The notes beneath the pieces are model-generated. The model had not been told where the DNA came from. It made no database searches and saw only the letters and a list, made by a program, of their open reading frames with translations. Below, piece by piece: positions 1 through 64,000 of a DNA stretch of 64,000 bases. This DNA is from Halorubrum salinum (GTDB lineage: Archaea; Halobacteriota; Halobacteria; Halobacteriales; Haloferacaceae). The translations under genes and the position numbers were made by a program. Numbering within the stretch: position 1 is the stretch's first letter; each line of letters opens with the position of its first letter. Where the stretch lies: contig NZ_JANHDO010000002.1 in the NCBI RefSeq assembly GCF_024494575.1, positions 62,001-126,000 of the forward strand, in the 5' to 3' direction.

Positions 1-608
1 CGACCACCGCGCTCGGCGTGTTGACCGCGCTCGGCGAGCGTCCGGTCGTCTCCTCGTCGCTCGCGGCCAACCCGCTCGAACGGAAGCGCGCGGTCGTCGA
101 GGAGGGGCTCGCGGCGAGCGGTCTCGCCCCCGGCGACGCCGCCGGCGATCCCCTCGACGCGGTGCGGCTGATGGGTGATCCGGTGCTCGCCGCCGCCGCC
201 GGACTGGTCGTCGGCGCGCTCGACGCCGGGAGGGACGTGACGCTCGCGGGCGGCACCCAGCTGGCCGCGGTCGCGGCGCTGGCGCGCCACGCCGGCGTCG
301 ACCGCCGGCTACCGCTCGCGACGACGGCGTTCGTCGCGGACGATCCGACCGCGGACGTGGCGGAACTCGCCGGCGACCTCGATCTCTCCGTTACCGCCAC
401 CGACCCCGAGTTCGGGTCGAGCGACCATCCAGCGATGGCGGCGTACGCCCGCGGAGAGGCGAAGGAGGGCGTCGGCATGGGCGGCGCGCTGGCGCTCGCC
501 GACCGCGCGGACGTCTCGACTGCGGCCGTGCGAGACCGCGTCGCGGCGATCACCGACCGGCTGCTGGCCGAGCGCGAGGCCGCGGACGCGGTCGGGGGCA
601 CGCGATGA
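1..608 (+). CDS. cobT: Archaeal CobT-like phosphoribosyltransferase (5' partial)
   Basis: The reading frame is open from the window edge, so the N-terminus is missing. The visible ~200 residues match the C-terminal part of the archaeal CobT-like family (UPF0284), proposed to activate the lower-ligand base as its alpha-ribotide for cobamide assembly. Family-like segments are the Gly-rich [18 protein letters not shown] stretch and the C-terminal [13 protein letters not shown]. The stop overlaps the start of the next gene by 4 bases (ATGA), so it is the first visible member of the nine-gene cobamide operon. Function rests on family and context; the biochemistry of this archaeal family is less settled than for bacterial CobT. 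Confidence 0.75.
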
Positions 609-1930
609 GGGGAGTCGTCCTCGGCGGCGTCAGCTCGGGCGTGGGCAAGACCGTCGCCGCGCTCGCGGCGATCCGCGCGCTCTCCGACGCCGGCCACGCG
701 GTCCAGCCGGCGAAGGCGGGGCCGGACTTCATCGACCCGAGCCACCACGCGCAGGTGACGGGGCGGCCCTCGCGCACGCTCGACCTGTGGCTGCAGGGCG
801 AGGCGGGGCTCCGCCGGAACTACGCCCGCGGTGAGGGAGACATCTGCGTCGTCGAGGGCGTCATGGGACTGTACGACGGCGACAAGTCGAGCACGGCCGC
901 CGTCGCCGAGGCGCTCGACCTCCCGGTGGTGCTCGTCGTCGACGCGAGCGCGGGCATGGAGAGCGTCGCCGCGACCGCGCTCGGCTTTCGGACGTACGCG
1001 GAGCGCGCCGGCCGCGACGTCGACGTCGTCGGCGTGATCGCCCAGCGCGCCCACGGCGGCCGGCACGCCCGGGGGATTCGCGAGGCGCTCCCGGACGAGA
1101 TGACGTACTTCGGCCGGATACCGCCGCGCGACGACCTGGAGATCCCGGAGCGACACCTCGGGCTCCACATGGGCGAGGAGTCGCCCCTCTCAGAGGACGC
1201 GCTCGACGCGGCCGCCGAGGGGATCCGGACCGAGCGGCTCGTCGAAGCCGCCCGGGAACCGACGCCGGTCGCCGACTCCCCCGACGCGGCTGCGACCTCC
1301 GACGCGCAGGCGGCCGCCGGCGACCGCCCGCGCGTCGCGCTCGCCCGCGACGACGCCTTCCGGTTCGTCTACCCGGCTACCGTCGAACGGCTGCGCGAGC
1401 GCGCGACCGTGATCACCTTCGAGCCGACCGCGGGCGACCCGCTTCCCGCCTGCGACGGCGTCTACCTCCCCGGCGGCTACCCGGAGAACCACGCCGCGGC
1501 GCTGGCTGAGGCCCCGGGGCTCTCCGACGTCGCCGACGCGGCCGCGGACGGGACGCCGGTACTCGGCGAGTGCGGCGGGCTGATGACGCTCGCCGAGTCG
1601 CTGACGACCGTCGACGGCGACACGCACCGAATGGCGGGCGCGCTCCCGGCCGACGTGACGATGCGCGAGCGGTATCAGGCGCTCGACCACGTCGACCTGC
1701 TCGCGACCCGGGACGCGCCGACCGCCGCGTCGGGCGAGACGCGCCGCGGCCACGAGTTCCACTACTCGTCGGCCGAGGTCGACTCCGATGCGCGGTTCGC
1801 CTTCGACGTCGAGCGCGGGACCGGCATCGACGGCGAACACGACGGGCTGATCGAAGGCCGAACGCTCGGGACGTACTGCCACCTCCACCCCGAGAGCGGG
1901 GCGTTCGACGCGTTCCTCGACGGGCTGTGA
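605..1930 (+). CDS. cbiA: Cobyrinate a,c-diamide synthase (CbiA/CobB)
   Basis: An ATP-dependent amidotransferase that uses glutamine to amidate the a and c side chains of the corrin ring. Its 441 residues are normal for the family. The N-terminal dethiobiotin-synthetase-like domain has the P-loop [10 protein letters not shown] at residues 7-16. The C-terminal class I glutamine amidotransferase domain has its nucleophile in GECGGL (Cys323) and a late His in the YCHLHPE segment. A low-complexity Asp/Ala linker near residues 215-240 separates the domains, as is common in haloarchaea. It starts inside the stop of the CobT-like gene and ends 2 bases before cbiB. Confidence 0.93.
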
Positions 1931-1932
1931 CG

Positions 1933-3006
1933 ATGTCGCCCGCCTCCGATCTCGGCCCCGCGCTCGCCCCTCCCGCCTCTGCCCTCGCTTCGGTCGCCCC
2001 CGCGATCGCCGCGCTCGCGCTCGCCGTCGCGGCCGACCTCGCGGCCGGAGAGCCTCCGAGCCGTCTCCACCCGGTCGCGTGGTTCGGCTCGCTCGTCGGC
2101 CGCGTCGACCGCGAGTGGAGTCGCCCTCGCCTCGTCGGCGTCGCGGTCGCGGTCGCGCTCCCGCTCGCGGCCGCCGCGACCCTCGGCGGCCTCGTCGCGG
2201 TCGCGGCGGAGTTCGGCCCTCGGGCGGCCGGGAGTTCGGTCCTCGCCATCGCCGTCGCGGCCGTCGTCCTCTCCGCGAGCGTGAGCCTCCGGATGCTGCT
2301 CGACGTCACGACGGACGTGGTCGCCGCGACCGAGACGGACCCGGCCGCCGCCCGCGAGTCGGTCCGGGCGCTCGTGGGCCGCGACCCGTCGGCGCTCTCG
2401 CCGGCCGAGATCCGGAGCGCGGCCGTCGAGAGCGCGACGGAGAACCTCGCAGACGGGTTCGTCGCTCCGCTGTGGTGGTTCGCGGTCGGCGCGGCGGTCG
2501 GCGCGGTTCTCGACGCGTTCGCCGCGCCGACCGGAGCCGCGCTCTCGACCTCGCTCGTCCTCCCGCTCGGAGTCTCCGCCGCGGTCTGGGTCAAGGGGGT
2601 GAACACGCTCGACTCCATGCTCGGCTACCGGACGAAGCCGGTCGGCGGGGCGAGCGCGCGGCTCGACGACCTCGCCATGTACCTCCCCGCCCGCGCGAGC
2701 GCCGGGTGTCTCGCCGTCGCCGCGCTCTCGGTCGGCGGCTCCCCCATCGGCGTCCTCCGGCGCGCCCGCCCGTGGGCCCGCGAGCCCGCCTCGCCGAACT
2801 CGGGCTGGCCGATGGCGACCGGCGCGGCCGCTCTCGGCGTGCGGCTCGAAAAACCCGGGAACTACGCGCTCAACCCCGCCGTCGACCCACCGACCCCGGC
2901 CGACGCCGAGCGCGCGGCGCGGCTCGTCGCGGTGGGCGGCGGCGTCGCGGTCGCGGTCGCGGCCGGGTGGCTGCTCGCGCTCTCGGGGGTGACGGCGTGG
3001 CTCTGA
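1933..3006 (+). CDS. cbiB: Adenosylcobinamide-phosphate synthase CbiB
   Basis: A membrane protein of 357 residues that joins an aminopropanol (phosphate) arm to adenosylcobyric acid. The ATG at 1933 is chosen because it follows the cbiA stop by 2 bases; the frame is open further upstream only because of high GC. Several Ala/Val-rich membrane segments are visible. Family motifs include RLHPVAWFG near residue 38, SATENLADGFVAPLWW, and KGVNTLDSMLGY followed by FGxxSARLDD-like GGASARLDDLAMY. The cobS GTG lies 10 bases inside its 3' end, suggesting translational coupling. It should act together with the CobD product encoded 1.6 kb downstream, which supplies the arm. Confidence 0.92.
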   Translation: MSPASDLGPALAPPASALASVAPAIAALALAVAADLAAGEPPSRLHPVAWFGSLVGRVDREWSRPRLVGVAVAVALPLAAAATLGGLVAVAAEFGPRAAGSSVLAIAVAAVVLSASVSLRMLLDVTTDVVAATETDPAAARESVRALVGRDPSALSPAEIRSAAVESATENLADGFVAPLWWFAVGAAVGAVLDAFAAPTGAALSTSLVLPLGVSAAVWVKGVNTLDSMLGYRTKPVGGASARLDDLAMYLPARASAGCLAVAALSVGGSPIGVLRRARPWAREPASPNSGWPMATGAAALGVRLEKPGNYALNPAVDPPTPADAERAARLVAVGGGVAVAVAAGWLLALSGVTAWL

Positions 3007-3851
3007 TCGCCGCTCTCGCCGCCGCCCTGCGAGACGCCCCCGCCGCGCTCCGGGGCGCGCTCGGCTTCCTCACCCGGATCCCGGTCGGCAGCGACGCGGC
3101 CGCGTGGGAGGCGTTCTCGCGGTCGCCGTGGAGCCTCCCGGCCGTCGGCTACCTCGTCGGCGCGCTCGTCGCCCTGCCGCTCCTCGCTCCCGTGCCCGCG
3201 CCGACGGCGGCGCTCGGGTTCGTCGTCGGCGTCTACGCGCTGACGGGGATCACCCACCTCGACGGGGTGGCGGACCTCGGAGACGCCGCGGTCGTCCACG
3301 GCGACGCCGACGCGCGCCGTGAGGTGTTGAAAGACGCCGCGCTCGGCGTCGGCGGCACCGTCGCGCTCACGCTCGTCCTCCTCGGACTCGCGACCGCCGG
3401 GCTGTCGCTAGCGCGGATCGCCGGATCGTCTCCCGTCACCCCGGTCGCCGGGTCGTCGCCCGCCCCCTCGGCCGCCCCGGCCGCCGCGGTCGCGATCGTC
3501 GTCCTCGCCGAGGTGGGAGCGAAGGCCGCGACGGCGACGCTCGTCTGCGTCGGCGACGCCGCCCACGAGGGGCTCGGATCGGCGCTCGCCGACGGGGTCG
3601 CCCCCCGCGACGCGCTCGCCGTCCTCGTCGTCGCGACCCCCGCAGCGGCCCTCGCGTGGGCGGCCGTCGGTTCCTCGGCCGTGGCTCTCGTCGCCGTCGC
3701 GTTCGTCGCCGCGTTCGGGGTGGCCGCCGCGCTCTGTCGGTGGAGCGCGCGGCGGCTCGGCGGGATCTCCGGCGACGTGCTGGGCGCGACGACCGAGCTG
3801 GCGCGCGTCGCCGCGTTACACGCGGGGGTGATCGCGTGGACGCGCTTCTGA
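2997..3851 (+). CDS. cobS: Cobalamin synthase CobS (adenosylcobinamide-GDP ribazoletransferase)
   Basis: An integral membrane enzyme of 284 residues that joins adenosylcobinamide-GDP to the alpha-ribazole ligand, the last step of nucleotide-loop assembly. The GTG at 2997 is chosen: it overlaps the cbiB stop and gives the expected N-terminus with FLTRIPVG. The acidic active-site region GITHLDGVADLGDA and a following HGDADARREVLKD are typical CobS signatures. Several hydrophobic helices follow, and the C-terminus has RLGGISGDVLGATTE, the second conserved polar motif. The stop overlaps the cobY start by about 16 bases. Confidence 0.92.
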   Translation: MALIAALAAALRDAPAALRGALGFLTRIPVGSDAAAWEAFSRSPWSLPAVGYLVGALVALPLLAPVPAPTAALGFVVGVYALTGITHLDGVADLGDAAVVHGDADARREVLKDAALGVGGTVALTLVLLGLATAGLSLARIAGSSPVTPVAGSSPAPSAAPAAAVAIVVLAEVGAKAATATLVCVGDAAHEGLGSALADGVAPRDALAVLVVATPAAALAWAAVGSSAVALVAVAFVAAFGVAAALCRWSARRLGGISGDVLGATTELARVAALHAGVIAWTRF

Positions 3852-4573
3852 TGTGTGGCGGCCGCGGGACGCGTCTCGGCGGCGACGCGGAGAAGCCGCT
3901 TGTCACGGTCGCGGGGCGGCCGATGGTCGGCCGCGTGCTCGCGGCGCTGGCCGAGAGCCGGATCGAGCGGGTACACGCCGTGGTCTCGCCGCACGCGACC
4001 GCGACGCGGTCGCACCTCGCGGAGCGCGCCGCGGCGCGCGGAGACTCGGATACCGACCTCCGGATCGTCGACGCTCCGGGCGACGGGTACGTCCCCGACC
4101 TCCGGTACGCGCTTGGCGTGGGCGACGCCGCCGACGCCGAGACGGCCGCAGACGCCAAGACGGCCGCCGCCGCCGCCGACGCCGATATCGACACCGCCGA
4201 TCCCCCAGTGCTCACCGTCGCCGCGGACCTCCCGCTTCTCGACGGCGAGGCGGTCGACCGCGTGCTCGACGCCGCCGAATCGGCCGCGTCGCCCTCGCTT
4301 ACGGTCTGCGTGCCCGCGGCTCGAAAGCGCGACCTCGGCGTCAGCGCGGACGACCCGTTCGAAGTCGAGGGCCGCGCCGTTATCCCGGCGGGGATCAACG
4401 TCGTGGGCGGCCTCCGTGGCGTCGCTGGCGACGGCGCGGACGCGCCCGGCGACGACCCCCTCGACGACGCCGTCCACCTCACCGACGATCGCCGGCTCGC
4501 CGTCAACGTCAACTACCCGTCGGACGTCCGGATCGCCGAGGCGCTCCTCGCGGAGGGGCAGACGACTCGCTGA
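3836..4573 (+). CDS. cobY: GTP:adenosylcobinamide-phosphate guanylyltransferase CobY
   Basis: The archaeal enzyme that replaces bacterial CobU and guanylates adenosylcobinamide-phosphate. It has 245 residues from the GTG at 3836, which overlaps the end of cobS. The N-terminal nucleotidyltransferase signature LLMCGGRGTRL (residues 4-14) is followed by EKPLVTVAGRPM. A mid-protein Asp-rich segment ending in VAADLPLLDGEAVDRVL holds the expected metal-binding acidic residues. An Ala/Asp-rich insertion near residues 98-120 is probably haloarchaeal linker sequence. There is no kinase domain, as expected for CobY. A 36-base gap separates it from cobD. Confidence 0.9.
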   Translation: MDALLMCGGRGTRLGGDAEKPLVTVAGRPMVGRVLAALAESRIERVHAVVSPHATATRSHLAERAAARGDSDTDLRIVDAPGDGYVPDLRYALGVGDAADAETAADAKTAAAAADADIDTADPPVLTVAADLPLLDGEAVDRVLDAAESAASPSLTVCVPAARKRDLGVSADDPFEVEGRAVIPAGINVVGGLRGVAGDGADAPGDDPLDDAVHLTDDRRLAVNVNYPSDVRIAEALLAEGQTTR

Positions 4574-4609
4574 CACGCCGTTTCCACCGACTGACTCACC
4601 ACCCACGCC

Positions 4610-5725
4610 ATGCACTTCGACCGAGCCGCCGACCTCGACCGCGCGCCCCACGGGAGCAGCGACGACCCCGACCTGATCGACTTCTCGGCGAACACGAACC
4701 CGCTGGTTCCCGACGGCGTCGAGGCCGTCTACCGCGAGGCGTTCGACGCGGCGCGAACCTATCCGCCGGAGCCGCCCGCAGACTTCCGGCGGGCGGCGGC
4801 CGCGTACGTCGACTGCGATCCGGACGCGGTGGTGCCGACTCCCGGCGGGCTCGCGGCGATCCGGCTCGCCGTGTCGCTCGCGGTCGACGACGGCGACACC
4901 GCCCTCGTGCCCGCGCCGAGCTTCGGCGAGTACGCACGCGAGATCCGGCTGCAGGGCGGTGACCCCGCCTTCGTCTCCCCGGAGTCGATCCTCGACGCCG
5001 ACCCCGGGGACCACGCGCTCGCCGTCGTCTGCGCGCCGAACAACCCCACGGGAACGGACTACGACCCCGACTCGCTGGAGCGGTTCGCGGCGCGCTGTCG
5101 GGCGGCCGACACTCCACTTCTCGTCGACGAGGCGTTCCGCGGGTTCACCGACCGCCCCTCGCTCGCGGGGACCGACGGCGTGATCGTCGCCCGTTCGCTC
5201 ACGAAGCTGTTCGGGCTCCCCGGGATCAGGGCGGGTTTCGCCGTCGCGACCGGCGACCTCGGCGCGGCGCTGCGCGGCGCGCGGCGCGCGTGGAACGTAA
5301 GCGCGCCGGCGCTCGCGACCGGAGCGCACTGCATGCGACGAGACGAGTTCGTCCGAGAGACCCGCGACCGCGTGCGGACCGAGCGCGAGCGGCTTCGCGA
5401 CGCCCTCCGGACGCGGTACGCGGTCGCGCCCTCGAACGCCCCGTTCCTGCTCGTCGACGTGGGAGGTGGCGGCGATGACGGCGACGCCGCCGACCGCTCC
5501 GTCGCCGAGGTCGTCGCGACGGCCCGGGAGCGCGGCGTCGCGGTCCGCGACGCGACCACCTTCCGCGGGCTCGACTCGCACGTCCGCGTCGCGGTCCGCC
5601 GCCCGGCAGAGAACGACCGGCTGCTCGCGGCGCTCGGGGTCGACGCCGACTACGACGATGATCGCGACGCCGCCCTCGTCGACCGCGGCGACACCCCGTC
5701 TCGGGAGGTGGACGACGGTGTTTGA
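4610..5725 (+). CDS. cobD: CobD, L-threonine-O-3-phosphate decarboxylase-like PLP enzyme
   Basis: A fold-type I aminotransferase-like PLP enzyme of 371 residues. The N-terminus LIDFSANTNPL, the CAPNNPTG motif, LLVDEAF and the PLP-lysine motif SLTKLFGLPGIRAG are all present. HisC-type aminotransferases share these motifs. Placement between cobY and cbiZ argues for CobD, which makes aminopropanol phosphate for CbiB. A short Asp/Gly-rich insert occurs near residues 284-298. Its last 8 bases overlap the cbiZ GTG start. The remaining doubt is decarboxylase versus aminotransferase specificity, which sequence inspection alone cannot settle. Confidence 0.85.
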   Translation: MHFDRAADLDRAPHGSSDDPDLIDFSANTNPLVPDGVEAVYREAFDAARTYPPEPPADFRRAAAAYVDCDPDAVVPTPGGLAAIRLAVSLAVDDGDTALVPAPSFGEYAREIRLQGGDPAFVSPESILDADPGDHALAVVCAPNNPTGTDYDPDSLERFAARCRAADTPLLVDEAFRGFTDRPSLAGTDGVIVARSLTKLFGLPGIRAGFAVATGDLGAALRGARRAWNVSAPALATGAHCMRRDEFVRETRDRVRTERERLRDALRTRYAVAPSNAPFLLVDVGGGGDDGDAADRSVAEVVATARERGVAVRDATTFRGLDSHVRVAVRRPAENDRLLAALGVDADYDDDRDAALVDRGDTPSREVDDGV

Positions 5726-6551
5726 CGCGACCGTCAGCGAGGGCGTCCTCCGGCTGCGTCGGCCGGGGACGCGCTGGCTCTCGACCGGCTGGGCCGGGGG
5801 ACGATCCCGGGGGGACGCGGCCTACAACGTCTCGGTGCCCGAGGGGTTCGACCGGACCGACCTCGCGGCGTACCGCGACGATCGGCTGGCGCGAGCGGGG
5901 TTCGGCGGGAAGGCGAGCAACCGCGACGCCGACCACGACGATGATCGCGACGCCACTGCCGATCGCGCTGACCGCGCCGACCGCGCCGACCGCGCCGCCC
6001 CGCCCACGCTGTTCACCGGCGTGGCGATGGAACACGCCCGCGGCGCGCGCCGCGGTCCGGTCGTCGCGTACGCGACCGCCGGGCTCTCGAACCCGGCGAC
6101 GCTGCTGATGGCTCCCGGAGACGACGCGACCACCGAGGCCGTCCGTACGACCGCGGCCGACCCGTCCCCCTCGGCCGACGCGGCCGAGTCCCCCTCGCAC
6201 CGACCCGGAACGGTCAACCTGATCGTCGGGACGACGAGACGGCTCGCGCCCGGTGCCGCGGCGAATCTCGTCGCCGTCGCGGCCGAGGCGAAGGCGGCGA
6301 CGCTGCTGGCGACGGCCGGCGTGCCGGGGACGACGAGCGACGCCGTGGTCGTCGCTGACGACCCGGCCGGCGATCTGGCATCCTTCTCGGGCAGCGCGAC
6401 GCCGGTCGGCGCGGCGGCCCGCGTCTGCGTCCGCGACGCGGTCCGCGCGAGCCTGCGGTCGCGGTATCCGGACGACGAGTTTCCCGGGCCGCCGGCCGAC
6501 GCCGAACACGGCGTCGTCGCCGACGGCCGAGCGGAGGTTTTCCACCCATGA
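5718..6551 (+). CDS. cbiZ: Adenosylcobinamide amidohydrolase CbiZ
   Basis: CbiZ removes the aminopropanol arm from scavenged adenosylcobinamide, giving adenosylcobyric acid that re-enters the pathway at CbiB. The product has 277 residues from the GTG at 5718. The family segments LSTGWAGG, AAYNVSVPEGFD, FTGVAMEHARG and ATAGLSNPA are visible, together with NLIVGTTRRLAPGAAANLVAVAAEAK. An acidic insert near residues 75-95 contains a short tandem Asp-Arg-Ala repeat encoded by repeated gaccgcgcc units, probably a surface loop expanded by slippage. Overlaps on both sides place it within the operon. Confidence 0.86.
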   Translation: MFDATVSEGVLRLRRPGTRWLSTGWAGGRSRGDAAYNVSVPEGFDRTDLAAYRDDRLARAGFGGKASNRDADHDDDRDATADRADRADRADRAAPPTLFTGVAMEHARGARRGPVVAYATAGLSNPATLLMAPGDDATTEAVRTTAADPSPSADAAESPSHRPGTVNLIVGTTRRLAPGAAANLVAVAAEAKAATLLATAGVPGTTSDAVVVADDPAGDLASFSGSATPVGAAARVCVRDAVRASLRSRYPDDEFPGPPADAEHGVVADGRAEVFHP

Positions 6552-7252
6552 CGACAGACACACACGACGACGGTACCGACGACGAACGCCCCGACGCCCA
6601 GTCCCCCGGCGGCGGCGCGGCTCCGGAGCCGGAGCCGATCTCGCCGGCCGCGCCCGAAGAGTTCGGCCTCGTGCAGGCGTGGTGGGGCGACGGAAAGGGG
6701 AAGACGACGGCGGCGATGGGGATGGGGTTCCGGGCGGCCGGACACGGCTACCGCGTTCACATGCTCCAGTTCATGAAGGGCGGGGCGGACAGCGTCGACG
6801 CCGTCCGCGGCGAGTACAACGCCATCGCCGCGATGCCGGGCTTCTCCTATGAGAACGCCGGCCACTACGGCTGGCACGGATTACTCGACGGCTCCGCGGA
6901 CGGCGAGCACGAGGCGAAAGCGCGGGCCGCATTCGAGCGGGCGGAGACGCTCGTCGCCGGCGCGCGCGAGGCCGACCTCTCGACTCCGTTCCCGCTCGAC
7001 GGCGACCCCGACGCGGGCGTCCACCTGCTGATCCTCGACGAGATCCTGTACGCGGCCGACCGCGGGCTCGTCGACGCCGACGCAGTCGTAGACCTCGTCG
7101 AATCGAAGCCCGACGGGCTCGAACTCGTCGTGACCGGTAGCCACGACGAGCCGACGTACCTCGACGGCGTCGCCGACCTGATCACGAACGTCCGGAAGGT
7201 GGCGCACCCGTTCGACGACGGCCAGCGCGCGCGCCGGGGCACGGAGTTCTGA
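6548..7252 (+). CDS. cobA: ATP:corrinoid adenosyltransferase (CobA/BtuR type)
   Basis: Transfers the adenosyl group of ATP to cob(I)alamin-type corrinoids. Length is 234 residues. An acidic disordered N-terminus of about 38 residues precedes the conserved domain. The Walker-type loop [13 protein letters not shown] is at about residues 46-58, followed by MLQFMKGG and [10 protein letters not shown]. The C-terminus has the family signature [43 protein letters not shown]. Its ATG overlaps the cbiZ stop by 4 bases, and cbiP starts 17 bases downstream. Confidence 0.93.
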
Positions 7253-7269
7253 CCGACGGTGACCCGCTG

Positions 7270-8895
7270 ATGTCCGACCCCGATCCCGACGCCCGAACCG
7301 TCCTCGTCGCCGGCACGGCGAGCCACGCCGGCAAGAGCACGCTCGCTGCCGGAGTTTGCCGGCACCTCGCGCGTCGGGGCGTCTCTGTCGCGCCGTTCAA
7401 AGCGCAGAACATGAGCAACAACGCCCGCGTCGCGCTCGCGCCGGACGGCGAGTGGGGCGAGGTCGGCGTCTCACAGTACGTGCAGGCCCGGGCCGCACGA
7501 GTCCCGGCGACCACCGACATGAACCCCGTGCTGCTCAAGCCCCGCGGCGACGGCGAGAGCCAGATCGTGATCGACGGCGAGGCGGTCGCGACCGTCGCCG
7601 CCGGCGCGTACTACGACGACCACTGGGAGCGCGCGCGGGCGGCGGCGGTCGACGCGCACCGTCGGCTGGCGGCCGACCACGACGTGATCGTCGCGGAGGG
7701 CGCGGGCAGCATCGCCGAGATCAACCTCCACGACCGCGACCTCGCGAACGTCGAGTGCGCGCGGTTCGCCGACGCCGACGTCCTGATCGCGGTCGACATC
7801 GAGCGCGGCGGCGCGTTCGCGAGCCTCTACGGCACGCTCGAACTGCTGCCCGAGGACGTCCGCGAGCGCGTCGCCGGCGCGGTGATAACGAAGTTCCGCG
7901 GCGACCCCGCCCTGCTGGAGTCCGGAATCGACGAGATCGAATCGCGAACTGGCGTCCCGGTCGTCGGCGTCGTTCCCCACGACGACCCCGGCCTTCCCGC
8001 CGAGGACAGCCTCTCGCTGCCGGACGAGGCGGATACCGGAAGCGGTGACGGAGTCGCCGGTGCCGTCCGAGGAGACGACGACGGCGTTCCCGACGCCGAG
8101 GCGGTCCGGATCGCCGTCCCGCGGCTCCCCCACATCTCGAACTTCACCGATCTGGAGCCGTTGGCACGCGAGCCGGGTGTCCGAGTCGCGTACGTCCCGG
8201 TCGACGCCGCGACGACCTCGACTGACACCCCGGCGTCCCTGACCGCCGACACGGCGTCGCCCTCCGACGTCGACGCTCCGTCGCCGTTCGCCGACGCCGA
8301 CGCCGTCGTGATCCCCGGCTCGAAGAACACCGTCGACGACCTGATCGCGCTTCGGGACGCCGGCATGGACGAGGCGATCCGACAGTTCTCGGGGCCGATA
8401 GTTGGCCTCTGTGGCGGGTACCAGATGCTCGGCGAGCGGTTGACGAACGCGGAGATCGAGGGGACCGGAGCGGTCACGGCGGTCGACGGCGTCGGCGTCC
8501 TTCCGATCGAGACGCGCTTTTCGACCGACAAGCGCGTCGAGCGGGTGACTCGTGACGTCGACACGGGGGGGACGGGTCCGATAGCGGGCGCGACCGGCAC
8601 CGCGACCGGCTATGAGATCCACATGGGTCGGTCGTCGCCGACGGGGGCGGTCGCGCGACCGCTCGGCCCGGAGAGCGCGGCGACGGCCCGAGTCCTCGGC
8701 ACGTACCTCCACGGTCTCTTCGAGAACGCGAACGTCCGGAACGCGTTCGTCGAGGCCGTCTTCGACGCGGCGGGACGGTCGCGTCCGTCCGGCCCTAACG
8801 CCGGCTCCGCCGACGCGCGGAGCCCGTACGACCGCGCCGCGGACCTCGTCTCCGAGCACGTCGACCTCGCCGCCGCGGGGATCGATCTCGGGTGA
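7270..8895 (+). CDS. cbiP: Cobyric acid synthase CbiP/CobQ
   Basis: Amidates the b, d, e and g side chains of adenosylcobyrinate a,c-diamide using ATP and glutamine. Its 541 residues are slightly longer than bacterial CobQ because of Asp/Ser/Thr-rich linkers near residues 255-280 and 318-340. The N-terminal ATP domain has [14 protein letters not shown] and [10 protein letters not shown]. The C-terminal amidotransferase domain has [11 protein letters not shown] with nucleophile Cys381, and the late [10 protein letters not shown]. It is the last gene of the cobamide operon; the next gene has its own TATA-like box. Confidence 0.95.
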
Positions 8896-8921
8896 CCGTG
8901 ACCGGCCGATTCGCCTCCGGA

Positions 8922-8931
8922 AGGTATATTG
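8922..8931 (+). promoter_or_regulatory. TATA-like box before the thioredoxin gene
   Basis: The AT-rich run aggtatattg stands out in GC-rich DNA and is centred about 28 bases before the ATG at 8955. That is the archaeal spacing for a transcript beginning at or next to the start codon. It supports an independent promoter just after the cobamide operon. Confidence 0.55.
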
Positions 8932-8954
8932 TCTATAACGTCCAATACTGTGGC

Positions 8955-9407
8955 ATGAGCGACAGTGCAGATGCGGGAGACGGTGACGGGGAACTGAGCG
9001 AGCGAGAGCGTATCCGCGAACGGAAGCTGCGGGAGCTCCGCGAGCGGAGATCGGACGATGACATCGACGAGGAACCCGGATCAGAGACGCCGAACCACCC
9101 GATCGACATCGACGGGCCGGCAGCGCTTCAGCGCACGGTAGACGAGTACGACGTGGTGCTCGTCGACTGTTATGCGGACTGGTGCGGGCCGTGTCAGATG
9201 ATGGAGCCGACGATCGAGGCGCTCGCGCGAGAGAGCGACGCCGCGGTGGCGAAGGTCGACGTCGACGCGAACCCGCAGATCGCCCAACAGGTGGGGGCGC
9301 GCAGCATCCCGACGCTCCTCGTCTTCGCGAACGGCGAACCGACCGAACGCCTCGTCGGCGCACAGGATCGGGCGTCGCTGGAGTCGGCGATCGACGCGGC
9401 CGCCTGA
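8955..9407 (+). CDS. Thioredoxin-family protein
   Basis: A cytoplasmic thiol-disulfide oxidoreductase of 150 residues. The start is set at the ATG at 8955 because of the TATA-like box at 8922. A charged N-terminal extension of about 50 residues, rich in Glu and Arg and probably helical (ERERIRERKLRELRERR), precedes the thioredoxin fold. The redox motif WCGPC is at residues 76-80 and the cis-proline loop reads SIPTLL. The extension is unusual for classical thioredoxin and could act in partner binding. No signal peptide is visible. The redox partner is unknown. Confidence 0.87.
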   Translation: MSDSADAGDGDGELSERERIRERKLRELRERRSDDDIDEEPGSETPNHPIDIDGPAALQRTVDEYDVVLVDCYADWCGPCQMMEPTIEALARESDAAVAKVDVDANPQIAQQVGARSIPTLLVFANGEPTERLVGAQDRASLESAIDAAA

Positions 9408-9501
9408 ATCGCTCGCGGCACTCTTCGCCACGCTCGTGTTCGACCGTGGCGAGGACGGCCGGTCACGGAACCCCTAAGAACGGAGCGACCCCACGATCGG
9501 T

Positions 9502-10170
9502 ATGCACATCGCGATACTCGGCGGCACCGGCGACATCGGGCAGGGGCTCGCGCTCCGGCTCGCGGCCGACACGTCTCACAAGGTCACCGTCGGCTCGCGC
9601 GAGGCGGGGAGAGCCGAGACGAAAGCGGAGGAGTACACGACCGAACTCGACAGTCGCGGGCTCGACGCCGCGGTCGCGGGAGCGGAGAACGCGGCAGCGG
9701 CCGCCGACGCGCGCGTGATCGTCCTCGCTGTGCCGCCGTACCACGTCGGTGACACCGTGGAGGCGATCGCGGACGCCCTCGACCCCGGCGACGTGCTCGT
9801 TTCCCCGGCGACCGGCATGAAACGCGACGACGAGGGGTTCCACTACCACAAGCCCGGTGCCGGTTCGGTGACGAGGATCGTCGCCGACGCCGCGCCCGAC
9901 GGCGTCGACGTCGTCGGCGCATTTCACAACCTCGCGGCCGCGCGGCTCGCGAACCTCGACGCCGACCTCGGGATCGACACGCTCGTGATCGGCGACGACG
10001 ACGACGCGAAAGAGACGGTGATCGACGTCGCCGAGGGGATCGACGGACTGCGCGCGCTCGACGCCGGCGGGACCGCCAACGCTCCCGAGATCGAGGGGCT
10101 CACGCCGCTTCTTATCAACGTCGCCTCGAACAACGACGGGCTCCACGACCTCGGCGTTCGCTTCGAGTGA
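9502..10170 (+). CDS. npdG: F420H2:NADP oxidoreductase (NADPH-dependent F420 reductase)
   Basis: Transfers hydride between reduced coenzyme F420 and NADP. It has 222 residues with the N-terminal Rossmann motif GGTGDIGQG at residues 8-16, an NADP-type basic segment SREAGRA after the second strand, and the family segments VLAVPPYH and VGAFHNLAAARL. The archaeal family is usually close to this length. A weak TATA-like sequence (cctaagaac) lies about 27 bases upstream of the ATG. It is monocistronic and converges on the epimerase gene. Confidence 0.9.
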   Translation: MHIAILGGTGDIGQGLALRLAADTSHKVTVGSREAGRAETKAEEYTTELDSRGLDAAVAGAENAAAAADARVIVLAVPPYHVGDTVEAIADALDPGDVLVSPATGMKRDDEGFHYHKPGAGSVTRIVADAAPDGVDVVGAFHNLAAARLANLDADLGIDTLVIGDDDDAKETVIDVAEGIDGLRALDAGGTANAPEIEGLTPLLINVASNNDGLHDLGVRFE

Positions 10171-10209
10171 GGAGCCGGGCCGATCGAGAAGCCGGCCGTC
10201 TGCGTCTTC

Positions 10210-11145
10210 TCACCCGACGATTTCGTCGATCAGCTCTCGCGCGCTCCGACGGACGGCGGCGTCGCTCTCGACGGACGGCTCCCAGCCGAGGGCGGCCAGC
10301 TTCTCGATCGAGAGGCGCATCTTCGGCACGTCCCCGGTCCAGCCGCGGTCGCCGCCGGTGTAGCCGTACTCGGGGTCGACGCCGAGTTCGTCGCTGACGA
10401 TGTCGGCGATGTCCGTGACCGAGGTCGTGGTCCGCGTCCCGAGATTGTAGATGTTGAGGTCGTCGTCGGCGTGCTCGACGACGAACTCCATCGCGTCGAC
10501 GCACTCCGTGACGTGCATGTACGACTTCTCCTGGCGGCCATCGCCGAGGATCTCCAGTTCGGTGGGGTCCGCGTCCAACTTCTCGATGAAGTCGGGGACC
10601 ACGTTGCCGCGCTGGCGCGGGCCGACGATGTTCGCGAAGCGGAACACCCACGACCGGATCCCGTAGGAGTGCGCGTGCGTGGAGATGAGCGCCTCGTCGG
10701 CGAGCTTCGAGGAGCCGTAGATGGAGATGGGTTCGAGCGGGCCGTAGTCTTCGGGCGTCGGCCGCGGTGCCTCGCCGTAGACGGTCGACGAGGAGGTGAA
10801 CGCGAGCCGGTCGACGCCGACCTCGCGCATCCGATCCAAGACGTTGTAGGTCATCTCGGAGTTCTCCTCGAAGAGGGCGCGGTCGTCGTCGTAGTTCGTG
10901 TCCGTGTACGCGGCGAAGTGGAAGACGACGTCGAGGTCTGCGGTGACCGCCTCGGCGACGTCGTCCGCGTCGGTCATGTCGGCCTCGACGAAGTCGGCCC
11001 CGTCTGGCACCCGGTCGCGGGTGCCCTTCGAGAGGTCGTCGGCGACGCGGACGGTCGCGCCGCGGTCGAGAAGGCTGGCGGCGAGGTGGCTCCCGACGAG
11101 CCCCGCGCCGCCCGTGACGAGCACGTTCGAGTCGGCCAGGTCCAT
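10210..11145 (-). CDS. NAD-dependent epimerase/dehydratase (extended SDR, GalE-like)
   Basis: An extended short-chain dehydrogenase of 311 residues that probably converts a nucleotide sugar. The ATG at 11145 gives the N-terminus MDLADSNVLVTGG; the longer upstream frame is Arg-rich and runs through an intergenic repeat. The NAD motif GGAGLVG is at residues 12-18, the catalytic Ser lies in FTSSSTVYGE and the YxxxK pair is Tyr143/Lys147. A C-terminal segment RLSIEKLAALGWEP resembles UDP-glucose 4-epimerases. The substrate cannot be told from sequence. It may supply sugars for the neighbouring glycan cluster, but no iron box is seen before it. Confidence 0.9.
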   Translation of the reverse strand: MDLADSNVLVTGGAGLVGSHLAASLLDRGATVRVADDLSKGTRDRVPDGADFVEADMTDADDVAEAVTADLDVVFHFAAYTDTNYDDDRALFEENSEMTYNVLDRMREVGVDRLAFTSSSTVYGEAPRPTPEDYGPLEPISIYGSSKLADEALISTHAHSYGIRSWVFRFANIVGPRQRGNVVPDFIEKLDADPTELEILGDGRQEKSYMHVTECVDAMEFVVEHADDDLNIYNLGTRTTTSVTDIADIVSDELGVDPEYGYTGGDRGWTGDVPKMRLSIEKLAALGWEPSVESDAAVRRSARELIDEIVG

Positions 11146-11194
11146 AGGCGTCCGTGCGGCGGTGTCGAATAAGTACGTGTGGAATCGGAACGGG

Positions 11195-11278
11195 GATTCT
11201 CTGGCAGCCGGCGCTACGCGCCGGCGACCTCGCGGGCTCATCGCGGGCCGACGGCCCGCCCGGAGGCGCGCCACCGCG
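11195..11278. repeat. Structured intergenic repeat, copy 1
   Basis: This is one of two copies in the window; the other is at 36450-36540. A 25-base core is identical in both (11222-11246 here). It is flanked by two hairpins: an 8-bp stem GCCGGCGC/GCGCCGGC (11207-11225) and a 7-bp stem GCGGGCC/GGCCCGC (11243-11259). The second stem has a different sequence in the other copy but still pairs. Both copies lie between two minus-strand genes, just downstream of the stop codon of the upstream gene. A role as a 3'-end or RNA-level element is inferred. Confidence 0.7.
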
Positions 11279-11300
11279 TGGGAGATCGCTTTCCGACCCC

Positions 11301-12911
11301 TCACAGCCCCTCTTTACCGCCCTCCTGCGTGAGGATGACGATCATCGAGAGGCCGGAGATGACGAGCAGGATGAGCGTGGGGACGACCGCGTACTGATAC
11401 AGCGCGGTCGCCTGCGCCCGCCAGATCTGGGTCACGATCGTCTCGAACCCGGTGGGGCGGAGGACGAGGGTGACGGGCAGCTCCTTCATCGTCGTGAGGA
11501 ACACGAGCGCGGCACCGGCGACGATCCCCGAGCGCGTGAGCGGGAGCGTCACGCGCTTGAACGCCCCGCTCGGCGACTCGCCGAGGGTGCGCCCGGCCTC
11601 GACGAGCCGTTGGTCGACCTGCAGGATCGCGGTCCGGCTCGACCCGACCGCCTGCGGCAGGAAGCGGACGACGTACGCGAACACGAGGAGCGGAAGCGTC
11701 TGGTAGATCCACGGCAGGTACCCCGATCCGAAGTAGACGAGCGCGAGCGCCAACACGATCCCGGGGACCGCGAACCCGACGTACGTCGCTCGCTCGAAGA
11801 TCGTCGCGAGCGGCGACTCGTGGTTCGCGGCGAAGTACGCGATGGGGATCGCGGCGAGCGCCGCGGCGAGCGCTGCGGCCGCGGAGACCGACACCGAGTT
11901 CAGCACCTGCACCGGCTCGAACGCCATCGACGGCCGCCGGCCGGCCTCCGAGCGGACCAGCCAGAGCCCGAGGATCCACAGCGGCACGAGCAGCGCGAAT
12001 CCGGACACGGCGGCCGGAAGAAGCGTCGCCGGCCAGCGCAGCCGCCCGAGCGACACCCGGTTCGTCGTCTGTCCCGCGTCGTCGCCGCCGCCCGCCCGCT
12101 CGGACCGGACCGCCCACTCCAGCGCGAGTACGACGAGCACGACGACGAGAAGTTGCATGGAGAGCAGCGCGGCGTAGTCGCTGCCGAAGGACCTGTACTC
12201 GACGTAGATCTGCTGGGTGAACACCGGGAGCCGCATGATGGAGGGGGTGCCGAAGTCGGAGACGGCGTACAGCGCCGCGAGCAGGGAGCCCGCTGCGACC
12301 GCGGGACGGATCGTCGGAAGCGTCACGCGCCGGAACGCCGCGAGCCGTCCGTGGTTCAACGTCCGCGCCGCCTCCAGGAGGGTCGTGTCGAACGACAGCA
12401 GCGCGGCGCGGGTCGTCAGGTAGACGTACGGGTACGTGTACAGCGTGATGACGAGGATCGACCCGGAAAGACCGTGTATCTCCGGGACTCGCTCGACCCC
12501 GAGCGGCGCGAGCACGTCGTGGAACTCGCCGCGTCGCCCGAACGCGGAGGCGAACGAGAAGGCACCGACGTAGCTCGGCACGACGAGCGGGAGGGCGGCC
12601 GCGACGGACCAGAACCGCCGAAACGGCAGGTCTGTCCGGACGGTGAGGTACGCGAGCGGCACGCCGATCGCGATCGAGGCGGCCGTGACGCCGCCCATCA
12701 ACAGCAGGCTGTTGAGGAGGATGTCCGCGGTGTCGACGCTGAAGAGGAGGTCCAGCGCCCGACCGCGCTCGACGGTCGTCGCCTCGATGACGAGCCACGC
12801 CAGGGGGAAGACGAGCGTCGCGGCGATCGCCGCACAGAGCAGCGTCAGCCCGAGGGGCAACCGCCCCTCGCCGTCGGTCAACACGTCGCGGATCCGGTGT
12901 CTCAAGCTCAT
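11301..12911 (-). CDS. Iron(III)-type ABC transporter permease, two fused permease domains
   Basis: An integral membrane protein of 536 residues made of two consecutive binding-protein-dependent permease domains with about 12 helices in total, as in the SfuB/FbpB/thiamine group. Each half has an EAA loop for the ATPase: EAARTLNHGRLAAFRRVTLP and EAGRTLGESPSGAFKRVTLP. It probably works with the binding lipoprotein encoded at 20006-21175. No ABC ATPase is encoded anywhere in this window. The gene diverges from the Gluconate_2-dh3 gene, and the iron-box palindrome at 13005 lies 94 bases upstream of its start, so shared control is plausible. Confidence 0.88.
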   Translation of the reverse strand: MSLRHRIRDVLTDGEGRLPLGLTLLCAAIAATLVFPLAWLVIEATTVERGRALDLLFSVDTADILLNSLLLMGGVTAASIAIGVPLAYLTVRTDLPFRRFWSVAAALPLVVPSYVGAFSFASAFGRRGEFHDVLAPLGVERVPEIHGLSGSILVITLYTYPYVYLTTRAALLSFDTTLLEAARTLNHGRLAAFRRVTLPTIRPAVAAGSLLAALYAVSDFGTPSIMRLPVFTQQIYVEYRSFGSDYAALLSMQLLVVVLVVLALEWAVRSERAGGGDDAGQTTNRVSLGRLRWPATLLPAAVSGFALLVPLWILGLWLVRSEAGRRPSMAFEPVQVLNSVSVSAAAALAAALAAIPIAYFAANHESPLATIFERATYVGFAVPGIVLALALVYFGSGYLPWIYQTLPLLVFAYVVRFLPQAVGSSRTAILQVDQRLVEAGRTLGESPSGAFKRVTLPLTRSGIVAGAALVFLTTMKELPVTLVLRPTGFETIVTQIWRAQATALYQYAVVPTLILLVISGLSMIVILTQEGGKEGL

Positions 12912-13004
12912 TGTCCGGGAACGAATCGCTCGATTCGAGCGAGAGCGCGCCCGCCGTTAGCAGTTCCGATTCCCGTCGCGAGCGCGCTCCGACGGATATA
13001 TTAG

Positions 13005-13020
13005 TTTAGGGGAACCTAAA
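13005..13020. promoter_or_regulatory. Iron-box-like operator 1
   Basis: The perfect palindrome TTTAGGGGAACCTAAA has 6-bp half-sites and a 4-base spacer. It lies between a TATA-like box (12994-13003, gatatatta) and the ATG at 13028, so a bound repressor would cover the transcription start. The half-sites resemble those of DtxR/SirR/MntR-type metal-dependent repressors. It is one of five such sites between 13.0 and 23.6 kb. Confidence 0.75.
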
Positions 13021-13027
13021 ACCTTCC

Positions 13028-13588
13028 ATGGAACTGACGCGACGCGACGCGGCGGCCGCGCTGGCCGCGCTCGGCGCGACCGGCGGGGTCGCGCTCGGCG
13101 TCCGTCGGCCGGGGACCGGCGAAGCGGGCGAACGCGGTGCGCCGAGCGACGAGGCGGCCGGCGAGGGCCTGCCGGACGAGGCGGTCCGCGAGTCGATGCG
13201 TGCGGTCGCCGCCGTCGTCTACCCCGAGGCGGTGTCGGGGGTCGACGCGTTCGTCGACGGCTTCCTCGACGGTCGCCTCGACGGATCGGCACACGGTGAG
13301 GGGATCCGGGCGGCGGTCGCCGACGCCGAGTCGGCGGCGCGGTCGTGGTACGACGCCTCGATAGCCGACCTCCCCGCGTCGGACCGGGAGGCGGTGCTCC
13401 ACGAACTCGGCGTGGACACGGCCGAGGAGGACCCGCACGGAACGACGGCCGAGCGCGTCCGGTACTACGTCGTCAACGAACTGCTCTTGGCGCTGTACTC
13501 CTCGCCGACGGGCGGCGAACTGGTCGGCATCGAGAACCCGCAGGGGTACGCGGGCGGTGCCGAAAGCTACACCCGGGGGCCGCCGTGA
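13028..13588 (+). CDS. Gluconate 2-dehydrogenase subunit 3-like protein (Tat signal)
   Basis: A 186-residue protein with an N-terminal twin-arginine-like segment (LTRRDAAAALAALGATGG) and a body resembling the Gluconate_2-dh3 family, the small exported subunit of GMC-type membrane dehydrogenases. Supporting segments are MRAVAAVVYPEAVSGVDAFVDGFL and YYVVNELLLALYSSPTGGELVG. The next gene encodes a GMC flavoprotein and overlaps by 4 bases (GTGA), the usual pairing. Its promoter carries an iron-box-like palindrome. The substrate is unknown; gluconate itself is only the family name. Confidence 0.82.
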   Translation: MELTRRDAAAALAALGATGGVALGVRRPGTGEAGERGAPSDEAAGEGLPDEAVRESMRAVAAVVYPEAVSGVDAFVDGFLDGRLDGSAHGEGIRAAVADAESAARSWYDASIADLPASDREAVLHELGVDTAEEDPHGTTAERVRYYVVNELLLALYSSPTGGELVGIENPQGYAGGAESYTRGPP

Positions 13589-15225
13589 GCGGCGCGGAGA
13601 GCCTCGGAGACGAGCACGCTGACGCCGAGGCGGTCGACCGCACCCCCGTCCCGGACGCGGACGTCTGCGTCGTCGGCGCGGGACCGGCGGGCGCGCTCGT
13701 CGCCGACAGGCTGGCTTCCGATCACGAGGTCGTGGTGCTGGACGCGGGGCCGCGGTTCGACCCCGCGGACCGGCTCGCGAGACAGGAGCGGGCGATCCGC
13801 CCGTTCTACGATCGCCCGGACGTGTGGGACGTCGGCGGCGAACGCGACGCCCACGAGAACGCCGGCGACCGGCTCTACCCGCTGAACCACGCCCGCGTGA
13901 AGGGCGTCGGCGGGTCGACGCTCCACTGGCAGGGGATGGTGATGCGCCTCCACGAGGACGACTTCAACTCCGGGACCGAGCGGGGGGTGGGGCCGGACTG
14001 GCCGATCGACTACGCGGACCTGCGGCCCTACTACGCGGAGGCCGAGCGGGAACTGGGCGTCGCGGGCGCGTCGGACAACCCCTACGCGCCGCCCCGCGAG
14101 GAACCCCACCCGATGCCGGCGTTCGAACCCTCCTACAGCGACTCGCTTTTCGCCGAGGCCTGCGAGGCGCTGGGGATCGACATGCACTCCGTGCCGAACG
14201 CGCGCAACTCCGAGCCGTACGACGATCGGTCGCCCTGCGTCGGCTACGGCACCTGCCAGCCGGTCTGCCCGAGCGGCGCGAAGTACGACGCGACCGTCCA
14301 CGTCGAGCGCGCCGAAGAACGGGGTGCAACGGTCATCGACCGCGCGAGCGTGCAGTCGCTGGAGCACGACGCCGACGACCGCGTGACCGCCGCCGTCTAC
14401 GCGACGCCCGAGGGCGAGGAGCACAGACAGACGGCCGACGCGTTCGTCGTCGCCGCCGGCGGCGTGGAGACGCCGCGCCTCCTCCTGCTGTCCGCCTCGG
14501 ACCGCTATCCCGACGGGCTCGCGAACGGGAGCGGCCACGTCGGCGAGTTCTTCATGGACCACCTCTTCGCGGGCGCGGGCGGCACGCTCGATGAACCCAC
14601 CCGCCAGAACCACGTCGGCTTCTACACGAGCGCCTGCGACCAGTTCTACGACGAGGCCGACGAGACGCGCGCCCCGTTCAAGCTGGAGTTCTTCAACTAC
14701 GCCGGCCCCTCCCCGGTCGAGATGGCGCTGTCGGGAGAGGACTGGGGCGACCCGCTCCTGGAACGGCTGCGAGACGGGTACGGGAACCACGTCGCGATGG
14801 GCGGGCTCGTCGAGCAGCTCCCCGACGCCGACAGCCGGATCACCCTCGCCGACGACCGCACCGACGACCACGGCAGCCCGGTCCCGCAGATCGAGTGGAG
14901 CGTGGGCGACCGCGCGCTCGACACCATCGAGCGCGCGAACGAGATCCAAGTCGAGATCTTAGAGGAACTCGGCGCGGACGTGGAGTGGGTCGCCGGCCCC
15001 GACGCGACCGGCCCCGCTTACCACCACATGGGGACGACCCGGATGAGCGCCGACCCCGAGCGGGGCGTCGTCGACCCCGACTGCCGGACCCACGACCTAG
15101 AGAACTGCTGGATCGCTTCGAGTTCCGTGTTCCCCACCAGCGGCGCGATGAACCCCACGCTCACCATCGCCGCGCTCGCGCTCCGCGTCGCCGACGACGT
15201 CGACGCGCGACTCTCTACTACGTGA
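13585..15225 (+). CDS. GMC-family FAD-dependent oxidoreductase
   Basis: A flavoprotein dehydrogenase of 546 residues starting at the GTG at 13585 that overlaps the previous stop. The FAD motif GAGPAG is at residues 31-36, VGGSTLHWQGM forms the GMC signature region, and the C-terminal domain has the HHMGTTRMS and SGAMNPTLTIAALALR segments. Cysteines in GYGTCQPVCPSGAKYD are typical of the long gluconate/sorbosone-type dehydrogenases. It probably oxidises a sugar or alcohol with the subunit 3-like partner and passes electrons to the membrane. The acceptor subunit is not encoded nearby. Confidence 0.9.
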   Translation: MSGAESLGDEHADAEAVDRTPVPDADVCVVGAGPAGALVADRLASDHEVVVLDAGPRFDPADRLARQERAIRPFYDRPDVWDVGGERDAHENAGDRLYPLNHARVKGVGGSTLHWQGMVMRLHEDDFNSGTERGVGPDWPIDYADLRPYYAEAERELGVAGASDNPYAPPREEPHPMPAFEPSYSDSLFAEACEALGIDMHSVPNARNSEPYDDRSPCVGYGTCQPVCPSGAKYDATVHVERAEERGATVIDRASVQSLEHDADDRVTAAVYATPEGEEHRQTADAFVVAAGGVETPRLLLLSASDRYPDGLANGSGHVGEFFMDHLFAGAGGTLDEPTRQNHVGFYTSACDQFYDEADETRAPFKLEFFNYAGPSPVEMALSGEDWGDPLLERLRDGYGNHVAMGGLVEQLPDADSRITLADDRTDDHGSPVPQIEWSVGDRALDTIERANEIQVEILEELGADVEWVAGPDATGPAYHHMGTTRMSADPERGVVDPDCRTHDLENCWIASSSVFPTSGAMNPTLTIAALALRVADDVDARLSTT

Positions 15226-15242
15226 CGCGCTGTCGCACCTAC

Positions 15243-15258
15243 TTTAGGCAAACCTAAA
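15243..15258. promoter_or_regulatory. Iron-box-like operator 2
   Basis: The perfect palindrome TTTAGGCAAACCTAAA lies 18 bases after the GMC stop codon and 32 bases before the ATG at 15291. Its downstream half merges into an A/T run (cctaaaaattc) that could serve as the TATA-like box of the glycosyltransferase gene. Confidence 0.75.
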
Positions 15259-15290
15259 AATTCAAGTGGGTGCGACGTGAGGTGCGGGTA

Positions 15291-16136
15291 ATGAGCGACT
15301 CAGTGCACTCGACGAACGGGGCCGCGAGCGCCGTGGACGCGGAATCGACCGACGACGAGGCGAGCGACGACATCACCGTGGACGGGGCGACCGACCGGCA
15401 CGACGATGCGGCCGCCGGCGAGAACGCGGCCCGCGACGACGACGCGGCCGACGCCTACACCTTCGACGACCTGAGCGTCGTGATGGGGACGTACAACGAG
15501 GAGGAGGCCATCGGGACGGTCCTCTCCGACATCGACGAGGTCACGGACGGACGCGCGGAGGTCGTCTGCGTCGACGGCTCTTCCGACCGGACGCCGGAGA
15601 TCGCCCGCGAGCACGGCGCGCGCGTCATCGAGCAGGAGCCGCAGGGGTACGGCGTCGCGGTCCGCGAGGCGATCTTGACGCCGGACCGCCCCGTGGTCGT
15701 CACGACCGACTGCGACGACACCTACCCGATGGAGGCGCTCCCCGAGTTCCTCGCCGAGATCAACGACGGCGCGGACGTGGTGAGCGGCGACCGGCTCTAC
15801 CACGGCGCGAAGGCGATGCCGGCGTTCAACCGTCTCGGAAACCACGCGTTCGCGGGGGTCGCGAGCCTGCTCATGGGCGAGCGCGTCCACGACACGACCA
15901 CCGGGATGCGGGCGTACCGCCGCGAGATAATCGAGGAGATCGGCTGGACGGAGAACACCGGGCTCTCCGCCGAGCTTCTCATTCGCCCGCTGATGCGCGG
16001 CCACGACGTGCGCGAGCGACCGATCGCCTACGCCGAGCGTCTCGGCGAGACGAAGCTCGACCCGATCGGCGGCGGCGCGGCCATCGCGAAGTCGATCGTC
16101 ACCGTCTGTCTCGAAGAGCAGCTCCGGCGGTTCTAG
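15291..16136 (+). CDS. GT2-family glycosyltransferase (dolichol-phosphate type)
   Basis: A soluble GT-A fold glycosyltransferase of 281 residues. The ATG at 15291 follows the iron box. An acidic, probably disordered stretch of about 60 residues comes first, then LSVVMGTYNEEEAIGTVL, VVCVDGSSDRTPEIA, TTDCDDTYPMEALPEFL with the metal-binding acidic residues, and DTTTGMRAYRREI. This resembles DPM1/dolichyl-phosphate glucose or mannose synthases without C-terminal membrane helices. It may make a polyprenyl-phosphate sugar for the GT39-like membrane enzyme at 17661-19982. Donor and acceptor are not established. Confidence 0.87.
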   Translation: MSDSVHSTNGAASAVDAESTDDEASDDITVDGATDRHDDAAAGENAARDDDAADAYTFDDLSVVMGTYNEEEAIGTVLSDIDEVTDGRAEVVCVDGSSDRTPEIAREHGARVIEQEPQGYGVAVREAILTPDRPVVVTTDCDDTYPMEALPEFLAEINDGADVVSGDRLYHGAKAMPAFNRLGNHAFAGVASLLMGERVHDTTTGMRAYRREIIEEIGWTENTGLSAELLIRPLMRGHDVRERPIAYAERLGETKLDPIGGGAAIAKSIVTVCLEEQLRRF

Positions 16137-16168
16137 GGGCGCTTCGCCCCCCCGACTCGGTCGCCGGA

Positions 16169-16208
16169 CGGCGGTCCGGACGTACACTGTGGGCACAGTG
16201 GACCGCCG
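16169..16208. terminator. Long two-part hairpin after the GT2 gene
   Basis: An outer stem CGGCGGTCC/GGACCGCCG (16169-16177 with 16200-16208) encloses an inner stem CACTGTG/CACAGTG (16185-16191 with 16194-16200), separated by an asymmetric bulge. A smaller GGGGCG/CGCCCC hairpin overlaps the stop codon at 16136-16150. The gap lies between convergent genes. Termination or RNA stability is the simplest reading. No T-tract follows, so this is uncertain. Confidence 0.4.
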
Positions 16209-16263
16209 CCGGCGACGTTTTCTACGACCGAGAGCGACAGCGATCGTCTATTTATAAATAATC

Positions 16264-16315
16264 GGCTCCGTTGAAATCCTCAAATGGTGATACGTTCTTG
16301 GAGCCGTGCTGAATA
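16264..16315 (-). mobile_element. Orphan IS5/ISH1-like element end
   Basis: These 52 bases align without gaps to the left end of the intact IS element at 48365-48416, with about 37 of 52 positions identical by eye. They begin with the same terminal type (GGCTCCGTTGAAATCCTC) and share the internal TGCTGAATA. Sixteen of the first 18 bases or better also match the element at 34163. No matching opposite end was found between here and 17.7 kb. The end abuts the stop codon of an AT-rich gene, so it is probably a remnant of a cargo element or of an insertion into that gene. Confidence 0.6.
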
Positions 16316-16316
16316 T

Positions 16317-17375
16317 TTAGACCGTTGAGAGAAGCATTTGAATCGCTTTTGGAAGTATTACTCCTATCGAGAGCTGTGCCCACATTGTGAAGGTGGTCGG
16401 GTATTCTCTAGTGTTGTTTATGTAGTTCATTCTCATCCTAAGTTCATCATATTTTTCTTCGTCAGTTATTTCTAAATTTTGTATTTCAAACGGTTTATCG
16501 ACCATTTTACGGGCTTTTCTATCCAGTTTGGTCAGCTCCTTTCTCTTCTCTCTCTTCATAAACCAGTGAATCTGAGCTAACCCGTAACCCACCAAACCGA
16601 TAGCCAGCAACCAGGCAAGAGTAAACAACAATTGCTGTACGAATCCGATACCGTACTGAATACTCGACACACCGCTAACGATACTCGGACCATACAGTGC
16701 TATTGCGGAGGCAATCAGTCCAAGCATTAAGAAATAGTAGGCAGATTTCATCAGCTCTCCTACAGGCCTTAAACCGCCTAGTCCTTCAGGATCGAGGAAA
16801 TTGATCTTAAAATCGGTTTTTCTGATTTTGTGTGGGAAGAACAGAAGTATTCCGGCATAGGTCGCTAGGAATTCGGAGATGATTACGCCGTGACCCAAGG
16901 GAAGAAGTATAAATACTCCGAACAGTTCAGGCATCCCGCCCGTCTGGAGAACCCTGTTTATTCCTTGGTTTATTCCGAACTGATAGATTGCGTTTATTAA
17001 GAAGGCTGAGTATAGCCCAAGTTGAAGCCATTTAGGGGCCAAGTTGTCGAAGGCCTCAGGCTTAGAAGTACGAGACTCTACATCGATATGCTCCAAAACC
17101 TGCCGGTAACGCCTATGAAGATAAACGATCACGAAAGGTGTGACTAAACTCAATGAGGGATTTATGAGTGCTGACGGATTAGTAAAATAAACTATCTTGT
17201 AACCCATCAACATTCTCGAACCCTGAACAGCGACAACCCCAGCAAAGACAACCACCAAACCGTAGAAAATCACTGGGTGTGGCATAAACGAAAACCTGTC
17301 TTCAAGTCGGTCATAACCCAACCAGTACAGAACGTCCCCGATTAACGAGTAATCCGCCCTATCTGAACTGGCCAT
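16317..17375 (-). CDS. Uncharacterised AT-rich multi-pass membrane protein
   Basis: I do not recognise this family. It has 352 residues from the ATG at 17375, supported by a TATA-like aaatttttta 30 bases upstream. About six hydrophobic helices are visible (for example FYGLVVVFAGVVAVQ, GVFILLPLGHGVI and LLFTLAWLLAIGLVGYG). A basic cytoplasmic loop near residues 250-280 (FMKREKRKELTKLDRKARKM) precedes the last helix. It is far richer in A+T and in Lys/Ile/Asn than every neighbour, indicating lateral origin. Its stop codon is one base from an IS end. Its function is unknown; it interrupts the iron-box cluster. Confidence 0.8.
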   Translation of the reverse strand: MASSDRADYSLIGDVLYWLGYDRLEDRFSFMPHPVIFYGLVVVFAGVVAVQGSRMLMGYKIVYFTNPSALINPSLSLVTPFVIVYLHRRYRQVLEHIDVESRTSKPEAFDNLAPKWLQLGLYSAFLINAIYQFGINQGINRVLQTGGMPELFGVFILLPLGHGVIISEFLATYAGILLFFPHKIRKTDFKINFLDPEGLGGLRPVGELMKSAYYFLMLGLIASAIALYGPSIVSGVSSIQYGIGFVQQLLFTLAWLLAIGLVGYGLAQIHWFMKREKRKELTKLDRKARKMVDKPFEIQNLEITDEEKYDELRMRMNYINNTREYPTTFTMWAQLSIGVILPKAIQMLLSTV

Positions 17376-17399
17376 ACAAGCCACGTCACTACCTATCCA

Positions 17400-17410
17400 G
17401 TAAAAAATTT
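17400..17410 (-). promoter_or_regulatory. TATA-like box of the AT-rich membrane gene
   Basis: On the minus strand the run aaattttttact is centred about 30 bases before the ATG at 17375. The spacing fits a leaderless archaeal transcript and was used to choose that start rather than the longer open frame. Confidence 0.45.
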
Positions 17411-17660
17411 CACATACTGATGCTTTCAGGGAAAATCCCTGCAGCATGATCGAGAGCCTGCAATCGGTGCGCCTCCTAGGGACGGAGAGCGGTGAAACCA
17501 CGAACCGCGAGCTGGGGAGGCGTGAGGAGCGGTCGCGGTCGGATGGGACTCCAGAGTCGGGGCTTTAGCCGTGGTTCCGATACAGCCAACGGCGTCGCAT
17601 CGATCAGATGGTGGTTGAAGTCGTCAGCCCGACAACGGCGGCACCCGAGTCATCAGCATG
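17411..17660. other. Intergenic transition zone without recognisable gene
   Basis: Composition changes from AT-rich to GC-rich at about 17455. No convincing ORF, RNA gene or second IS end is seen. This is where the opposite end of the element ending at 16264 would be expected, so it may be a rearranged junction. Confidence 0.4.
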
Positions 17661-19982
17661 CTAGTCGCTCGCCTCGGCGGCCGTCTCGAAGACGACCCAC
17701 TCGGAGTGGGTCTGCGGCTCGTCTGGGAGGTACGTCCCCTCGTTGCCGCACTCCGTGACGAGCCGACAGGTCGAGCGTTCGGGCGGCCAGACGACCTCGA
17801 CGCGCTCGTCGCCGACGCCCGCTTCGCCGCCCTCCGTCACCCGCACCGTCACCTCCTGTCGGTAGGTATACGTCGCGCCCGCGGGGTCGACGAGCGTCAC
17901 CGTCACGGCGACCACGTCGCCCTCGGGATCGAAGGGGACCGGCTCGGCCGAGCCGTCGGCCGTGTCTGCCGTCGCACCTCCCGCCCCGGACAGCCGCACC
18001 CCCTCCGGCGTCACCGCCCAGTCGACCGCGAGCGAGCCGTTCGGGTCGGCCACGGTGTAGGTGGCTCGGTCCGGGCCGCCGGCGCCCCCCCGTCGCGGGT
18101 CGACCCGCACCTGCGCTCGGGCGACGCGCTCAGGAACGCCCACCGTCGTCTCGGCGTCGACCCGGTCTCCGGACCGCCGGTCGAGCGGCTCCAGCTTCGG
18201 CGTGACGTGGGCGTCGGGGTCCGCGGTCCAGACGCCGTGGTAGCCGTAGCGGTACAGCGTCCGCTCCGGATAGGCGTCGAGCACCGCGAAGTTCTCCACC
18301 GGATCCCGGTCGAGCGCGTACACCACGTCGCCGTCGAGCCCGGGTCCGTTCCGAAGGTACTGGAACGGGTGGTTCTGCCACTCGCCGTACGGCGTCGGCA
18401 CGAACACCAGCCCGTCCTCGAACTCGGCCTCGTCGAAGGGCGCGTACGCCGCCTCGTGTTTCGCGTCGATCTCCGCGTTCCGCTCTATCGGCTCCGAGGC
18501 CGCGTCCACGGCGGCGACCCCCGCGACGACGACTGCGCCCGCGACGGCGACCGCGAGCGCGACGCGGGTGACCGCGGGAGAGACCCCGCGATTCGCGAGC
18601 CGATCGCGTACGAGGCGGAGCGCCCGCCACCCGGCGACGACGCCGACCCCGCCGAATATCGACAGCGGCACGAGGAGATCGAAGTGGTAGAACGGGCCGA
18701 AAAGCGACGCGAGCCCGTCGGTCGGGTCCGCGAGGTCGGCCAGCGCGTTGTGCGTGCCCCAGAAGAACAGGTTACCGACGACGACCGAGACCCCGACGCC
18801 GGCGAGGAGAACCCCTGCAGTCCGCCGGAACCCGGGCGTTCCGGGCGCGTCGCCGGCGAGCGACGAGTGGTCGGCCGCGCTGATACCGCCGGGGTCCCCG
18901 CTCGCGCGCCAGCTCCAGACCACGACCGCGCCGCCGAGCGCGGCCAGCGCGGTCCCGAGCGGTCCGCCGGCGAGCCACCGAGTCGCGATCTCCTGTACGG
19001 CGTATCGGTTCGACTCCAGCGCCAGCGCCGGGGTGTACTCGACCGAGTGGCCGAGGATGCGGCGCTCGCCGAACCCGGGGCCGTCCATCGGCGCGAACTC
19101 CTGATAGGGGAAGACGAGGGGGGAACCGGTCATCCGGACGTTGTACGCGAGCGTGACGCCGACGAACAAGGTGCCGAAAAGCGCCGTGAGCCCGTGGCGA
19201 CGGACCGGACCGGGGAGCCCCCGGAGGCCGGCGGCCGCGAGTGCGCGCGGCGTCGACGCCGCGGAGTCGGCGGAGAAGCCCTTGAGCCCCGATCCCACCC
19301 GCCACAGCGCATGCAGGATGAACGGCGAGGCGAACAACACCGCGGTGTACGGCCGCGAGAAGAAGGCGATCCCGACCGCGATCCCCGCGATCCCGGCGTC
19401 TCGGAGCGAGTCGTCCCGGACGCTCCGGAGGTACGCCACCGCGAAGATCAGGTTGAAGAGCGTCGTCGGCGCGTACGGGAGGAACGCCGCGCTCGTCGCG
19501 ATCGCCATCGGCGAGGCCGCGAAGAGGACGGCGGCGGCGAGGCCCGCCCGCCGACCGACAGCGAGCGATCCGAGCAGGTACACCAGGGCGGCGTTGCCGG
19601 CGGCGACCGCCGCCAGCGTCACGCGCGGCTCGCCGAACAGCCCCATCGAGACGGAGAAAAGCGCCGCCGGGACCGGGTTGTACTTCGGGTAGAGCCGGCC
19701 GCCGTCCTCGATGAAGAACCACGGGTGGACGGCGTCCGCCAGCGGGCCGGCGTGGAACTCCAGTTGTCCGCCCAGAAGCAGCGCGGCCTGCGCGAGGTAG
19801 ACCCCCTCGTCGTGGTTCGCGGAGTGGTGTGAGAAGACCGTGGCGGCGACCGCGAACGTCAGGAGGCCGGCAGCGAGAGAGACCACGGCCGCGGCGAGCG
19901 TCACCCGATCGGCGCGAGCGAGCCGCTCTCGGAGGCGGCTCGCGACCCGGCGGGGGTGGACGGACGGTGAGAGAAGTGACAC
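17661..19982 (-). CDS. GT39-like membrane glycosyltransferase (dolichyl-phosphate sugar user)
   Basis: A GT-C type integral membrane protein of 773 residues. After an N-terminal helix comes the acidic luminal motif NHDEGVYLAQAALL, the catalytic Asp/Glu region typical of PMT/ArnT-like enzymes, then about ten hydrophobic helices. The C-terminal third is hydrophilic and rich in beta segments, probably outside the membrane. It should transfer a sugar from a polyprenyl-phosphate carrier to a lipid or protein at the cell surface. It starts 23 bases after the stop of the iron-binding lipoprotein gene, so both share the iron-box promoter at 21180. Donor and acceptor are unknown. Confidence 0.83.
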   Translation of the reverse strand: MSLLSPSVHPRRVASRLRERLARADRVTLAAAVVSLAAGLLTFAVAATVFSHHSANHDEGVYLAQAALLLGGQLEFHAGPLADAVHPWFFIEDGGRLYPKYNPVPAALFSVSMGLFGEPRVTLAAVAAGNAALVYLLGSLAVGRRAGLAAAVLFAASPMAIATSAAFLPYAPTTLFNLIFAVAYLRSVRDDSLRDAGIAGIAVGIAFFSRPYTAVLFASPFILHALWRVGSGLKGFSADSAASTPRALAAAGLRGLPGPVRRHGLTALFGTLFVGVTLAYNVRMTGSPLVFPYQEFAPMDGPGFGERRILGHSVEYTPALALESNRYAVQEIATRWLAGGPLGTALAALGGAVVVWSWRASGDPGGISAADHSSLAGDAPGTPGFRRTAGVLLAGVGVSVVVGNLFFWGTHNALADLADPTDGLASLFGPFYHFDLLVPLSIFGGVGVVAGWRALRLVRDRLANRGVSPAVTRVALAVAVAGAVVVAGVAAVDAASEPIERNAEIDAKHEAAYAPFDEAEFEDGLVFVPTPYGEWQNHPFQYLRNGPGLDGDVVYALDRDPVENFAVLDAYPERTLYRYGYHGVWTADPDAHVTPKLEPLDRRSGDRVDAETTVGVPERVARAQVRVDPRRGGAGGPDRATYTVADPNGSLAVDWAVTPEGVRLSGAGGATADTADGSAEPVPFDPEGDVVAVTVTLVDPAGATYTYRQEVTVRVTEGGEAGVGDERVEVVWPPERSTCRLVTECGNEGTYLPDEPQTHSEWVVFETAAEASD

Positions 19983-20005
19983 GAACGGTGAGCGGTGGTG
20001 CGGCC

Positions 20006-21175
20006 TCAGATCTGGATGCCGGCGTCGCGCATGAGGTCGATCGTCGGTTCGAGGTTCGACAGTTCCGCTAAGTCGATGTCAGGCACGTCGAGTTCGTCGA
20101 TCGTCGGGAGGTCGCCGATGGGCTCCACCTCGGGGATGAGCGGGTATTCGAACGTCGAGCGCGCGAAGTAGTCCTGCGCCTCCGCCGACAGCAGGTGGCG
20201 GACGAAGTTGGCGGCGAGGTCGGCGTCGCTCGCGGTGTCGACGACCGCGGCACCGGCGACGTTGAACATCGCGCCCGCGTCCCCCTCGGTGAACGCGGTA
20301 GCGATCGGCGCGTTCGGGTTCCCGTCGAGGACGCGCTGGATGTAGTAGTGGTTCGTGAACGCCGCGTCGATCGCCCCGTCCGCGATCTCCTGACAGGTGC
20401 GGAACTCGTCCGGGTACGCCGTCGCACCGGACTCGACCATCGCTTCGAGCCACTCGCGGGTTGCCTCCTCGCCTTCGAGCAGCCGCATCGCGGTCACGAA
20501 CGCCTGACAGGAGCCGTACGAGGGGGCCCAGCCGAGGTCGCCCGGGAACTCCTCCGGGTACGCCATGATGTCGTCGGGCAGGTCGCTCTCGTCGAACTCG
20601 TCGGTGTTGTACGGGACCGTCCGGGCTCGGCCGGAGGTGCCCACCCACTGCTCGGTGCGGAACTCCGAACGGACCTTCTCGGCCACGTCGTCCGGGAGCG
20701 CCTGCGTGCGCCCGGCGTCGGCGAGCGCGCCGAGCGCCCCGGCGTTGACCGAGTAGAAGACGTCGGCCGGCGACCCCTCGCCCTCGTTGACGATCGCGTT
20801 CACGTGGTCGGTGGATCCGGCGTACCGAACGGTCAGATCTAAGTCGTCGTAGAGGTCGTCGATGTAGCTGACGAGCTCGCCGACGAGGAACTCGCCCCGC
20901 CCGGAGTAGACGGTGAGCTCGCCCTCCAGCGCCGGCATCTCCGCCATCGGCGTCCCGCCGGGTGCCCCCCGACCCTCGCGGCCCGAGCCGATCTGGCCGA
21001 TCGACGACTCCGCGTCGCCGCCGTCGCCGCCGTCGCTACCGTCCTCGCCGTCGCCGCCGTCTCCGCCGCCCGTACAGCCGGCTATCCCGACGGTTCCGAC
21101 CGCGCCGGCCGCCGCGAGGAACCGCCGTCGTCGAACGTTGCGTCCGTTCCGTCCATCGGATTCGTGTCTCGTCAT
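20006..21175 (-). CDS. Iron(III)-binding lipoprotein of an ABC importer (FbpA/FutA-like)
   Basis: A solute-binding protein of 389 residues. The N-terminus combines a twin-arginine motif (RRRRFLAAAG) with the lipobox IAGC, followed by a long Gly/Asp linker, so it is probably exported folded and lipid-anchored. The mature part matches the iron-binding class: LTVYSGRGEFLVGELV, ADVFYSVNAGALGAL and the paired tyrosines in TNHYYIQRV that ligate Fe(III) in FbpA-type proteins. It probably feeds the fused permease at 11301-12911. Its promoter carries operator 3, and it is co-transcribed with the GT39-like gene. Confidence 0.9.
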   Translation of the reverse strand: MTRHESDGRNGRNVRRRRFLAAAGAVGTVGIAGCTGGGDGGDGEDGSDGGDGGDAESSIGQIGSGREGRGAPGGTPMAEMPALEGELTVYSGRGEFLVGELVSYIDDLYDDLDLTVRYAGSTDHVNAIVNEGEGSPADVFYSVNAGALGALADAGRTQALPDDVAEKVRSEFRTEQWVGTSGRARTVPYNTDEFDESDLPDDIMAYPEEFPGDLGWAPSYGSCQAFVTAMRLLEGEEATREWLEAMVESGATAYPDEFRTCQEIADGAIDAAFTNHYYIQRVLDGNPNAPIATAFTEGDAGAMFNVAGAAVVDTASDADLAANFVRHLLSAEAQDYFARSTFEYPLIPEVEPIGDLPTIDELDVPDIDLAELSNLEPTIDLMRDAGIQI

Positions 21176-21179
21176 GTGT

Positions 21180-21195
21180 TTTAGGCTAACCTAAA
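21180..21195. promoter_or_regulatory. Iron-box-like operator 3
   Basis: The perfect palindrome TTTAGGCTAACCTAAA lies 4 bases before the lipoprotein ATG at 21175. Its distal half runs into an AT-rich sequence reading TTTATTTA on the minus strand, the likely TATA box. Of the five sites this one has the spacer closest to the classical DtxR consensus. Confidence 0.8.
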
Positions 21196-21214
21196 TAAAC
21201 TTAGTCGTGTCGGT

Positions 21215-22396
21215 TCAGTCGTCCGCGAGCGCCCGCGTCCGGGAGAGCGCGTCGAGGCAGTCGAGCCAGTCGCGCATGTGTTCGCCACAGTAGTTGAGGA
21301 ACGCGCCGTTGTTCCACTCGGAGAAGTCGCCCTCAGCGAGCGCGTCGGCCATCTCCGCGAACACCGCCTCGAAGGTATCCGCGTCGTCACCCACGTCGTC
21401 GAGCACCTCCCAGACGTGCTCGTTCAGCTCTAACCCCGCCACCTCGTTCGCGAGGTCGTCGAACGTCGAGCGCGCGGCCTTGTTGTGCTCGCACAGCGGT
21501 CCGCCGTTGTAGATGCGCACCCCGAGCTCGTCGGCGGCGCGCTTCAGGAAGAGGCCCGACCAGATGTCGTCGAACCGCCCGACGTCCCACTCGTTGTCGT
21601 CCATCGGGAGCTGGTAGAACGCGGGGATAACCTCGCGGCGGAACGCGAGGTTCATCGAGCAGACGGTGAGGTAGTTGCCGCGGGCGGCGACGAAGTCCTC
21701 GCCGAAGTCGTCGGCGGTCGTCCGGGTCTGCGCCTGCCCCTCTAAGTCGCCGTCCATCAGGATCCGGACCGCGTCGAGGTCGGGGACGTTCGTCCACAGC
21801 CCCTGCGAGGCGACGACCTCGCCGGAGTCGACCTCGACCGAGTCGGTCTCGACCGTCTCGTCCATCGCCGAGTACGGATACCCGCGCGGGTAGAGGCCGT
21901 GCTCGTCGGCGTTCTGATAGAGGACGTTCACCCAGCTCTCGTCCGAGCTGACGCGCTCGATCTCGCCACCGAACGCGAGGTTCTCCATGTGGCGGCCGAA
22001 GTAGTCCGCGTCGTCGTGCGGGAGCGTGTCGTCGTCGATGAAGATCCCGTACTCGAACGACGGGTTCGCCCACATGTAGAGGAGTCCGAAGCTCGTCTCG
22101 GCGTGGCTCGCGGCCGGCACGACGTGCCCGTACTCCGCGACGTCGTTGTCCTCGTACCACTCCTCGCGTCCGGTCCCGTCGAACACCTCTCCCGAGACGT
22201 TCAGGTCGTCGAGCATCGCCCGCATCTCCCCGACGTCACAGAAGTCCTCGGTGACCAACACGAAGTGCAGACGCGAGACATCGAACCCGTACTCGCGGGC
22301 GTTCGCGACGTACGCGCGGAGGCACTCGTACTCGCGGATCGTCGGCACGATGACGCAGATGTCGGACTCGTCACGTCGTGGGCGGCGTTCGTCCAT
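21215..22396 (-). CDS. RGP-like glycosyltransferase (GT75/alpha-1,4-glucan-protein synthase family)
   Basis: A soluble protein of 393 residues with GT-A features: CVIVPTIREYECLRAY, an acidic metal site in YGIFIDDDTLPHDDADYF, and MNLAFRREVIPAFYQLPM before RFDDIWSGLFLK. These resemble reversibly glycosylated polypeptides, annotated in archaea as alpha-1,4-glucan-protein synthase. Plant relatives interconvert UDP-arabinose forms. The ATG at 22396 is preferred because it lies about 27 bases from the TATA-like ATTTTTAG; an ATG at 22405 is also possible. Operator 4 lies directly upstream. The reaction in this organism is unknown. Confidence 0.82.
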   Translation of the reverse strand: MDERRPRRDESDICVIVPTIREYECLRAYVANAREYGFDVSRLHFVLVTEDFCDVGEMRAMLDDLNVSGEVFDGTGREEWYEDNDVAEYGHVVPAASHAETSFGLLYMWANPSFEYGIFIDDDTLPHDDADYFGRHMENLAFGGEIERVSSDESWVNVLYQNADEHGLYPRGYPYSAMDETVETDSVEVDSGEVVASQGLWTNVPDLDAVRILMDGDLEGQAQTRTTADDFGEDFVAARGNYLTVCSMNLAFRREVIPAFYQLPMDDNEWDVGRFDDIWSGLFLKRAADELGVRIYNGGPLCEHNKAARSTFDDLANEVAGLELNEHVWEVLDDVGDDADTFEAVFAEMADALAEGDFSEWNNGAFLNYCGEHMRDWLDCLDALSRTRALADD

Positions 22397-22407
22397 ACAC
22401 GCCATTT

Positions 22408-22423
22408 TTTAGGTGAACCTAAA
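22408..22423. promoter_or_regulatory. Iron-box-like operator 4, overlapping an ORF end
   Basis: The perfect palindrome TTTAGGTGAACCTAAA sits between the flippase-like gene and the RGP-like gene. The TAG stop codon of the upstream gene (22419-22421) lies inside the operator, and a TATA-like run on the minus strand overlaps the end of that reading frame. The site could therefore control the downstream gene separately within an otherwise tight pair. Confidence 0.78.
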
Positions 22424-23537
22424 AATCTGCTGATTCGGCGTGCTCGTCGGTCGCGCCCGCGCTCGGGGGTGCCTCGTCGGCGGAACGGGTCGGCGAGACG
22501 TTGAGTCCGACGGCCGCCGCGGCGCCGCCGGCGAGCGTGACGGCGTTTTTCAGCGCGTGATCGAGGACGGCGGCCGCGATCGCCGTCTCGACCGGGATCG
22601 CGGTCGTACCGACGACCAGCCCGGTGAACGCGGCCTCGTACAGCCCGACTCCGCCCTGTGAGAGCGGTAACACCTTCGCGAGGTTGCCCGCGCTGACCGC
22701 GAGCGTGCAGACGGCGAGTAAGACCGGGAGCGCGACGACGCCGCCGTCGAACCCGCCGAGCAGCGCGGCCAACACGAGGACGGCGGTCGCGACGTCGACC
22801 CCCCAGACGAGGAGGCTCCACCCGAACACGGCCGCGAGACGGCGCGGTTGGGCGGCGACGACCCGAACCGCGGCACCGAACCGAACCGCGGCGTCGACCG
22901 GCCGGGCGAGTCGCGTCTCGGCGGCCCGATCGCGAAGCGCGGGGCCGACGCGTCGGTCGCTCCGGGCGAACGCGACCGTCGCGACCCCGAGCGCGACGGC
23001 GACGGCGGCGAGTCCGGCGGCGGCGGCGAGCGGCGTCACCCCACCCGTCGTGTCGACCGATCGATCTCCCGCGGCGAGCGCGCCGAGCGCGAGCGCACCG
23101 AGCGTCGCGATCGCCACGAGGTCGAAGGCGCGCTCCACCGCCAACGAGGCGACGCCGGTGGGGTACGGGACGTCGCGCTTGCGCTTCAGCAGGTACGCGC
23201 GGACCCCGTCGCCGGCCCGCGCCGGGACGATCAGGTTCGCGGTCTGACTCGCGAACACGGCCGCGGTGAGAAAGCCGGTCCGGAGCCGAGTGCTCATTGC
23301 CGCGAGCACGTCGCCGTACCGCCGCCCCCGGATAGGCCACGAGAGCGCGTAGGCGACGACCGCGACGGCGAGAAGCGCCGGGTCAGCGGCCGCCGCGGTC
23401 GCGACGATCGCGTCCACGTCGACGTACCGCGTCACGAACCATCCGCCGACGGCGAGCACGAGCGCCGTTCCCACGAGCGTGAGACGCCCGCGTGTGAAGC
23501 GATCCCGGAGTCGGGCGGAGTCGGACCGGCTCGTCAT
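22419..23537 (-). CDS. Flippase-like / lysylphosphatidylglycerol synthetase-type membrane protein
   Basis: A 372-residue integral membrane protein of the UPF0104 (flippase-like, LPG synthase TM) family. About eight hydrophobic helices are visible, with the family segments SQTANLIVPARAGDGVRAYLL, VASLAVERAFDLVAI and KVLPLSQGGVGLYEAAFTGLV. Relatives occur in glycan and lipid export loci. The position beside three glycosyltransferase-like genes suggests a role in handling polyprenyl-linked sugars. Operator 5 and a TATA-like catataac give a leaderless start at 23537. Translocation activity is inferred from the family name only. Confidence 0.83.
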   Translation of the reverse strand: MTSRSDSARLRDRFTRGRLTLVGTALVLAVGGWFVTRYVDVDAIVATAAAADPALLAVAVVAYALSWPIRGRRYGDVLAAMSTRLRTGFLTAAVFASQTANLIVPARAGDGVRAYLLKRKRDVPYPTGVASLAVERAFDLVAIATLGALALGALAAGDRSVDTTGGVTPLAAAAGLAAVAVALGVATVAFARSDRRVGPALRDRAAETRLARPVDAAVRFGAAVRVVAAQPRRLAAVFGWSLLVWGVDVATAVLVLAALLGGFDGGVVALPVLLAVCTLAVSAGNLAKVLPLSQGGVGLYEAAFTGLVVGTTAIPVETAIAAAVLDHALKNAVTLAGGAAAAVGLNVSPTRSADEAPPSAGATDEHAESADF

Positions 23538-23544
23538 ACGACTG

Positions 23545-23560
23545 TTTAGGGCGACCTAAA
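23545..23560. promoter_or_regulatory. Iron-box-like operator 5
   Basis: The perfect palindrome TTTAGGGCGACCTAAA lies between the TATA-like element (23562-23569, GTTATATG on the minus strand) and the ATG at 23537. A bound repressor would block RNA polymerase recruitment or start. Confidence 0.77.
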
Positions 23561-23649
23561 ACATATAACGCTGGCGGTTCTCCGGCTCTCCGCCCGCTCA
23601 CCCGACTTCGTCGGCAACTTATTTGTTCACACTCTTCGAAATACTATAC

Positions 23650-23934
23650 ATGACCGTGTCTAACGCCGACTCCCGCCGCATGTGGCTCGTCGAGCGGACG
23701 TACTCCGACGACGAACAGAACATGGTGATCCTCACCTACGCCACCGAAGACGGCGAGCGATACTTCCGCAAGGAGCGTGCGCTCACCTCCTTTTCGGACG
23801 TGCGCGACACGACGGCAGCCGTCACGCCCGACCCCGATAACGTCGGGCGCGTTGACGACCCGGCCGATCGCGAACGGTACGCGGCCGAGGCCGATCGAAT
23901 GGCCCGCTCCCACGATCCGGACGACGTGATCTGA
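23650..23934 (+). CDS. Small conserved-type acidic protein of unknown function
   Basis: A 94-residue acidic soluble protein. The ATG at 23650 is about 29 bases after the TATA-like cttatttg (23618-23625). The first half (MWLVERTYSDDEQNMVILTYATEDGERYFRKE) looks like a small beta-rich domain; the second half is charged and probably helical (DRERYAAEADRMARSHDP). No catalytic motif or zinc site is seen. It lies outside the iron-box cluster, divergent from the flippase-like gene, and may pair with the rhomboid gene 45 bases downstream. Function unknown. Confidence 0.72.
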   Translation: MTVSNADSRRMWLVERTYSDDEQNMVILTYATEDGERYFRKERALTSFSDVRDTTAAVTPDPDNVGRVDDPADRERYAAEADRMARSHDPDDVI

Positions 23935-23979
23935 CCGTCGCGGCCGCGTTTAAGCCCGTCCGGCTCGAACGACCCCCCA

Positions 23980-24540
23980 ATGCGCGCGACGCTCGAAACC
24001 CTCGCGGTCGCGGTTCTCGTCGGTCTCGCGCAGTTCGCGCTCAGAGCCGTCGGGGTCGTCGGCGCACTCGCGCTGTCGACGCCGCTGTCGGTCGCGCCGT
24101 GGACGCTCGTCACCGGCGTGTACGCGCACGCCTCCGTCGGCCATCTGATCGCCAACGCGGTCGCGCTGCTCATCGTCGGCCCGCTCGTCGAGCGCCGAAC
24201 GACGCGGCTCCGGTTTCACGCCTTCGTCGTGACGACCGGAGCCATCGCCGGGACCGCGCAGGTGACGCTCGGCGGCCTGCTCGGTCCCTCGCCGGCAGTG
24301 CTGGGACTGAGCGGCGCGGTGTTCGCGCTCGGCGGCTACCTCCTCGCGGGCAACGTCGCCAGCGCGACGCTTTTCGACCGGCTCCGGCTCTCAGTTCGCG
24401 CACAGCTCGCGCTGTTCGGTCTCGCCGCGCTCGCGCTCACCGCGATGACCGCCGCACCCGGCGTCGCGCTCATCGCACACGCCGCCGGCGCGTTCTGCGG
24501 GCTCGTCGCCGGACGGATCGGACTCCTCGACGCGCAGTGA
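23980..24540 (+). CDS. Rhomboid-family intramembrane serine protease
   Basis: A six-helix-size membrane protein of 186 residues with rhomboid landmarks: the HASVGHLIANAVAL region in helix 2, the catalytic Ser111 in GLSGA of helix 4, and the catalytic His167 in IAHAAGAF of helix 6. The family cleaves membrane-spanning substrates within the bilayer. The protein is compact, without an N-terminal zinc finger or other domain. The substrate is unknown. A separate short upstream region (gtttaagcc near 23949) could be its TATA box. Confidence 0.83.
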   Translation: MRATLETLAVAVLVGLAQFALRAVGVVGALALSTPLSVAPWTLVTGVYAHASVGHLIANAVALLIVGPLVERRTTRLRFHAFVVTTGAIAGTAQVTLGGLLGPSPAVLGLSGAVFALGGYLLAGNVASATLFDRLRLSVRAQLALFGLAALALTAMTAAPGVALIAHAAGAFCGLVAGRIGLLDAQ

Positions 24541-24632
24541 TCGCGGGTCGCCGAACGAGACGAACCGACTCGACGGCAGCGTCGCTATCGGGTGTGAAGA
24601 AAACGAAGAGAGCGAAACGGACGCCCTAGCGC

Positions 24633-24941
24633 TTAGTCTTCGAGAACGATCTCGATGCTGACGTCGTTGGGCACTTGGACGCGCATGAGCTGGCGGAGCG
24701 CGCGCTCGTCTGCGTCGATGTCGATCAGACGCTTGTGGACGCGCATCTCCCAGTGCTCCCACGTCGCCGTCCCCTCACCGTCCGGGGACTTACGCGACGG
24801 GATCTCGAGCGTCTTCGTCGGCAGCGGGATCGGGCCCGACAGGGCGACCCCCGTCGAGTCCGCGATCTCGCGGACGTCGTCGCAGATGTCGTCGAGGTCC
24901 TCGGGGCTCGTGCCGGCGAGGCGGACGCGTGCCTGCTGCAT
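24633..24941 (-). CDS. rpsJ: 30S ribosomal protein S10
   Basis: A 102-residue archaeal S10 (uS10), part of the small-subunit head. Recognisable segments are [46 protein letters not shown] and the C-terminal [18 protein letters not shown]. It starts 3 bases after the EF-1alpha stop, the classical archaeal tuf-rpsJ arrangement, so both are translated from one transcript. Confidence 0.97.
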
Positions 24942-24944
24942 CGA

Positions 24945-26210
24945 TTATCGCTCGTTAACTTCGAGCACCTTGCCGGCCGCGATGGTCTGACCCATGTCGC
25001 GGATGGCGAAGCTGCCGAGTTCCGGAATCTCGCCGGACGGCTCGATGCTGAGCGGCTTTTGCGGGCGCACGGTGACGACCGCGGCGTCGCCGGACTTGAT
25101 GAAGTCCGGGTTCTCCTCGGCGACCTCACCGGACGAGGGGTCGATCTTCTGATCGATGGACTCGATCGTACAGGCGACCTGCGCCGTGTGGGCGTGGAAG
25201 ACCGGGGTGTAGCCGGCCGTGATGACCGACGGGTGCTGCATGACGACGACCTGTGCCTTGAACGTCTCGGCGACGCTCGGCGGGTCGTCGGCGGGGCCAC
25301 AGACGTCGCCGCGACGGATGTCGTCCTTGCCGATGCCGCGGACGTTGAACCCGACGTTGTCACCGGGCTCGGCCTTGGGCACTTCCTCGTGGTGCATCTC
25401 GACCGTCTTCACCTCGCCGCCCACGTCGGACGGCTGGAAGGAGACGTTGTCGCCGGTGTTGAGGATCCCGGTCTCGACGCGTCCCACGGGGACGGTCCCG
25501 ATACCGGAGATGGTGTAGACGTCCTGGATGGGAAGTCGGAGCGGCGCGTCCGTCGGCGGCTCGGACTCCGGCAGGTCGTTGAGCGACTCCAGCAGGGTGG
25601 GGCCGTCGTACCACGGCGTGTTCTCGGACTCCTCGGCGATGTTGTCGCCCTCGAACGCCGAGATCGGCACGAACGTCGTGTCGTCGGTCGCGAAGCGGAC
25701 CTGATTGAGCAGGTTCTTGACCTCCTCGATGACCTCGTTGTACGAGGACTCCTGGTAGTCGACCAGGTCCATCTTGTTGACGCCGATGATGAGCTCGTTG
25801 ATCCCGAGCGTGCGGGCCAGGAACACGTGCTCGCGGGTCTGGGGCGCGACACCGTCGTCTGCCGCGACGACGAGGACCGCGTTGTCGGCCTGCGAGGCAC
25901 CCGTGATCATGTTCTTCACGAAGTCACGGTGGCCCGGGCAGTCGACGATGGTGAAGTAGTAGGAATCCGTGTCGAACTCCTGGTGGGCGATGTCGATCGT
26001 GACGCCACGCTCGCGCTCCTCGGCGAGGTTGTCCATCACGTAGGCGAACTCGAAGCCGCCTTTGCCCTTCTCTTCGGCTTCCTCGCGGTGCTGCTCGATT
26101 ACGTGCTCGGGGACGCTCCCCGTCTCGAAGAGGAGGCGACCCACGAGCGTACTCTTGCCGTGGTCGACGTGGCCGATAATGGCCAAGTTCTGGTGCGGTT
26201 TGTCACTCAT
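24945..26210 (-). CDS. tuf: Translation elongation factor EF-1alpha (aEF1A)
   Basis: A GTPase of 421 residues that delivers aminoacyl-tRNA to the ribosome. The ATG at 26210 gives [21 protein letters not shown]. The GTP-binding motifs are GHVDHGKS (13-20), [12 protein letters not shown] and NKMD, with the switch region [16 protein letters not shown]. The open frame upstream of this start is low-quality GC-rich sequence. Domains 2 and 3 are complete. It leads the tuf-rpsJ pair. Confidence 0.97.
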
Positions 26211-26413
26211 GGGGTAATCACGCGCTAAGGCGCTCTGTGAGTAGGTTTCGGTAGATTCCACTAAAACGGTTTCGATACGTACCACAGACCATCTCGCTGC
26301 CGTCGGGCGATTCTCGACAACGCGGGGCACGGCAGCGCGTCGCACGCGCCGCCCCATCGGTCCGGACCGCGACGGCTCGATCTGCGGGCGTAGGGCTCGC
26401 TCTGACGCGGGCG

Positions 26414-27400
26414 CTACTCCAGCCGTCCGACGTCGCCGAGCACGGCGCTGGCCGTTTCGGGGCCGCCGGCACCCCGCCCGGAGATGTTGAGCCGCCCGGC
26501 GTGGCTCGTCTCGATCTGCACGATGTTCTGCGTTCCCGAGACCGCGAGCGTGCCGTTCTCCGGGACGAGCCGCGGCGCGACGCGGACCGAGCCGCCGGTC
26601 GCCTCCCCGATCAGCCGCACCGTCTGCCCGTCCTCGGCCGCGAGCCGGAGCGCCGAGCCGGGCACGTCGCGGATGCCTTCGACGTCGGCGTCGTCGAGGG
26701 TGAACTCGCGGGCGTCGGCGGGGTCGTCGGCCGCGCCGAACGAGAGCACGTTCGCGAGGATGACGCACTTGAGCGCCGCGTCGGTGCCGTCCACGTCGAA
26801 GGCGGGGTCCGCCTCGGCGACGCCCAGGTCCTGTGCCTCCGCCAGCACGTGCTCGTAGTCGAGCCCCTCCGCGGCCATGCGCGTGAGGATGAAGTTCGCG
26901 GTCCCGTTGAGCACGCCCCGGACGGCGGTGACGTGGCCCGGCTCGATGTCCTCGACGGTCGACACCGCCGGGATCGCGCCGCCGACGGTGGCCTCGAAGC
27001 GCACCTCGCCCGCGCTGTCGGCTTCGGCCGCTCGGAGGTCGCCGAACCGCTCCGCGACCGGCCCCTTGTTCGCGAGCACGACGTGGCGGTCCCGCTCCAG
27101 CGCTTCGCGGGCGTGCGAGAACCCGGGTTCGGCGTCGCCGAGCGTCGTCGGCGTCGCCTCTACCAGCGCGTCGTACTCCGCCGCGAGCACGTCCGCCGGG
27201 TCTCCGTCGCCGACGATCCCCCGCTCGGCCTTGCGGGCCACCACGGCGTCGGCGTCGACGCCCGCCACCCGATCGCCCGTCCCGTCCGCGACGACGGCGC
27301 TCGACGAGTCCGCGACGGCGACGACCTCGTGGCCGTACTCGCCCGCCAACTCGACGACGGAGCGTCCGACAGCGCCCGCGCCGACGACGGCGAGCCTCAC
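26414..27400 (-). CDS. hom: Homoserine dehydrogenase
   Basis: Reduces aspartate semialdehyde to homoserine on the way to threonine and methionine. It has 328 residues, the short monofunctional form without a C-terminal ACT domain. The NAD(P) motif is GAGAVG at residues 7-12, with VLANKGPVA and the substrate loop [34 protein letters not shown]. The catalytic Lys/Asp region [16 protein letters not shown] is present. Its ATG overlaps the stop of the ACT-domain gene, which may supply allosteric regulation in trans. Confidence 0.95.
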
Positions 27401-27978
27401 GCCTCCACCCCCACGAGCGGCTCGACCACTCGCAGTCCCTTCGCTCCGGCCACGTCTCGCACCGCGGCGAGCGCCGTCTCCGTCTCTCCCGCGCGAGCCT
27501 CGACGCGGAGCCGGGCGCTCGACGATTCTTCGGTCCCCTGCGGAGCCGCGAGCGACACGTCGGCCACCGAGGCCGACTCGCAGCCCTCTATCTGCGAGAG
27601 GGTGTCCGACAGGTCGGTGTCGATGAGGTGACCGAACAAGAGCAGCGTCACCTCTTCCGCGTACCGCTCCGTCCCCGCCTGCATCACGTTCACGCCTTCG
27701 CTGCGGAGCGCCTCGACGATCTCCTCGAAGCGATCCTGTGTCGCCTCGAAATCGACCTCGACCGGGATCCGTCCGCGGGGCGTCTTGTTCCCCCGTTCGT
27801 GGTAAATCGAGAGGAGGTTGCCGCCGTTGTCCGCGATCGGGTGGAGCGCGGCGAGGAGCTGCCCCGGCTCGTCGGCGAGTTCGAGCCGGACCGTGTGAGT
27901 CGACGGCGTCGTGGCGGCGTGGCCGCCGTCGACCTCGGGTGCTCCGTCCTCTGGCTCTCCGTCGCGGCGATCGCTCAC
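27397..27978 (-). CDS. ACT-domain amino-acid-binding regulatory protein
   Basis: A 193-residue protein with two ACT-like modules: [35 protein letters not shown] near residues 27-60 and a second after residue 110. It overlaps hom by 4 bases and probably binds an amino acid to control that enzyme. The GTG at 27978 is preferred because it gives an acidic haloarchaeal N-terminus after a GGGGGTGG sequence. An ATG at 28041 would add 21 Arg/Ser-rich residues and is the alternative, given a TATA-like cttata at 28061. Confidence 0.82.
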
Positions 27979-28177
27979 GCGACCACCCCCGTCACGGGAG
28001 CGGTGCAGCGAGCGGGAGTCGTACCGGTCTGCATACTCCAACGGAGCCGGACGATTCGGTATAAGCCTTCGGCGCTGGCAGACGTTGCCTCACCGCGGCG
28101 TCTGCTACGAGTCACCCGTCGAACCGGTCAGAGACGGTGCACAAGAACGAAAAACGAAACCGAACCGCGCGGCCGAG

Positions 28178-30367
28178 TCAGATGTAGTCGATCGAGCTGG
28201 GCAGTTCGAGCTTCATTCCCTTGCGCTCGCGGATCTCCATGATCTTCTCGCGCTGGAGGTTGTCGACGAGCACGCGGAAGCCCGCGTTCTCGGTGTTCCA
28301 CGACGCGCGGCCCTCGGTCGCAGAGCGGATGTCGGAGGAGAACCCGATCATCTCCTCGACGGGCGCGATTCCCTCGACGACCATCAGGTCGCCCTCCTGG
28401 TACATGTCGTCGACGCGGCCGCGGCGGCCCTGGATCTCGCCGGAGGCGGCACCCATGTGTTCGCTGGGCACGTCGATCCGGACGTCCTGGATCGGCTCAA
28501 GCAGCCGGACCTCGCCGTCGATCAGCGCGCGGTGAACCGCGTCGCGGACCGCGGGGATGACCTGTGCGGGACCGCGGTGGATCGTGTCCTCGTGGAGCTT
28601 CGCGTCGTGGAGACGGAACAGCGACCCCTGTACCGGCTCGGCGGCGAGCGGCCCGTCGTCGAGCGCCTCCTGAAGCCCCTCCAAGACGAGCTCCATCGTC
28701 TCGTTGAGGTGCTGGATACCCTTCGTGTCGTCGATGAGGATGTTCGTCCGGTGGATGTCCTCGACGTTCTGGGAGGTGTCCTTGTCCATGCCGGCCTCCT
28801 GTAGCGCCTCGCGGCGCTCCAGCTCGGGCATGTCCATCGAGACCTCGCCGAGCTGGATGGCGTCGACGATATCCTGGGCCATCGGCTCGACGGTGATGTA
28901 GAACTTGTTGTGGCGGTTCGGCGACTGCCCTTCGACCTCGCGCGAGGCCTCCTGGGGCTGCTCGCGGTAGACGACGATCGGTTCGCCGGTGATGACCGGA
29001 ATGCCCTGGTTGTCGCGGATCCGCTGGGTGATCACTTCGAGGTGGAGCTCGCCCTGTCCGCTGATGAGGTGCTCGCCCGTGTCCTCGTTGATCTCGATCT
29101 GGATCGTCGGATCCTCCTTTGCGACCTGCTGGAGCGTCTCGATGAGCTTCGGCAGGTCGTCCATGTTCTGGGCCTCGACGGACTTCGTGATGACCGGCTC
29201 GGAGATGTGCTCGATCGACTCGAACGGCGTCATCTCGACGGAGGAGACCGTCGAGCCGGCGATGGCGTCACGGAGTCCGGTGACCGACGCAATGTTGCCG
29301 GCGGGGACGTGCTCCACTTCCTCGCGTTCCGACCCCATGAACAGGCCGACGCTCTGGATGCGGTTCTTGCCCGCGGTGCCGGAGACGTACAGCTCCTGTC
29401 CCTTCTCTAACGTGCCTGAGAAGACGCGGCCCGTCGCGATCTCGCCCGCGTGCGGGTCCATCGAGATGTCGGTGACCATGAAGACCACGTCGCCGTCCTC
29501 GTCGACCAGCTGCATCCCCTCGGCCAGCTCGGAGTCGGGGTCGCCGCGCCAGATGCGCGGGACACGACGCGGCTGGGCGTCCACGGGGTTCGGGAAGTGC
29601 TCACAGACCATGTCGAGCACGACGTCCGACAGCGGCGTGCGCTCGTGGAGCTCGTCGCGCTTGTCGTTCTGTTCGAGCTCCATGATGTCGCCGAAGTCCA
29701 TGCCGGTCCGCTGCATCGACGGCATCGAGACGCCCCACTTGTAGAGTGCGGAGCCGAAGCCGACCGTGCCGTCCTCGACGGAGACGGTCCAGTCCTCGGG
29801 GATGTCGTCCATGTTCTCGGCCATTCCGCGGATGAGCTCGTTGACGTCGGCGATGACGGACATGAGCCGCTCTTGCATCTCCTGTGGCCCCTCCTGCAGT
29901 TCGGAGATGAGGCGGTCGACCTTGTTGATGAAAAGCGTCGGTTTCACGCCCTCGCGGAGCGCCTGTCTGAGCACCGTCTCCGTCTGGGGCATCGCGCCCT
30001 CGACGGCGTCGACGACCACTAAGGCGCCGTCGACCGCGCGCATCGCGCGGGTGACGTCGCCCCCGAAGTCCACGTGGCCCGGGGTGTCGATGAGGTTGAT
30101 GAGGTGGTTGGTGTCCTCGTACTCGTGGGTCATCGAGACGTTCGCCGCGTCGATGGTGATCCCCCGCTCCTGTTCGTCCTCTTTCGTGTCCATCGCGAGC
30201 TGCTCGCCGGCGGTGTCCTGCGAGATCATGCCGGCACCCGCGAGCAGGTTGTCGGACAGCGTCGTCTTGCCGTGGTCGACGTGGGCGGCGATGGCGATGT
30301 TCCGGATGTGCTCCGGATTGTCCATCAGCCGCTCGCACTCTTGAACGATCTTCTTGCGTCGGCCCAT
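28178..30367 (-). CDS. fusA: Translation elongation factor EF-2
   Basis: A GTPase of 729 residues that drives translocation. The ATG at 30367 gives [15 protein letters not shown] as in archaeal EF-2. G motifs: [21 protein letters not shown] and NKVDR. The C-terminal domain contains the [19 protein letters not shown] loop with the histidine that archaea modify to diphthamide. Length and domains are complete. It is monocistronic; the 248 bases upstream hold no other gene. Confidence 0.97.
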
Positions 30368-30586
30368 TATACCGGTTGGTACCGACAGCAGGGTCAAAAG
30401 GGTAGTGTTTCGCTCCGGCCGCTTCGAGGTGGATCGGCCCGGATCGACGCCGATCCGCGGCTTTTCGCGTGCCGGTAGGTCACACGATCGGTACGCGGCC
30501 ACGTACCACACCCCGCCGCCGACCCGTGTGGCTGCCGTACGCGGCTCGCGCACCCCCGGTCGGCGAACCGCGACGGTGTCACGCGG

Positions 30587-30594
30587 GTTTAAGT
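30587..30594 (+). promoter_or_regulatory. TATA-like box of the KDPG aldolase gene
   Basis: The run gtttaagtg is centred about 27 bases before the ATG at 30617, which fits a leaderless transcript and supports that start over an upstream in-frame alternative. The remaining ~200 bases back to EF-2 show no gene. Confidence 0.5.
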
Positions 30595-30616
30595 GTTTAC
30601 TCGGAAACGGACGAAC

Positions 30617-31261
30617 ATGAACGAGACGCTCTCGCGGATCGTCGACAGCGGCGTCGTCGCGGTGTTACGCGGCGTGCCGGCCGACCAGCTCATCGAGATC
30701 GCGGCGGCGCTTCACGACGGCGGCGTCTCCGCTATCGAGGTCACGGCCGATACGCCGGACGTGGCCGAGAAGATCGGAGAAGTCACCGGTTCGTTCGACG
30801 ACGAGGTCGTCGTCGGCACCGGCACGGTCCTCGACAGCGAGACCGCGCGGACGACGCTTTTGGCCGGCGCGGAGTTCGTCGTCTCGCCGAGCCTCCACGA
30901 GGACGTGATCGAGACATGCAACCGCTACGGAGCCGTGAGCGCGCCCGGCGTGATGACGCCAACGGAGGCGATCCGCGGCTACGAGGCCGGCGCGGACTTC
31001 GTGAAGGTGTTCCCGGCGAAGACGGTCGGCCCGGACCACATCGGCGCGATGAAGGGCCCCCTCGGGCAGATTCCCATGATGCCGACCGGTGGGGTCGGTC
31101 CCGACAACGCCGCCGACTACATCGACGCCGGCGCGTTCGCCGTCGGCGCTGGCGGAGCGCTCGTGGACTACGACGCGGCCGCTCGGGGAGAGTACGAGAC
31201 GATCACGGAGACGGCCCGCGAGTTCACGCAGGTCGTCGAGGCGGCGCGGACCGACGACTGA
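30617..31261 (+). CDS. kdgA: KHG/KDPG aldolase
   Basis: A class I aldolase of 214 residues that splits 2-keto-3-deoxy-6-phosphogluconate to pyruvate and glyceraldehyde-3-phosphate. The proton-transfer Glu lies in [12 protein letters not shown], the GTGTVLDSE strand is typical, and the Schiff-base Lys is in [13 protein letters not shown]. Haloarchaea use the semi-phosphorylative Entner-Doudoroff route, so this is a central sugar-catabolic enzyme. It is a single gene followed by TFB on the same strand. Confidence 0.93.
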
Positions 31262-31400
31262 CGGTAGACGGCGGTAGGGACCGATACTGACGGCAGACGA
31301 TGGCACAGGCCGGCGGCACCGCCGACCTCGACGCGACTCCCTGCCCACGTGTGTTCGATCCGCTGTTTCGCGAACGAGGAACCGCCGGATCCTCACGAAC

Positions 31401-31431
31401 GTTTAAGTCAATCCGTCGGGATACTATATAA
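31401..31431 (+). promoter_or_regulatory. Two TATA-like boxes before the TFB gene
   Basis: A first box (gtttaagtc, 31401-31409) lies about 32 bases before the ATG at 31437. A second, stronger box (tatataa, 31425-31431) ends only 5 bases before that ATG; a transcript from it would begin inside the reading frame near 31455 and could use the in-frame GTG at 31479. Two start points are therefore possible. Confidence 0.4.
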
Positions 31432-31436
31432 ATGCG

Positions 31437-32429
31437 ATGACACGGCCCACCCGGCAACGGGATCACGACCGGCAGCGCGTGCGGGACGAGGACGTCGAGG
31501 AGAGCGAGACCGACCCAGAAGAGGTGGACCCCGAAGATCTTGACCCCGAAGACTTCGATCCCGAGGACCTCACTCGGACGGCCGACGGCGAACTGATACA
31601 CGAGGAGACCGGACTCATCGTCGAAGAAGAACAGATAGATCCCGGCCCGGAGTGGCGGGCGTTCAACCACTCGGAACGGCAGGAGAAGTCGCGCGTCGGA
31701 GCCCCGACGACGAAGACGATGCACGACAAGGGGCTGACGACGACGATAGACTGGAAGGACAAGGACGCGTACGGCCGCTCCATCTCCTCGAAGAAGCGGT
31801 CGCAGATGCACCGGCTGCGCAAGTGGCAAGAGCGGATCCGGACGAAGGACGCGGGCGAGCGCAACCTCCAGTTCGCGCTCTCGGAGATCGACCGGATGGC
31901 CTCGGCGCTCGGCGTGCCGCGCTCGGTACGCGAGGTCGCCTCGGTGATCTACCGCCGCGCGCTGAACGAGGACCTCATCCGCGGCCGCTCTATCGAAGGC
32001 GTCTCCACCGCCGCCCTCTACGCCGCCTGCCGCAAGGAGGGCATTCCCCGCTCGCTCGAAGAGATCTCCGACGTCTCCCGCGTCGACCGGAAGGAGATAG
32101 GCCGGACGTATCGGTACATCTCACAGGAGCTCGGCTTGGAGATGCGTCCGGTCGACCCGAAGAAGTACGTCCCCCGGTTCTCCTCGGAGCTGGAACTCTC
32201 AGAGGAGGTCCAATCGAAGGCCAACGAGATCATCGAGACCACCGCAGAGCAGGGGTTACTCTCCGGCAAGTCGCCCACCGGGTACGCGGCCGCGGCGATC
32301 TACGCCGCGTCGCTCCTGTGTAACGAGAAGAAGACCCAACGCGAGGTCGCGGACGTCGCACAGGTGACGGAGGTCACCATCCGCAACCGGTATCAAGAGC
32401 AGATCGAAGCGATGGGCATCCACAGCTAG
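31437..32429 (+). CDS. tfb: TFB-family transcription factor lacking zinc-ribbon cysteines
   Basis: An archaeal TFIIB homologue of 330 residues. The two cyclin-like repeats are complete ([31 protein letters not shown] and [34 protein letters not shown]), and the B-reader/linker region [21 protein letters not shown] is intact. The N-terminal zinc ribbon is degenerate: there is no CxxC; the positions expected to hold cysteine read as acidic DPED repeats, and the second pair reads His and Thr in [15 protein letters not shown]. The only cysteines are in the core domain. It probably binds TBP and DNA but may recruit polymerase differently. Confidence 0.9.
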
Positions 32430-32514
32430 CGCCGCCGTTTTCGCGTCCGTTCCCGTCTCCGTTTTCACTCCCGCCGGAAACGTTCAAGCGCCCGCGACCC
32501 CAACCGCGATCAGA

Positions 32515-33843
32515 ATGCGGCTCGACGAGTTCATCGAGTTCGAGGCGAACGAGCGCGCGGAGCGCCGGCGCCTCGCCGCCGAGAAGGACTACGGAATCCT
32601 CGATCACCTCGACTCCTTCGAGCGGCGCTTCGAGCAGCACGTCTCCGACGACGCGGTGGTCGGCAGCGTCTCTCCCTCCATCTTCGTCGGCCGGTCGAAC
32701 TACCCGAACGTCTCGACCGGACTGCTCTCTCCCGTCGGCCGCGAGGACGCCGCGGACCGGTTCCGCACCTCCGCGGCGTGGTACGACGAGGGCGTCTCCA
32801 TCGCAGACGTGTTCGACCGGCGGACGAGCCTCCTCAACTCGGCCCGCGGCGTCGACGTCGAGAGCGCCGGTGCGAGCGGCGTCGGAGTCGGATCGAGCGC
32901 CGGCGACGCCTCCGCGACCTCCGTCCACGACGCGTGGGACGGGTGGCTCGGCGTCCAGCGCGAGGTCGCCATCGCCGACCGCCCGGTCGACGTCGAGATC
33001 GGGTTGGACGGCCGGCCGGAGATCGACTTCGAGGTCGGCCCCGAAGACGTCAAAACGCCGACCGGCCCCCGCGCTGCCGCTCGTTCTGCCGAACTCGGCG
33101 AGAACCCGCACGTCCCCCGGCCAGTGAAGAAGACGCTCGAAGACGACGACTGGCGCGCCGAGGGGGCGATGACGTACCTCTACCGGCGGGGGTTCGACGT
33201 GTACGAGATCAACACGATCCTCTCGGCGGGCGCGCTCGGTCGCGGCGAGGACCGCCGGCTCGTCCCCACGCGCTGGTCTATCACTGCCGTCGACGACACC
33301 GTCGGGCAGTACCTCCGCGGATCGATCCGCGACGACCCGACCGTCGACCGGATCGAGGTCCACCGCAACGAGTACCTCGGCAACGCGTTCTGGGTGATCT
33401 TGGTGCCGGGCCGGTGGGAGTACGAGCTCGTCGAGATGAAATCGCCCGGCTCGATCTGGAACCCCGACCCCGCGGCGGGCGTCTCCCTCGCGGCCGCGAG
33501 CGAGGGGCGCGACGGCCGCACGGGCTACGTCGAGGAGACGGCCGGTGCCTACTACGCGGCCCGACTGGGCGTCGCAGAGCACCTCGACGAACGCGGTCGA
33601 CAGGCCAAAGCGCTCGTGTTGCGGCACGTTTCAGACGACTACTGGGGCCCCGTCGGCGTCTGGCAGGTGCGCGAGGCCGTCCGCAACGCCTTCGACGGCG
33701 AGTCCGGGACCGCGGAGACGTTCGGCGAGGCGGTCCGCGGTGTCACGGAACACCTCCCCGTCTCGCTCGGTCGCCTCCGGCGGAAGTCGACGATGGCGGC
33801 CGGTCTGCAGGCGAACCTCGGCGACTTCGTCGACGCGGGCTGA
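32515..33843 (+). CDS. nreA: NreA-family DNA repair protein with C-terminal PCNA-binding motif
   Basis: A member of the archaeal Nre family, implicated in repair of DNA damage such as alkylation or mitomycin lesions with PCNA. It has 442 residues with characteristic segments SPSIFVGRSNYPNVSTGLLSP, VPRPVKKTLEDDDWRAEGAM and RRLVPTRWSITAVDDTVGQYL. The last residues, QANLGDFVDAG, form a PIP-box-like motif. A Ser/Gly/Ala-rich insertion near residues 118-138 is probably a loop. It follows TFB on the same strand, 85 bases away. Confidence 0.88.
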   Translation: MRLDEFIEFEANERAERRRLAAEKDYGILDHLDSFERRFEQHVSDDAVVGSVSPSIFVGRSNYPNVSTGLLSPVGREDAADRFRTSAAWYDEGVSIADVFDRRTSLLNSARGVDVESAGASGVGVGSSAGDASATSVHDAWDGWLGVQREVAIADRPVDVEIGLDGRPEIDFEVGPEDVKTPTGPRAAARSAELGENPHVPRPVKKTLEDDDWRAEGAMTYLYRRGFDVYEINTILSAGALGRGEDRRLVPTRWSITAVDDTVGQYLRGSIRDDPTVDRIEVHRNEYLGNAFWVILVPGRWEYELVEMKSPGSIWNPDPAAGVSLAAASEGRDGRTGYVEETAGAYYAARLGVAEHLDERGRQAKALVLRHVSDDYWGPVGVWQVREAVRNAFDGESGTAETFGEAVRGVTEHLPVSLGRLRRKSTMAAGLQANLGDFVDAG

Positions 33844-33909
33844 AGGCGGTCGCGGCGAGGCGTCGCCCGCCCCCGAGCGTTTTAGTCGCGCCGCCGAGTG
33901 AGTGGCCCC

Positions 33910-34161
33910 ATGGCCCTCACGGTCCCCGCGTTCGGCGGCGTCCCCGGCGGTCCCGAGCTGTTGATCCTCCTGATCATCTTCGTCCTCCTCTTCGGCGTTC
34001 CCGTCGCCGTCATCGCAGGCGTGGTACTTATCCTCAAACTGCGCTCCGGCGGCGAGGAGGCGGACGCCGACCGTATCGCGGAGCTGGAGGCGGAGGTCGA
34101 GCGGCTCCGCGAGCAGGTTGACGACGGGCCGGACGAGCGCGACGACGGCGATCGAGTGTAA
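33910..34161 (+). CDS. Small membrane protein with coiled-coil tail (TatA-like N-terminus)
   Basis: An 83-residue protein. MALTVPAFGGVPGGPELLILLIIFVLLFG resembles the start of haloarchaeal TatA proteins, but a second hydrophobic stretch (VPVAVIAGVVLILKL) replaces the usual amphipathic helix, and an acidic coiled coil follows (RIAELEAEVERLREQVDD). It is therefore not clearly a Tat translocase subunit. The ATG at 33910 lies about 29 bases after a TATA-like gttttag. The stop codon TAA (34159-34161) falls inside the 8-bp target duplication of the mobile element that begins at 34163. Confidence 0.62.
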   Translation: MALTVPAFGGVPGGPELLILLIIFVLLFGVPVAVIAGVVLILKLRSGGEEADADRIAELEAEVERLREQVDDGPDERDDGDRV

Positions 34162-34162
34162 T

Positions 34163-34218
34163 GGCTCTGTTGAAATCCTCTTCTTCAGACACATTATCGA
34201 CTGAAACAGCCGGTTGCT
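34163..34218 (+). repeat. Left terminal inverted repeat of the cargo element
   Basis: Begins GGCTCTGTTGAAATCCT and continues to the subterminal block ATTATCGACTGAAACAG and CGGTTGCT, all of which recur inverted at 35798-35853. Confidence 0.85.
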
Positions 34219-34227
34219 GAAGGCTGC

Positions 34228-34452
34228 TCACCGACCCTGTGTGATGAACGATGGGCTGACGAAAACTGGTATGGTCCCAACAAAGAACACGCTCAGTATC
34301 ACAGGTGATGAAGGCAGAACGGAGCCAAGTCCAACCACCGAGAAAGCGCCAACAACAACGGAGAGAATAATTAAGAACGCTCCTGTTTGCCACCCTTCAA
34401 TGAAATCCACTGCGCTCTGTTCAATTACACACCGCTTACAGAGAAGTGTCAA
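34228..34452 (-). CDS. Possible small membrane protein within the cargo element
   Basis: A 74-residue frame with two hydrophobic helices (AFLIILSVVVGAFSVVGLGSVL and SPVILSVFFVGTIPVFVS) and a short Cys-containing N-terminus. The surrounding DNA is moderately AT-rich, so an open frame of this hydrophobic character is less likely to be chance than in the GC-rich background. It is divergent from the transporter gene. It could be a remnant of a longer gene. No family is recognised. Confidence 0.42.
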   Translation of the reverse strand: MTLLCKRCVIEQSAVDFIEGWQTGAFLIILSVVVGAFSVVGLGSVLPSSPVILSVFFVGTIPVFVSPSFITQGR

Positions 34453-34669
34453 ATAATAATTGTGGTGATCGGAATATTCCCTGTATGCAGCACGGTCTCA
34501 ACGAACTATCAGCGACCAAGGCTTTCGACAAACCCGGCTATGCAGATCAGCGTCGATAGTAATTTTTCAGGCTGGGTGAGGAAGTCGATGGTTGCATAGG
34601 GGTGAAGAGATATCCCATAATTCTGCCAGTAGGCGAAGCTTTCTATCCGCGGACCAGCGCGATATTCGT

Positions 34670-35647
34670 ATGAGCGTCAGTGGTGGAATTTCGCGGGCGG
34701 CACAGGTCGCGAGCAAGTACTTCGTCGTCTGGGTGATCGCGGCTGCGGGCCTCGCGCTCGTTTATCCGACCTCGTTTGTCCCGGTGCTGGACTACGTCAA
34801 CCCCCTGCTTGGAATCATCATGCTCGGGATGGGATTGACACTCCAGCCCGAGGACTTCCAACGGCTCGTCGAGCGCCCCGGTGATGTCGGTATCGGCGCG
34901 GTCACGCAGTGGCTCGTGATGCCGCTGGCGGCGTACGCACTCTACCTCCTCTTCGACCTGCCGGACGCAATCGGCGTCGGGCTCATCCTCGTCGGCGCGG
35001 CGCCCGGCGGCACGGCGTCGAACGTGATGACGTACCTCGGCCGCGGTGACGTCGCACTTTCCGTTGCCATCACCACGGTGACGACGCTTGCAGCACCCAT
35101 CGTGATGCCCGCGTGGACGCTGTTCATCCTCGGAGAGAGCATCGACGTGACGTTCATGCAGATGTTCACCAGCATCGTCCAGATCGTCATCATCCCGGTC
35201 GTGCTCGGGTTCGGGATTCGGTACGTTCTCGACCGCTACTCGCCGAAGGCCGCGGAGGTCGGCGTCGACGTCTTCCCCGTGATCAGCGTCGCCGCCATCG
35301 TCGCCATCGTTGCGGGGGTCGTCGGTGCGAACGTCGACAACATCCTCACTGCGGGTGCGCTCGTGCTGGCGGCAGTCGTCCTCCACAACGGCGTCGGCCT
35401 CGGTGCAGGCTACGGCGTCGGCCGCGCGTTCGGCATGTCCACGGACCGCGTCCGGACGACCACGTTCGAGGTCGGCCTCCAGAACAGTGGTCTCGCGGTG
35501 GCGCTCGCCACGTCCCTGTTTGACCCGGCAGCCGCGCTCATTCCCGCGCTGTTCAGTGTCTGGCACAACGTCAGCGGTCCCGCGCTCGCGAGCTACTTTA
35601 CGTGGAGCGACGACCGGACCGCTAGCGGTCCCGTAACGGCTGATTGA
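34670..35647 (+). CDS. BASS-family (bile acid:sodium symporter-like) transporter carried by the mobile element
   Basis: A membrane transporter of 325 residues with about ten helices. Family motifs include GIIMLGMGLTLQPEDF, VLVGAAPGGTASNVMTYLGRGDVALSVAITT (crossover region) and FEVGLQNSGLAVALA. BASS proteins move organic anions with sodium; in microbes substrates include pantoate or keto acids, so the substrate here is open. The ATG at 34670 starts the conserved part; an upstream in-frame start would add 26 unlike residues. It lies wholly inside the element and is GC-typical, suggesting capture from a haloarchaeal donor. Confidence 0.85.
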   Translation: MSVSGGISRAAQVASKYFVVWVIAAAGLALVYPTSFVPVLDYVNPLLGIIMLGMGLTLQPEDFQRLVERPGDVGIGAVTQWLVMPLAAYALYLLFDLPDAIGVGLILVGAAPGGTASNVMTYLGRGDVALSVAITTVTTLAAPIVMPAWTLFILGESIDVTFMQMFTSIVQIVIIPVVLGFGIRYVLDRYSPKAAEVGVDVFPVISVAAIVAIVAGVVGANVDNILTAGALVLAAVVLHNGVGLGAGYGVGRAFGMSTDRVRTTTFEVGLQNSGLAVALATSLFDPAAALIPALFSVWHNVSGPALASYFTWSDDRTASGPVTAD

Positions 35648-35797
35648 TCGCTGCTGGCGAGTGAGCAGACACCCAGATATTTTCAAATAACGTAGACCAC
35701 CTCGCCGCTACCTTCTTGTCTGAAGACAGTACTGCGATTCATACTGTGTGTACGCTTCTATTGAGAGTGTCAACAATCAAATCAGTTCGCACCTATG

Positions 35798-35853
35798 AGC
35801 AACCGTCTGTTTCAGTCGATAATATGTCAAGATAATAGGGTTTCAACAGAGCC
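35798..35853 (-). repeat. Right terminal inverted repeat of the cargo element
   Basis: The mirror of 34163-34218, ending in tttcaacagagcc. It is followed directly by the right copy of the target duplication, AGTATAAT. The 150 bases between the transporter stop and this repeat show no gene. Confidence 0.85.
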
Positions 35854-35897
35854 AGTATAATCGACTGGGATGGCGGCGCGGTCTCCGCACCGGTCGT

Positions 35898-36194
35898 TCA
35901 GTCTTCGGCCCAGTAGTACAGCTCCTCGCGCGGCGCATCGCAGTTCGGGCAGTTCGCGGGGAGCTGGTCGCCGATTTCGCCCATCTCGCCGCACTCCCAG
36001 CAGCGCCACATCACGTAGGCGGTACCGAACACGTCGCGGGCGTCGGTGAGCGTCAGCGTGCCCGTGCCCGACGTCGAGGAGACGTAGAAGCCGTCGTCGT
36101 CGACCCCGCGGACGCTTCCGATCTCCTCGCCCGCCTCGTCGTACACCGTCTGCCCGATGCTCACGTCGGCGAATACGGGTTCGTCGGAGGCCAT
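35898..36194 (-). CDS. Small zinc-ribbon protein with beta-rich N-terminal domain
   Basis: A 98-residue protein. The first ~60 residues (SIGQTVYDEAGEEIGSVRGVDDDGFYVSS) look like a PRC-barrel-type small beta domain. The C-terminus has a rubredoxin-like or zinc-ribbon pair: WECGEMGEIGDQLPANCPNC. It is probably a metal-binding cytoplasmic protein of a haloarchaeal conserved family with no known role. The insertion of the cargo element upstream on the other side does not interrupt it; its stop is about 36 bases from the duplicated target site. Confidence 0.75.
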   Translation of the reverse strand: MASDEPVFADVSIGQTVYDEAGEEIGSVRGVDDDGFYVSSTSGTGTLTLTDARDVFGTAYVMWRCWECGEMGEIGDQLPANCPNCDAPREELYYWAED

Positions 36195-36322
36195 ACGCGG
36201 CTATACGACCCGACCCCTCATAAGTGTGGGAGGAGATACCACGAATCGCGCGTGGATAGCTCTATTCGCGGTGATGATTTGTAAACCCCGGCCGATTGTT
36301 TATCCGAGTTACGAGGCAAAAA

Positions 36323-36341
36323 CCCCGCCTGAAGCGCGGGG
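36323..36341. other. Hairpin resembling an IS605/TnpB-type element end
   Basis: CCCCGC and GCGGGG pair around the loop ctgaagc, preceded by an A-run (gcaaaaa) and followed by gatgatg. Sequences of this kind occur at the right ends of IS200/IS605-type elements and downstream of tnpB genes in archaea. No tnpB or tnpA frame is present here, so if real it is a solo remnant. It could equally be an ordinary 3'-end hairpin. Confidence 0.3.
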
Positions 36342-36449
36342 ATGATGCCGAAAGTGATCGAAGACGGCACCGCGACCGCACCTCACGCCGCCCCAGCCTC
36401 GCGGCTCACGCTTCGCCGTTCGCGTTCGCCGCGTCCAGCGAGAATCAGT

Positions 36450-36540
36450 GATTCCCTGGCAACCGGCGCGTAGCGTCGGCGACCTCGCGGGCTCATCGCG
36501 GCCGCCGGTGGCGGCCGCTCGCAGGCGCGCGCCACCGTCG
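36450..36540. repeat. Structured intergenic repeat, copy 2
   Basis: The second copy of the element at 11195-11278. The shared 25-base core is at 36477-36501. Hairpin 1 is CCGGCGC/GCGTCGG (36463-36479) with one G-U pair. Hairpin 2 is a perfect 9-bp stem GCGGCCGCC/GGCGGCCGC with loop GGT (36498-36518). As in copy 1, it lies just downstream of a minus-strand gene stop (here the radical SAM gene) and upstream of the next minus-strand gene. With the hairpin at 36323 it accounts for most of the 406-base gap between genes. Confidence 0.7.
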
Positions 36541-36600
36541 TCACTGTGGGTGACGCATACACGAATACAGTCCGCCGGCACGAGAATACAAACGGCCCGT

Positions 36601-37599
36601 TCAGGCGACCGGCGTCCGCTCGACGACGGTGCCGTCGGCGGTCGGGTACTGCTCGACGATCTCGCCCTCGTCGAGGTCACCGTCCTCCACCATCTCCTCT
36701 AAGAGCCACCACGCCACCTCGACGTGGTTCGATTTCGCGGTGTAGAACTCTTCGGGGACGCCGAGCGCCTCGAAGCGGTCGGGGTCGGCGAACGCCTTCC
36801 CGTAGACGAGCGTGCCGTCGTCGGTCACCTCGTCGAACTCCCGGCGGATGTTCCGTGCCATCCGCTTCAGGCGGTTGCGGTGTTGGGCCGCGTCTTTGAA
36901 CACGGACGTACAGAAGTACACCTTCTCGTGGCTCGCCATCTCCTCTAAGATGGCGTCGTCTTTCGACCCCTCGACGGCGGACATGTGGCCCTCCTGCAGC
37001 TCGAATCCCTCCTCTTGCATCCGCCGGTAGTTCCCGTCGCTCATCTCGAACTCGTTGATGTTACAGAACTCCGCCGCGCCCTCGTCTAGGAACTCCAGGA
37101 ACTCCGGCTCCGCCCGAATTCCGGGGATCTCGAACGCCGGGGTGAGCCCCTCCTCGCGGGCGACGTAGAGGATCTCTTCCCACTCGGTGCCGTGCATGTC
37201 TCCCCACAGCTCCACGGGCGGGTGAAAACGGATCTCGTCGAGCCCGGCCTCGCTCAGCCGGCGCATGTTCTCGCGGCCGCCCGTGATCCCGGTGTAGAGG
37301 TGCGTGTGGTGGTCCTCGCCGAACTCGTCTTTGAGCAGTTCGAGGTACCGCGTCGTCTTCGACATCGCCTCCTGGGGCTCGCCGCCCGTGATCGAGGTGC
37401 CGAGCGCGCTCATGCGCTTGGCCTCCTCGATCACGTCCTCGTCGGACTCGACTTTCCGCTCGTTGGCGTACACGTCGGTGACGTTCTTCCGGTTCTCTCC
37501 GAGGGGGCAGTAGAAGCAGTCCCGCTGGTCGCAGTAGCCGTAGACGAAAAGCACCATCTTGCCGCCCTTGGCGCACTGTTCACAGCCCTTGGAGATCAT
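36601..37599 (-). CDS. Radical SAM protein with an unusual CX4CX2C cluster motif
   Basis: A 332-residue radical SAM enzyme. The iron-sulfur motif reads YCDQRDCFYCPLG, giving CX4CX2C rather than the usual CX3CX2C. The glycine-rich SAM motif follows as TSITGGEPQEAM. Two more cysteines precede the cluster (GCEQCAKGG), and others occur at FCNINEFEM and YFCTSVF, which could bind an auxiliary cluster. The barrel appears complete. Related archaeal proteins are annotated only as radical SAM, so the substrate is unknown. It stands alone, with the structured repeat at its 3' end. Confidence 0.85.
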   Translation of the reverse strand: MISKGCEQCAKGGKMVLFVYGYCDQRDCFYCPLGENRKNVTDVYANERKVESDEDVIEEAKRMSALGTSITGGEPQEAMSKTTRYLELLKDEFGEDHHTHLYTGITGGRENMRRLSEAGLDEIRFHPPVELWGDMHGTEWEEILYVAREEGLTPAFEIPGIRAEPEFLEFLDEGAAEFCNINEFEMSDGNYRRMQEEGFELQEGHMSAVEGSKDDAILEEMASHEKVYFCTSVFKDAAQHRNRLKRMARNIRREFDEVTDDGTLVYGKAFADPDRFEALGVPEEFYTAKSNHVEVAWWLLEEMVEDGDLDEGEIVEQYPTADGTVVERTPVA

Positions 37600-37795
37600 C
37601 TACACCTCGATACTCGCTCCGGCGTGAAAAAGCGTCCGAAGCGCCGCTGCGGGCGTGAGCCGTCCGCACGGCGGTGCGAACACGGCCGTTCACACGGAGC
37701 GTCCCGCTCACTCTCGACCCCGAACCCGAAAACGGAACGCGACGCCCGAGCCACGGAACACAAAGTATGTACCGACGCCCGCTCGGAACCGACGT

Positions 37796-38539
37796 ATGAA
37801 ACGCGATGGGGGAGCCTCGGAGGCGATCGATCGCGACGGCGTAGACGACCCGTCCGACCGCGACGGCGGAGCGGTCGGTGGTCTCACGCGGCGTCGGACG
37901 CTCGCCGCCACCGGATCGCTCGGACTCGCCGGCCTCGCCGGCTGCACCGCCCTCGACTTCGTCACCGGCGGCGGTCCCGTCGAGTTCGCCGCCGAGGCCG
38001 CGACGGTCTCCGACGCCGCGCTGGAGGAGACGGGCTACGAGTCGCAGGGCGTCAGTGACGACGTCGTCACCCGTGAGTTCGAGGCCGCCGGACAGACCCG
38101 CGAGGTGGAAGTGACGAACCGGATCGCCGAGTACGACCGCGGGATCGACGTGCTCGGACAGCGGTTCCGCGCCGCGGTGTTCGCGGTCCTCTCGACCCCG
38201 CAAGTCGAGGTGCTCGAACAGACGTTCAACCCGGTCGCTGACATGGACTCCGAGGAGCTGGCGATGCTCGTCCAGAACCGATACGACGGCGTCCGAAACC
38301 TCCAGCGAGCGTCCGAGTACGCCACGGACGTGCTCGGTGGCGAGGCGACGGTTGTCACCTACGACGCCGAGGCCGAACTCGCCGACGACGGCGCGACCAT
38401 CGATATCACGCTCCACGTCACGGAACCGATCGCGGACGGGAGCGACTTCGTGATCTGTCTCGGCGGGTACCCCCGGGCGATCAGCGACGGCGACAACGTG
38501 CGGCGGCTGCTGAACGGCGTCGAACACCCGACCGAGTGA
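37796..38539 (+). CDS. Tat-exported lipoprotein of unknown function (DUF6517-like)
   Basis: A 247-residue protein from the ATG at 37796, about 30 bases after a TATA-like aagtatgta. An acidic N-terminus precedes a twin-arginine segment (TRRRTLAATGSLGLAG) and the lipobox LAGC at about residue 50, so it should be a lipid-anchored cell-surface protein. The mature part (EVEVTNRIAEYDRGIDVLGQRFRAAVFAVLSTPQVEVLEQTFNPV) matches a haloarchaeal conserved lipoprotein family. No enzymatic motif is seen. The family number is from memory and is less certain than the export signal. Confidence 0.78.
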   Translation: MKRDGGASEAIDRDGVDDPSDRDGGAVGGLTRRRTLAATGSLGLAGLAGCTALDFVTGGGPVEFAAEAATVSDAALEETGYESQGVSDDVVTREFEAAGQTREVEVTNRIAEYDRGIDVLGQRFRAAVFAVLSTPQVEVLEQTFNPVADMDSEELAMLVQNRYDGVRNLQRASEYATDVLGGEATVVTYDAEAELADDGATIDITLHVTEPIADGSDFVICLGGYPRAISDGDNVRRLLNGVEHPTE

Positions 38540-38651
38540 GGCCGCGGTGACCGGGACGACCGGGTCGACGCCGAGGTCACGAGTCCCCGTCCGGACGTCC
38601 GGACACCGGCGAGCCGAAAGCATATGCCGGGGCCTCTCGTAGCCTCGCCCG

Positions 38652-39761
38652 ATGCTGCTCGTCCTCTGTGTCGACCTCGACGACGACCTCGGCCGAAAGA
38701 CCGGGATCCCGACCCCGGTCGTCGGCGTCGACGAAGTCACGGAGGGCGCGGTCGCGCTCGCGACCGCAGATCCGGAGGACTCCGACGTGAACGTGTTGTT
38801 TCAGGGCGTGAACGTCTACGACGAACTCGCCAGCGCGGGCGAGACCGTCGAGGTCGCCGCGGTCACCGGCGTCGACGGCTCCGACGTGAAGGCCAACCGC
38901 GCGGTCGGACAGGAGGTCGACCGGGTGCTCGCGGAGCTGTCGACCGGTGAGGAGGTGTCCGCGGTCGTCATCACCGACGGCGCACAAGACGAGTCGGTGC
39001 TCCCCGTGATCCGGTCTCGGATGCCGATCGACGGGATGCGCCGCGTCGTCGTCCGGCAGGCCCAAGACCTCGAATCGCTCTACTACACGATCAAACAGGT
39101 CCTCGCCGACCCCGAGACCCGCGGCACGATCTTGGTCCCGCTCGGCGTCCTCCTGTTGATCTACCCGCTCGTCGTCGTCGCGAACCTGTTCGACGTCGCC
39201 GGCGCGGCCGTGCTCGGGATCCTCTCTGGCGTCGTCGGTCTCTACTCGCTGTTCCGCGGTCTCGGCCTCGAAGACTCGGTGGACCGGACCGCCTCGACCG
39301 TCCGAAACGTCCTCTACACCGGGCGGGTGACGCTCGTGACATACGTCGTCGCGCTCGCGCTGATCGTCATTGGCGGGGTTCAGGGGTTCGACACGATCGA
39401 CGCCGTCACGGCGGCTCGCGGCGGCCAGACGACCGTCGGGATCGACGCGGCCGCGTTCGTCCACGGCTTCGTGCAGTGGCTCGCGGTCGCCGGCGTCACC
39501 TCCAGCCTCGGCCAGATCACGGACGAGTACCTCGCCGGGCGCTTCCGGTGGCGCTACCTCAACGCGCCCTTCTACGTCCTGTCTATCGCGGTCGTGTTGT
39601 ACGCCGTCTCGGGGTTCTTCCTCCCCGCCGCCCCGGGCGTGACCGCGCTCACGCTGTCGGACCTCGCGATGGCGCTCGCGGCTGGCACGCTCACGGCCGT
39701 GTTGAGCACGCTCGCGTTCGCGGTCGCCGAGTCGCAGCTCCCCTCGGCCGAGCCGACCTGA
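38652..39761 (+). CDS. DUF373-family membrane protein
   Basis: A 369-residue archaeal protein. The N-terminal cytoplasmic domain (LLVLCVDLDDDLGRKTGIPTPVVG) has a Rossmann-like pattern with a conserved Asp cluster, and RAVGQEVDRVLAEL and VITDGAQDESVLPVI continue it. The C-terminal half has about six membrane helices beginning at TILVPLGVLLLIYPLVVVANL. Archaeal DUF373 proteins have no established function. The gene stands alone and converges on the next. Confidence 0.85.
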   Translation: MLLVLCVDLDDDLGRKTGIPTPVVGVDEVTEGAVALATADPEDSDVNVLFQGVNVYDELASAGETVEVAAVTGVDGSDVKANRAVGQEVDRVLAELSTGEEVSAVVITDGAQDESVLPVIRSRMPIDGMRRVVVRQAQDLESLYYTIKQVLADPETRGTILVPLGVLLLIYPLVVVANLFDVAGAAVLGILSGVVGLYSLFRGLGLEDSVDRTASTVRNVLYTGRVTLVTYVVALALIVIGGVQGFDTIDAVTAARGGQTTVGIDAAAFVHGFVQWLAVAGVTSSLGQITDEYLAGRFRWRYLNAPFYVLSIAVVLYAVSGFFLPAAPGVTALTLSDLAMALAAGTLTAVLSTLAFAVAESQLPSAEPT

Positions 39762-39807
39762 ACGGTGACCCTGACGTCTCCGGATCGCTCCGGGCGCTGG
39801 TCTCCCG

Positions 39808-40851
39808 CTACCGGGGAGTCCACTCGTCGCACGCGTCCATGTCGTCCATCAGCTCGTCGTGGTGCCCGCAGTACGGCTGCATTCCCTGGTCCGTCCGGAC
39901 GTAGTCGAACTGCGCGCAGTTCCCGCAGTAGGTGTCACCCGGCCCGTCGCGCGGCGACGCCTCCCCCGTCGCCCCGGGCTGTGACGGCGCGGCGTCGGGG
40001 CCGTCGGGTCCGGCGGCTTGCGCGTCGTCGAGCGGCGACCTGATCGCGGTCGGGTTGCTCCCGCCGTCGCTGACGCCGGCGGAGCCGGGTCCGGTGCCGG
40101 GAACGCCGCCGGTGGGGCTCGCCGACCGGTCGCTCGTGTTCCCGCCAGCCGGCTCGGCGGTGGCGTCTCGGCCTCTCTCGCTCGCCGCCCCGTTCCCGGC
40201 CGTCCTCTCGGTGACCGACCCGCCGCCGGACCGATCGGGCTCGTCCGGCCGGTTGGTCTGCGTCTCGACGTTACCGTCCGGAGTCCCGCCGAGAAGCCCC
40301 ACGCCGCCCATCCCGTCGAGCTGGTCACGGCCGACCTCGATCACCTTCGTTTCGCCCTTGTGCGTGACTTCCATCGTGACGGTCCCGCCGGGGTCGTTCC
40401 GCGTCTTGAAGTTCGCGACGCCGACGAACACGCTCCACATCGTGGTCGCCGCGCCGAGGAAGTACAGTCCCGCGGTCGGTAGCGTGAGGTCAGTTAACTC
40501 GGGGCGCGGGCCGCCGACCCAGTGGTACGGGTACGCGTACGCGAACAGCGCAACGCCGAGACACATGACTGCGGCCCCGATCACGGCCGTCGCCCGCGTG
40601 GTTCGGTTCGCCGGGAGCACGGTCATCACGCCGAGCAACAACAGGGGGACGCCCACGCCGCCGAGCACGCCGCCGACGCGCCGCGCCGCGCCGGAGCCGT
40701 AGCCGCTCGGGAGGAGCACCTCCGCGGCCACGAGGATTCCGGCGACGAGCAGGAGCGCACCGACGACGAACGAGCCCACGCCGAGGTACAGCCGACGCGG
40801 ATCGACCTCGGAGCGTCCCCGTCCGCCGTACGCCTCCGAGAGACTGGTCAT
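39808..40851 (-). CDS. Membrane protein with disordered linker and C-terminal Cys/His cluster
   Basis: A 347-residue protein. Four N-terminal membrane helices (VGSFVVGALLLVAGILVAAEVLL onward) are followed by a small soluble domain (VTMEVTHKGETKVIEVGRDQL), then about 120 residues of Gly/Ser/Pro/Asp-rich linker, and a C-terminal metal-binding-type motif YCGNCAQFDY...YCGHHDELMDDMDACDEW. The layout suggests a membrane anchor with a tethered cytoplasmic zinc module. It is a haloarchaeal family without known function. It is encoded convergently with the DUF373 gene. Confidence 0.75.
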   Translation of the reverse strand: MTSLSEAYGGRGRSEVDPRRLYLGVGSFVVGALLLVAGILVAAEVLLPSGYGSGAARRVGGVLGGVGVPLLLLGVMTVLPANRTTRATAVIGAAVMCLGVALFAYAYPYHWVGGPRPELTDLTLPTAGLYFLGAATTMWSVFVGVANFKTRNDPGGTVTMEVTHKGETKVIEVGRDQLDGMGGVGLLGGTPDGNVETQTNRPDEPDRSGGGSVTERTAGNGAASERGRDATAEPAGGNTSDRSASPTGGVPGTGPGSAGVSDGGSNPTAIRSPLDDAQAAGPDGPDAAPSQPGATGEASPRDGPGDTYCGNCAQFDYVRTDQGMQPYCGHHDELMDDMDACDEWTPR

Positions 40852-40978
40852 ACGCGGCCTACGTCGTCCTCCCTGAAAACAGTATGTCAGACGTTCGCCC
40901 GTGTCGGTCGACGGCGACGGGATCCTCCGGAGACGTCCGGATCCGGGGTTCCGTCGGGAACCGGCCGGCCGCCCCGTC

Positions 40979-42040
40979 TCAGAGGAGCCCGTCGACGTCG
41001 GCGTGCGCGTCGAGCAGCGTCGCCATCCGCTCGACGGTGCGCGCGTCGCGGGTTCGGCCGCCGCGGACGACGCCCTCCGCCCGGTCGATGGTGGTGACGG
41101 TGTCGGTGTTCACCGCGAGGACGGGGGTGCCGGCGTCGGCGGCCTTGCCGAGCACCGCCCCCGAGGGTCGGTGGCCCCCAGTGAGAACGAGACACGCGAC
41201 GCCCGAGGCGTCGAGTGCCGCGGTCTGGACGTCAGCGCGGTCGCCGCCGGTGATCACGGCGGCGTCGCGCGCGCGCCGGAAGTACCGGAGCGCCTCGTCG
41301 CCGCCCATCGCACCCACGAGGAACCGCTCCACGAACGCGTCGGTCGGCGCGTCGGTCAGCAGTTCCGCGCCCAGCTCGTCGGCGAGTTCGCCGACGGTGA
41401 CGCCGGCGAGCTCCTTCTCGTGCGGGATCGCGCCGAAGACGGTGATCCCCCTCGACTCCAGAAACGGGATCCCGTCCTGGTCGAGCGAGTCGAACGCGTC
41501 GTCTGAGACCTTGTTGAACACGACGCCGGCGAGCCGGTCGCCGAAGGCGTCGGCGGCCGCGAGGACGTCGTCGAGGTCGTTCGGCGACGCGTACTCGGCG
41601 ACCAGGACGACGCGCGCGTCGAGCAGGTCCGCGACGTCGACGTCGGTCAGGTCGACCACGCCGCCCGTGGTCCAGCTCCCGCCCCCCTCGACGAACATGT
41701 GGTCGCGGTCGGCCGCGAGCGCCTCGTACTCCTCTCGGATCCGGTCGCGCAGAGCGTCCGGGTCCTCGGTGCCGCGGATCGCGCCCTCGACGAACGTCGG
41801 CGAGTAGACGACCGGCTCCATCTGGTGCATCTCGGCGTCTAATCCGAGCACCTCGCGGGCCAGCATGGGGTCCTGATCGAGCGTCTTGCCGACGTTGGAC
41901 TGGAGCCGAGTCCCCTTCGGCTTCATGTAGCCGACGCTGCGGTCGCGGTCGGCCGCGAGCCGCGCGAGGGCGACGGTGATCGCGGTCTTTCCGACGTGTT
42001 CTCCGGTCGCGGTTACGAGTGTCGTGGGTGTGTCTGTCAT
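40979..42040 (-). CDS. BioD-like/DRTGG-domain protein (phosphotransacetylase N-terminal family)
   Basis: A 353-residue protein. The N-terminal P-loop domain resembles dethiobiotin synthetase (ATGEHVGKTAITVALA), and the C-terminal half matches the DRTGG-type regulatory domain found at the N-terminus of long bacterial phosphotransacetylases; the catalytic acetyltransferase domain is absent. Its ATG overlaps the stop of the ADP-forming acetyl-CoA synthetase gene by 4 bases, so it probably regulates or senses acetyl-CoA/acetate metabolism. Direct enzymatic activity is doubtful. Confidence 0.82.
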   Translation of the reverse strand: MTDTPTTLVTATGEHVGKTAITVALARLAADRDRSVGYMKPKGTRLQSNVGKTLDQDPMLAREVLGLDAEMHQMEPVVYSPTFVEGAIRGTEDPDALRDRIREEYEALAADRDHMFVEGGGSWTTGGVVDLTDVDVADLLDARVVLVAEYASPNDLDDVLAAADAFGDRLAGVVFNKVSDDAFDSLDQDGIPFLESRGITVFGAIPHEKELAGVTVGELADELGAELLTDAPTDAFVERFLVGAMGGDEALRYFRRARDAAVITGGDRADVQTAALDASGVACLVLTGGHRPSGAVLGKAADAGTPVLAVNTDTVTTIDRAEGVVRGGRTRDARTVERMATLLDAHADVDGLL

Positions 42041-44181
42041 TGGTCGGGTTCCTCCGAGTCGAGTTCCTCCGGGTCGAGTTCCTCCGGGTCGACGGTGAGT
42101 CTCACGTCGACGGCGGCGGCGTTCGTACCGCCGTCGTCGTCGGGCAGTGCGACGAGGGGGTTGATGTCGAGTTCGAGGACCGCGGGGAAGTCGGTGACGA
42201 GCTGTGAGAGCCGACCGATCGTCTCTATCACGGCGTCGACGTCGACGGGGTCGCGCCCGCGGGCTCCGCGCAAGAGGGGCGCAGACTGGATCTCCTCTGT
42301 CATCTCCCTCGCTTCCGGCTCCGAGACGGGCGCGACGCGGAAGGTGGTGTCTTCCATCACCTCCACGAAGATACCCCCGAGCCCGAACATCAACAGGGGG
42401 CCGAACTGCGGGTCGCGGTTCATGCCGACGATCGTCTCGACGCCGCCGTCCAGATCGACCATCTCCTGGACCTGTACGCCGAGGAGGGTCGCGTCGGGCT
42501 GGTAGTTTCGCGCGCGGGTTATCAGCGTCTCGTAGGTGTCCGCGACGTCGGCGTCTTCGACCCCGACGGCGACGCCGCCGATGTCGGACTTGTGCAGGAT
42601 GTCTGGCGAGACGATCTTCATCACGACGTTCCCCTCGATCCCGGCCGCGACCTCCCGGGCGCGCTCCGGCGAGTCGACGATCTCGCCCGCGGGCGTGGCG
42701 ATCCCGTACGCGTCGAGCAGCTCCATCGCCTCGACGCCTAAGCGGTTATCGTCGCGCTCCCGCACCGTCTCCAGTATCTCGCGGGCGCGCTCGCGGTCGA
42801 CGTCGAAGGTCATCGGGTCCGCGTACTCGCGCGTCCTGATGTCGCGGTACTCCGCGAGCGTCGCGAGGCTGTCGATCGCGCGGGCCGGGTCGAAGTAACA
42901 GGGGATCCCCTTCGACTGCAGCTGTTGTTTCGGCTCGCGGGTCCGGTCGCCGCCCATCAGGCAGGCGGCCACGGGGGCGTCCATCTCCTCGCTGACCGCC
43001 TCGATCGCGTCCGCGAGGTCGCCGAAGTCGATCGTCGCCGTCGGCGCGGCCAACACGAGCGCGGCCCCGACGTTGTCGTCGCTTACGGTGATCTCGAGCG
43101 CCTCGCGGAACCGATCCACGTCGGCGTCGCCGATCACGTCGACCGGGTTGTGGATGTTCGCCTCCGCGGGCATCGCGTCGGCGAGCCGGTCGCTCGTCTC
43201 GCGGGTGAACGAGGCCATGTCGAGGTCGGCGTCGCCGACCGCGTCGGTCGCCATCACGCCCGGACCGCCGGCGTTCGTGACGACCGCGACGCTGTCGGTG
43301 TCGGGCAGCGGCTGGCTGCCTAAGATGCCGGCGGCGTCGAACAGCTCGTCGACCGACTCCGCGCGGATGACGCCCGCCTGATCGAGCCCGGCCTCGTACG
43401 CCTTCTCGGAGCCGGCGAGCGTCCCGGTGTGCGAGGAGGCGGCCTGCGCGCCGGCGCTCGTCCGCCCCGACTTCACGGCGACGATCGGCGTCTCCTGCGT
43501 GGTCTCTCGGGCGGTGTCGATGAACTCGCGGCCGTCCTCTATCCCCTCTAGGTAGCCGATGATGACGTCGGTCTCGTCGTCTTCCCCCCAGTGGGAGACG
43601 AAGTCCGTCTCGTCTAAGACGGCCTTGTTGCCGAGCGACACGACGTCTTTGAAGCCGATCCCGTTGTCGTTGGCCCAGTCGAGCACGGCGGTGACGAACG
43701 CCCCCGACTGACTCATGAAGGAGAGCCCGCCGGGTAAGGCGTTCTCCGGACCGAACGTCGCGTTCATCCCCGAGGGGGTCGACATGATCCCCAAGCTGTT
43801 GGGGCCGACGAGGTTGAGGTCGTACTCGTCGGCTAGCTCCGCGAGACGGCGCTCTCTCGCGGCCCCATCCTCCCCGGTCTCCCCGAACCCGGCGGTGATC
43901 ACGACGACGCTGCGGACGCCGGCCTCGCCGCACGCCTCGATCGCGTCCAACACGATAGACGGCGGCACGACGATCACGGCGACGTCGGCGTCGGCCTCGC
44001 CGACCCCGTCGACGCAGGGCGTCCCGAGCACCTCGTCGTAGTTCGGGTTGACCGGGACGGTGTCGCCGTCGAAGTCGTCGAGCAGGTTCGACGTGACGGC
44101 GCGACCGACCGCTCCCTCGCGGGCGGTTGCGCCGACGACGGCGACCCGGTCCGGGTCGAACAGCTCGTTGAGCGTACCCAT
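42037..44181 (-). CDS. acdA: ADP-forming acetate-CoA ligase, fused alpha and beta subunits
   Basis: Converts acetyl-CoA, ADP and phosphate to acetate and ATP (or the reverse with related acids). It has 714 residues from the ATG at 44181; a TTG one codon earlier is not preferred. The N-terminal CoA-binding domain (DPDRVAVVGATAREGAVGRAV), the ligase domain with the phospho-histidine in SSHTGTLAGSEKAYEAG, and the C-terminal ATP-grasp domain (MKIVSPDILHKSDIGGVAVG) are all in one chain. The extreme C-terminus has a short tandem repeat, LDPEELDPEELDSEE, from a 15-bp DNA repeat at about 42050-42092. Confidence 0.93.
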   Translation of the reverse strand: MGTLNELFDPDRVAVVGATAREGAVGRAVTSNLLDDFDGDTVPVNPNYDEVLGTPCVDGVGEADADVAVIVVPPSIVLDAIEACGEAGVRSVVVITAGFGETGEDGAARERRLAELADEYDLNLVGPNSLGIMSTPSGMNATFGPENALPGGLSFMSQSGAFVTAVLDWANDNGIGFKDVVSLGNKAVLDETDFVSHWGEDDETDVIIGYLEGIEDGREFIDTARETTQETPIVAVKSGRTSAGAQAASSHTGTLAGSEKAYEAGLDQAGVIRAESVDELFDAAGILGSQPLPDTDSVAVVTNAGGPGVMATDAVGDADLDMASFTRETSDRLADAMPAEANIHNPVDVIGDADVDRFREALEITVSDDNVGAALVLAAPTATIDFGDLADAIEAVSEEMDAPVAACLMGGDRTREPKQQLQSKGIPCYFDPARAIDSLATLAEYRDIRTREYADPMTFDVDRERAREILETVRERDDNRLGVEAMELLDAYGIATPAGEIVDSPERAREVAAGIEGNVVMKIVSPDILHKSDIGGVAVGVEDADVADTYETLITRARNYQPDATLLGVQVQEMVDLDGGVETIVGMNRDPQFGPLLMFGLGGIFVEVMEDTTFRVAPVSEPEAREMTEEIQSAPLLRGARGRDPVDVDAVIETIGRLSQLVTDFPAVLELDINPLVALPDDDGGTNAAAVDVRLTVDPEELDPEELDSEEPDQ

Positions 44182-44310
44182 CAACGATCGCCTACGCGAA
44201 CCGGTGGCTTAAGATCGGTGGGAGCGGGTTCGCGATCCGAGTTACTCGCCGGCCCGACGTCTCGAATTCTCTCTCACGCCGTCCGAGACACCGTCCCGCC
44301 CGCCGTCCGC

Positions 44311-44358
44311 CTTCGCCGGGCGTGCCGCGTCCACCTTCGCCGGGCGTGCCGCGTCCGC
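44311..44358. repeat. Two tandem copies of a 24-bp unit
   Basis: The units at 44311-44334 and 44335-44358 differ at one base and begin cttcgccgggcgtgccgcgt. They lie in the 200-base gap between two minus-strand genes. No gene is seen in the gap. It is probably a recent slippage duplication. Confidence 0.6.
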
Positions 44359-44382
44359 GTTGTCGGTCCCCCAGAGGGCTCG

Positions 44383-46125
44383 TCAGTCGTTCGAGACCGC
44401 GTTCAGCCGTTGGGGCGGCCCCAGGCCGTCGCCCCCGGTCGGATCGGCGGCGTCCTCGGCGTCGTCGCAGTCGGCGTTCTGCAGCGAGAGGGTCACGACG
44501 TTGCCTCCCTCGTGGGTGTCGAACGTGATGTCGCCGCCGGACCTGTCGGCGATCCAGTAGACGAGCCACAGCCCCATCCCGTCGGTGTGATTGAGGTCGT
44601 CCATCTCCCATCGGTCGGTGACCGCGAACCGCTCCTCCGGCGGGATCGGCTCGCAGTTGTCCCACACGGCGATGTCGACGGTATCGGCCGCGACCGACAC
44701 GTCGATCCGGACTGCCGGCGTCGACTCCGCGTGTTCGACCGCGTTGTCGACAAGCTCGGCGATCGCGTAGTCGATCTCCGGGTGGGTGAACGCGGACGCG
44801 TCGGGCGGACACGAGGCGGCAAGCCGCGGCACCTCCTCGTCGGCGGTGCTCGCCTTGGAGCCGCCCGCGCCCGCCTCGGAGCCGCCGGGGCTCGACTCGA
44901 ACTCGGTCGCGTCCGTTCCGGCGTCGCCCGCCTCGCCGGGACCCGAGTCGAACGGATCGACGGTCCCGCCGTCGGTCGATCCCGGCACGCCCGTCTCGTC
45001 CGCGCCCGCGTCGGCCGCTTCCTCGCAGTCGACGGCGACCGGCCCCGGGACGTCGTCGGCGGCCATCTCGACTGCGGCCTTGACGGCCGGGCAGAGCGAG
45101 ACCGGGTGCGGCGACCGGCGTTGCCGGAGCATCTCGATCACCCCGCGCTGCTTCTCCGCGGTCGTCAGCAGGTCGTCGGCGACTCGGCGGATCGTCTCGA
45201 CGTGGTCCGTGACGGCCTCGGCGGCGTCGACGGGAAACGGCCTCGCAGCGTCGCGGGCGTGGTCGCCGTCGGCGTCGTCGCTCGACTCGCTCGCGTCGGC
45301 CACCCGGTCGGCGATCTGCGCCGCGGTGCCGTCGACGATGTTCATGTCGTTCCGGATCGTGTGACGCAACAGGTTGTCCATCACCGCGAGCTGTCGCTCC
45401 CGCCGATACTCCTCCGTCACGTCGCGCGCGAACCCGGTGACTGCGACCACCTCCCCGTGTTCGACGACAGGTTCTCCCGGCACGCGGACCCACGTGGTCG
45501 CTCCCTCCTCGGTCCCGAGCCGGTAGTCGACGTGGGTGGACTCGCCGTTCGAGAGGCGGTCCATCGCGCGCTCGACGTACGGCCGGTCGTCGGGGTGGAC
45601 CGCATCCAGGAAGCTCTCCGGCTCCCGTTCGAGCGTCTCCACGGGCACGCCGTACACTTCCTCGACCGCGCCGTTGACGAACAGCAGATCGCTCCAGTCG
45701 GCCGAGAACATCCAGAACACGTCCGCCGACACCGAGGCGATAGTCTCCAGCCGCCGCCGCGACTCCACCTCCTTCGTGACGTCGCGCGACGTCAACACGT
45801 AGCCGTCGATCCCCGTCTCCGAGGGCGTGTGGACCGTCGTCCGAAGCCAGACCCAGCCGCCGTCGGCGGTGCCGTACCGGTATTCGAACGGCTCGTCCGC
45901 CTCGCGCTCGCCGGCGACGATCGCGTCGAAGGCGGTTCGAACCCACTCTCTATCTTCGGGATAGACGAGATCGAACGCGTCCGCGCCGATCAGCTCCTCG
46001 GGATCGAAGCCGAGGAGGTCGACGACGGCCGCGTTGCAGTATCGGTAGACCCCGTCGGCGTCGAGCACCACGACCTTGTCCTGTGCGAGGTCGATGAGTG
46101 TTCCGGGGTCCAGCCGCTGACACAT
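44383..46125 (-). CDS. PAS-domain sensor histidine kinase
   Basis: A cytoplasmic kinase of 580 residues without membrane helices. Two PAS domains (about residues 10-130 and 135-255; YRYCNAAVVDLLGFDPEELIG and LLFVNGAVEEVYGVPVE) precede the phospho-acceptor region LLRHTIRNDMNIVDG. The catalytic ATPase domain follows, with AIAELVDNAVEHAES (N box), WDNCEPIPPEE and GMGLWLVYWIADRSGG. A Ser/Gly/Asp-rich insertion of about 60 residues lies before the N box. The signal is unknown and no response regulator is adjacent. Confidence 0.9.
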   Translation of the reverse strand: MCQRLDPGTLIDLAQDKVVVLDADGVYRYCNAAVVDLLGFDPEELIGADAFDLVYPEDREWVRTAFDAIVAGEREADEPFEYRYGTADGGWVWLRTTVHTPSETGIDGYVLTSRDVTKEVESRRRLETIASVSADVFWMFSADWSDLLFVNGAVEEVYGVPVETLEREPESFLDAVHPDDRPYVERAMDRLSNGESTHVDYRLGTEEGATTWVRVPGEPVVEHGEVVAVTGFARDVTEEYRRERQLAVMDNLLRHTIRNDMNIVDGTAAQIADRVADASESSDDADGDHARDAARPFPVDAAEAVTDHVETIRRVADDLLTTAEKQRGVIEMLRQRRSPHPVSLCPAVKAAVEMAADDVPGPVAVDCEEAADAGADETGVPGSTDGGTVDPFDSGPGEAGDAGTDATEFESSPGGSEAGAGGSKASTADEEVPRLAASCPPDASAFTHPEIDYAIAELVDNAVEHAESTPAVRIDVSVAADTVDIAVWDNCEPIPPEERFAVTDRWEMDDLNHTDGMGLWLVYWIADRSGGDITFDTHEGGNVVTLSLQNADCDDAEDAADPTGGDGLGPPQRLNAVSND

Positions 46126-46242
46126 ATCGGAACCGCGTCTGTGCGTAATAATAAGGCTGTTTCCGGAATTATCAGAAACGAAACGGAGCCGGACGCGCGA
46201 GACGGCCGCTCGACGTCTGCACGCTCCGTGCTCGCCCGGCGC

Positions 46243-46632
46243 TCAGTCGGCCGACACGCCCGTCGTCTCGAAGCCGGCGGCCGGCTCGGACGTGTCGGGG
46301 AGGTCGAGCGTCAGCGCGACGCCGTCGCCGGTGAACTCGATCGTGGCGTCGCTCGGTCCCCGCGTGTACTCCGCCGCGTGGTCGCCGTCCGGATCGAATC
46401 GGACGCCCTCGACCAACAGGGGCGTGTCGCTCAGCCGCTCGACCTTGCGGTAGGCGGTCGAGAGCGCGATGTCACACGTCTCCGCGAGTTCGCTCGTCGT
46501 CATGGCCGTGTCGGCGGCGCGGAGGATCGCGCGGCAGTCGGGGTCCGCGAGGAGGTCGAACGACTCGTCCAGCGTCTCGTCGCCCTCGGTCGCCGTGATC
46601 GATCCGGTCGCGTGCGGAGCGTTTCGCTTCAT
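46243..46632 (-). CDS. Winged-helix transcriptional regulator (ArsR-like)
   Basis: A 129-residue DNA-binding protein. The HTH segment FDLLADPDCRAILRAADTAMTTSELAETCDIALSTAYRKVERL is a typical haloarchaeal winged helix; the C-terminal half is a small beta region. The ATG at 46632 is chosen because a TATA-like tgtatata lies about 40 bases upstream; a GTG at 46665 is nearer the box than transcription start would allow. It is divergent from the bat-type regulator at 46818. Targets are unknown. Confidence 0.8.
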   Translation of the reverse strand: MKRNAPHATGSITATEGDETLDESFDLLADPDCRAILRAADTAMTTSELAETCDIALSTAYRKVERLSDTPLLVEGVRFDPDGDHAAEYTRGPSDATIEFTGDGVALTLDLPDTSEPAAGFETTGVSAD

Positions 46633-46817
46633 GTACGTAGATAGCGCTTCCACACACCCCAACACCGCCCCTGTATATACGGGGTGTTTTATAAGATCGC
46701 GCGGAGGCGGCGGGCGGAGCGTCGACGTTCGAGCCTCTCGGCGTTCGAACCTCTCGCCCCGGACGTACCCCCCGCGTCGTCAACGTTTTGACCGCCGGCG
46801 AACACGGACGAACGTGA

Positions 46818-47453
46818 ATGGGGTCCGGAATTAGGGCGGAAGTCTCGCTTCCGGTGTCGCCGCCGTCGCCGTTCGCGGAGGTCGTCGACGGCTCGACGCC
46901 GATCTACAGCGTCGCCCGCAGCGGCCCCAACGGCGACGCCGACACCGTCGCGTACGAGTTCATCACGGACCGCGACCTCCGGGTCTCCGGCGACGCGGAC
47001 GTGGTGTTCGACTACGGCACCAAGGCCGCGTATCGCTTCGAGACGCCGTGCCGCGGCGACTCGCCGTTCACGGTGCTCGACCGCCACGGGATCCCCGCCT
47101 CGGAGACGACGATACGCGACGGGCGGCTGATCGTCACGTTTCACGCCACCGACCTCCCGACCCTCCGATCGGTTCTCGACGGGTTTCAGGAGTCGTGTGC
47201 CGACATGAAGGTGTTACAGCTGCTCCAGTCGTCTTCGACGCCCGAGGAGTCGGACCTCGTCACCGTCGACCGGAGCGATCTGACCGAACGGCAGCGAGAG
47301 GTGCTCACCGCCGCGTACGAGGCGGGATACTTCGACCACCCCAAGGGAGCCAACGCCGGCGAGGTCGCCGACTCCCTCGGCATCGATCGTTCGACGTTCT
47401 CAGAGCACGTCGCCGCCGCACAGCGGAAACTGCTCTCGACCGTGCTCGAATGA
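46818..47453 (+). CDS. Bat-type HTH-10 transcriptional regulator
   Basis: A 211-residue member of the haloarchaeal bacterio-opsin-activator-like family. The N-terminal ~140 residues form the conserved sensor-like beta domain (FAEVVDGSTPIYSVARSG; ASETTIRDGRLIVTFHATD). The C-terminal HTH-10 domain is complete: DLTERQREVLTAAYEAGYFDHPKGANAGEVADSLGIDRSTFSEHV. No PAS or GAF domain is fused, unlike the long relative at 60906. The ligand and targets are unknown. Confidence 0.87.
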   Translation: MGSGIRAEVSLPVSPPSPFAEVVDGSTPIYSVARSGPNGDADTVAYEFITDRDLRVSGDADVVFDYGTKAAYRFETPCRGDSPFTVLDRHGIPASETTIRDGRLIVTFHATDLPTLRSVLDGFQESCADMKVLQLLQSSSTPEESDLVTVDRSDLTERQREVLTAAYEAGYFDHPKGANAGEVADSLGIDRSTFSEHVAAAQRKLLSTVLE

Positions 47454-47570
47454 CCGCGATCGCCGCCCCGGTCGAGCCGCAGCCGCGCGATCGCGTCGTC
47501 GGGTGATCGAATTCCGAACCGACAGGAATCCGATCCATCCTTGATGAGCGTTCGGATCGAATGTGTACGT

Positions 47571-47753
47571 ATGACCGACGCACAGAGACACACCTTCGTC
47601 TGCCCGGAGTGTCGCCGGTCGATCGAGGTGGACGGCGCGATGCGGGCGACGCTGCTCGACGCGGGCTGTGTCGTCTGCGGCGCGGCCGTCACCGAGGCCG
47701 ACATCGACAACCCTTCTGCCACGAGTACGCCGACGGCCGACCGCCTCTCCTGA
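47571..47753 (+). CDS. 60-residue zinc-ribbon protein
   Basis: A very small protein with two cysteine pairs (FVCPECRRSIEV and GCVVCGAAV) that should bind one zinc ion. An acidic Ser/Thr-rich tail follows. The ATG at 47571 is selected since it is just before the conserved part. Such small zinc proteins are abundant in haloarchaea and many affect growth or swarming, but the role of this one is unknown. Confidence 0.75.
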   Translation: MTDAQRHTFVCPECRRSIEVDGAMRATLLDAGCVVCGAAVTEADIDNPSATSTPTADRLS

Positions 47754-47900
47754 GCCGTCGGCGGCTCGGCAGGCCGCTCCCCCCGCGCTGTCGTCCCGCA
47801 GCCCCGCTGTTTCGCCGCCGTGCCGCCATCCAGAGGTCGCGCCGTCGTCTAGTCTCTCGCGTCTCGTATCCTTTATCCCGACGTACACAGAGGTGTGCGT

Positions 47901-48356
47901 ATGGCGACGAACAGCGAGGCCGAGATGTCCCCCGCGGAGGTCGACGCGTTTCTGTCCCGACACGAGACCGGCGTGCTCTCGCTCGCGCGCGACGAGACGC
48001 CCTACGCTATCCCCATCTCGTACGGCTTCGACACGGAGTCGCGAGACGCGTTCCTCCGGCTGGTGTCGACCCCGAACAGCGAAAAACGAGAGTTCCTCAG
48101 GTCGGACCCGACGGCCCGAGTCGTGGTGTACGAGGAGGACGGCGACGAGTACGCCAGCGTCGTCGGCGTCGGCACGCTTCACCGGGTCGACCTCGACGAG
48201 CTGACGCCCGAGACGATCGCACAGTACGGCGAGACGCGTCGGCCGCTCTTCGAGATCTGGGCGGACGGGAAGTCCGACCTCGACATCGATCTGTATCGGT
48301 TCTCCCCCGACCGGCTCACGGGACGGACCGTCGTCGTCGATCGAGACGACGCGTAA
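47901..48356 (+). CDS. Pyridoxamine 5'-phosphate oxidase-like flavin-binding protein
   Basis: A 151-residue split-barrel protein of the PNPOx-like family. The segments VDAFLSRHETGVLSLARDETPYAIPISYGFD and KREFLRSDPTARVVVYEEDG are typical of FMN or F420 binding relatives; the true pyridoxamine oxidase motifs are not obvious. The ATG at 47901 is used; an in-frame GTG lies two codons earlier. Its stop codon is immediately before the 8-bp target duplication of the IS element at 48365, so the insertion just missed the gene. Confidence 0.82.
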   Translation: MATNSEAEMSPAEVDAFLSRHETGVLSLARDETPYAIPISYGFDTESRDAFLRLVSTPNSEKREFLRSDPTARVVVYEEDGDEYASVVGVGTLHRVDLDELTPETIAQYGETRRPLFEIWADGKSDLDIDLYRFSPDRLTGRTVVVDRDDA

Positions 48357-48571
48357 CGCCGTTTGGCCTTGTTGAAACCCTCATTCGATGATAGGTTTCA
48401 GCAGTCCTGCTGAATAGAGGGCGCGTCTCTCTCAGAGCGGTATCTCCAGTCCCTCCTGTTCCAGCAATTTAGGTATCTGTCCGAGTTCGAAGCGAATCCG
48501 CTACGTACGTTCGCGCCTCCTCCTTCGCCAGTCTACTCAAAAATGCGGAGGAACGATCCTTGACCTCGGGC

Positions 48572-49834
48572 TTATCTTCCGTTGCCGTTCGAGGGGAACG
48601 CGTCCGCAGCGTCCTGTGCCGCTTCCTCGGTGCAGTAGAAGGCCACGAAGCTGATGGCGTACTTGCCGATGTTCTGGGCGGTGACCTCGCCATCCTCGGC
48701 GACTAGTTCCTGAACCGCCAGTTCCCGACCGGCCTTGACCACTGCGTAGACGGTGCAGTAGTCCGTGCCGAAGGTCGCGGAGACGGGCTCGAACGCCTCG
48801 TCCTCTTTGCTCTCGAAGCTCCCCGGCTCGTAGGTCACGAGGCTGCCGTCCCCGTCCTCAAAGACGAAGTCGTAGTCGACGCACTCGTCATCCACTTCTT
48901 CGGTGCAGGCGAACTCGTACTTCGCGAGGAGTTCGTCGCTGGTACATTCGTCGCAGGTTTCGTCGATGATGGTGCCGGTCGCCATATCGCCGTTGGTGTA
49001 GCTGTAGGCGTTCCCGTTGAACGTCATGTCGAGCGTGGCAGTCCGGCTTCCGTTGCTCTTGTCGAGAACGACGATGGCGTCGTCGGCGCGGCTGGAGCCG
49101 ACGAGATCGCCCGTCCCAGCAGCGCGGACTGCCAGCCCGGTCAAAGACGACCCGGCGTCAGTCCCGACGACGGTCGCTGCGATGTTCCCGTTCCCATCGG
49201 GGTTCTGGTAGTCGATGGTGTACAGGGTGTCGTTGTTGTTCGTGTGGAGGAACATCGTCCCCGTCGAGTCGACGACGATGTCCGCCCCGTTGACGGTCGC
49301 CCCGTCGATCGTCCCAACCTCGGTCGCCACGGGCGGCGATACGTTGCCGTCAACCGTGTACAGCTTGTTCGTGTTGTTACTCGCGACGTACAGGTTACCA
49401 TCGAGGCCGTACGCGGCCAGGACAGACAGCGTCGGCAGGCCGTTAATCGCTCCCTTGTCGGAAAACGAATCGCCACTGACGTCGTACTCGCCGAGGTGGG
49501 TCGTGTTCCGGTCAACGAACATCACCGTCTCGCCGTCCGGGGTCGCGGCGATGGCGTCGACGTTCTGGAAGTTCCCGCCGATGGATGTCACCTGGGTGAG
49601 TACAGCCTCACCGGCCGTGCTATCGAGGTCGACGCTGAACAGCTTGGTGACGTTCTCGGCATCGACCGAGTGGCTGAGATAGATTGTCTCGGTCACCGTA
49701 GCGTGTGAACTGGCGGCCGCACTCCCAGCGAATGCCGGTACTCCGAACGCCCCGATACCTCCGATAACCGCTGCGGTCTTCAGTACGTTCCGACGCTTCA
49801 TCCCGTTTCCCGGCGTAAGTTCTTCTGCTGTCAT
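48572..49834 (-). CDS. Tat-exported beta-propeller-like protein with Cys-rich C-terminus (IS cargo)
   Basis: A 420-residue predicted exported protein. The start at 49834 gives a short lead then the twin-arginine segment MKRRNVLKTAAVIGGIGAFG and a cleavage-like SAAASSHA. The mature part has repeated beta-type units (TLYTIDYQNPDGNGN, KLYTVDGNVSPP, KLFSVDLDSTAGEA) resembling a propeller. The last ~130 residues contain seven cysteines (ETCDECTSDE, ACTEEVDDECVDY, DYCTVY, FYCTEEAA), which may form disulfides outside the cell. Function is unknown. It lies inside the IS element and has a distinctive promoter with four TGTACA sites. Confidence 0.78.
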   Translation of the reverse strand: MTAEELTPGNGMKRRNVLKTAAVIGGIGAFGVPAFAGSAAASSHATVTETIYLSHSVDAENVTKLFSVDLDSTAGEAVLTQVTSIGGNFQNVDAIAATPDGETVMFVDRNTTHLGEYDVSGDSFSDKGAINGLPTLSVLAAYGLDGNLYVASNNTNKLYTVDGNVSPPVATEVGTIDGATVNGADIVVDSTGTMFLHTNNNDTLYTIDYQNPDGNGNIAATVVGTDAGSSLTGLAVRAAGTGDLVGSSRADDAIVVLDKSNGSRTATLDMTFNGNAYSYTNGDMATGTIIDETCDECTSDELLAKYEFACTEEVDDECVDYDFVFEDGDGSLVTYEPGSFESKEDEAFEPVSATFGTDYCTVYAVVKAGRELAVQELVAEDGEVTAQNIGKYAISFVAFYCTEEAAQDAADAFPSNGNGR

Positions 49835-49905
49835 TGTAGTCACTATTCGTGAAGAGCATCAGCCCCCGTCGTAAGGACAACCCCACCGCCAGGTAGGTCG
49901 CTCTC

Positions 49906-49971
49906 TGTACAACTGTACACCTCCTCACAGTATAAACCTATGTACACACGGTTATATGCTAACGGTGTACA
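49906..49971. promoter_or_regulatory. Four TGTACA palindromes around the cargo gene promoter
   Basis: The 6-bp palindrome TGTACA occurs at 49906, 49914, 49941 and 49966. The first two are separated by 2 bases, and the third lies just upstream of the TATA-like box (GTTTATA on the minus strand, 49931-49937). Clustered copies on both sides of the TATA box look like an operator array for a repressor or activator. The rest of 49844-50065 shows no gene. Confidence 0.5.
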
Positions 49972-50065
49972 ACGTCTCTACACTCATCTGGCTACGGAAA
50001 CCTCCGGAACGGGTACTCCGCTGCTGACTTTACCCTCTGTATTCAGCAGCCCCTTCCTCTCGAAA

Positions 50066-50935
50066 TTATGGACAGTCGGACTCCTCGTGTGAAATAGCGA
50101 GGCTTCGCTCCAGATTGTGAACGATGCACTTGATAACGAGTTCGCGGAACTGCTTCCACCAGAGACGCGACCGCACGAAGGCCCCGAATTTCTGTTTGAT
50201 CGCCGCGTTGACTGTCTCGTTCATGTTCCGTCTGTGGTAGAGATCGTTGTCCAACCGTGTATTCCACGCCTTGTGGAGTGAGGTGAACTCACGATGCTTG
50301 ATTAGTGGTCGAATATCATGCTCACGGGCGAGCCGCCGAAGTTTCTGGTCGTCGTATCCCTTGTCACCGGTCAACACCGCGATGGACTGTCTGTTCCGTT
50401 TCACTACCTGTGGCGCGATTTGCGTATCGTGCTTCCGCGTTGTGGTCACGTGAATATCGAGAACGGCGTTGGTCTTTGTATCGACCAACAGTGTTGTCTT
50501 CAACTGCTGGATGGTGAGGTTTGTTCGCTTCGTGTAGTGAGTTGAAGCATGAGCCCGTTCAAACCCGGATGCATCGATGCCGGTGACCCCGTTCAGTGGC
50601 AAGTCCGCGAGCGAGACGTTCAGTAACACCCGCCAGACGGCCATCTCCAGGCGGCCGAACGCTTTGCAGAGCGTCGAGGGTGCAGGGATCGACTCAAGGC
50701 CGAGGGCCTCACGGATGCGAGGCATCTCGATGAGCTCATCAACGAGGTCGCGGTACGTTGTCGTCTTCTTCACCTTGAGACAGAGCAGGACAACATGTTG
50801 CCGGAGCGTGAACCGCTTCCGTGAATAGCGTGTCGAGAACCGTGCCACAGCACGGCGAGCCAGCACCATAGCCCGTTCAACGAATCGAAGAAGTCGTGAC
50901 TTTGGGAGAGCATCCATCTTCCTCCAGCTACTCAC
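50066..50935 (-). CDS. IS5-family DDE transposase
   Basis: A complete 289-residue transposase. The three catalytic acidic residues are visible in context: GIDASGFERAH, AVLTGDKGYDDQKLR and NMNETVNAAIKQKFG, the last being the Y/N-E-x6-K-type signature of IS4/IS5 enzymes. An N-terminal helical DNA-binding region (RFTLRQHVVLLCLKVKKTTTYRDLVDEL) precedes it. No frameshift or stop interrupts it, so the element may still be active. Enzymes of this kind could also mobilise the transposase-less element at 34163-35853, whose ends are similar. Confidence 0.92.
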   Translation of the reverse strand: MSSWRKMDALPKSRLLRFVERAMVLARRAVARFSTRYSRKRFTLRQHVVLLCLKVKKTTTYRDLVDELIEMPRIREALGLESIPAPSTLCKAFGRLEMAVWRVLLNVSLADLPLNGVTGIDASGFERAHASTHYTKRTNLTIQQLKTTLLVDTKTNAVLDIHVTTTRKHDTQIAPQVVKRNRQSIAVLTGDKGYDDQKLRRLAREHDIRPLIKHREFTSLHKAWNTRLDNDLYHRRNMNETVNAAIKQKFGAFVRSRLWWKQFRELVIKCIVHNLERSLAISHEESDCP

Positions 50936-51074
50936 CAGTCATGTTTGTCAGCAAGGGTTTCAACAAGGCCCGCCGTTTGCAACGCGGGCCGCGCGCTCCG
51001 TGACTGTGACTCGCGAGATCCGCCCCCGGAAGCGCCGCCGACGGGTCTTTCTCCCCGCCGGGTGATGTCGAGGC

Positions 51075-51524
51075 ATGCCGACCGTCAGCGACACCTACAT
51101 CGAGAACCGCCAGCGCGTCCAGCCGACGCACACGAACAACTACGAGTCGGCACACGGGGGAAACGTCGTCAAGTGGATGGACGAGGTCGGCGCGATGTCC
51201 GCGATGCGTCACGCCGGCGAGACCTGCGTCACCGCCAAGATCAGCGAGCTCGACTTCAAACGACCCATCCCGCAGGGAGACACCTGCGTCATCGAGTCGT
51301 ACGTGTACGCGGCCGGCCGCACGAGCGTTCGCGTCCGCCTGCGCGCGTTCCGCGAGTCACCCCGAACCGGCGAGCGAGAGGTGACGACGGAGTCGTACTT
51401 CGTGTTCGTCGCGGTCGACGCGGACGGCGATCCGACCCCCGTTCCCGACCTCGAAACCGCCGGAAATCGATGTCGTACCCTCCGTGACGCGGCGCTCGAC
51501 GCTGAACCCGACGACGTGATGTAA
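51075..51524 (+). CDS. Acyl-CoA thioesterase, hotdog fold
   Basis: A 149-residue hotdog protein of the YciA/BACH-like group that hydrolyses acyl-CoA thioesters. The conserved helix QPTHTNNYESAHGGNVVKWMDEVGAMSAMRHAG contains the catalytic Asp/Asn region, and VTAKISELDFKRPIPQGD is the following strand. The substrate chain length cannot be told. It is a single gene, 97 bases after the right target duplication of the IS element. Confidence 0.88.
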   Translation: MPTVSDTYIENRQRVQPTHTNNYESAHGGNVVKWMDEVGAMSAMRHAGETCVTAKISELDFKRPIPQGDTCVIESYVYAAGRTSVRVRLRAFRESPRTGEREVTTESYFVFVAVDADGDPTPVPDLETAGNRCRTLRDAALDAEPDDVM

Positions 51525-51596
51525 CACTAATTTGACACGGAGATAGCACGGCGATCCCCGTCAGGGTACACGATTAATCCTGCGGGAACTCGGGGA

Positions 51597-51650
51597 TTTA
51601 TAATTAATGAATGTGATGCAACTCGCGTCGCATGTTGATGTCAACTCATG
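51597..51650 (+). promoter_or_regulatory. Promoter and palindrome before lactate permease
   Basis: A clear TATA box (tttataatta, 51597-51606) should start transcription near 51627. Just downstream, GTTGATGTCAAC (51634-51645) is a 5-bp inverted repeat with a 2-base spacer overlapping the expected leader start, a plausible operator. The leader of about 75 bases ends with a purine-rich ggggggaga before the GTG at 51703, unlike the leaderless neighbours. Confidence 0.5.
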
Positions 51651-51702
51651 ACACGAGTCGTCGACGGCGAAGGGTATCGGAGAGCCAACGGGGGGGAGAC
51701 GC

Positions 51703-53448
51703 GTGACGTCCGGCGTTGATGTCGCGATCGCGGCGCTCCCGCTTCTGCTTGCGGGCGTGCTTCTCGTCGGCCTCCTCTGGCCGGCGACCCGCGCGATGCC
51801 GATTGCGTGGGTGACCGCGATCGGGGTCGGCTACTTCGCGTGGAACATGCCGGTCAACTGGCTCGCCGCGGCGTCCGCGGCGGGCTTTATGACGGCGATC
51901 GAGATCCTCTGGATCGTCTTCGGCGCGCTCGTCCTCTTGTACACGCTGATGGAGGCGGGGGCGTTCGACCGGATCAACCGCGGGTTCGCGACGGTCAGTG
52001 ACGACCGCCGCGTCCAGATCGTGTTGATCGGGTTCTTCATGGCGACGTTCATCGAGGGCGCAGCCGGGTTCGGGACGCCGGCCGCCGTCGTCGCGCCGCT
52101 GCTCTTGGGCCTCGGCTTCCCGGCGCTCGCCGCCGTCGTCGCCGGCATCATCGGACACATCATCGCGGTCACGTACGGGGCGGTGGGGACCCCGATCGTG
52201 GTCGGGATCCAGAGTCCGATGGAGAGCGTCGAGTTCACTCGCACCGCGATCCAAGAAGGGGGGATGACCGTCCAGGAGTTCTCCGTCAACGTGGCGGCGT
52301 GGGCGGCGACATATCACGCCTTGGTCGGGTTCGTGATGCCGCTTTTCGCCGTCGGAATGGTCGTCTACTTCTTCGGTGACCCGGAAGAGCGGTCGCTGAA
52401 GCCGGCCTGGGAGGTCGCGCCCCTGTGTATCGCGTCCGGTATCGCATTCGCCGTGCCGTACTGGCTCTCGGCGTGGTTCCTCACGGCCGAGTTCCCGTCG
52501 CTCATCGGATCGATGGTCGGCGGCACGATCATCCTCAGTATCCTCCGCGCGGGGTACCTCCTGCCGGACGACGAGTGGGACTTCCCCGAGCGCGAGAAGT
52601 GGGAAGACCACTGGGTCGGTTCGATCGAGCCCGGCCAGTCGAACGGCTCGAACGGCTCTGACTCGCTCGAAGCGGAGGCCGCCGACCTCGAAGGCGGCGA
52701 GGACATGACGCTGTTCAAGGCGTGGTCGCCGTACGTCCTGCTCGTCCTGCTCCTGGTCGTGACCCGTGCTGTCGACCCGATCTCGAATTTCATCAACCGA
52801 GACATCTTCGTCGTCAGCTGGGGCGAGATCCTCGGAACGTCGCTTAGCGGTGCGGTCGCGTGGATGAACGTGCCGGGCTTCTGGCTGCTCGTGAGCGCCG
52901 TGCTCGCGATCCCGATATTCAGCATGTCGGGTAACGAGGTCAGCGAAGCGTGGAAGGAAGCCGGCCGGAAGATCGTCTCGCCGTTCATCGCCTTAGTGTT
53001 CGTCATCGCGATGGTGCAGGTGATGCTCCAGTCCGGCGCGCATCCGGGCGCACCCGAAGTCGGGAGCATGATCGTCCTGCTCGCGCAGACGACCGCCGGC
53101 CTGCTCGGTGCCGCGTACCCGGCGTTCGCCTCGCTCATCGGCGCGCTCGGTGCGGCGATGGCCGGATCGAACACCGTCTCGAACATCACCTTCGGCGCGT
53201 TCCAGTTCGAGGCGGCGACGCAGCTCGGGCTTCCGCGGACGATCATCGTCGGCGCGCAGGCCGTCGGCGGTGCCATCGGGAACCTCGTCGCGATCCACAA
53301 CCTCGTCGCCGCGCTGGCGACGGTCGGTCTCCTCGGACAGGAGGGTCGGGTGATGCGGCTGAACCTCATCCCGCTCCTCTACTACGCGTCGGGCGTCGGA
53401 ATCCTGTGTCTGCTGTTCAGCTACGTGCTGTTCCCGACCGTGTTCTAA
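51703..53448 (+). CDS. lctP: L-lactate permease (LctP family)
   Basis: A membrane transporter of 581 residues with about 13-14 helices. LctP signatures include GFFMATFIEGAAGFGTPAAVVAPLLLGLGF, HIIAVTYGAVGTPI and ASLIGALGAAMAGSNTVSNITFGAFQFE. A hydrophilic Ser/Glu-rich cytoplasmic loop lies near residues 305-330. It should import lactate or glycolate with protons or sodium. GTG is the start, supported by a Shine-Dalgarno-like sequence 4 bases upstream. No lactate dehydrogenase gene is adjacent. Confidence 0.93.
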   Translation: MTSGVDVAIAALPLLLAGVLLVGLLWPATRAMPIAWVTAIGVGYFAWNMPVNWLAAASAAGFMTAIEILWIVFGALVLLYTLMEAGAFDRINRGFATVSDDRRVQIVLIGFFMATFIEGAAGFGTPAAVVAPLLLGLGFPALAAVVAGIIGHIIAVTYGAVGTPIVVGIQSPMESVEFTRTAIQEGGMTVQEFSVNVAAWAATYHALVGFVMPLFAVGMVVYFFGDPEERSLKPAWEVAPLCIASGIAFAVPYWLSAWFLTAEFPSLIGSMVGGTIILSILRAGYLLPDDEWDFPEREKWEDHWVGSIEPGQSNGSNGSDSLEAEAADLEGGEDMTLFKAWSPYVLLVLLLVVTRAVDPISNFINRDIFVVSWGEILGTSLSGAVAWMNVPGFWLLVSAVLAIPIFSMSGNEVSEAWKEAGRKIVSPFIALVFVIAMVQVMLQSGAHPGAPEVGSMIVLLAQTTAGLLGAAYPAFASLIGALGAAMAGSNTVSNITFGAFQFEAATQLGLPRTIIVGAQAVGGAIGNLVAIHNLVAALATVGLLGQEGRVMRLNLIPLLYYASGVGILCLLFSYVLFPTVF

Positions 53449-53471
53449 ATTCCGCTAGAACGCTGTCGCAG

Positions 53472-53483
53472 TTTCTTTTTTTT
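53472..53483 (+). terminator. T-tract terminator after lactate permease
   Basis: The run tttctttttttt begins 24 bases after the stop codon at 53448. T-rich tracts without a strong hairpin are typical archaeal transcription terminators. It separates lctP from the convergent sensor operon. Confidence 0.6.
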
Positions 53484-53570
53484 GATATGGTGTCGCCGTC
53501 GAAGCAGACCACAGCCAGGTTTCCTGCGACTCGGTGAAGTGCCGCTATTTTCGTGTGGGGTGTTGCGTCC

Positions 53571-56500
53571 CTAGCAATCCCCCGCCTGTTTCGCGTGAGA
53601 CATACTCGTCGGAAGCCGGATCCTCACCGTTGTCCCTCCTAACTCGTTCGTGTCAAATGACAGGGTCCCATTCGACCGGCGAACAACATGATTGACGAAC
53701 CAAAGTCCGAGCCCCGTTCCGTGGTTCAGTGAATTGATTTCTCCGTCTGCGGTCAATACGCTCCATTCTTGTTCCGGAATTCCCGGCCCATTGTCCCGTA
53801 TCGTAATCTCAGTAATCGCATCTGTGTATCGATGGCGAATATCGACGCGTGGGCGCGTCTGCTCCGAGTGAATAATTGCATTCTGTACCAGTTCTCGGAT
53901 CGCCGCGTCGATCTCACGTACAGTATTCGCTTGACCGCCGGTAGCCAGATCAACATTCAGCGTCGCATCAGGATAGTGTTTCTGTACGCCCGAGACGACC
54001 TCTTTGAGTATCGGAACGACGTCGATATCCTCCGTTTCACGCTTTCGGGTCAGAAGCTTGGTGATTCTCTGTTGATTTTCTCCCATTTCGACGAAGGTCT
54101 GGCTTTTCTCGAGTATCTTCTCAGCCCACGGCGTCACCGTGTCCGATCCATGCTCTCGGATGCGTTGTGCCGCCCCCATGATCACATTCATATTGTTCCT
54201 CACGTTATGGCGGAAGATGCGCCCGAGCACTTGCAGATGTTCGCGGTTTTCCTGCTCTTCAGAAATATCTATAATATGAACAACGTAGCCATCAATATCG
54301 CCATCATGGGTCCGTAGCGGTGATCCTCGTGATTCGCCCGAGAAGACGTGTCCGGTGTTTTTCTGGTAGTTGATGATCTTCGGTTTGTTCGGGACAGCTG
54401 TCGCTTCAAGCACGCGTTCGATATCGGCTCCATTGTCTGTGATTGTGCGCAGATGGTCTCCTTCGATTTCGTCAATATCATATCCAAACAGATCGGTGAA
54501 TCCCGGGTTGCACGTCGTAATATTGCCCGCAGTATCCGTCACTACGACTGCGCCGCTGACGTTTTTGAATAGTGACTCGTATCGCCTCTTCTGTGCGCGC
54601 ACTTCGTGGGTCCGCTGCACCTGTTCTGTAATGTCCCGGACGACACCGATACCGCTCTCCGGATCTCCGTCCGCGTCGAATTCAACTTCTGCTATCTCTC
54701 GAACCCATCGTGTCTCACCCTCTACCACGATTCGGTGTTCTATGTCGTACCCGCCGTTCTCCAATGCGTCATCCCATGCTTCTGTTACTTTGTCACGGTC
54801 GTCAGGGTGAACGATTGTTAGAAACCGTTCATACGTCATCGCTGTCCCTGGTTCTAGGCCGAAGATCCGATAACATTCATCCGACCACTGGAGGTCGCTG
54901 GTTTCGATTTCCAAGAACCAACTCCCGACGTGTCCGACTTCTTGCGCCTGTACGAGGTGGGTCTGGATCTCTTGTTCTCTTTCTTGTTGATGTGTGATAT
55001 CCCGCGAAATAACTGCAACACCTCGCTCACCGTCGTAGAGTTCTACGGGGACAAACCGCTGCTCAGTGTATATCTTGCCAACCGAGTCTAATTCGAGACC
55101 AAATCCTAAAGACAACGTTTCTGTCCCATCCGGCTCTTGGATCCATTCACCGACATCGGGTTTGTCATCTTCGAGGAGCGAATCGATCACGTTGATGAAC
55201 CGTGTGGGATCTTCGTCCGGTGCAGCCATCGACTTGGTCACCGGTCCGATCTGCCGCCCCTTCATCGCTTCATGTGAGACACCTGCAAACTCAAGTGCCG
55301 CATCGTTAGCAAACTGGATGCGCTTGTTATCGTCAACGAGGTATGCAACTTCATTCATCGCCTGCACGACGAGTTCGTAGGTTTCTAAGCGCTGTTCGCG
55401 CTCTTTTTTGTCGGTGATGTCTTTTTGGAATCCGACGAAGGTTTCCAATTCGCCGTTTTCGTCTTTCACGGGAGAAATGGATAACTGGTTCCAGAATTTG
55501 GTCCCGTCCTTACGATAGTTCAGTAGGGTCGTCTCAGTCGACTCAACCTCGTTAACGGCGTCGCGGATCGTTTCGATTTGATCGGGGTCGGTCCTCTCGC
55601 CCTGAAGGAACCGGCAGTTCCGACCGATGGAGTCCTCCTTTTCATAGCCCGTAACCTCGGAGAACCGCTTGTTTACGTAGGTCATGGGGTTATCTTCCTG
55701 TGACGGATCGGTAAGCGTGATTCCGACCGGCGCGTTTTCGAGCGCACGCGTCTTTTGTCGGAGTTCGGTTTCACGCCGTTTTCGCCCAGTAATATCATTA
55801 TAGATTGCGACAAAGTGAGTTACGTCTCCCGAGTCATCTGTCACCGGCGCAATCGTGTGGTTGGCGACGAAGTGTGCTCCGTCCTTGCGTTTATTCACGA
55901 TTTCGCCACTCCAGACTTCGCCGTCCAGAACAGTGTCCCATAGGTCGGCGAAAAACGCATCGTCGTGCTCACCGGAATTGAGAAAACCAGGTTTCTTTCC
56001 GAGCACTTCAACAGCTGTGTATCCAGTTAGGTCCTCGAATTCTGGATTTACGTATTCGATCTGCCCATCTGCGTCGGTAAAGAAGACGGCGTGTCCGGTG
56101 TGTTCGACCATCTGTTCGAACTTCTGTAGACGTTGCTCGCGTTGCTTCTGTTCGGTGATATTCCGTGTCGATCCGACAATGTGCGAAACCGTTCCATTGA
56201 CCAGTACCGGTGCGATTCGCGTTTCCCACCACGATCCGCCGTCGAACGTTGACAGGTATTCTTTGTATTGGACAGGCTGTTGTCCGCTGACACACTCTTT
56301 GTATTTTTCACGGACATGTGCGCTGTCCGCTTTCCCGGTGATTTCACGGACTGTTTTCCCTTGTAGTTCGACGGCTGAAGTGCCCGTAACTGTCTCGTAT
56401 GCGGGGTTAACTCGCTTGACACGGAACGTCTCTCCAGCGTTTTCGACTGCGATGACAAACAGCCCGTCTTGTGTGTTGTTGAATAACGTATCTGCCTGTT

Positions 56501-56876
56501 CAGCCTTGTGTCGATCTTCTGTTATGTCGCTGAGGACAATAGTCACGCCCTCGTCACCCGGGTGGATTCTGACCTTACACCACTGCCCTGCTCTCTGGGG
56601 AGAACAATCGAACGAGGCTAGTTCTCCGGTTTCGATTGCCTGCTCGATTGTGTCTCGAACCGTCCTGTCCCTCTGATTCTGGAATACGTCACAAATGTCT
56701 TCGCCAAGGAGAGACTCGGCGTCGGCATCAAGCAGTGTCGTCGCGGAACTGTTGACGAATGTGATCCGGAGTGTATCGTCTAGTGCCACGACACCGTCAG
56801 ACATGCGTTCGAAAATCTCACGTCGCACCTGGTGGTTCTCTTCTGGATTAGTTGCTGGTGATCCTGGTTCGCTCAT
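53571..56876 (-). CDS. Seven-PAS sensor histidine kinase with one LOV-type domain
   Basis: A soluble kinase of 1101 residues. About seven PAS-type domains follow each other, each ending in a D-I-T-E-type boundary. The fourth carries the LOV photoreceptor motif GRNCRFLQGERTD with the reactive cysteine at residue 421 and the FMN-contacting NYRKDGTKFWN strand. The C-terminus has the phospho-acceptor region RIFRHNVRNNMNVIMG, then ELVQNAIIHSE, IRDNGPGIPEQEW and GTGLGLWFVNHVV of the ATPase domain. Its ATG overlaps the preceding 61-residue ORF. It is part of the HemAT-led operon. Confidence 0.9.
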   Translation of the reverse strand: MSEPGSPATNPEENHQVRREIFERMSDGVVALDDTLRITFVNSSATTLLDADAESLLGEDICDVFQNQRDRTVRDTIEQAIETGELASFDCSPQRAGQWCKVRIHPGDEGVTIVLSDITEDRHKAEQADTLFNNTQDGLFVIAVENAGETFRVKRVNPAYETVTGTSAVELQGKTVREITGKADSAHVREKYKECVSGQQPVQYKEYLSTFDGGSWWETRIAPVLVNGTVSHIVGSTRNITEQKQREQRLQKFEQMVEHTGHAVFFTDADGQIEYVNPEFEDLTGYTAVEVLGKKPGFLNSGEHDDAFFADLWDTVLDGEVWSGEIVNKRKDGAHFVANHTIAPVTDDSGDVTHFVAIYNDITGRKRRETELRQKTRALENAPVGITLTDPSQEDNPMTYVNKRFSEVTGYEKEDSIGRNCRFLQGERTDPDQIETIRDAVNEVESTETTLLNYRKDGTKFWNQLSISPVKDENGELETFVGFQKDITDKKEREQRLETYELVVQAMNEVAYLVDDNKRIQFANDAALEFAGVSHEAMKGRQIGPVTKSMAAPDEDPTRFINVIDSLLEDDKPDVGEWIQEPDGTETLSLGFGLELDSVGKIYTEQRFVPVELYDGERGVAVISRDITHQQEREQEIQTHLVQAQEVGHVGSWFLEIETSDLQWSDECYRIFGLEPGTAMTYERFLTIVHPDDRDKVTEAWDDALENGGYDIEHRIVVEGETRWVREIAEVEFDADGDPESGIGVVRDITEQVQRTHEVRAQKRRYESLFKNVSGAVVVTDTAGNITTCNPGFTDLFGYDIDEIEGDHLRTITDNGADIERVLEATAVPNKPKIINYQKNTGHVFSGESRGSPLRTHDGDIDGYVVHIIDISEEQENREHLQVLGRIFRHNVRNNMNVIMGAAQRIREHGSDTVTPWAEKILEKSQTFVEMGENQQRITKLLTRKRETEDIDVVPILKEVVSGVQKHYPDATLNVDLATGGQANTVREIDAAIRELVQNAIIHSEQTRPRVDIRHRYTDAITEITIRDNGPGIPEQEWSVLTADGEINSLNHGTGLGLWFVNHVVRRSNGTLSFDTNELGGTTVRIRLPTSMSHAKQAGDC

Positions 56877-57058
56877 TGGGATTCTTTTGTATTCTCTGTT
56901 CGAGATGTCGTGTCGTGGCCGTTGCTCGTGGCACTATCTTGATCCGTTTCGGTCGGTGCGGGCAGTGGCGGATTTTGCGTCGGGGTCTTTTCAACGAGAG
57001 CGAAATAACGACATATATCGCAGACGATCTGTCCGAATATGTCTGGGTTTGTGCTCAT
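56873..57058 (-). CDS. 61-residue ORF coupled between two sensor kinases
   Basis: The start ATG overlaps the stop of the upstream kinase (57055-57058) and its stop overlaps the start of the downstream kinase (56873-56876), both as ATGA. The first half (MSTNPDIFGQIVCDICRY) has a CxxC pair and could be a small helical unit; the second half is Pro/Thr/Ser/Glu-rich and disordered. The precise double overlap argues that it is translated, or at least that it serves to re-initiate ribosomes. No family is recognised. Confidence 0.6.
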   Translation of the reverse strand: MSTNPDIFGQIVCDICRYFALVEKTPTQNPPLPAPTETDQDSATSNGHDTTSRTENTKESQ

Positions 57059-59313
57059 GTCTGTGGCACGGTACGTCCGATGCCCGTAATTTCGAAGCGA
57101 GCGCCACCTGACTCGCTCTCGGCCGCTCGTATGCTCCACCCGTGAGCATCCACGATCTGGTTGACGATACTCAATCCGAATCCGGTTCCGGATGCCCTCG
57201 TCGAATACCCGGATTCGAATACCTGACCGTAGCTCTGCTCTGATATCCCCGGACCGTCGTCCTCGATATATACGCCGTCGTCCAGCGTGCCAACCGTCAC
57301 CGTGACACCGGAGCCGCCGTGTTCGACTGCATTTCGGAGCAGATTCTCAAACGCTTGTTTCATGCGACTGGGGTCTGCTCGAATCGAGGTCTCCGTGTCG
57401 ATCTCGACCACGAACGAGGCTGCTTCCGTCTCGACAGTGTCCCAGCATTCCTCGAACAACGGTGCCAGCCGGACCGATTCGACCTCGGTGACGCTTTGTC
57501 CTTGACGAGCCAGCGTCAGCATGTCGGTGATCAGCGCCTCCATCCGATCGAGAGCGTCCTCAACGTGTGACATGTGCTCGTTTTTACACTCTTCTCTGGC
57601 GAGTTGGAGCCGGCCTTTCGCCACGTTTAATGGATTTCGAAGGTCGTGAGAGACGACGCTGGCGAACTTGTTGAGGCGGTCATTCTGCCGCTTCAATTCC
57701 CGAGTTTGCTTTCTCTGGCCGGTGACGTCACGCTGTGTACCGAGATACCGGACGAGAGCGCCATCCCCATCGTACACCGGCGCGACCGTCAACTCGTTCC
57801 AGAACGGCGTTCCGTCCTTCCGATAATTCTGGAGTTCGACGGTGATCGGCTCTTCGTTCTCGATTGCCTCTCGAAGCTTGGCGACCGTCTCCTGGTCGGT
57901 TCTTTCACCCTGGAGGAACCGGCAGTTCCGACCGAGGACTTCCGTTTGCGGATATCCCGTGATGTCTTCAAACGCCTCATTGACGTACACTATCGGGTTG
58001 TCTTCCTGCTGTGGATCAGTCAGGATGAGTGGTGAGTGGGCGTTGTCGATCGCCGTCCGGAGGATCGCCAGTTTACGCTCGGTGGCTCGTTGCTCCGTGA
58101 TGTCAGTGTTGACCGCGACAAAGTGCGTGATCTCTCCCGACTCGTCTCTCACCGGCGCGATCGTCTGATCGATGATGAACCGTTCGCCGTCTTTCCGCTG
58201 GTTAACCACGTCGCTCCGCCAGACGTCGCCGCTGAGGATCGTCTCCCACAGGTCGCTGTAGAACGCCTGATCGTGCTCGCCAGACTTGAGGAACTGCGGT
58301 GTCTCCCCGATCGCTTCCTCAGCGGTGTATCCGGTCAACTCCTCGAAAGCCGGATTAACGAACTCGATGACGCCGTCTCGATCAGTACAGTAAATCGAGT
58401 GACCCGAGGCCTCGACAGCCCGCTGAAACTGTCGAAGTTTCCGTTCGCGCTCCTTTCGTTCAGTGATCTCCGTGATGAACCCGACGATCCGCGCGATGTT
58501 GCCGTCGCCGTCGTAGATGGGCTTTCCTTGAACGTACACCCACCGTTGGTAGTCCTCGCCTGCGTTGACCCGATGTTCGACTTCAACGGTCTCCCCGTCT
58601 TGAAGCCGTTCGACGGCTTGTGCTACCTCTGCCCGATCGTCGGGGTGCGTCGCCTCCAAAAACGACAGCGGATCGTCGCGGAAGCGGTGTATCGGAAGGT
58701 CGTACAGCTCCGCAAACGCGGAATTGATGAAGATCACGTCATCCATGTCCGCAGTGACGATCCAGAGTACGTTTTGCGTCTCTTCAGCGAGTTCCACGAG
58801 CCATCGTTCGGTCTGGTTTGCGCGTTGCTCTGACCGGCGCTGAGAAACGACGTTGTCGATTCGATTGGCCAGAAGCTCGTAGCGCTCTGCGCCCGTTCGC
58901 TTTCGTAGATAGTCCGTTACTCCCTTCGAGATCGCCTTGCTCGCAATCTCTTCGGATCCCTCCCCGGTAAAGAGAATAAATGGAAGATCCGGATACGTCT
59001 CGCGGATCTGTTCGAGAAACTCGATGCCGTTGCATCCCGGCATATCGTAGTCGGAGACGATACAATGGACGTCATTCGCGTCGAGATACTCGAGTGCCCC
59101 TTCGACACGGTGTTCGCTGTGAACCGATATCGAATCGTGCTTTTTTTCGAGAAACGACGCGCTGAGATCTAAGATCCCTTCGTTGTCATCGACGTGAAGC
59201 ACGTTGATTTGTTCGCTCCTCGTAGTTGGACCCGTGTTCAACACGCATCCGAACTCGCCCTGCCGTGACTGGGGGTGTCCCTCCGCCCGTGACGTTGGAT
59301 CTCCGCTAGGCAT
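57055..59313 (-). CDS. Receiver-PAS-PAS-LOV histidine kinase
   Basis: A soluble hybrid kinase of 752 residues. The N-terminal receiver domain (INVLHVDDNEG ... CIVSDYDMPG, phospho-acceptor Asp88; YLRK) is followed by two PAS domains and a LOV-type domain with GRNCRFLQGERTD (reactive Cys464) and NYRKDGTPFWN. A classical HisKA region (KFASVVSHDLRNPLNVAKG) and ATPase domain (FENLLRNAVEHGG, IEDDGPGI, GTGFGLSIVNQIV) complete it. A receiver at the N-terminus suggests that another kinase or the chemotaxis kinase can control it. It begins 9 bases after the HemAT stop. Confidence 0.92.
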   Translation of the reverse strand: MPSGDPTSRAEGHPQSRQGEFGCVLNTGPTTRSEQINVLHVDDNEGILDLSASFLEKKHDSISVHSEHRVEGALEYLDANDVHCIVSDYDMPGCNGIEFLEQIRETYPDLPFILFTGEGSEEIASKAISKGVTDYLRKRTGAERYELLANRIDNVVSQRRSEQRANQTERWLVELAEETQNVLWIVTADMDDVIFINSAFAELYDLPIHRFRDDPLSFLEATHPDDRAEVAQAVERLQDGETVEVEHRVNAGEDYQRWVYVQGKPIYDGDGNIARIVGFITEITERKERERKLRQFQRAVEASGHSIYCTDRDGVIEFVNPAFEELTGYTAEEAIGETPQFLKSGEHDQAFYSDLWETILSGDVWRSDVVNQRKDGERFIIDQTIAPVRDESGEITHFVAVNTDITEQRATERKLAILRTAIDNAHSPLILTDPQQEDNPIVYVNEAFEDITGYPQTEVLGRNCRFLQGERTDQETVAKLREAIENEEPITVELQNYRKDGTPFWNELTVAPVYDGDGALVRYLGTQRDVTGQRKQTRELKRQNDRLNKFASVVSHDLRNPLNVAKGRLQLAREECKNEHMSHVEDALDRMEALITDMLTLARQGQSVTEVESVRLAPLFEECWDTVETEAASFVVEIDTETSIRADPSRMKQAFENLLRNAVEHGGSGVTVTVGTLDDGVYIEDDGPGISEQSYGQVFESGYSTRASGTGFGLSIVNQIVDAHGWSIRAAESESGGARFEITGIGRTVPQT

Positions 59314-59322
59314 GTAGATGTG

Positions 59323-60813
59323 TTACTCTGTCGTGAGTTGCTGAACCGTCTCGCTGATCTGGTCGACGTTCTCTGCTTGTTCCTCGTTTGCCGCGGCAAT
59401 GGTTTCGACCTCGTTGGCGACCGAATCTGCCTGCTCGACCAATTCGTCGACCATACTCGCCACTTCCTCGGTGCTTGCGGCTTGGTCTCCGGTTGCATCG
59501 GAGACCTCGCGGATACCCTGTGACGCCTCTTGGACGGATTCAGCGATGTCTTGTAGCGTGTCCATCGCTGTGGTGACCTGCTCGATTCCCCGATTGACTT
59601 CCTCCGTCGTTTCTTTGAGGCTGGTGACTGTTTCTGCCGTGTCTTCTTTGATGTCCGAAACCATCCGTTCGATCGTGCCCGCGTGCTCCTGTGAGTCCTC
59701 GGCGAGACTCTTCACTTCGTTTGCAACGACTGCGAACCCGTCTCCCGCTTCGCCGGCACGAGCGGCCTCGATCGAGGCGTTCAACGCGAGCAGATTCGTC
59801 TGTGCTGATATGTCGTTTATGACTTCGACAATTTCGTCGATCTCGTTGACGCGCCCTTGGAGCTGTTCGACGTCGGTGGCGACGGTCTGCGCGGAGTCGT
59901 CGACCCGTTCCATCATTTCGATCGCTTCCGTTGCAGCCCCTCGACCCTCTTCTGCAAGCTCCTCGGCCTGCTCGCTCACTGCGGCCACTTCATCTGCCGT
60001 CGATGCGATTTCTTCGACAGTGGCGGACATGCCCGAGACTTCGCTTGCGACCTGGTTCATCGACTCCGCTTGCTCTTTGGTTTTCTGACTGATTTTATCT
60101 GTACTTTCTGTGATGTTTTCAGCGGTCCGCATGGCCTGCGTTACTTGCGTATCGACATCGTCGATGACCCGGTGTTGTTGTTCCAGTTCGGACTCAAGCT
60201 GTTCGCTGTACGACTGGATGTAGGTATCCATAGCCACCTGCTGGTCGAGGTTCATTACTTTCAACATCGACTGCATGCGCTCGGCGAGTTCATCGAGCGC
60301 CCCTTCCGGTGTGAGAGATCCGCTCTGCTGTGCCGCAGTGCCGCCGTCCGTCTGTGCGAGATTTGTTTTCAGGTCATCGACGACGGCGTCGATCAGCTGC
60401 CGGTAAAAGATACTGTAGGCACCGAGATAGATCTTCGGTCCGAGATCCAGCATATCATGTATTTTCCCGATTCGGGCGCGGGTCTCGAAGTGACTCTGGC
60501 CGTACTCTCCGTCGAATAAGCCTTTCAGATACTCTCGCTGGTTCTGTTTGAGCGCTTCGATGCCTTTGCTCGAACGGCCGAATATCTCGAGGGTTTCATC
60601 GTACGATTCCAAATGCTCGTAAAAATCCTCAACCGCATCGTCAATGACCGGCTCGACAACGCTGTTCAGCTCCGAAAGTCGCTTCTCGTCTGCTTGCTCA
60701 AAGTTTGTGAAGTCCTTCCGCCACGCGATTTGCTGTTGGTCGATCCCAAGTTCATCTATCAACCGTGTCCCGTCTACCTGTTTTCGATCCTCCGCTGTTA
60801 TCCTGTCAGCCAT
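59323..60813 (-). CDS. HemAT-type globin-coupled aerotaxis transducer
   Basis: A soluble methyl-accepting transducer of 496 residues. The N-terminal ~180 residues are a globin-coupled sensor; [23 protein letters not shown] holds the proximal heme ligand His119, and [12 protein letters not shown] is typical of HemAT. A helical linker leads to the conserved signalling hairpin [46 protein letters not shown]. There are no membrane helices. It should bind O2 and steer the flagellar motor through CheA. It heads a tight operon with two LOV kinases. A TATA-like gtataca lies about 48 bases upstream of its ATG. Confidence 0.93.
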
Positions 60814-60865
60814 TCCCAGTCTAGGAACACACCACACACACATCATCGTCTGGGCTTGTATACGA

Positions 60866-60886
60866 GGGTTTTCTTCTCTAAAACCC
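60866..60886. terminator. Hairpin between the LOV/HTH regulator and HemAT
   Basis: The perfect inverted repeat GGGTTTT/AAAACCC surrounds a 7-base loop. It lies 20 bases after the stop of the regulator gene at 60906 and just upstream of the TATA-like box of HemAT. It may end the upstream transcript or bind a regulator of the HemAT operon. No T-tract follows on the minus strand. Confidence 0.4.
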
Positions 60887-60905
60887 GAACATGTGGGGGT
60901 TGTAT

Positions 60906-63900
60906 CTACGTATCGAGCGAACTCTCGACACCATGTAACAGCTCGCCAAACAGCGTCTGTTCTGCCCGCTGGATATGTTCGTGGAATGTCGAGTTTGAAA
61001 ACTCGAGCATCTCTGCGAGTTCCGTCCCACTCATACGCCGAGGTGACTCGAAGTATCCACACCGGTAGGCCGTTTCTACGACTTCGCGCTGCCGAGGGGT
61101 GAGAGATTCGAGCACGCCCGTTGGTGCTCCGTTTTTTGTATCGAGTGCGGTATCGGACTCCCGCTTAGCGAGCAGTTGGGCGTCAGTAAACTCCGACATG
61201 ATCAGATCGATCGCCTGCCGGGACCCCCCTGTCTTCGGAACTTCCAGTGCCAACTGGCACCGAGTCCCGTCAGCGACCAGTCGGCGTACGACAAATCCTC
61301 TGTCGGACAGCGCCGCGCCGATACACAGTTCCGTCAACCGAAACCGAACCAACGTGTCATTCGTCCGCTGCATCAGAGTGGCGCTCTCGATCTCGTCCAA
61401 CTGCTCTGCCGCGTGAACGACCTCTTCCGGCGTTCCGTGATCGACGCTGGCGAAGGCGAGCGCCGACGCCTCCGTCCGTGCGACGATCGAGGTAATTGTA
61501 ATATCACACCCGAGAGCGGTAGCGAGCCGACAGAACAGGGTGGAGTCGTCTCTGATCTCGAACTCCAACTCCATCGTCTGTGTCGTATGCAGGGCCGCTT
61601 TTTGCTCGATCGTCGCAGCCGTGTGAGCAACCAAATCGCAGAGTTCCCGTAAGACGGACCTCAGCGAATCCGGGAATCCAGACGTCGTTCCCGCGTACAC
61701 GGTGAGAACACCGTAGAATGCGTCCTTGTAAATCAGAGGGATACTCATGACGGATCGGAACCCCCGTTTTATCGCCTCTTTTTGCCAGTCGCTGTGTCGA
61801 ACGCTGGTCGCGGTATTTGACTGGTGACGCACTTCCCGAGACTGCGTGGCCTGTACCGCCGGCTCAGTGTCTGTCCCCTCATCTAACGTGAGAGAGACAC
61901 TGTCGAGATAGTCTTTTCCCGCGCCAGCCTGCGCGTGTGGGGCCACCGTTTTTGTTTCGAGATCCGTGTGACCGACCCAAGCGAACTCGATCGAATCCGA
62001 CGTGACGAGACACTCACAGACCGCCTGCTCGAGTTCGCCTCGCGTGTCCGCATGGACGATCTCGTGGCCGATATCCCGGATCCGTTGATTCAACGACTCG
62101 ACTTTCTCCAACTCCCGTTTGTGGTCTTCGAGGTCTTGTTCCCGTTCGTTGCGGTCGAGCGCCCCTTCCGTCACAGCACCCAACGTCTCTACGAGTCTGA
62201 CCGTCCAGTCGTCGAACCGCTCCGGTCGGGCGTCGCCCGCGATGAGAACGCCCCAATCGCCGATCGGAACGGCGAGTTCACTCCGGAGTGCTCGCTCGAA
62301 CTCGTACTCCGTCTGCCGTGTTCGGAAGTCATCGACGACGGCGGTCTGTCCCGATGTGAACGCATCCCATTCGACGCCATCTCCGGGTTCGAAGGGAGGC
62401 AGGTGGGCGAGCTGCTCAGGAGCGTCGCTTGCGCTTGCATGGACAGTCGGCCTGAGTTTCCACTCATCTTCGCCGAACGCATAAAATGCGACAGTAGAGA
62501 CATCGAGGATATCGGCCAGCGTCTCCACCGCCTTTCGCGTTGTCTCCGGTCCCTCCTCGGCGTTGAACAACTCCTGGATGGCATCGTTGAGCGTCGCTAT
62601 CCGGCGCTGGTACTCAAATTGGTCACTGACGTCCTGTATCATCTTAAAAACGACGTCGTCACCCTCTAGCTCTATCCTCTTCGTAGTGATCTCGACGGGG
62701 ACCTCGTCGCCGCCTGCTGTGACGATAGTCGTTGGCGAACCGTCGGGTAGGTGTCGCCACGTCTCTTTTCGCTCGGTTGTGTCCGTGAATATCGAATCGT
62801 ATCCGTCGCGGTTCTCGGCGGGATGCACAGACGCTCGGTTTTCCCCGATGAGATCGGCTGCCGGACGGTCGAGAAGTGTCCCGGCAGCCTCGTTCGCTTC
62901 GAGAATATCTCCAGTCGTGGGATCGACAGCAACTACCGGAACTGGTGCCATCTCCAGTAGCTTCTGATAGCGTTTTTCTGCCCGCTGTCGGGCCTGTTCC
63001 TGCTCCTTGCGTTCGGTGACATCTCGGAAATAGACGGCTATTCCTCCGTCGCTGTTCGGATACGCCTGCACGTCGAACCATCCATCGAGCGCCGGATAGT
63101 ACTCGGTAAACGAGGTCGGTTCTCGGGTGTTCATCACCGCTCGATACCGGGCTTCGAATGGCGTGTCTCGGGCGGCTTCGAACACGTCCCAGATACTCCG
63201 GCCGAGTATCTCTGCTTCGGACGTGTCTAGCAGTGTCTCGGCCTGATCACTGACGAACGTGAACTGCCAGTCGGCGTCCAGTTCGAATATTCCGTCGGTA
63301 ACCCGGTCGATAACCTGCTTTCGCTTGCGTTCTTGTCGTTTGCGCTCGGTGATGTCCTCTTGTGTCCCCAAAAATCGGACGAGTTCCTCGTCGGTGTCGT
63401 ACACCGGAGTGATCATAACGCTATTCCAGAACTCGGTTCCATCTTTTCGATAGTTGCGGAGTTCCGCTGTCACCTGCTCTTGGTTGTCGATGGCTTCTCG
63501 AAGCTTTCTAACTGGTTCCTCTCGGGTGCTTTCGCCTTGGAGAAAACGACAATCTTGGCCGATAACCTCCGATTCTGAATATCCAGTTATCTGTTCGAAT
63601 GCTTCGTTTGCATACGAGATGGGAGTATCGTCTGCTCCCGGCTCCGCCATTATAAGGGGCGAATTTGCCTTCTCGATTGCCCGCCAGAGGAGGTCCTTCT
63701 CGCGTTCCTGTTCCTTGCGTTCGGTGATGTCTGTTGTAGTGCCAAACCATTCGACGATTTCACCGTCCTCCAGTATTGGCACCGCTCTTGAATGCGTCCA
63801 CCCTGTGGTGCCATCAGCGCATCGTATCCGGTGTTCCAATTCGAACGGGCTCTGTGTCTCGATCGCCTCGTCGATCGCCTGCTTCACCCGAGCGTGGTCC

Positions 63901-64000
63901 GTTTCTGGGACATACGCTTGCCATGTGCTTGGCCGATCGGTCGAGACGAAATTATCCTCGGCAAGTTGGTAGATCTCCGACCAGTCTGGACTCATCCGAT
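60906..64000 (-). CDS. LOV/PAS/GAF bat-type HTH regulator (5' end beyond window)
   Basis: A bacterio-opsin-activator-type regulator of more than 1030 visible residues; the first visible Met lies inside a PAS domain, so the true start is outside the window. Order: partial PAS, LOV-type domain ([22 protein letters not shown]), two more PAS domains, two GAF-like domains ([15 protein letters not shown]...; [15 protein letters not shown]...), then the bat sensor region and a C-terminal HTH-10 ([34 protein letters not shown]). Signals sensed by PAS/GAF would control DNA binding directly. It may control the adjacent HemAT operon. Confidence 0.9.

Follow-up and report, generated by a model that had tools for sequence, protein, structure and literature searches.

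Genes and boundaries of the element

The window, i.e. the whole stretch of 64,000 nucleotides that was analysed, holds at 34163-35853 an element with only two genes bounded by inverted ends (Table 1). The larger of these is an intact gene for a BASS (SBF) transporter: its 325-aa product matches the Pfam SBF model with E=4e-43 (147.7 bits, cut-off 24.3) and is thereby a member of that family, as claimed in a preliminary description of the locus, and it also recovers the solved BASS homologues 8oyf/3zuy with E=4e-73. With the PanS model NF047939 it scores 267 bits (E=2e-79), under the cut-off of 400, and is thus not classed as PanS. The smaller gene had been put down as a possible membrane protein; it is real, encodes 66 aa and has homologues in three congeners. 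A tblastn search with an IS5 transposase found none inside the element, in agreement with the earlier reading. To the left lie an Nre gene and a small membrane ORF and to the right a DUF7130 gene.

Table 1. Positions in the window of the element, its parts and the autonomous insertion sequence
Feature	Position	Strand	Remarks
Transposase-free cassette with BASS	34163-35853		1691 bp; borders exact as first described
Left target duplication copy, AGTGTAAT	34155..34162	n/a	Flank octamer
Left terminal end, type A, tip GGCTCTGTTGAAATCCT	34163..34227	+	A-end profile E=8.8e-21 in window
66-aa membrane-protein gene, apparent cargo of old mini-cassette	34228..34428	-	GTG start; homologues in L066, L067, L069
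Decayed inner B-type end, apparently once right end of mini-cassette	34479..34535	-	B3 profile
BASS (SBF) transporter gene, 325 aa, intact	34670..35647	+	ATG 34670, stop 35647
Right terminal end, inverted, likewise type A	35788..35853	-	A-end profile E=1.7e-13
Right target duplication copy, AGTATAAT	35854..35861	n/a	Flank octamer
Autonomous IS5-family element	48365..50970	-	Perfect TSD CGCCGTTT; passenger 48572-49843, transposase 50066-50935

When the left end is read inward from 34163 and compared with the reverse complement of the right end, read from 35853, the two are identical at 48 of 56 positions, the same count that had previously been made by eye; 2000 random pairs of 56-mers from the region gave a mean of 15 and a maximum of 28. 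The 8-bp target duplication outside these ends is likewise confirmed, with agreement at 7/8 positions and a single mismatch. The flanking genes are conserved in congeners, and a query made of the joined flanks showed that in seven other species of the genus they are adjacent, with neither an insert nor ends between them. Relatives of the BASS gene occur in 18 congeners (partial in G029), in other contexts, with best DNA identities of 92% (G035) and 87% (G030), and the DNA homology to these free copies begins at about 34608. For 17 of these 18 genes the retrieved surroundings were searched with the end profiles, which detected no cassette ends. Given that the flanks are empty in relatives and that BASS occurs elsewhere without ends, the gene must have reached this site together with its ends, which upholds the earlier claim that the region moved as a unit. 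A search of plasmids by distant blastn returned only transporter genes, with no match covering at least 80% of the cassette.

The ends fit the same profile as those of transposase-bearing elements, and the combination of IS-type inverted ends, cargo without a transposase and an 8-bp duplication places the element among the mobile insertion cassettes; this label, too, had been rightly given, though the element is nonetheless neither isolated nor simple. At 1691 bp and with an intact 325-aa gene it is not a MITE (under about 500 bp and non-coding), and while its duplication has the 8-bp length of the IS5 family/ISH1-type insertion sequences, it lacks a transposase of its own. Values of dN/dS of 0.07-0.11 indicate that the BASS family is under purifying selection. 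Since the gene is also intact, its product is probably functional, and we predict that it is a working sodium-coupled importer of an organic anion; at a guess the substrate would be pantoate-like.

Sister cassettes and their cargo

Searching with the ends and listing the genes between them, a check that had been suggested earlier, uncovered many other elements with the same ends and different cargo. With these copies found, and with the transporter of relatives placed elsewhere and free of the repeats, neither of the observations named beforehand as counting against the cassette was made. The host genome contains 18 matches to GGCTCTGTTGAAA with at most one mismatch (0 to the reversed control), and the cassette has matches in 49 of the 52 genomes of the genus, in many cases to its ends. 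In stretches of congeners around such ends 40 inverted pairs show a flank match of at least 7/8, against 22 of 24,362 under random pairing. A 27-mer taken from the A end located 117 stretches in named genomes, from which 27 further distinct TSD-flanked elements were obtained; among the genera listed are Halorubrum, Halopenitus, Natrinema, Halorussus, Haloferax, Halobellus, Haloplanus, Halonotius, Halostagnicola, Halohasta, Halorientalis, Haloterrigena, Natrialba, Halarchaeum and Natronoglomus. Across the order (392 genomes) the A end is present in 112 genomes belonging to 44 of 95 genera, with 0 control matches. A viral vehicle for the cassettes was considered and dropped, the exact 27-mer having no match in IMG/VR. 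Our catalogue, a targeted survey of elements that have such tips together with 8-bp duplications, at loci not chosen at random, comprises 65 distinct elements of 276-3025 bp, with duplications identical at 8/8 positions in 57 and at 7/8 in eight. Transposases are absent from 54 of the 65, and 29 of these 54 hold an ORF of at least 100 aa.

Nearly all ends have the tip GGCTCTGTTGAAAYCCT in common; inward of it they fall into types A, B1-B3 and C, and a transposase-side type, T. Cassettes mostly combine A with B or C with B3. Most autonomous elements are T-A, their passenger lying next to the A end, and the BASS cassette has an A end on both sides. In genome G017 a 462-bp cassette with a 69-aa membrane ORF is present in two identical copies at unrelated sites, which points to recent movement without a transposase of its own. 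Just inside the tip, A ends such as those at L155 7705 and window 34185-34208 contain a dyad; it reads TTCAGACA...TGTCTGAA in the best copies and is possibly a transposase site or else a hairpin/terminator. Elsewhere in the window a solitary B3-type end (16264-16316, E=1.8e-15) for which no partner end was found within reach borders a low-GC stretch containing a 394-aa ORF (16317-17501). GC content drops to 0.51-0.60 over the long segment 54000-64000, from about 0.70 elsewhere, and this segment was likely acquired.

To characterize the cargo we compared the non-transposase ORFs of at least 100 aa in the catalogue with a background of nearby GC3-filtered ORFs. A membrane segment is predicted in 33 of 46 cargo ORFs versus 41 of 130 background ORFs (odds ratio 5.5, Fisher p=4e-6), a figure that is indicative, given a rough predictor, homology among some of the cargoes and loci that were not randomly chosen. 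Among the cargo proteins that could be identified are rhomboid proteases, an HtpX-like protease and, in an element whose TSD matches at 7/8 or less, a CAAX-type protease; others are Ig-like lipoproteins, a RidA-like protein and a HicA-type pair. The HicA-type toxin gene lies with a DUF7387 gene in a 759-bp transposase-free cassette with a perfect TSD (L157 2986-3744), and the two genes are a possible toxin-antitoxin pair. Related pairs of cargo genes have dN/dS values of about 0.2-0.4, and a comparison of ten cargo proteins with PADLOC gave nothing convincing for a known defence function. The preliminary description had seen in the BASS cassette a route for spreading solute transporters. This is overstated, for no other cargo of a transporter family was found, and small membrane proteins or lipoproteins make up most of the cargo. 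One T-A element of G017 without a clear TSD (L318 6791-8594) carries a 233-aa PGF-motif surface protein beside an L131-type transposase. G017 is probably Halorubrum lacusprofundi and the passenger Hlac_3088, which has been described as a transposon passenger, exceeds the S-layer gene in expression at one time point during infection and has been proposed to hinder virus attachment (PMC10544981).

Probable composite origin and candidate transposases

The two sides of the BASS cassette are unlike in structure: the left is a recognisable mini-cassette with a decayed inner end, and the right has an A end only. The inner end, in the orientation of a right end, matches the B3 profile with E=9.6e-8 in 2 kb and 3.1e-6 in the whole window. 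Related mini-cassettes surround the same small gene elsewhere; one in G004 has the A end in common, and one in G018 retains an intact B end at the corresponding place. Because of this decayed end and these counterparts we regard the left 370 bp as an old mini-cassette, and the whole looks like a composite of this with a captured transporter gene, a structure that had been missed before. The dN/dS of the 66-aa gene is 0.26 against a free homologue and 0.47-0.61 against the cassette homologues, and selection on the copy in the window looks relaxed.

Joining of cassettes followed by use of the outer ends is documented in sister elements. The A-A element L174 6636-8506 consists of two cassettes joined at their B ends with a single duplication, GAATCTTT, found outside only; its bases 1-756 correspond to a complete cassette that stands alone in Halohasta litorea (L228, 94%) and bases 757-1871 to one that stands alone in a record of Halobellus captivus (L211, 93%). 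In a similar way F20 holds an E25-like cassette. Since sister elements show such joining, fusion is the best reading for the BASS cassette as well. On the BASS side no second decayed inner B end was detected, and a fusion there with a second cassette is a putative step, the decayed end on the left being the one observed. The events may have taken the following order: a mini-cassette with its A end, 66-aa gene and B end (34163 to ~34535) would have come to lie beside the BASS gene and another A end, inverted; decay of the inner B end would have followed, leaving the two outermost A ends to delimit one unit of 1.69 kb; an ISH1-type IS5-family transposase acting in trans would have recognised the common tip at both ends; and the unit would have been inserted between two conserved chromosomal genes with an 8-bp duplication.

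As the source of the transposase the preliminary description proposed the autonomous element at 48365-50970, stating that its ends resemble those of the cassette. Its transposase scores 214 bits with the IS5 model NF033579 (cut-off 140), and its passenger is a 423-aa Tat-type secreted protein with no Pfam match; in a broad sense the element is part of the same system as the cassette. That the cassette is a client of this element is unlikely in our view: the sole transposase of this group in the host genome is indeed the one it encodes, and a tip motif and the 8-bp TSD are common to both, but its ends agree with those of the cassette at just 22-23/56 positions, with no likeness past the tip, which itself differs (GGCCTTG versus GGCTCTG). 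We therefore dropped it as a match for these ends; and because its left end is of type B3, the C-B3 cassettes may suit it better. The A end of an autonomous element of another genome (L131 3827-5244), whose transposase (3879-4700) is a DDE_Tnp_1 protein, matches the left end of the cassette at 48/56 positions. Hence, judged by their ends, such A-ended IS5 elements of congeners would be better partners, and none of them is present in the host genome. Two further genomes with cassette ends, the closed genomes G042 and G022 (the latter a single contig with 13 exact tip matches), have no detectable transposase of this group. Their cassettes would be orphaned, as expected for hitch-hikers that outlive or out-travel their drivers.

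Autonomous IS5 elements of congeners carry passengers themselves, next to the A end, which makes it conceivable that the cassette is a degenerate transposon, i.e. such an element with BASS as passenger and its transposase gene deleted in place. We consider this improbable, as the autonomous elements are T-A and the cassette A-A, no remnant of a transposase was found, and the left third corresponds to another mini-cassette, a known one whose own right end has decayed. Still less probable is that two unrelated solitary ends flank a resident transporter that never moved as a unit. Solitary ends do occur, as at 16264 of the window, and those of the cassette are old enough to differ at 8/56 positions; however, flank agreement of at least 7/8, as seen outside these two ends, is expected in 0.09% of random end pairings, and the adjacency of the flanking genes without BASS in congeners already contradicts it. 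IS6 elements likewise make 8-bp duplications and have a tip, GGnnCTGTTG, similar to that of the cassettes, and the 8-bp TSD together with the GGCTCTGTTG tip at one stage suggested an IS6-family origin, but an IS6/IS26-type translocatable unit is hardly credible and was dropped, since the transposases between such ends are IS5-family DDE_Tnp_1 proteins and no IS6 transposase was seen among the 65 elements.

In light of the above, region 34163-35853 is most likely a composite, transposase-free mobile insertion cassette moved in trans by an ISH1-type IS5-family transposase. Against this reading stand the one mismatch in the TSD, the failure to detect a second inner end on the BASS side, the fact that the empty sites come from other species, and the differing ends of the sole host transposase of the group. 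Both the movement in trans and the assignment of the acting transposase are deduced from the ends, and a benefit of the cargo to host or element may be presumed. Of the preliminary interpretation, unit movement and the class of cassette stand, and the match to the element at 48365 does not.

Relation to known mobile elements

The set of cassettes to which this element belongs is widespread among haloarchaea and little described, with a cargo made up mostly of genes for membrane or cell-surface proteins; in the open-access literature we found no paper on such a set. As cargo cassettes without a transposase are rarely annotated, much gene mobility of haloarchaea may escape genome descriptions. 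A tentative and more far-reaching possibility is that they constitute a distributed cassette system of very many small IS5-tipped units that are served in trans by rarer transposases, specialise in membrane and surface cargo and can grow by end-to-end fusion, a transposon-based counterpart of integron cassettes for remodelling the surface, perhaps under pressure from viruses. If the set is active, fusion of neighbouring cassettes followed by transposition via the outer ends would be a simple way to move single chromosomal genes among haloarchaea, and there would be a testable tie between mobile DNA and changes of the cell surface, virus receptors included.

Among known systems, the mobile insertion cassettes MIC231/IS231 of Bacillus cereus consist of IS ends around cargo without a transposase (PMC2266710, PMC6542083). 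They resemble the BASS cassette in these respects, in their expected movement in trans and in having autonomous relatives with passengers beside one end. However, MIC231 belongs to the IS4 family and to Bacillus, whereas the BASS-type cassettes are of the IS5 family, haloarchaeal and built from two distinct end types, and differ further in their frequent membrane-protein cargo and end-to-end fusion. Closer in host are ISH2 of Halobacterium and the ISH2-type MITE of Haloquadratum, which lack a transposase, contain a short ORF and are moved in trans; ISH2 with part of ISH8A was once observed moving as a cassette with one common duplication (PMC3119063, PMC10264941). ISH2 is thus, like the BASS cassette, a haloarchaeal element with an internal ORF and no transposase, but it is about 520-530 bp long, with ISH8 (IS4-type) ends, 10-bp duplications and one ORF family, in contrast to the IS5-type ends, 8-bp duplications, many cargo families and sizes of up to 3 kb of the BASS-type cassettes. 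For ISH1 the duplication length is given as 8 bp (PMC10264941). In TIME-COMP elements a gene lies between two non-autonomous elements, and the entire structure is moved by the outer ends (PMC13367494, PMC4133298); these are Tn3-family elements of bacteria with 5-bp duplications that usually keep their inner ends, unlike the BASS cassette with its decayed inner end. Transporter ISs, defined as ISs with passenger genes (PMC3129680), are represented here by the autonomous T-A partners, from which the BASS cassette differs in having no transposase. The same distinction applies to the Hlac_3088 element, which like L318 has a transposase beside a surface-protein passenger and, unlike the BASS cassette, is autonomous.
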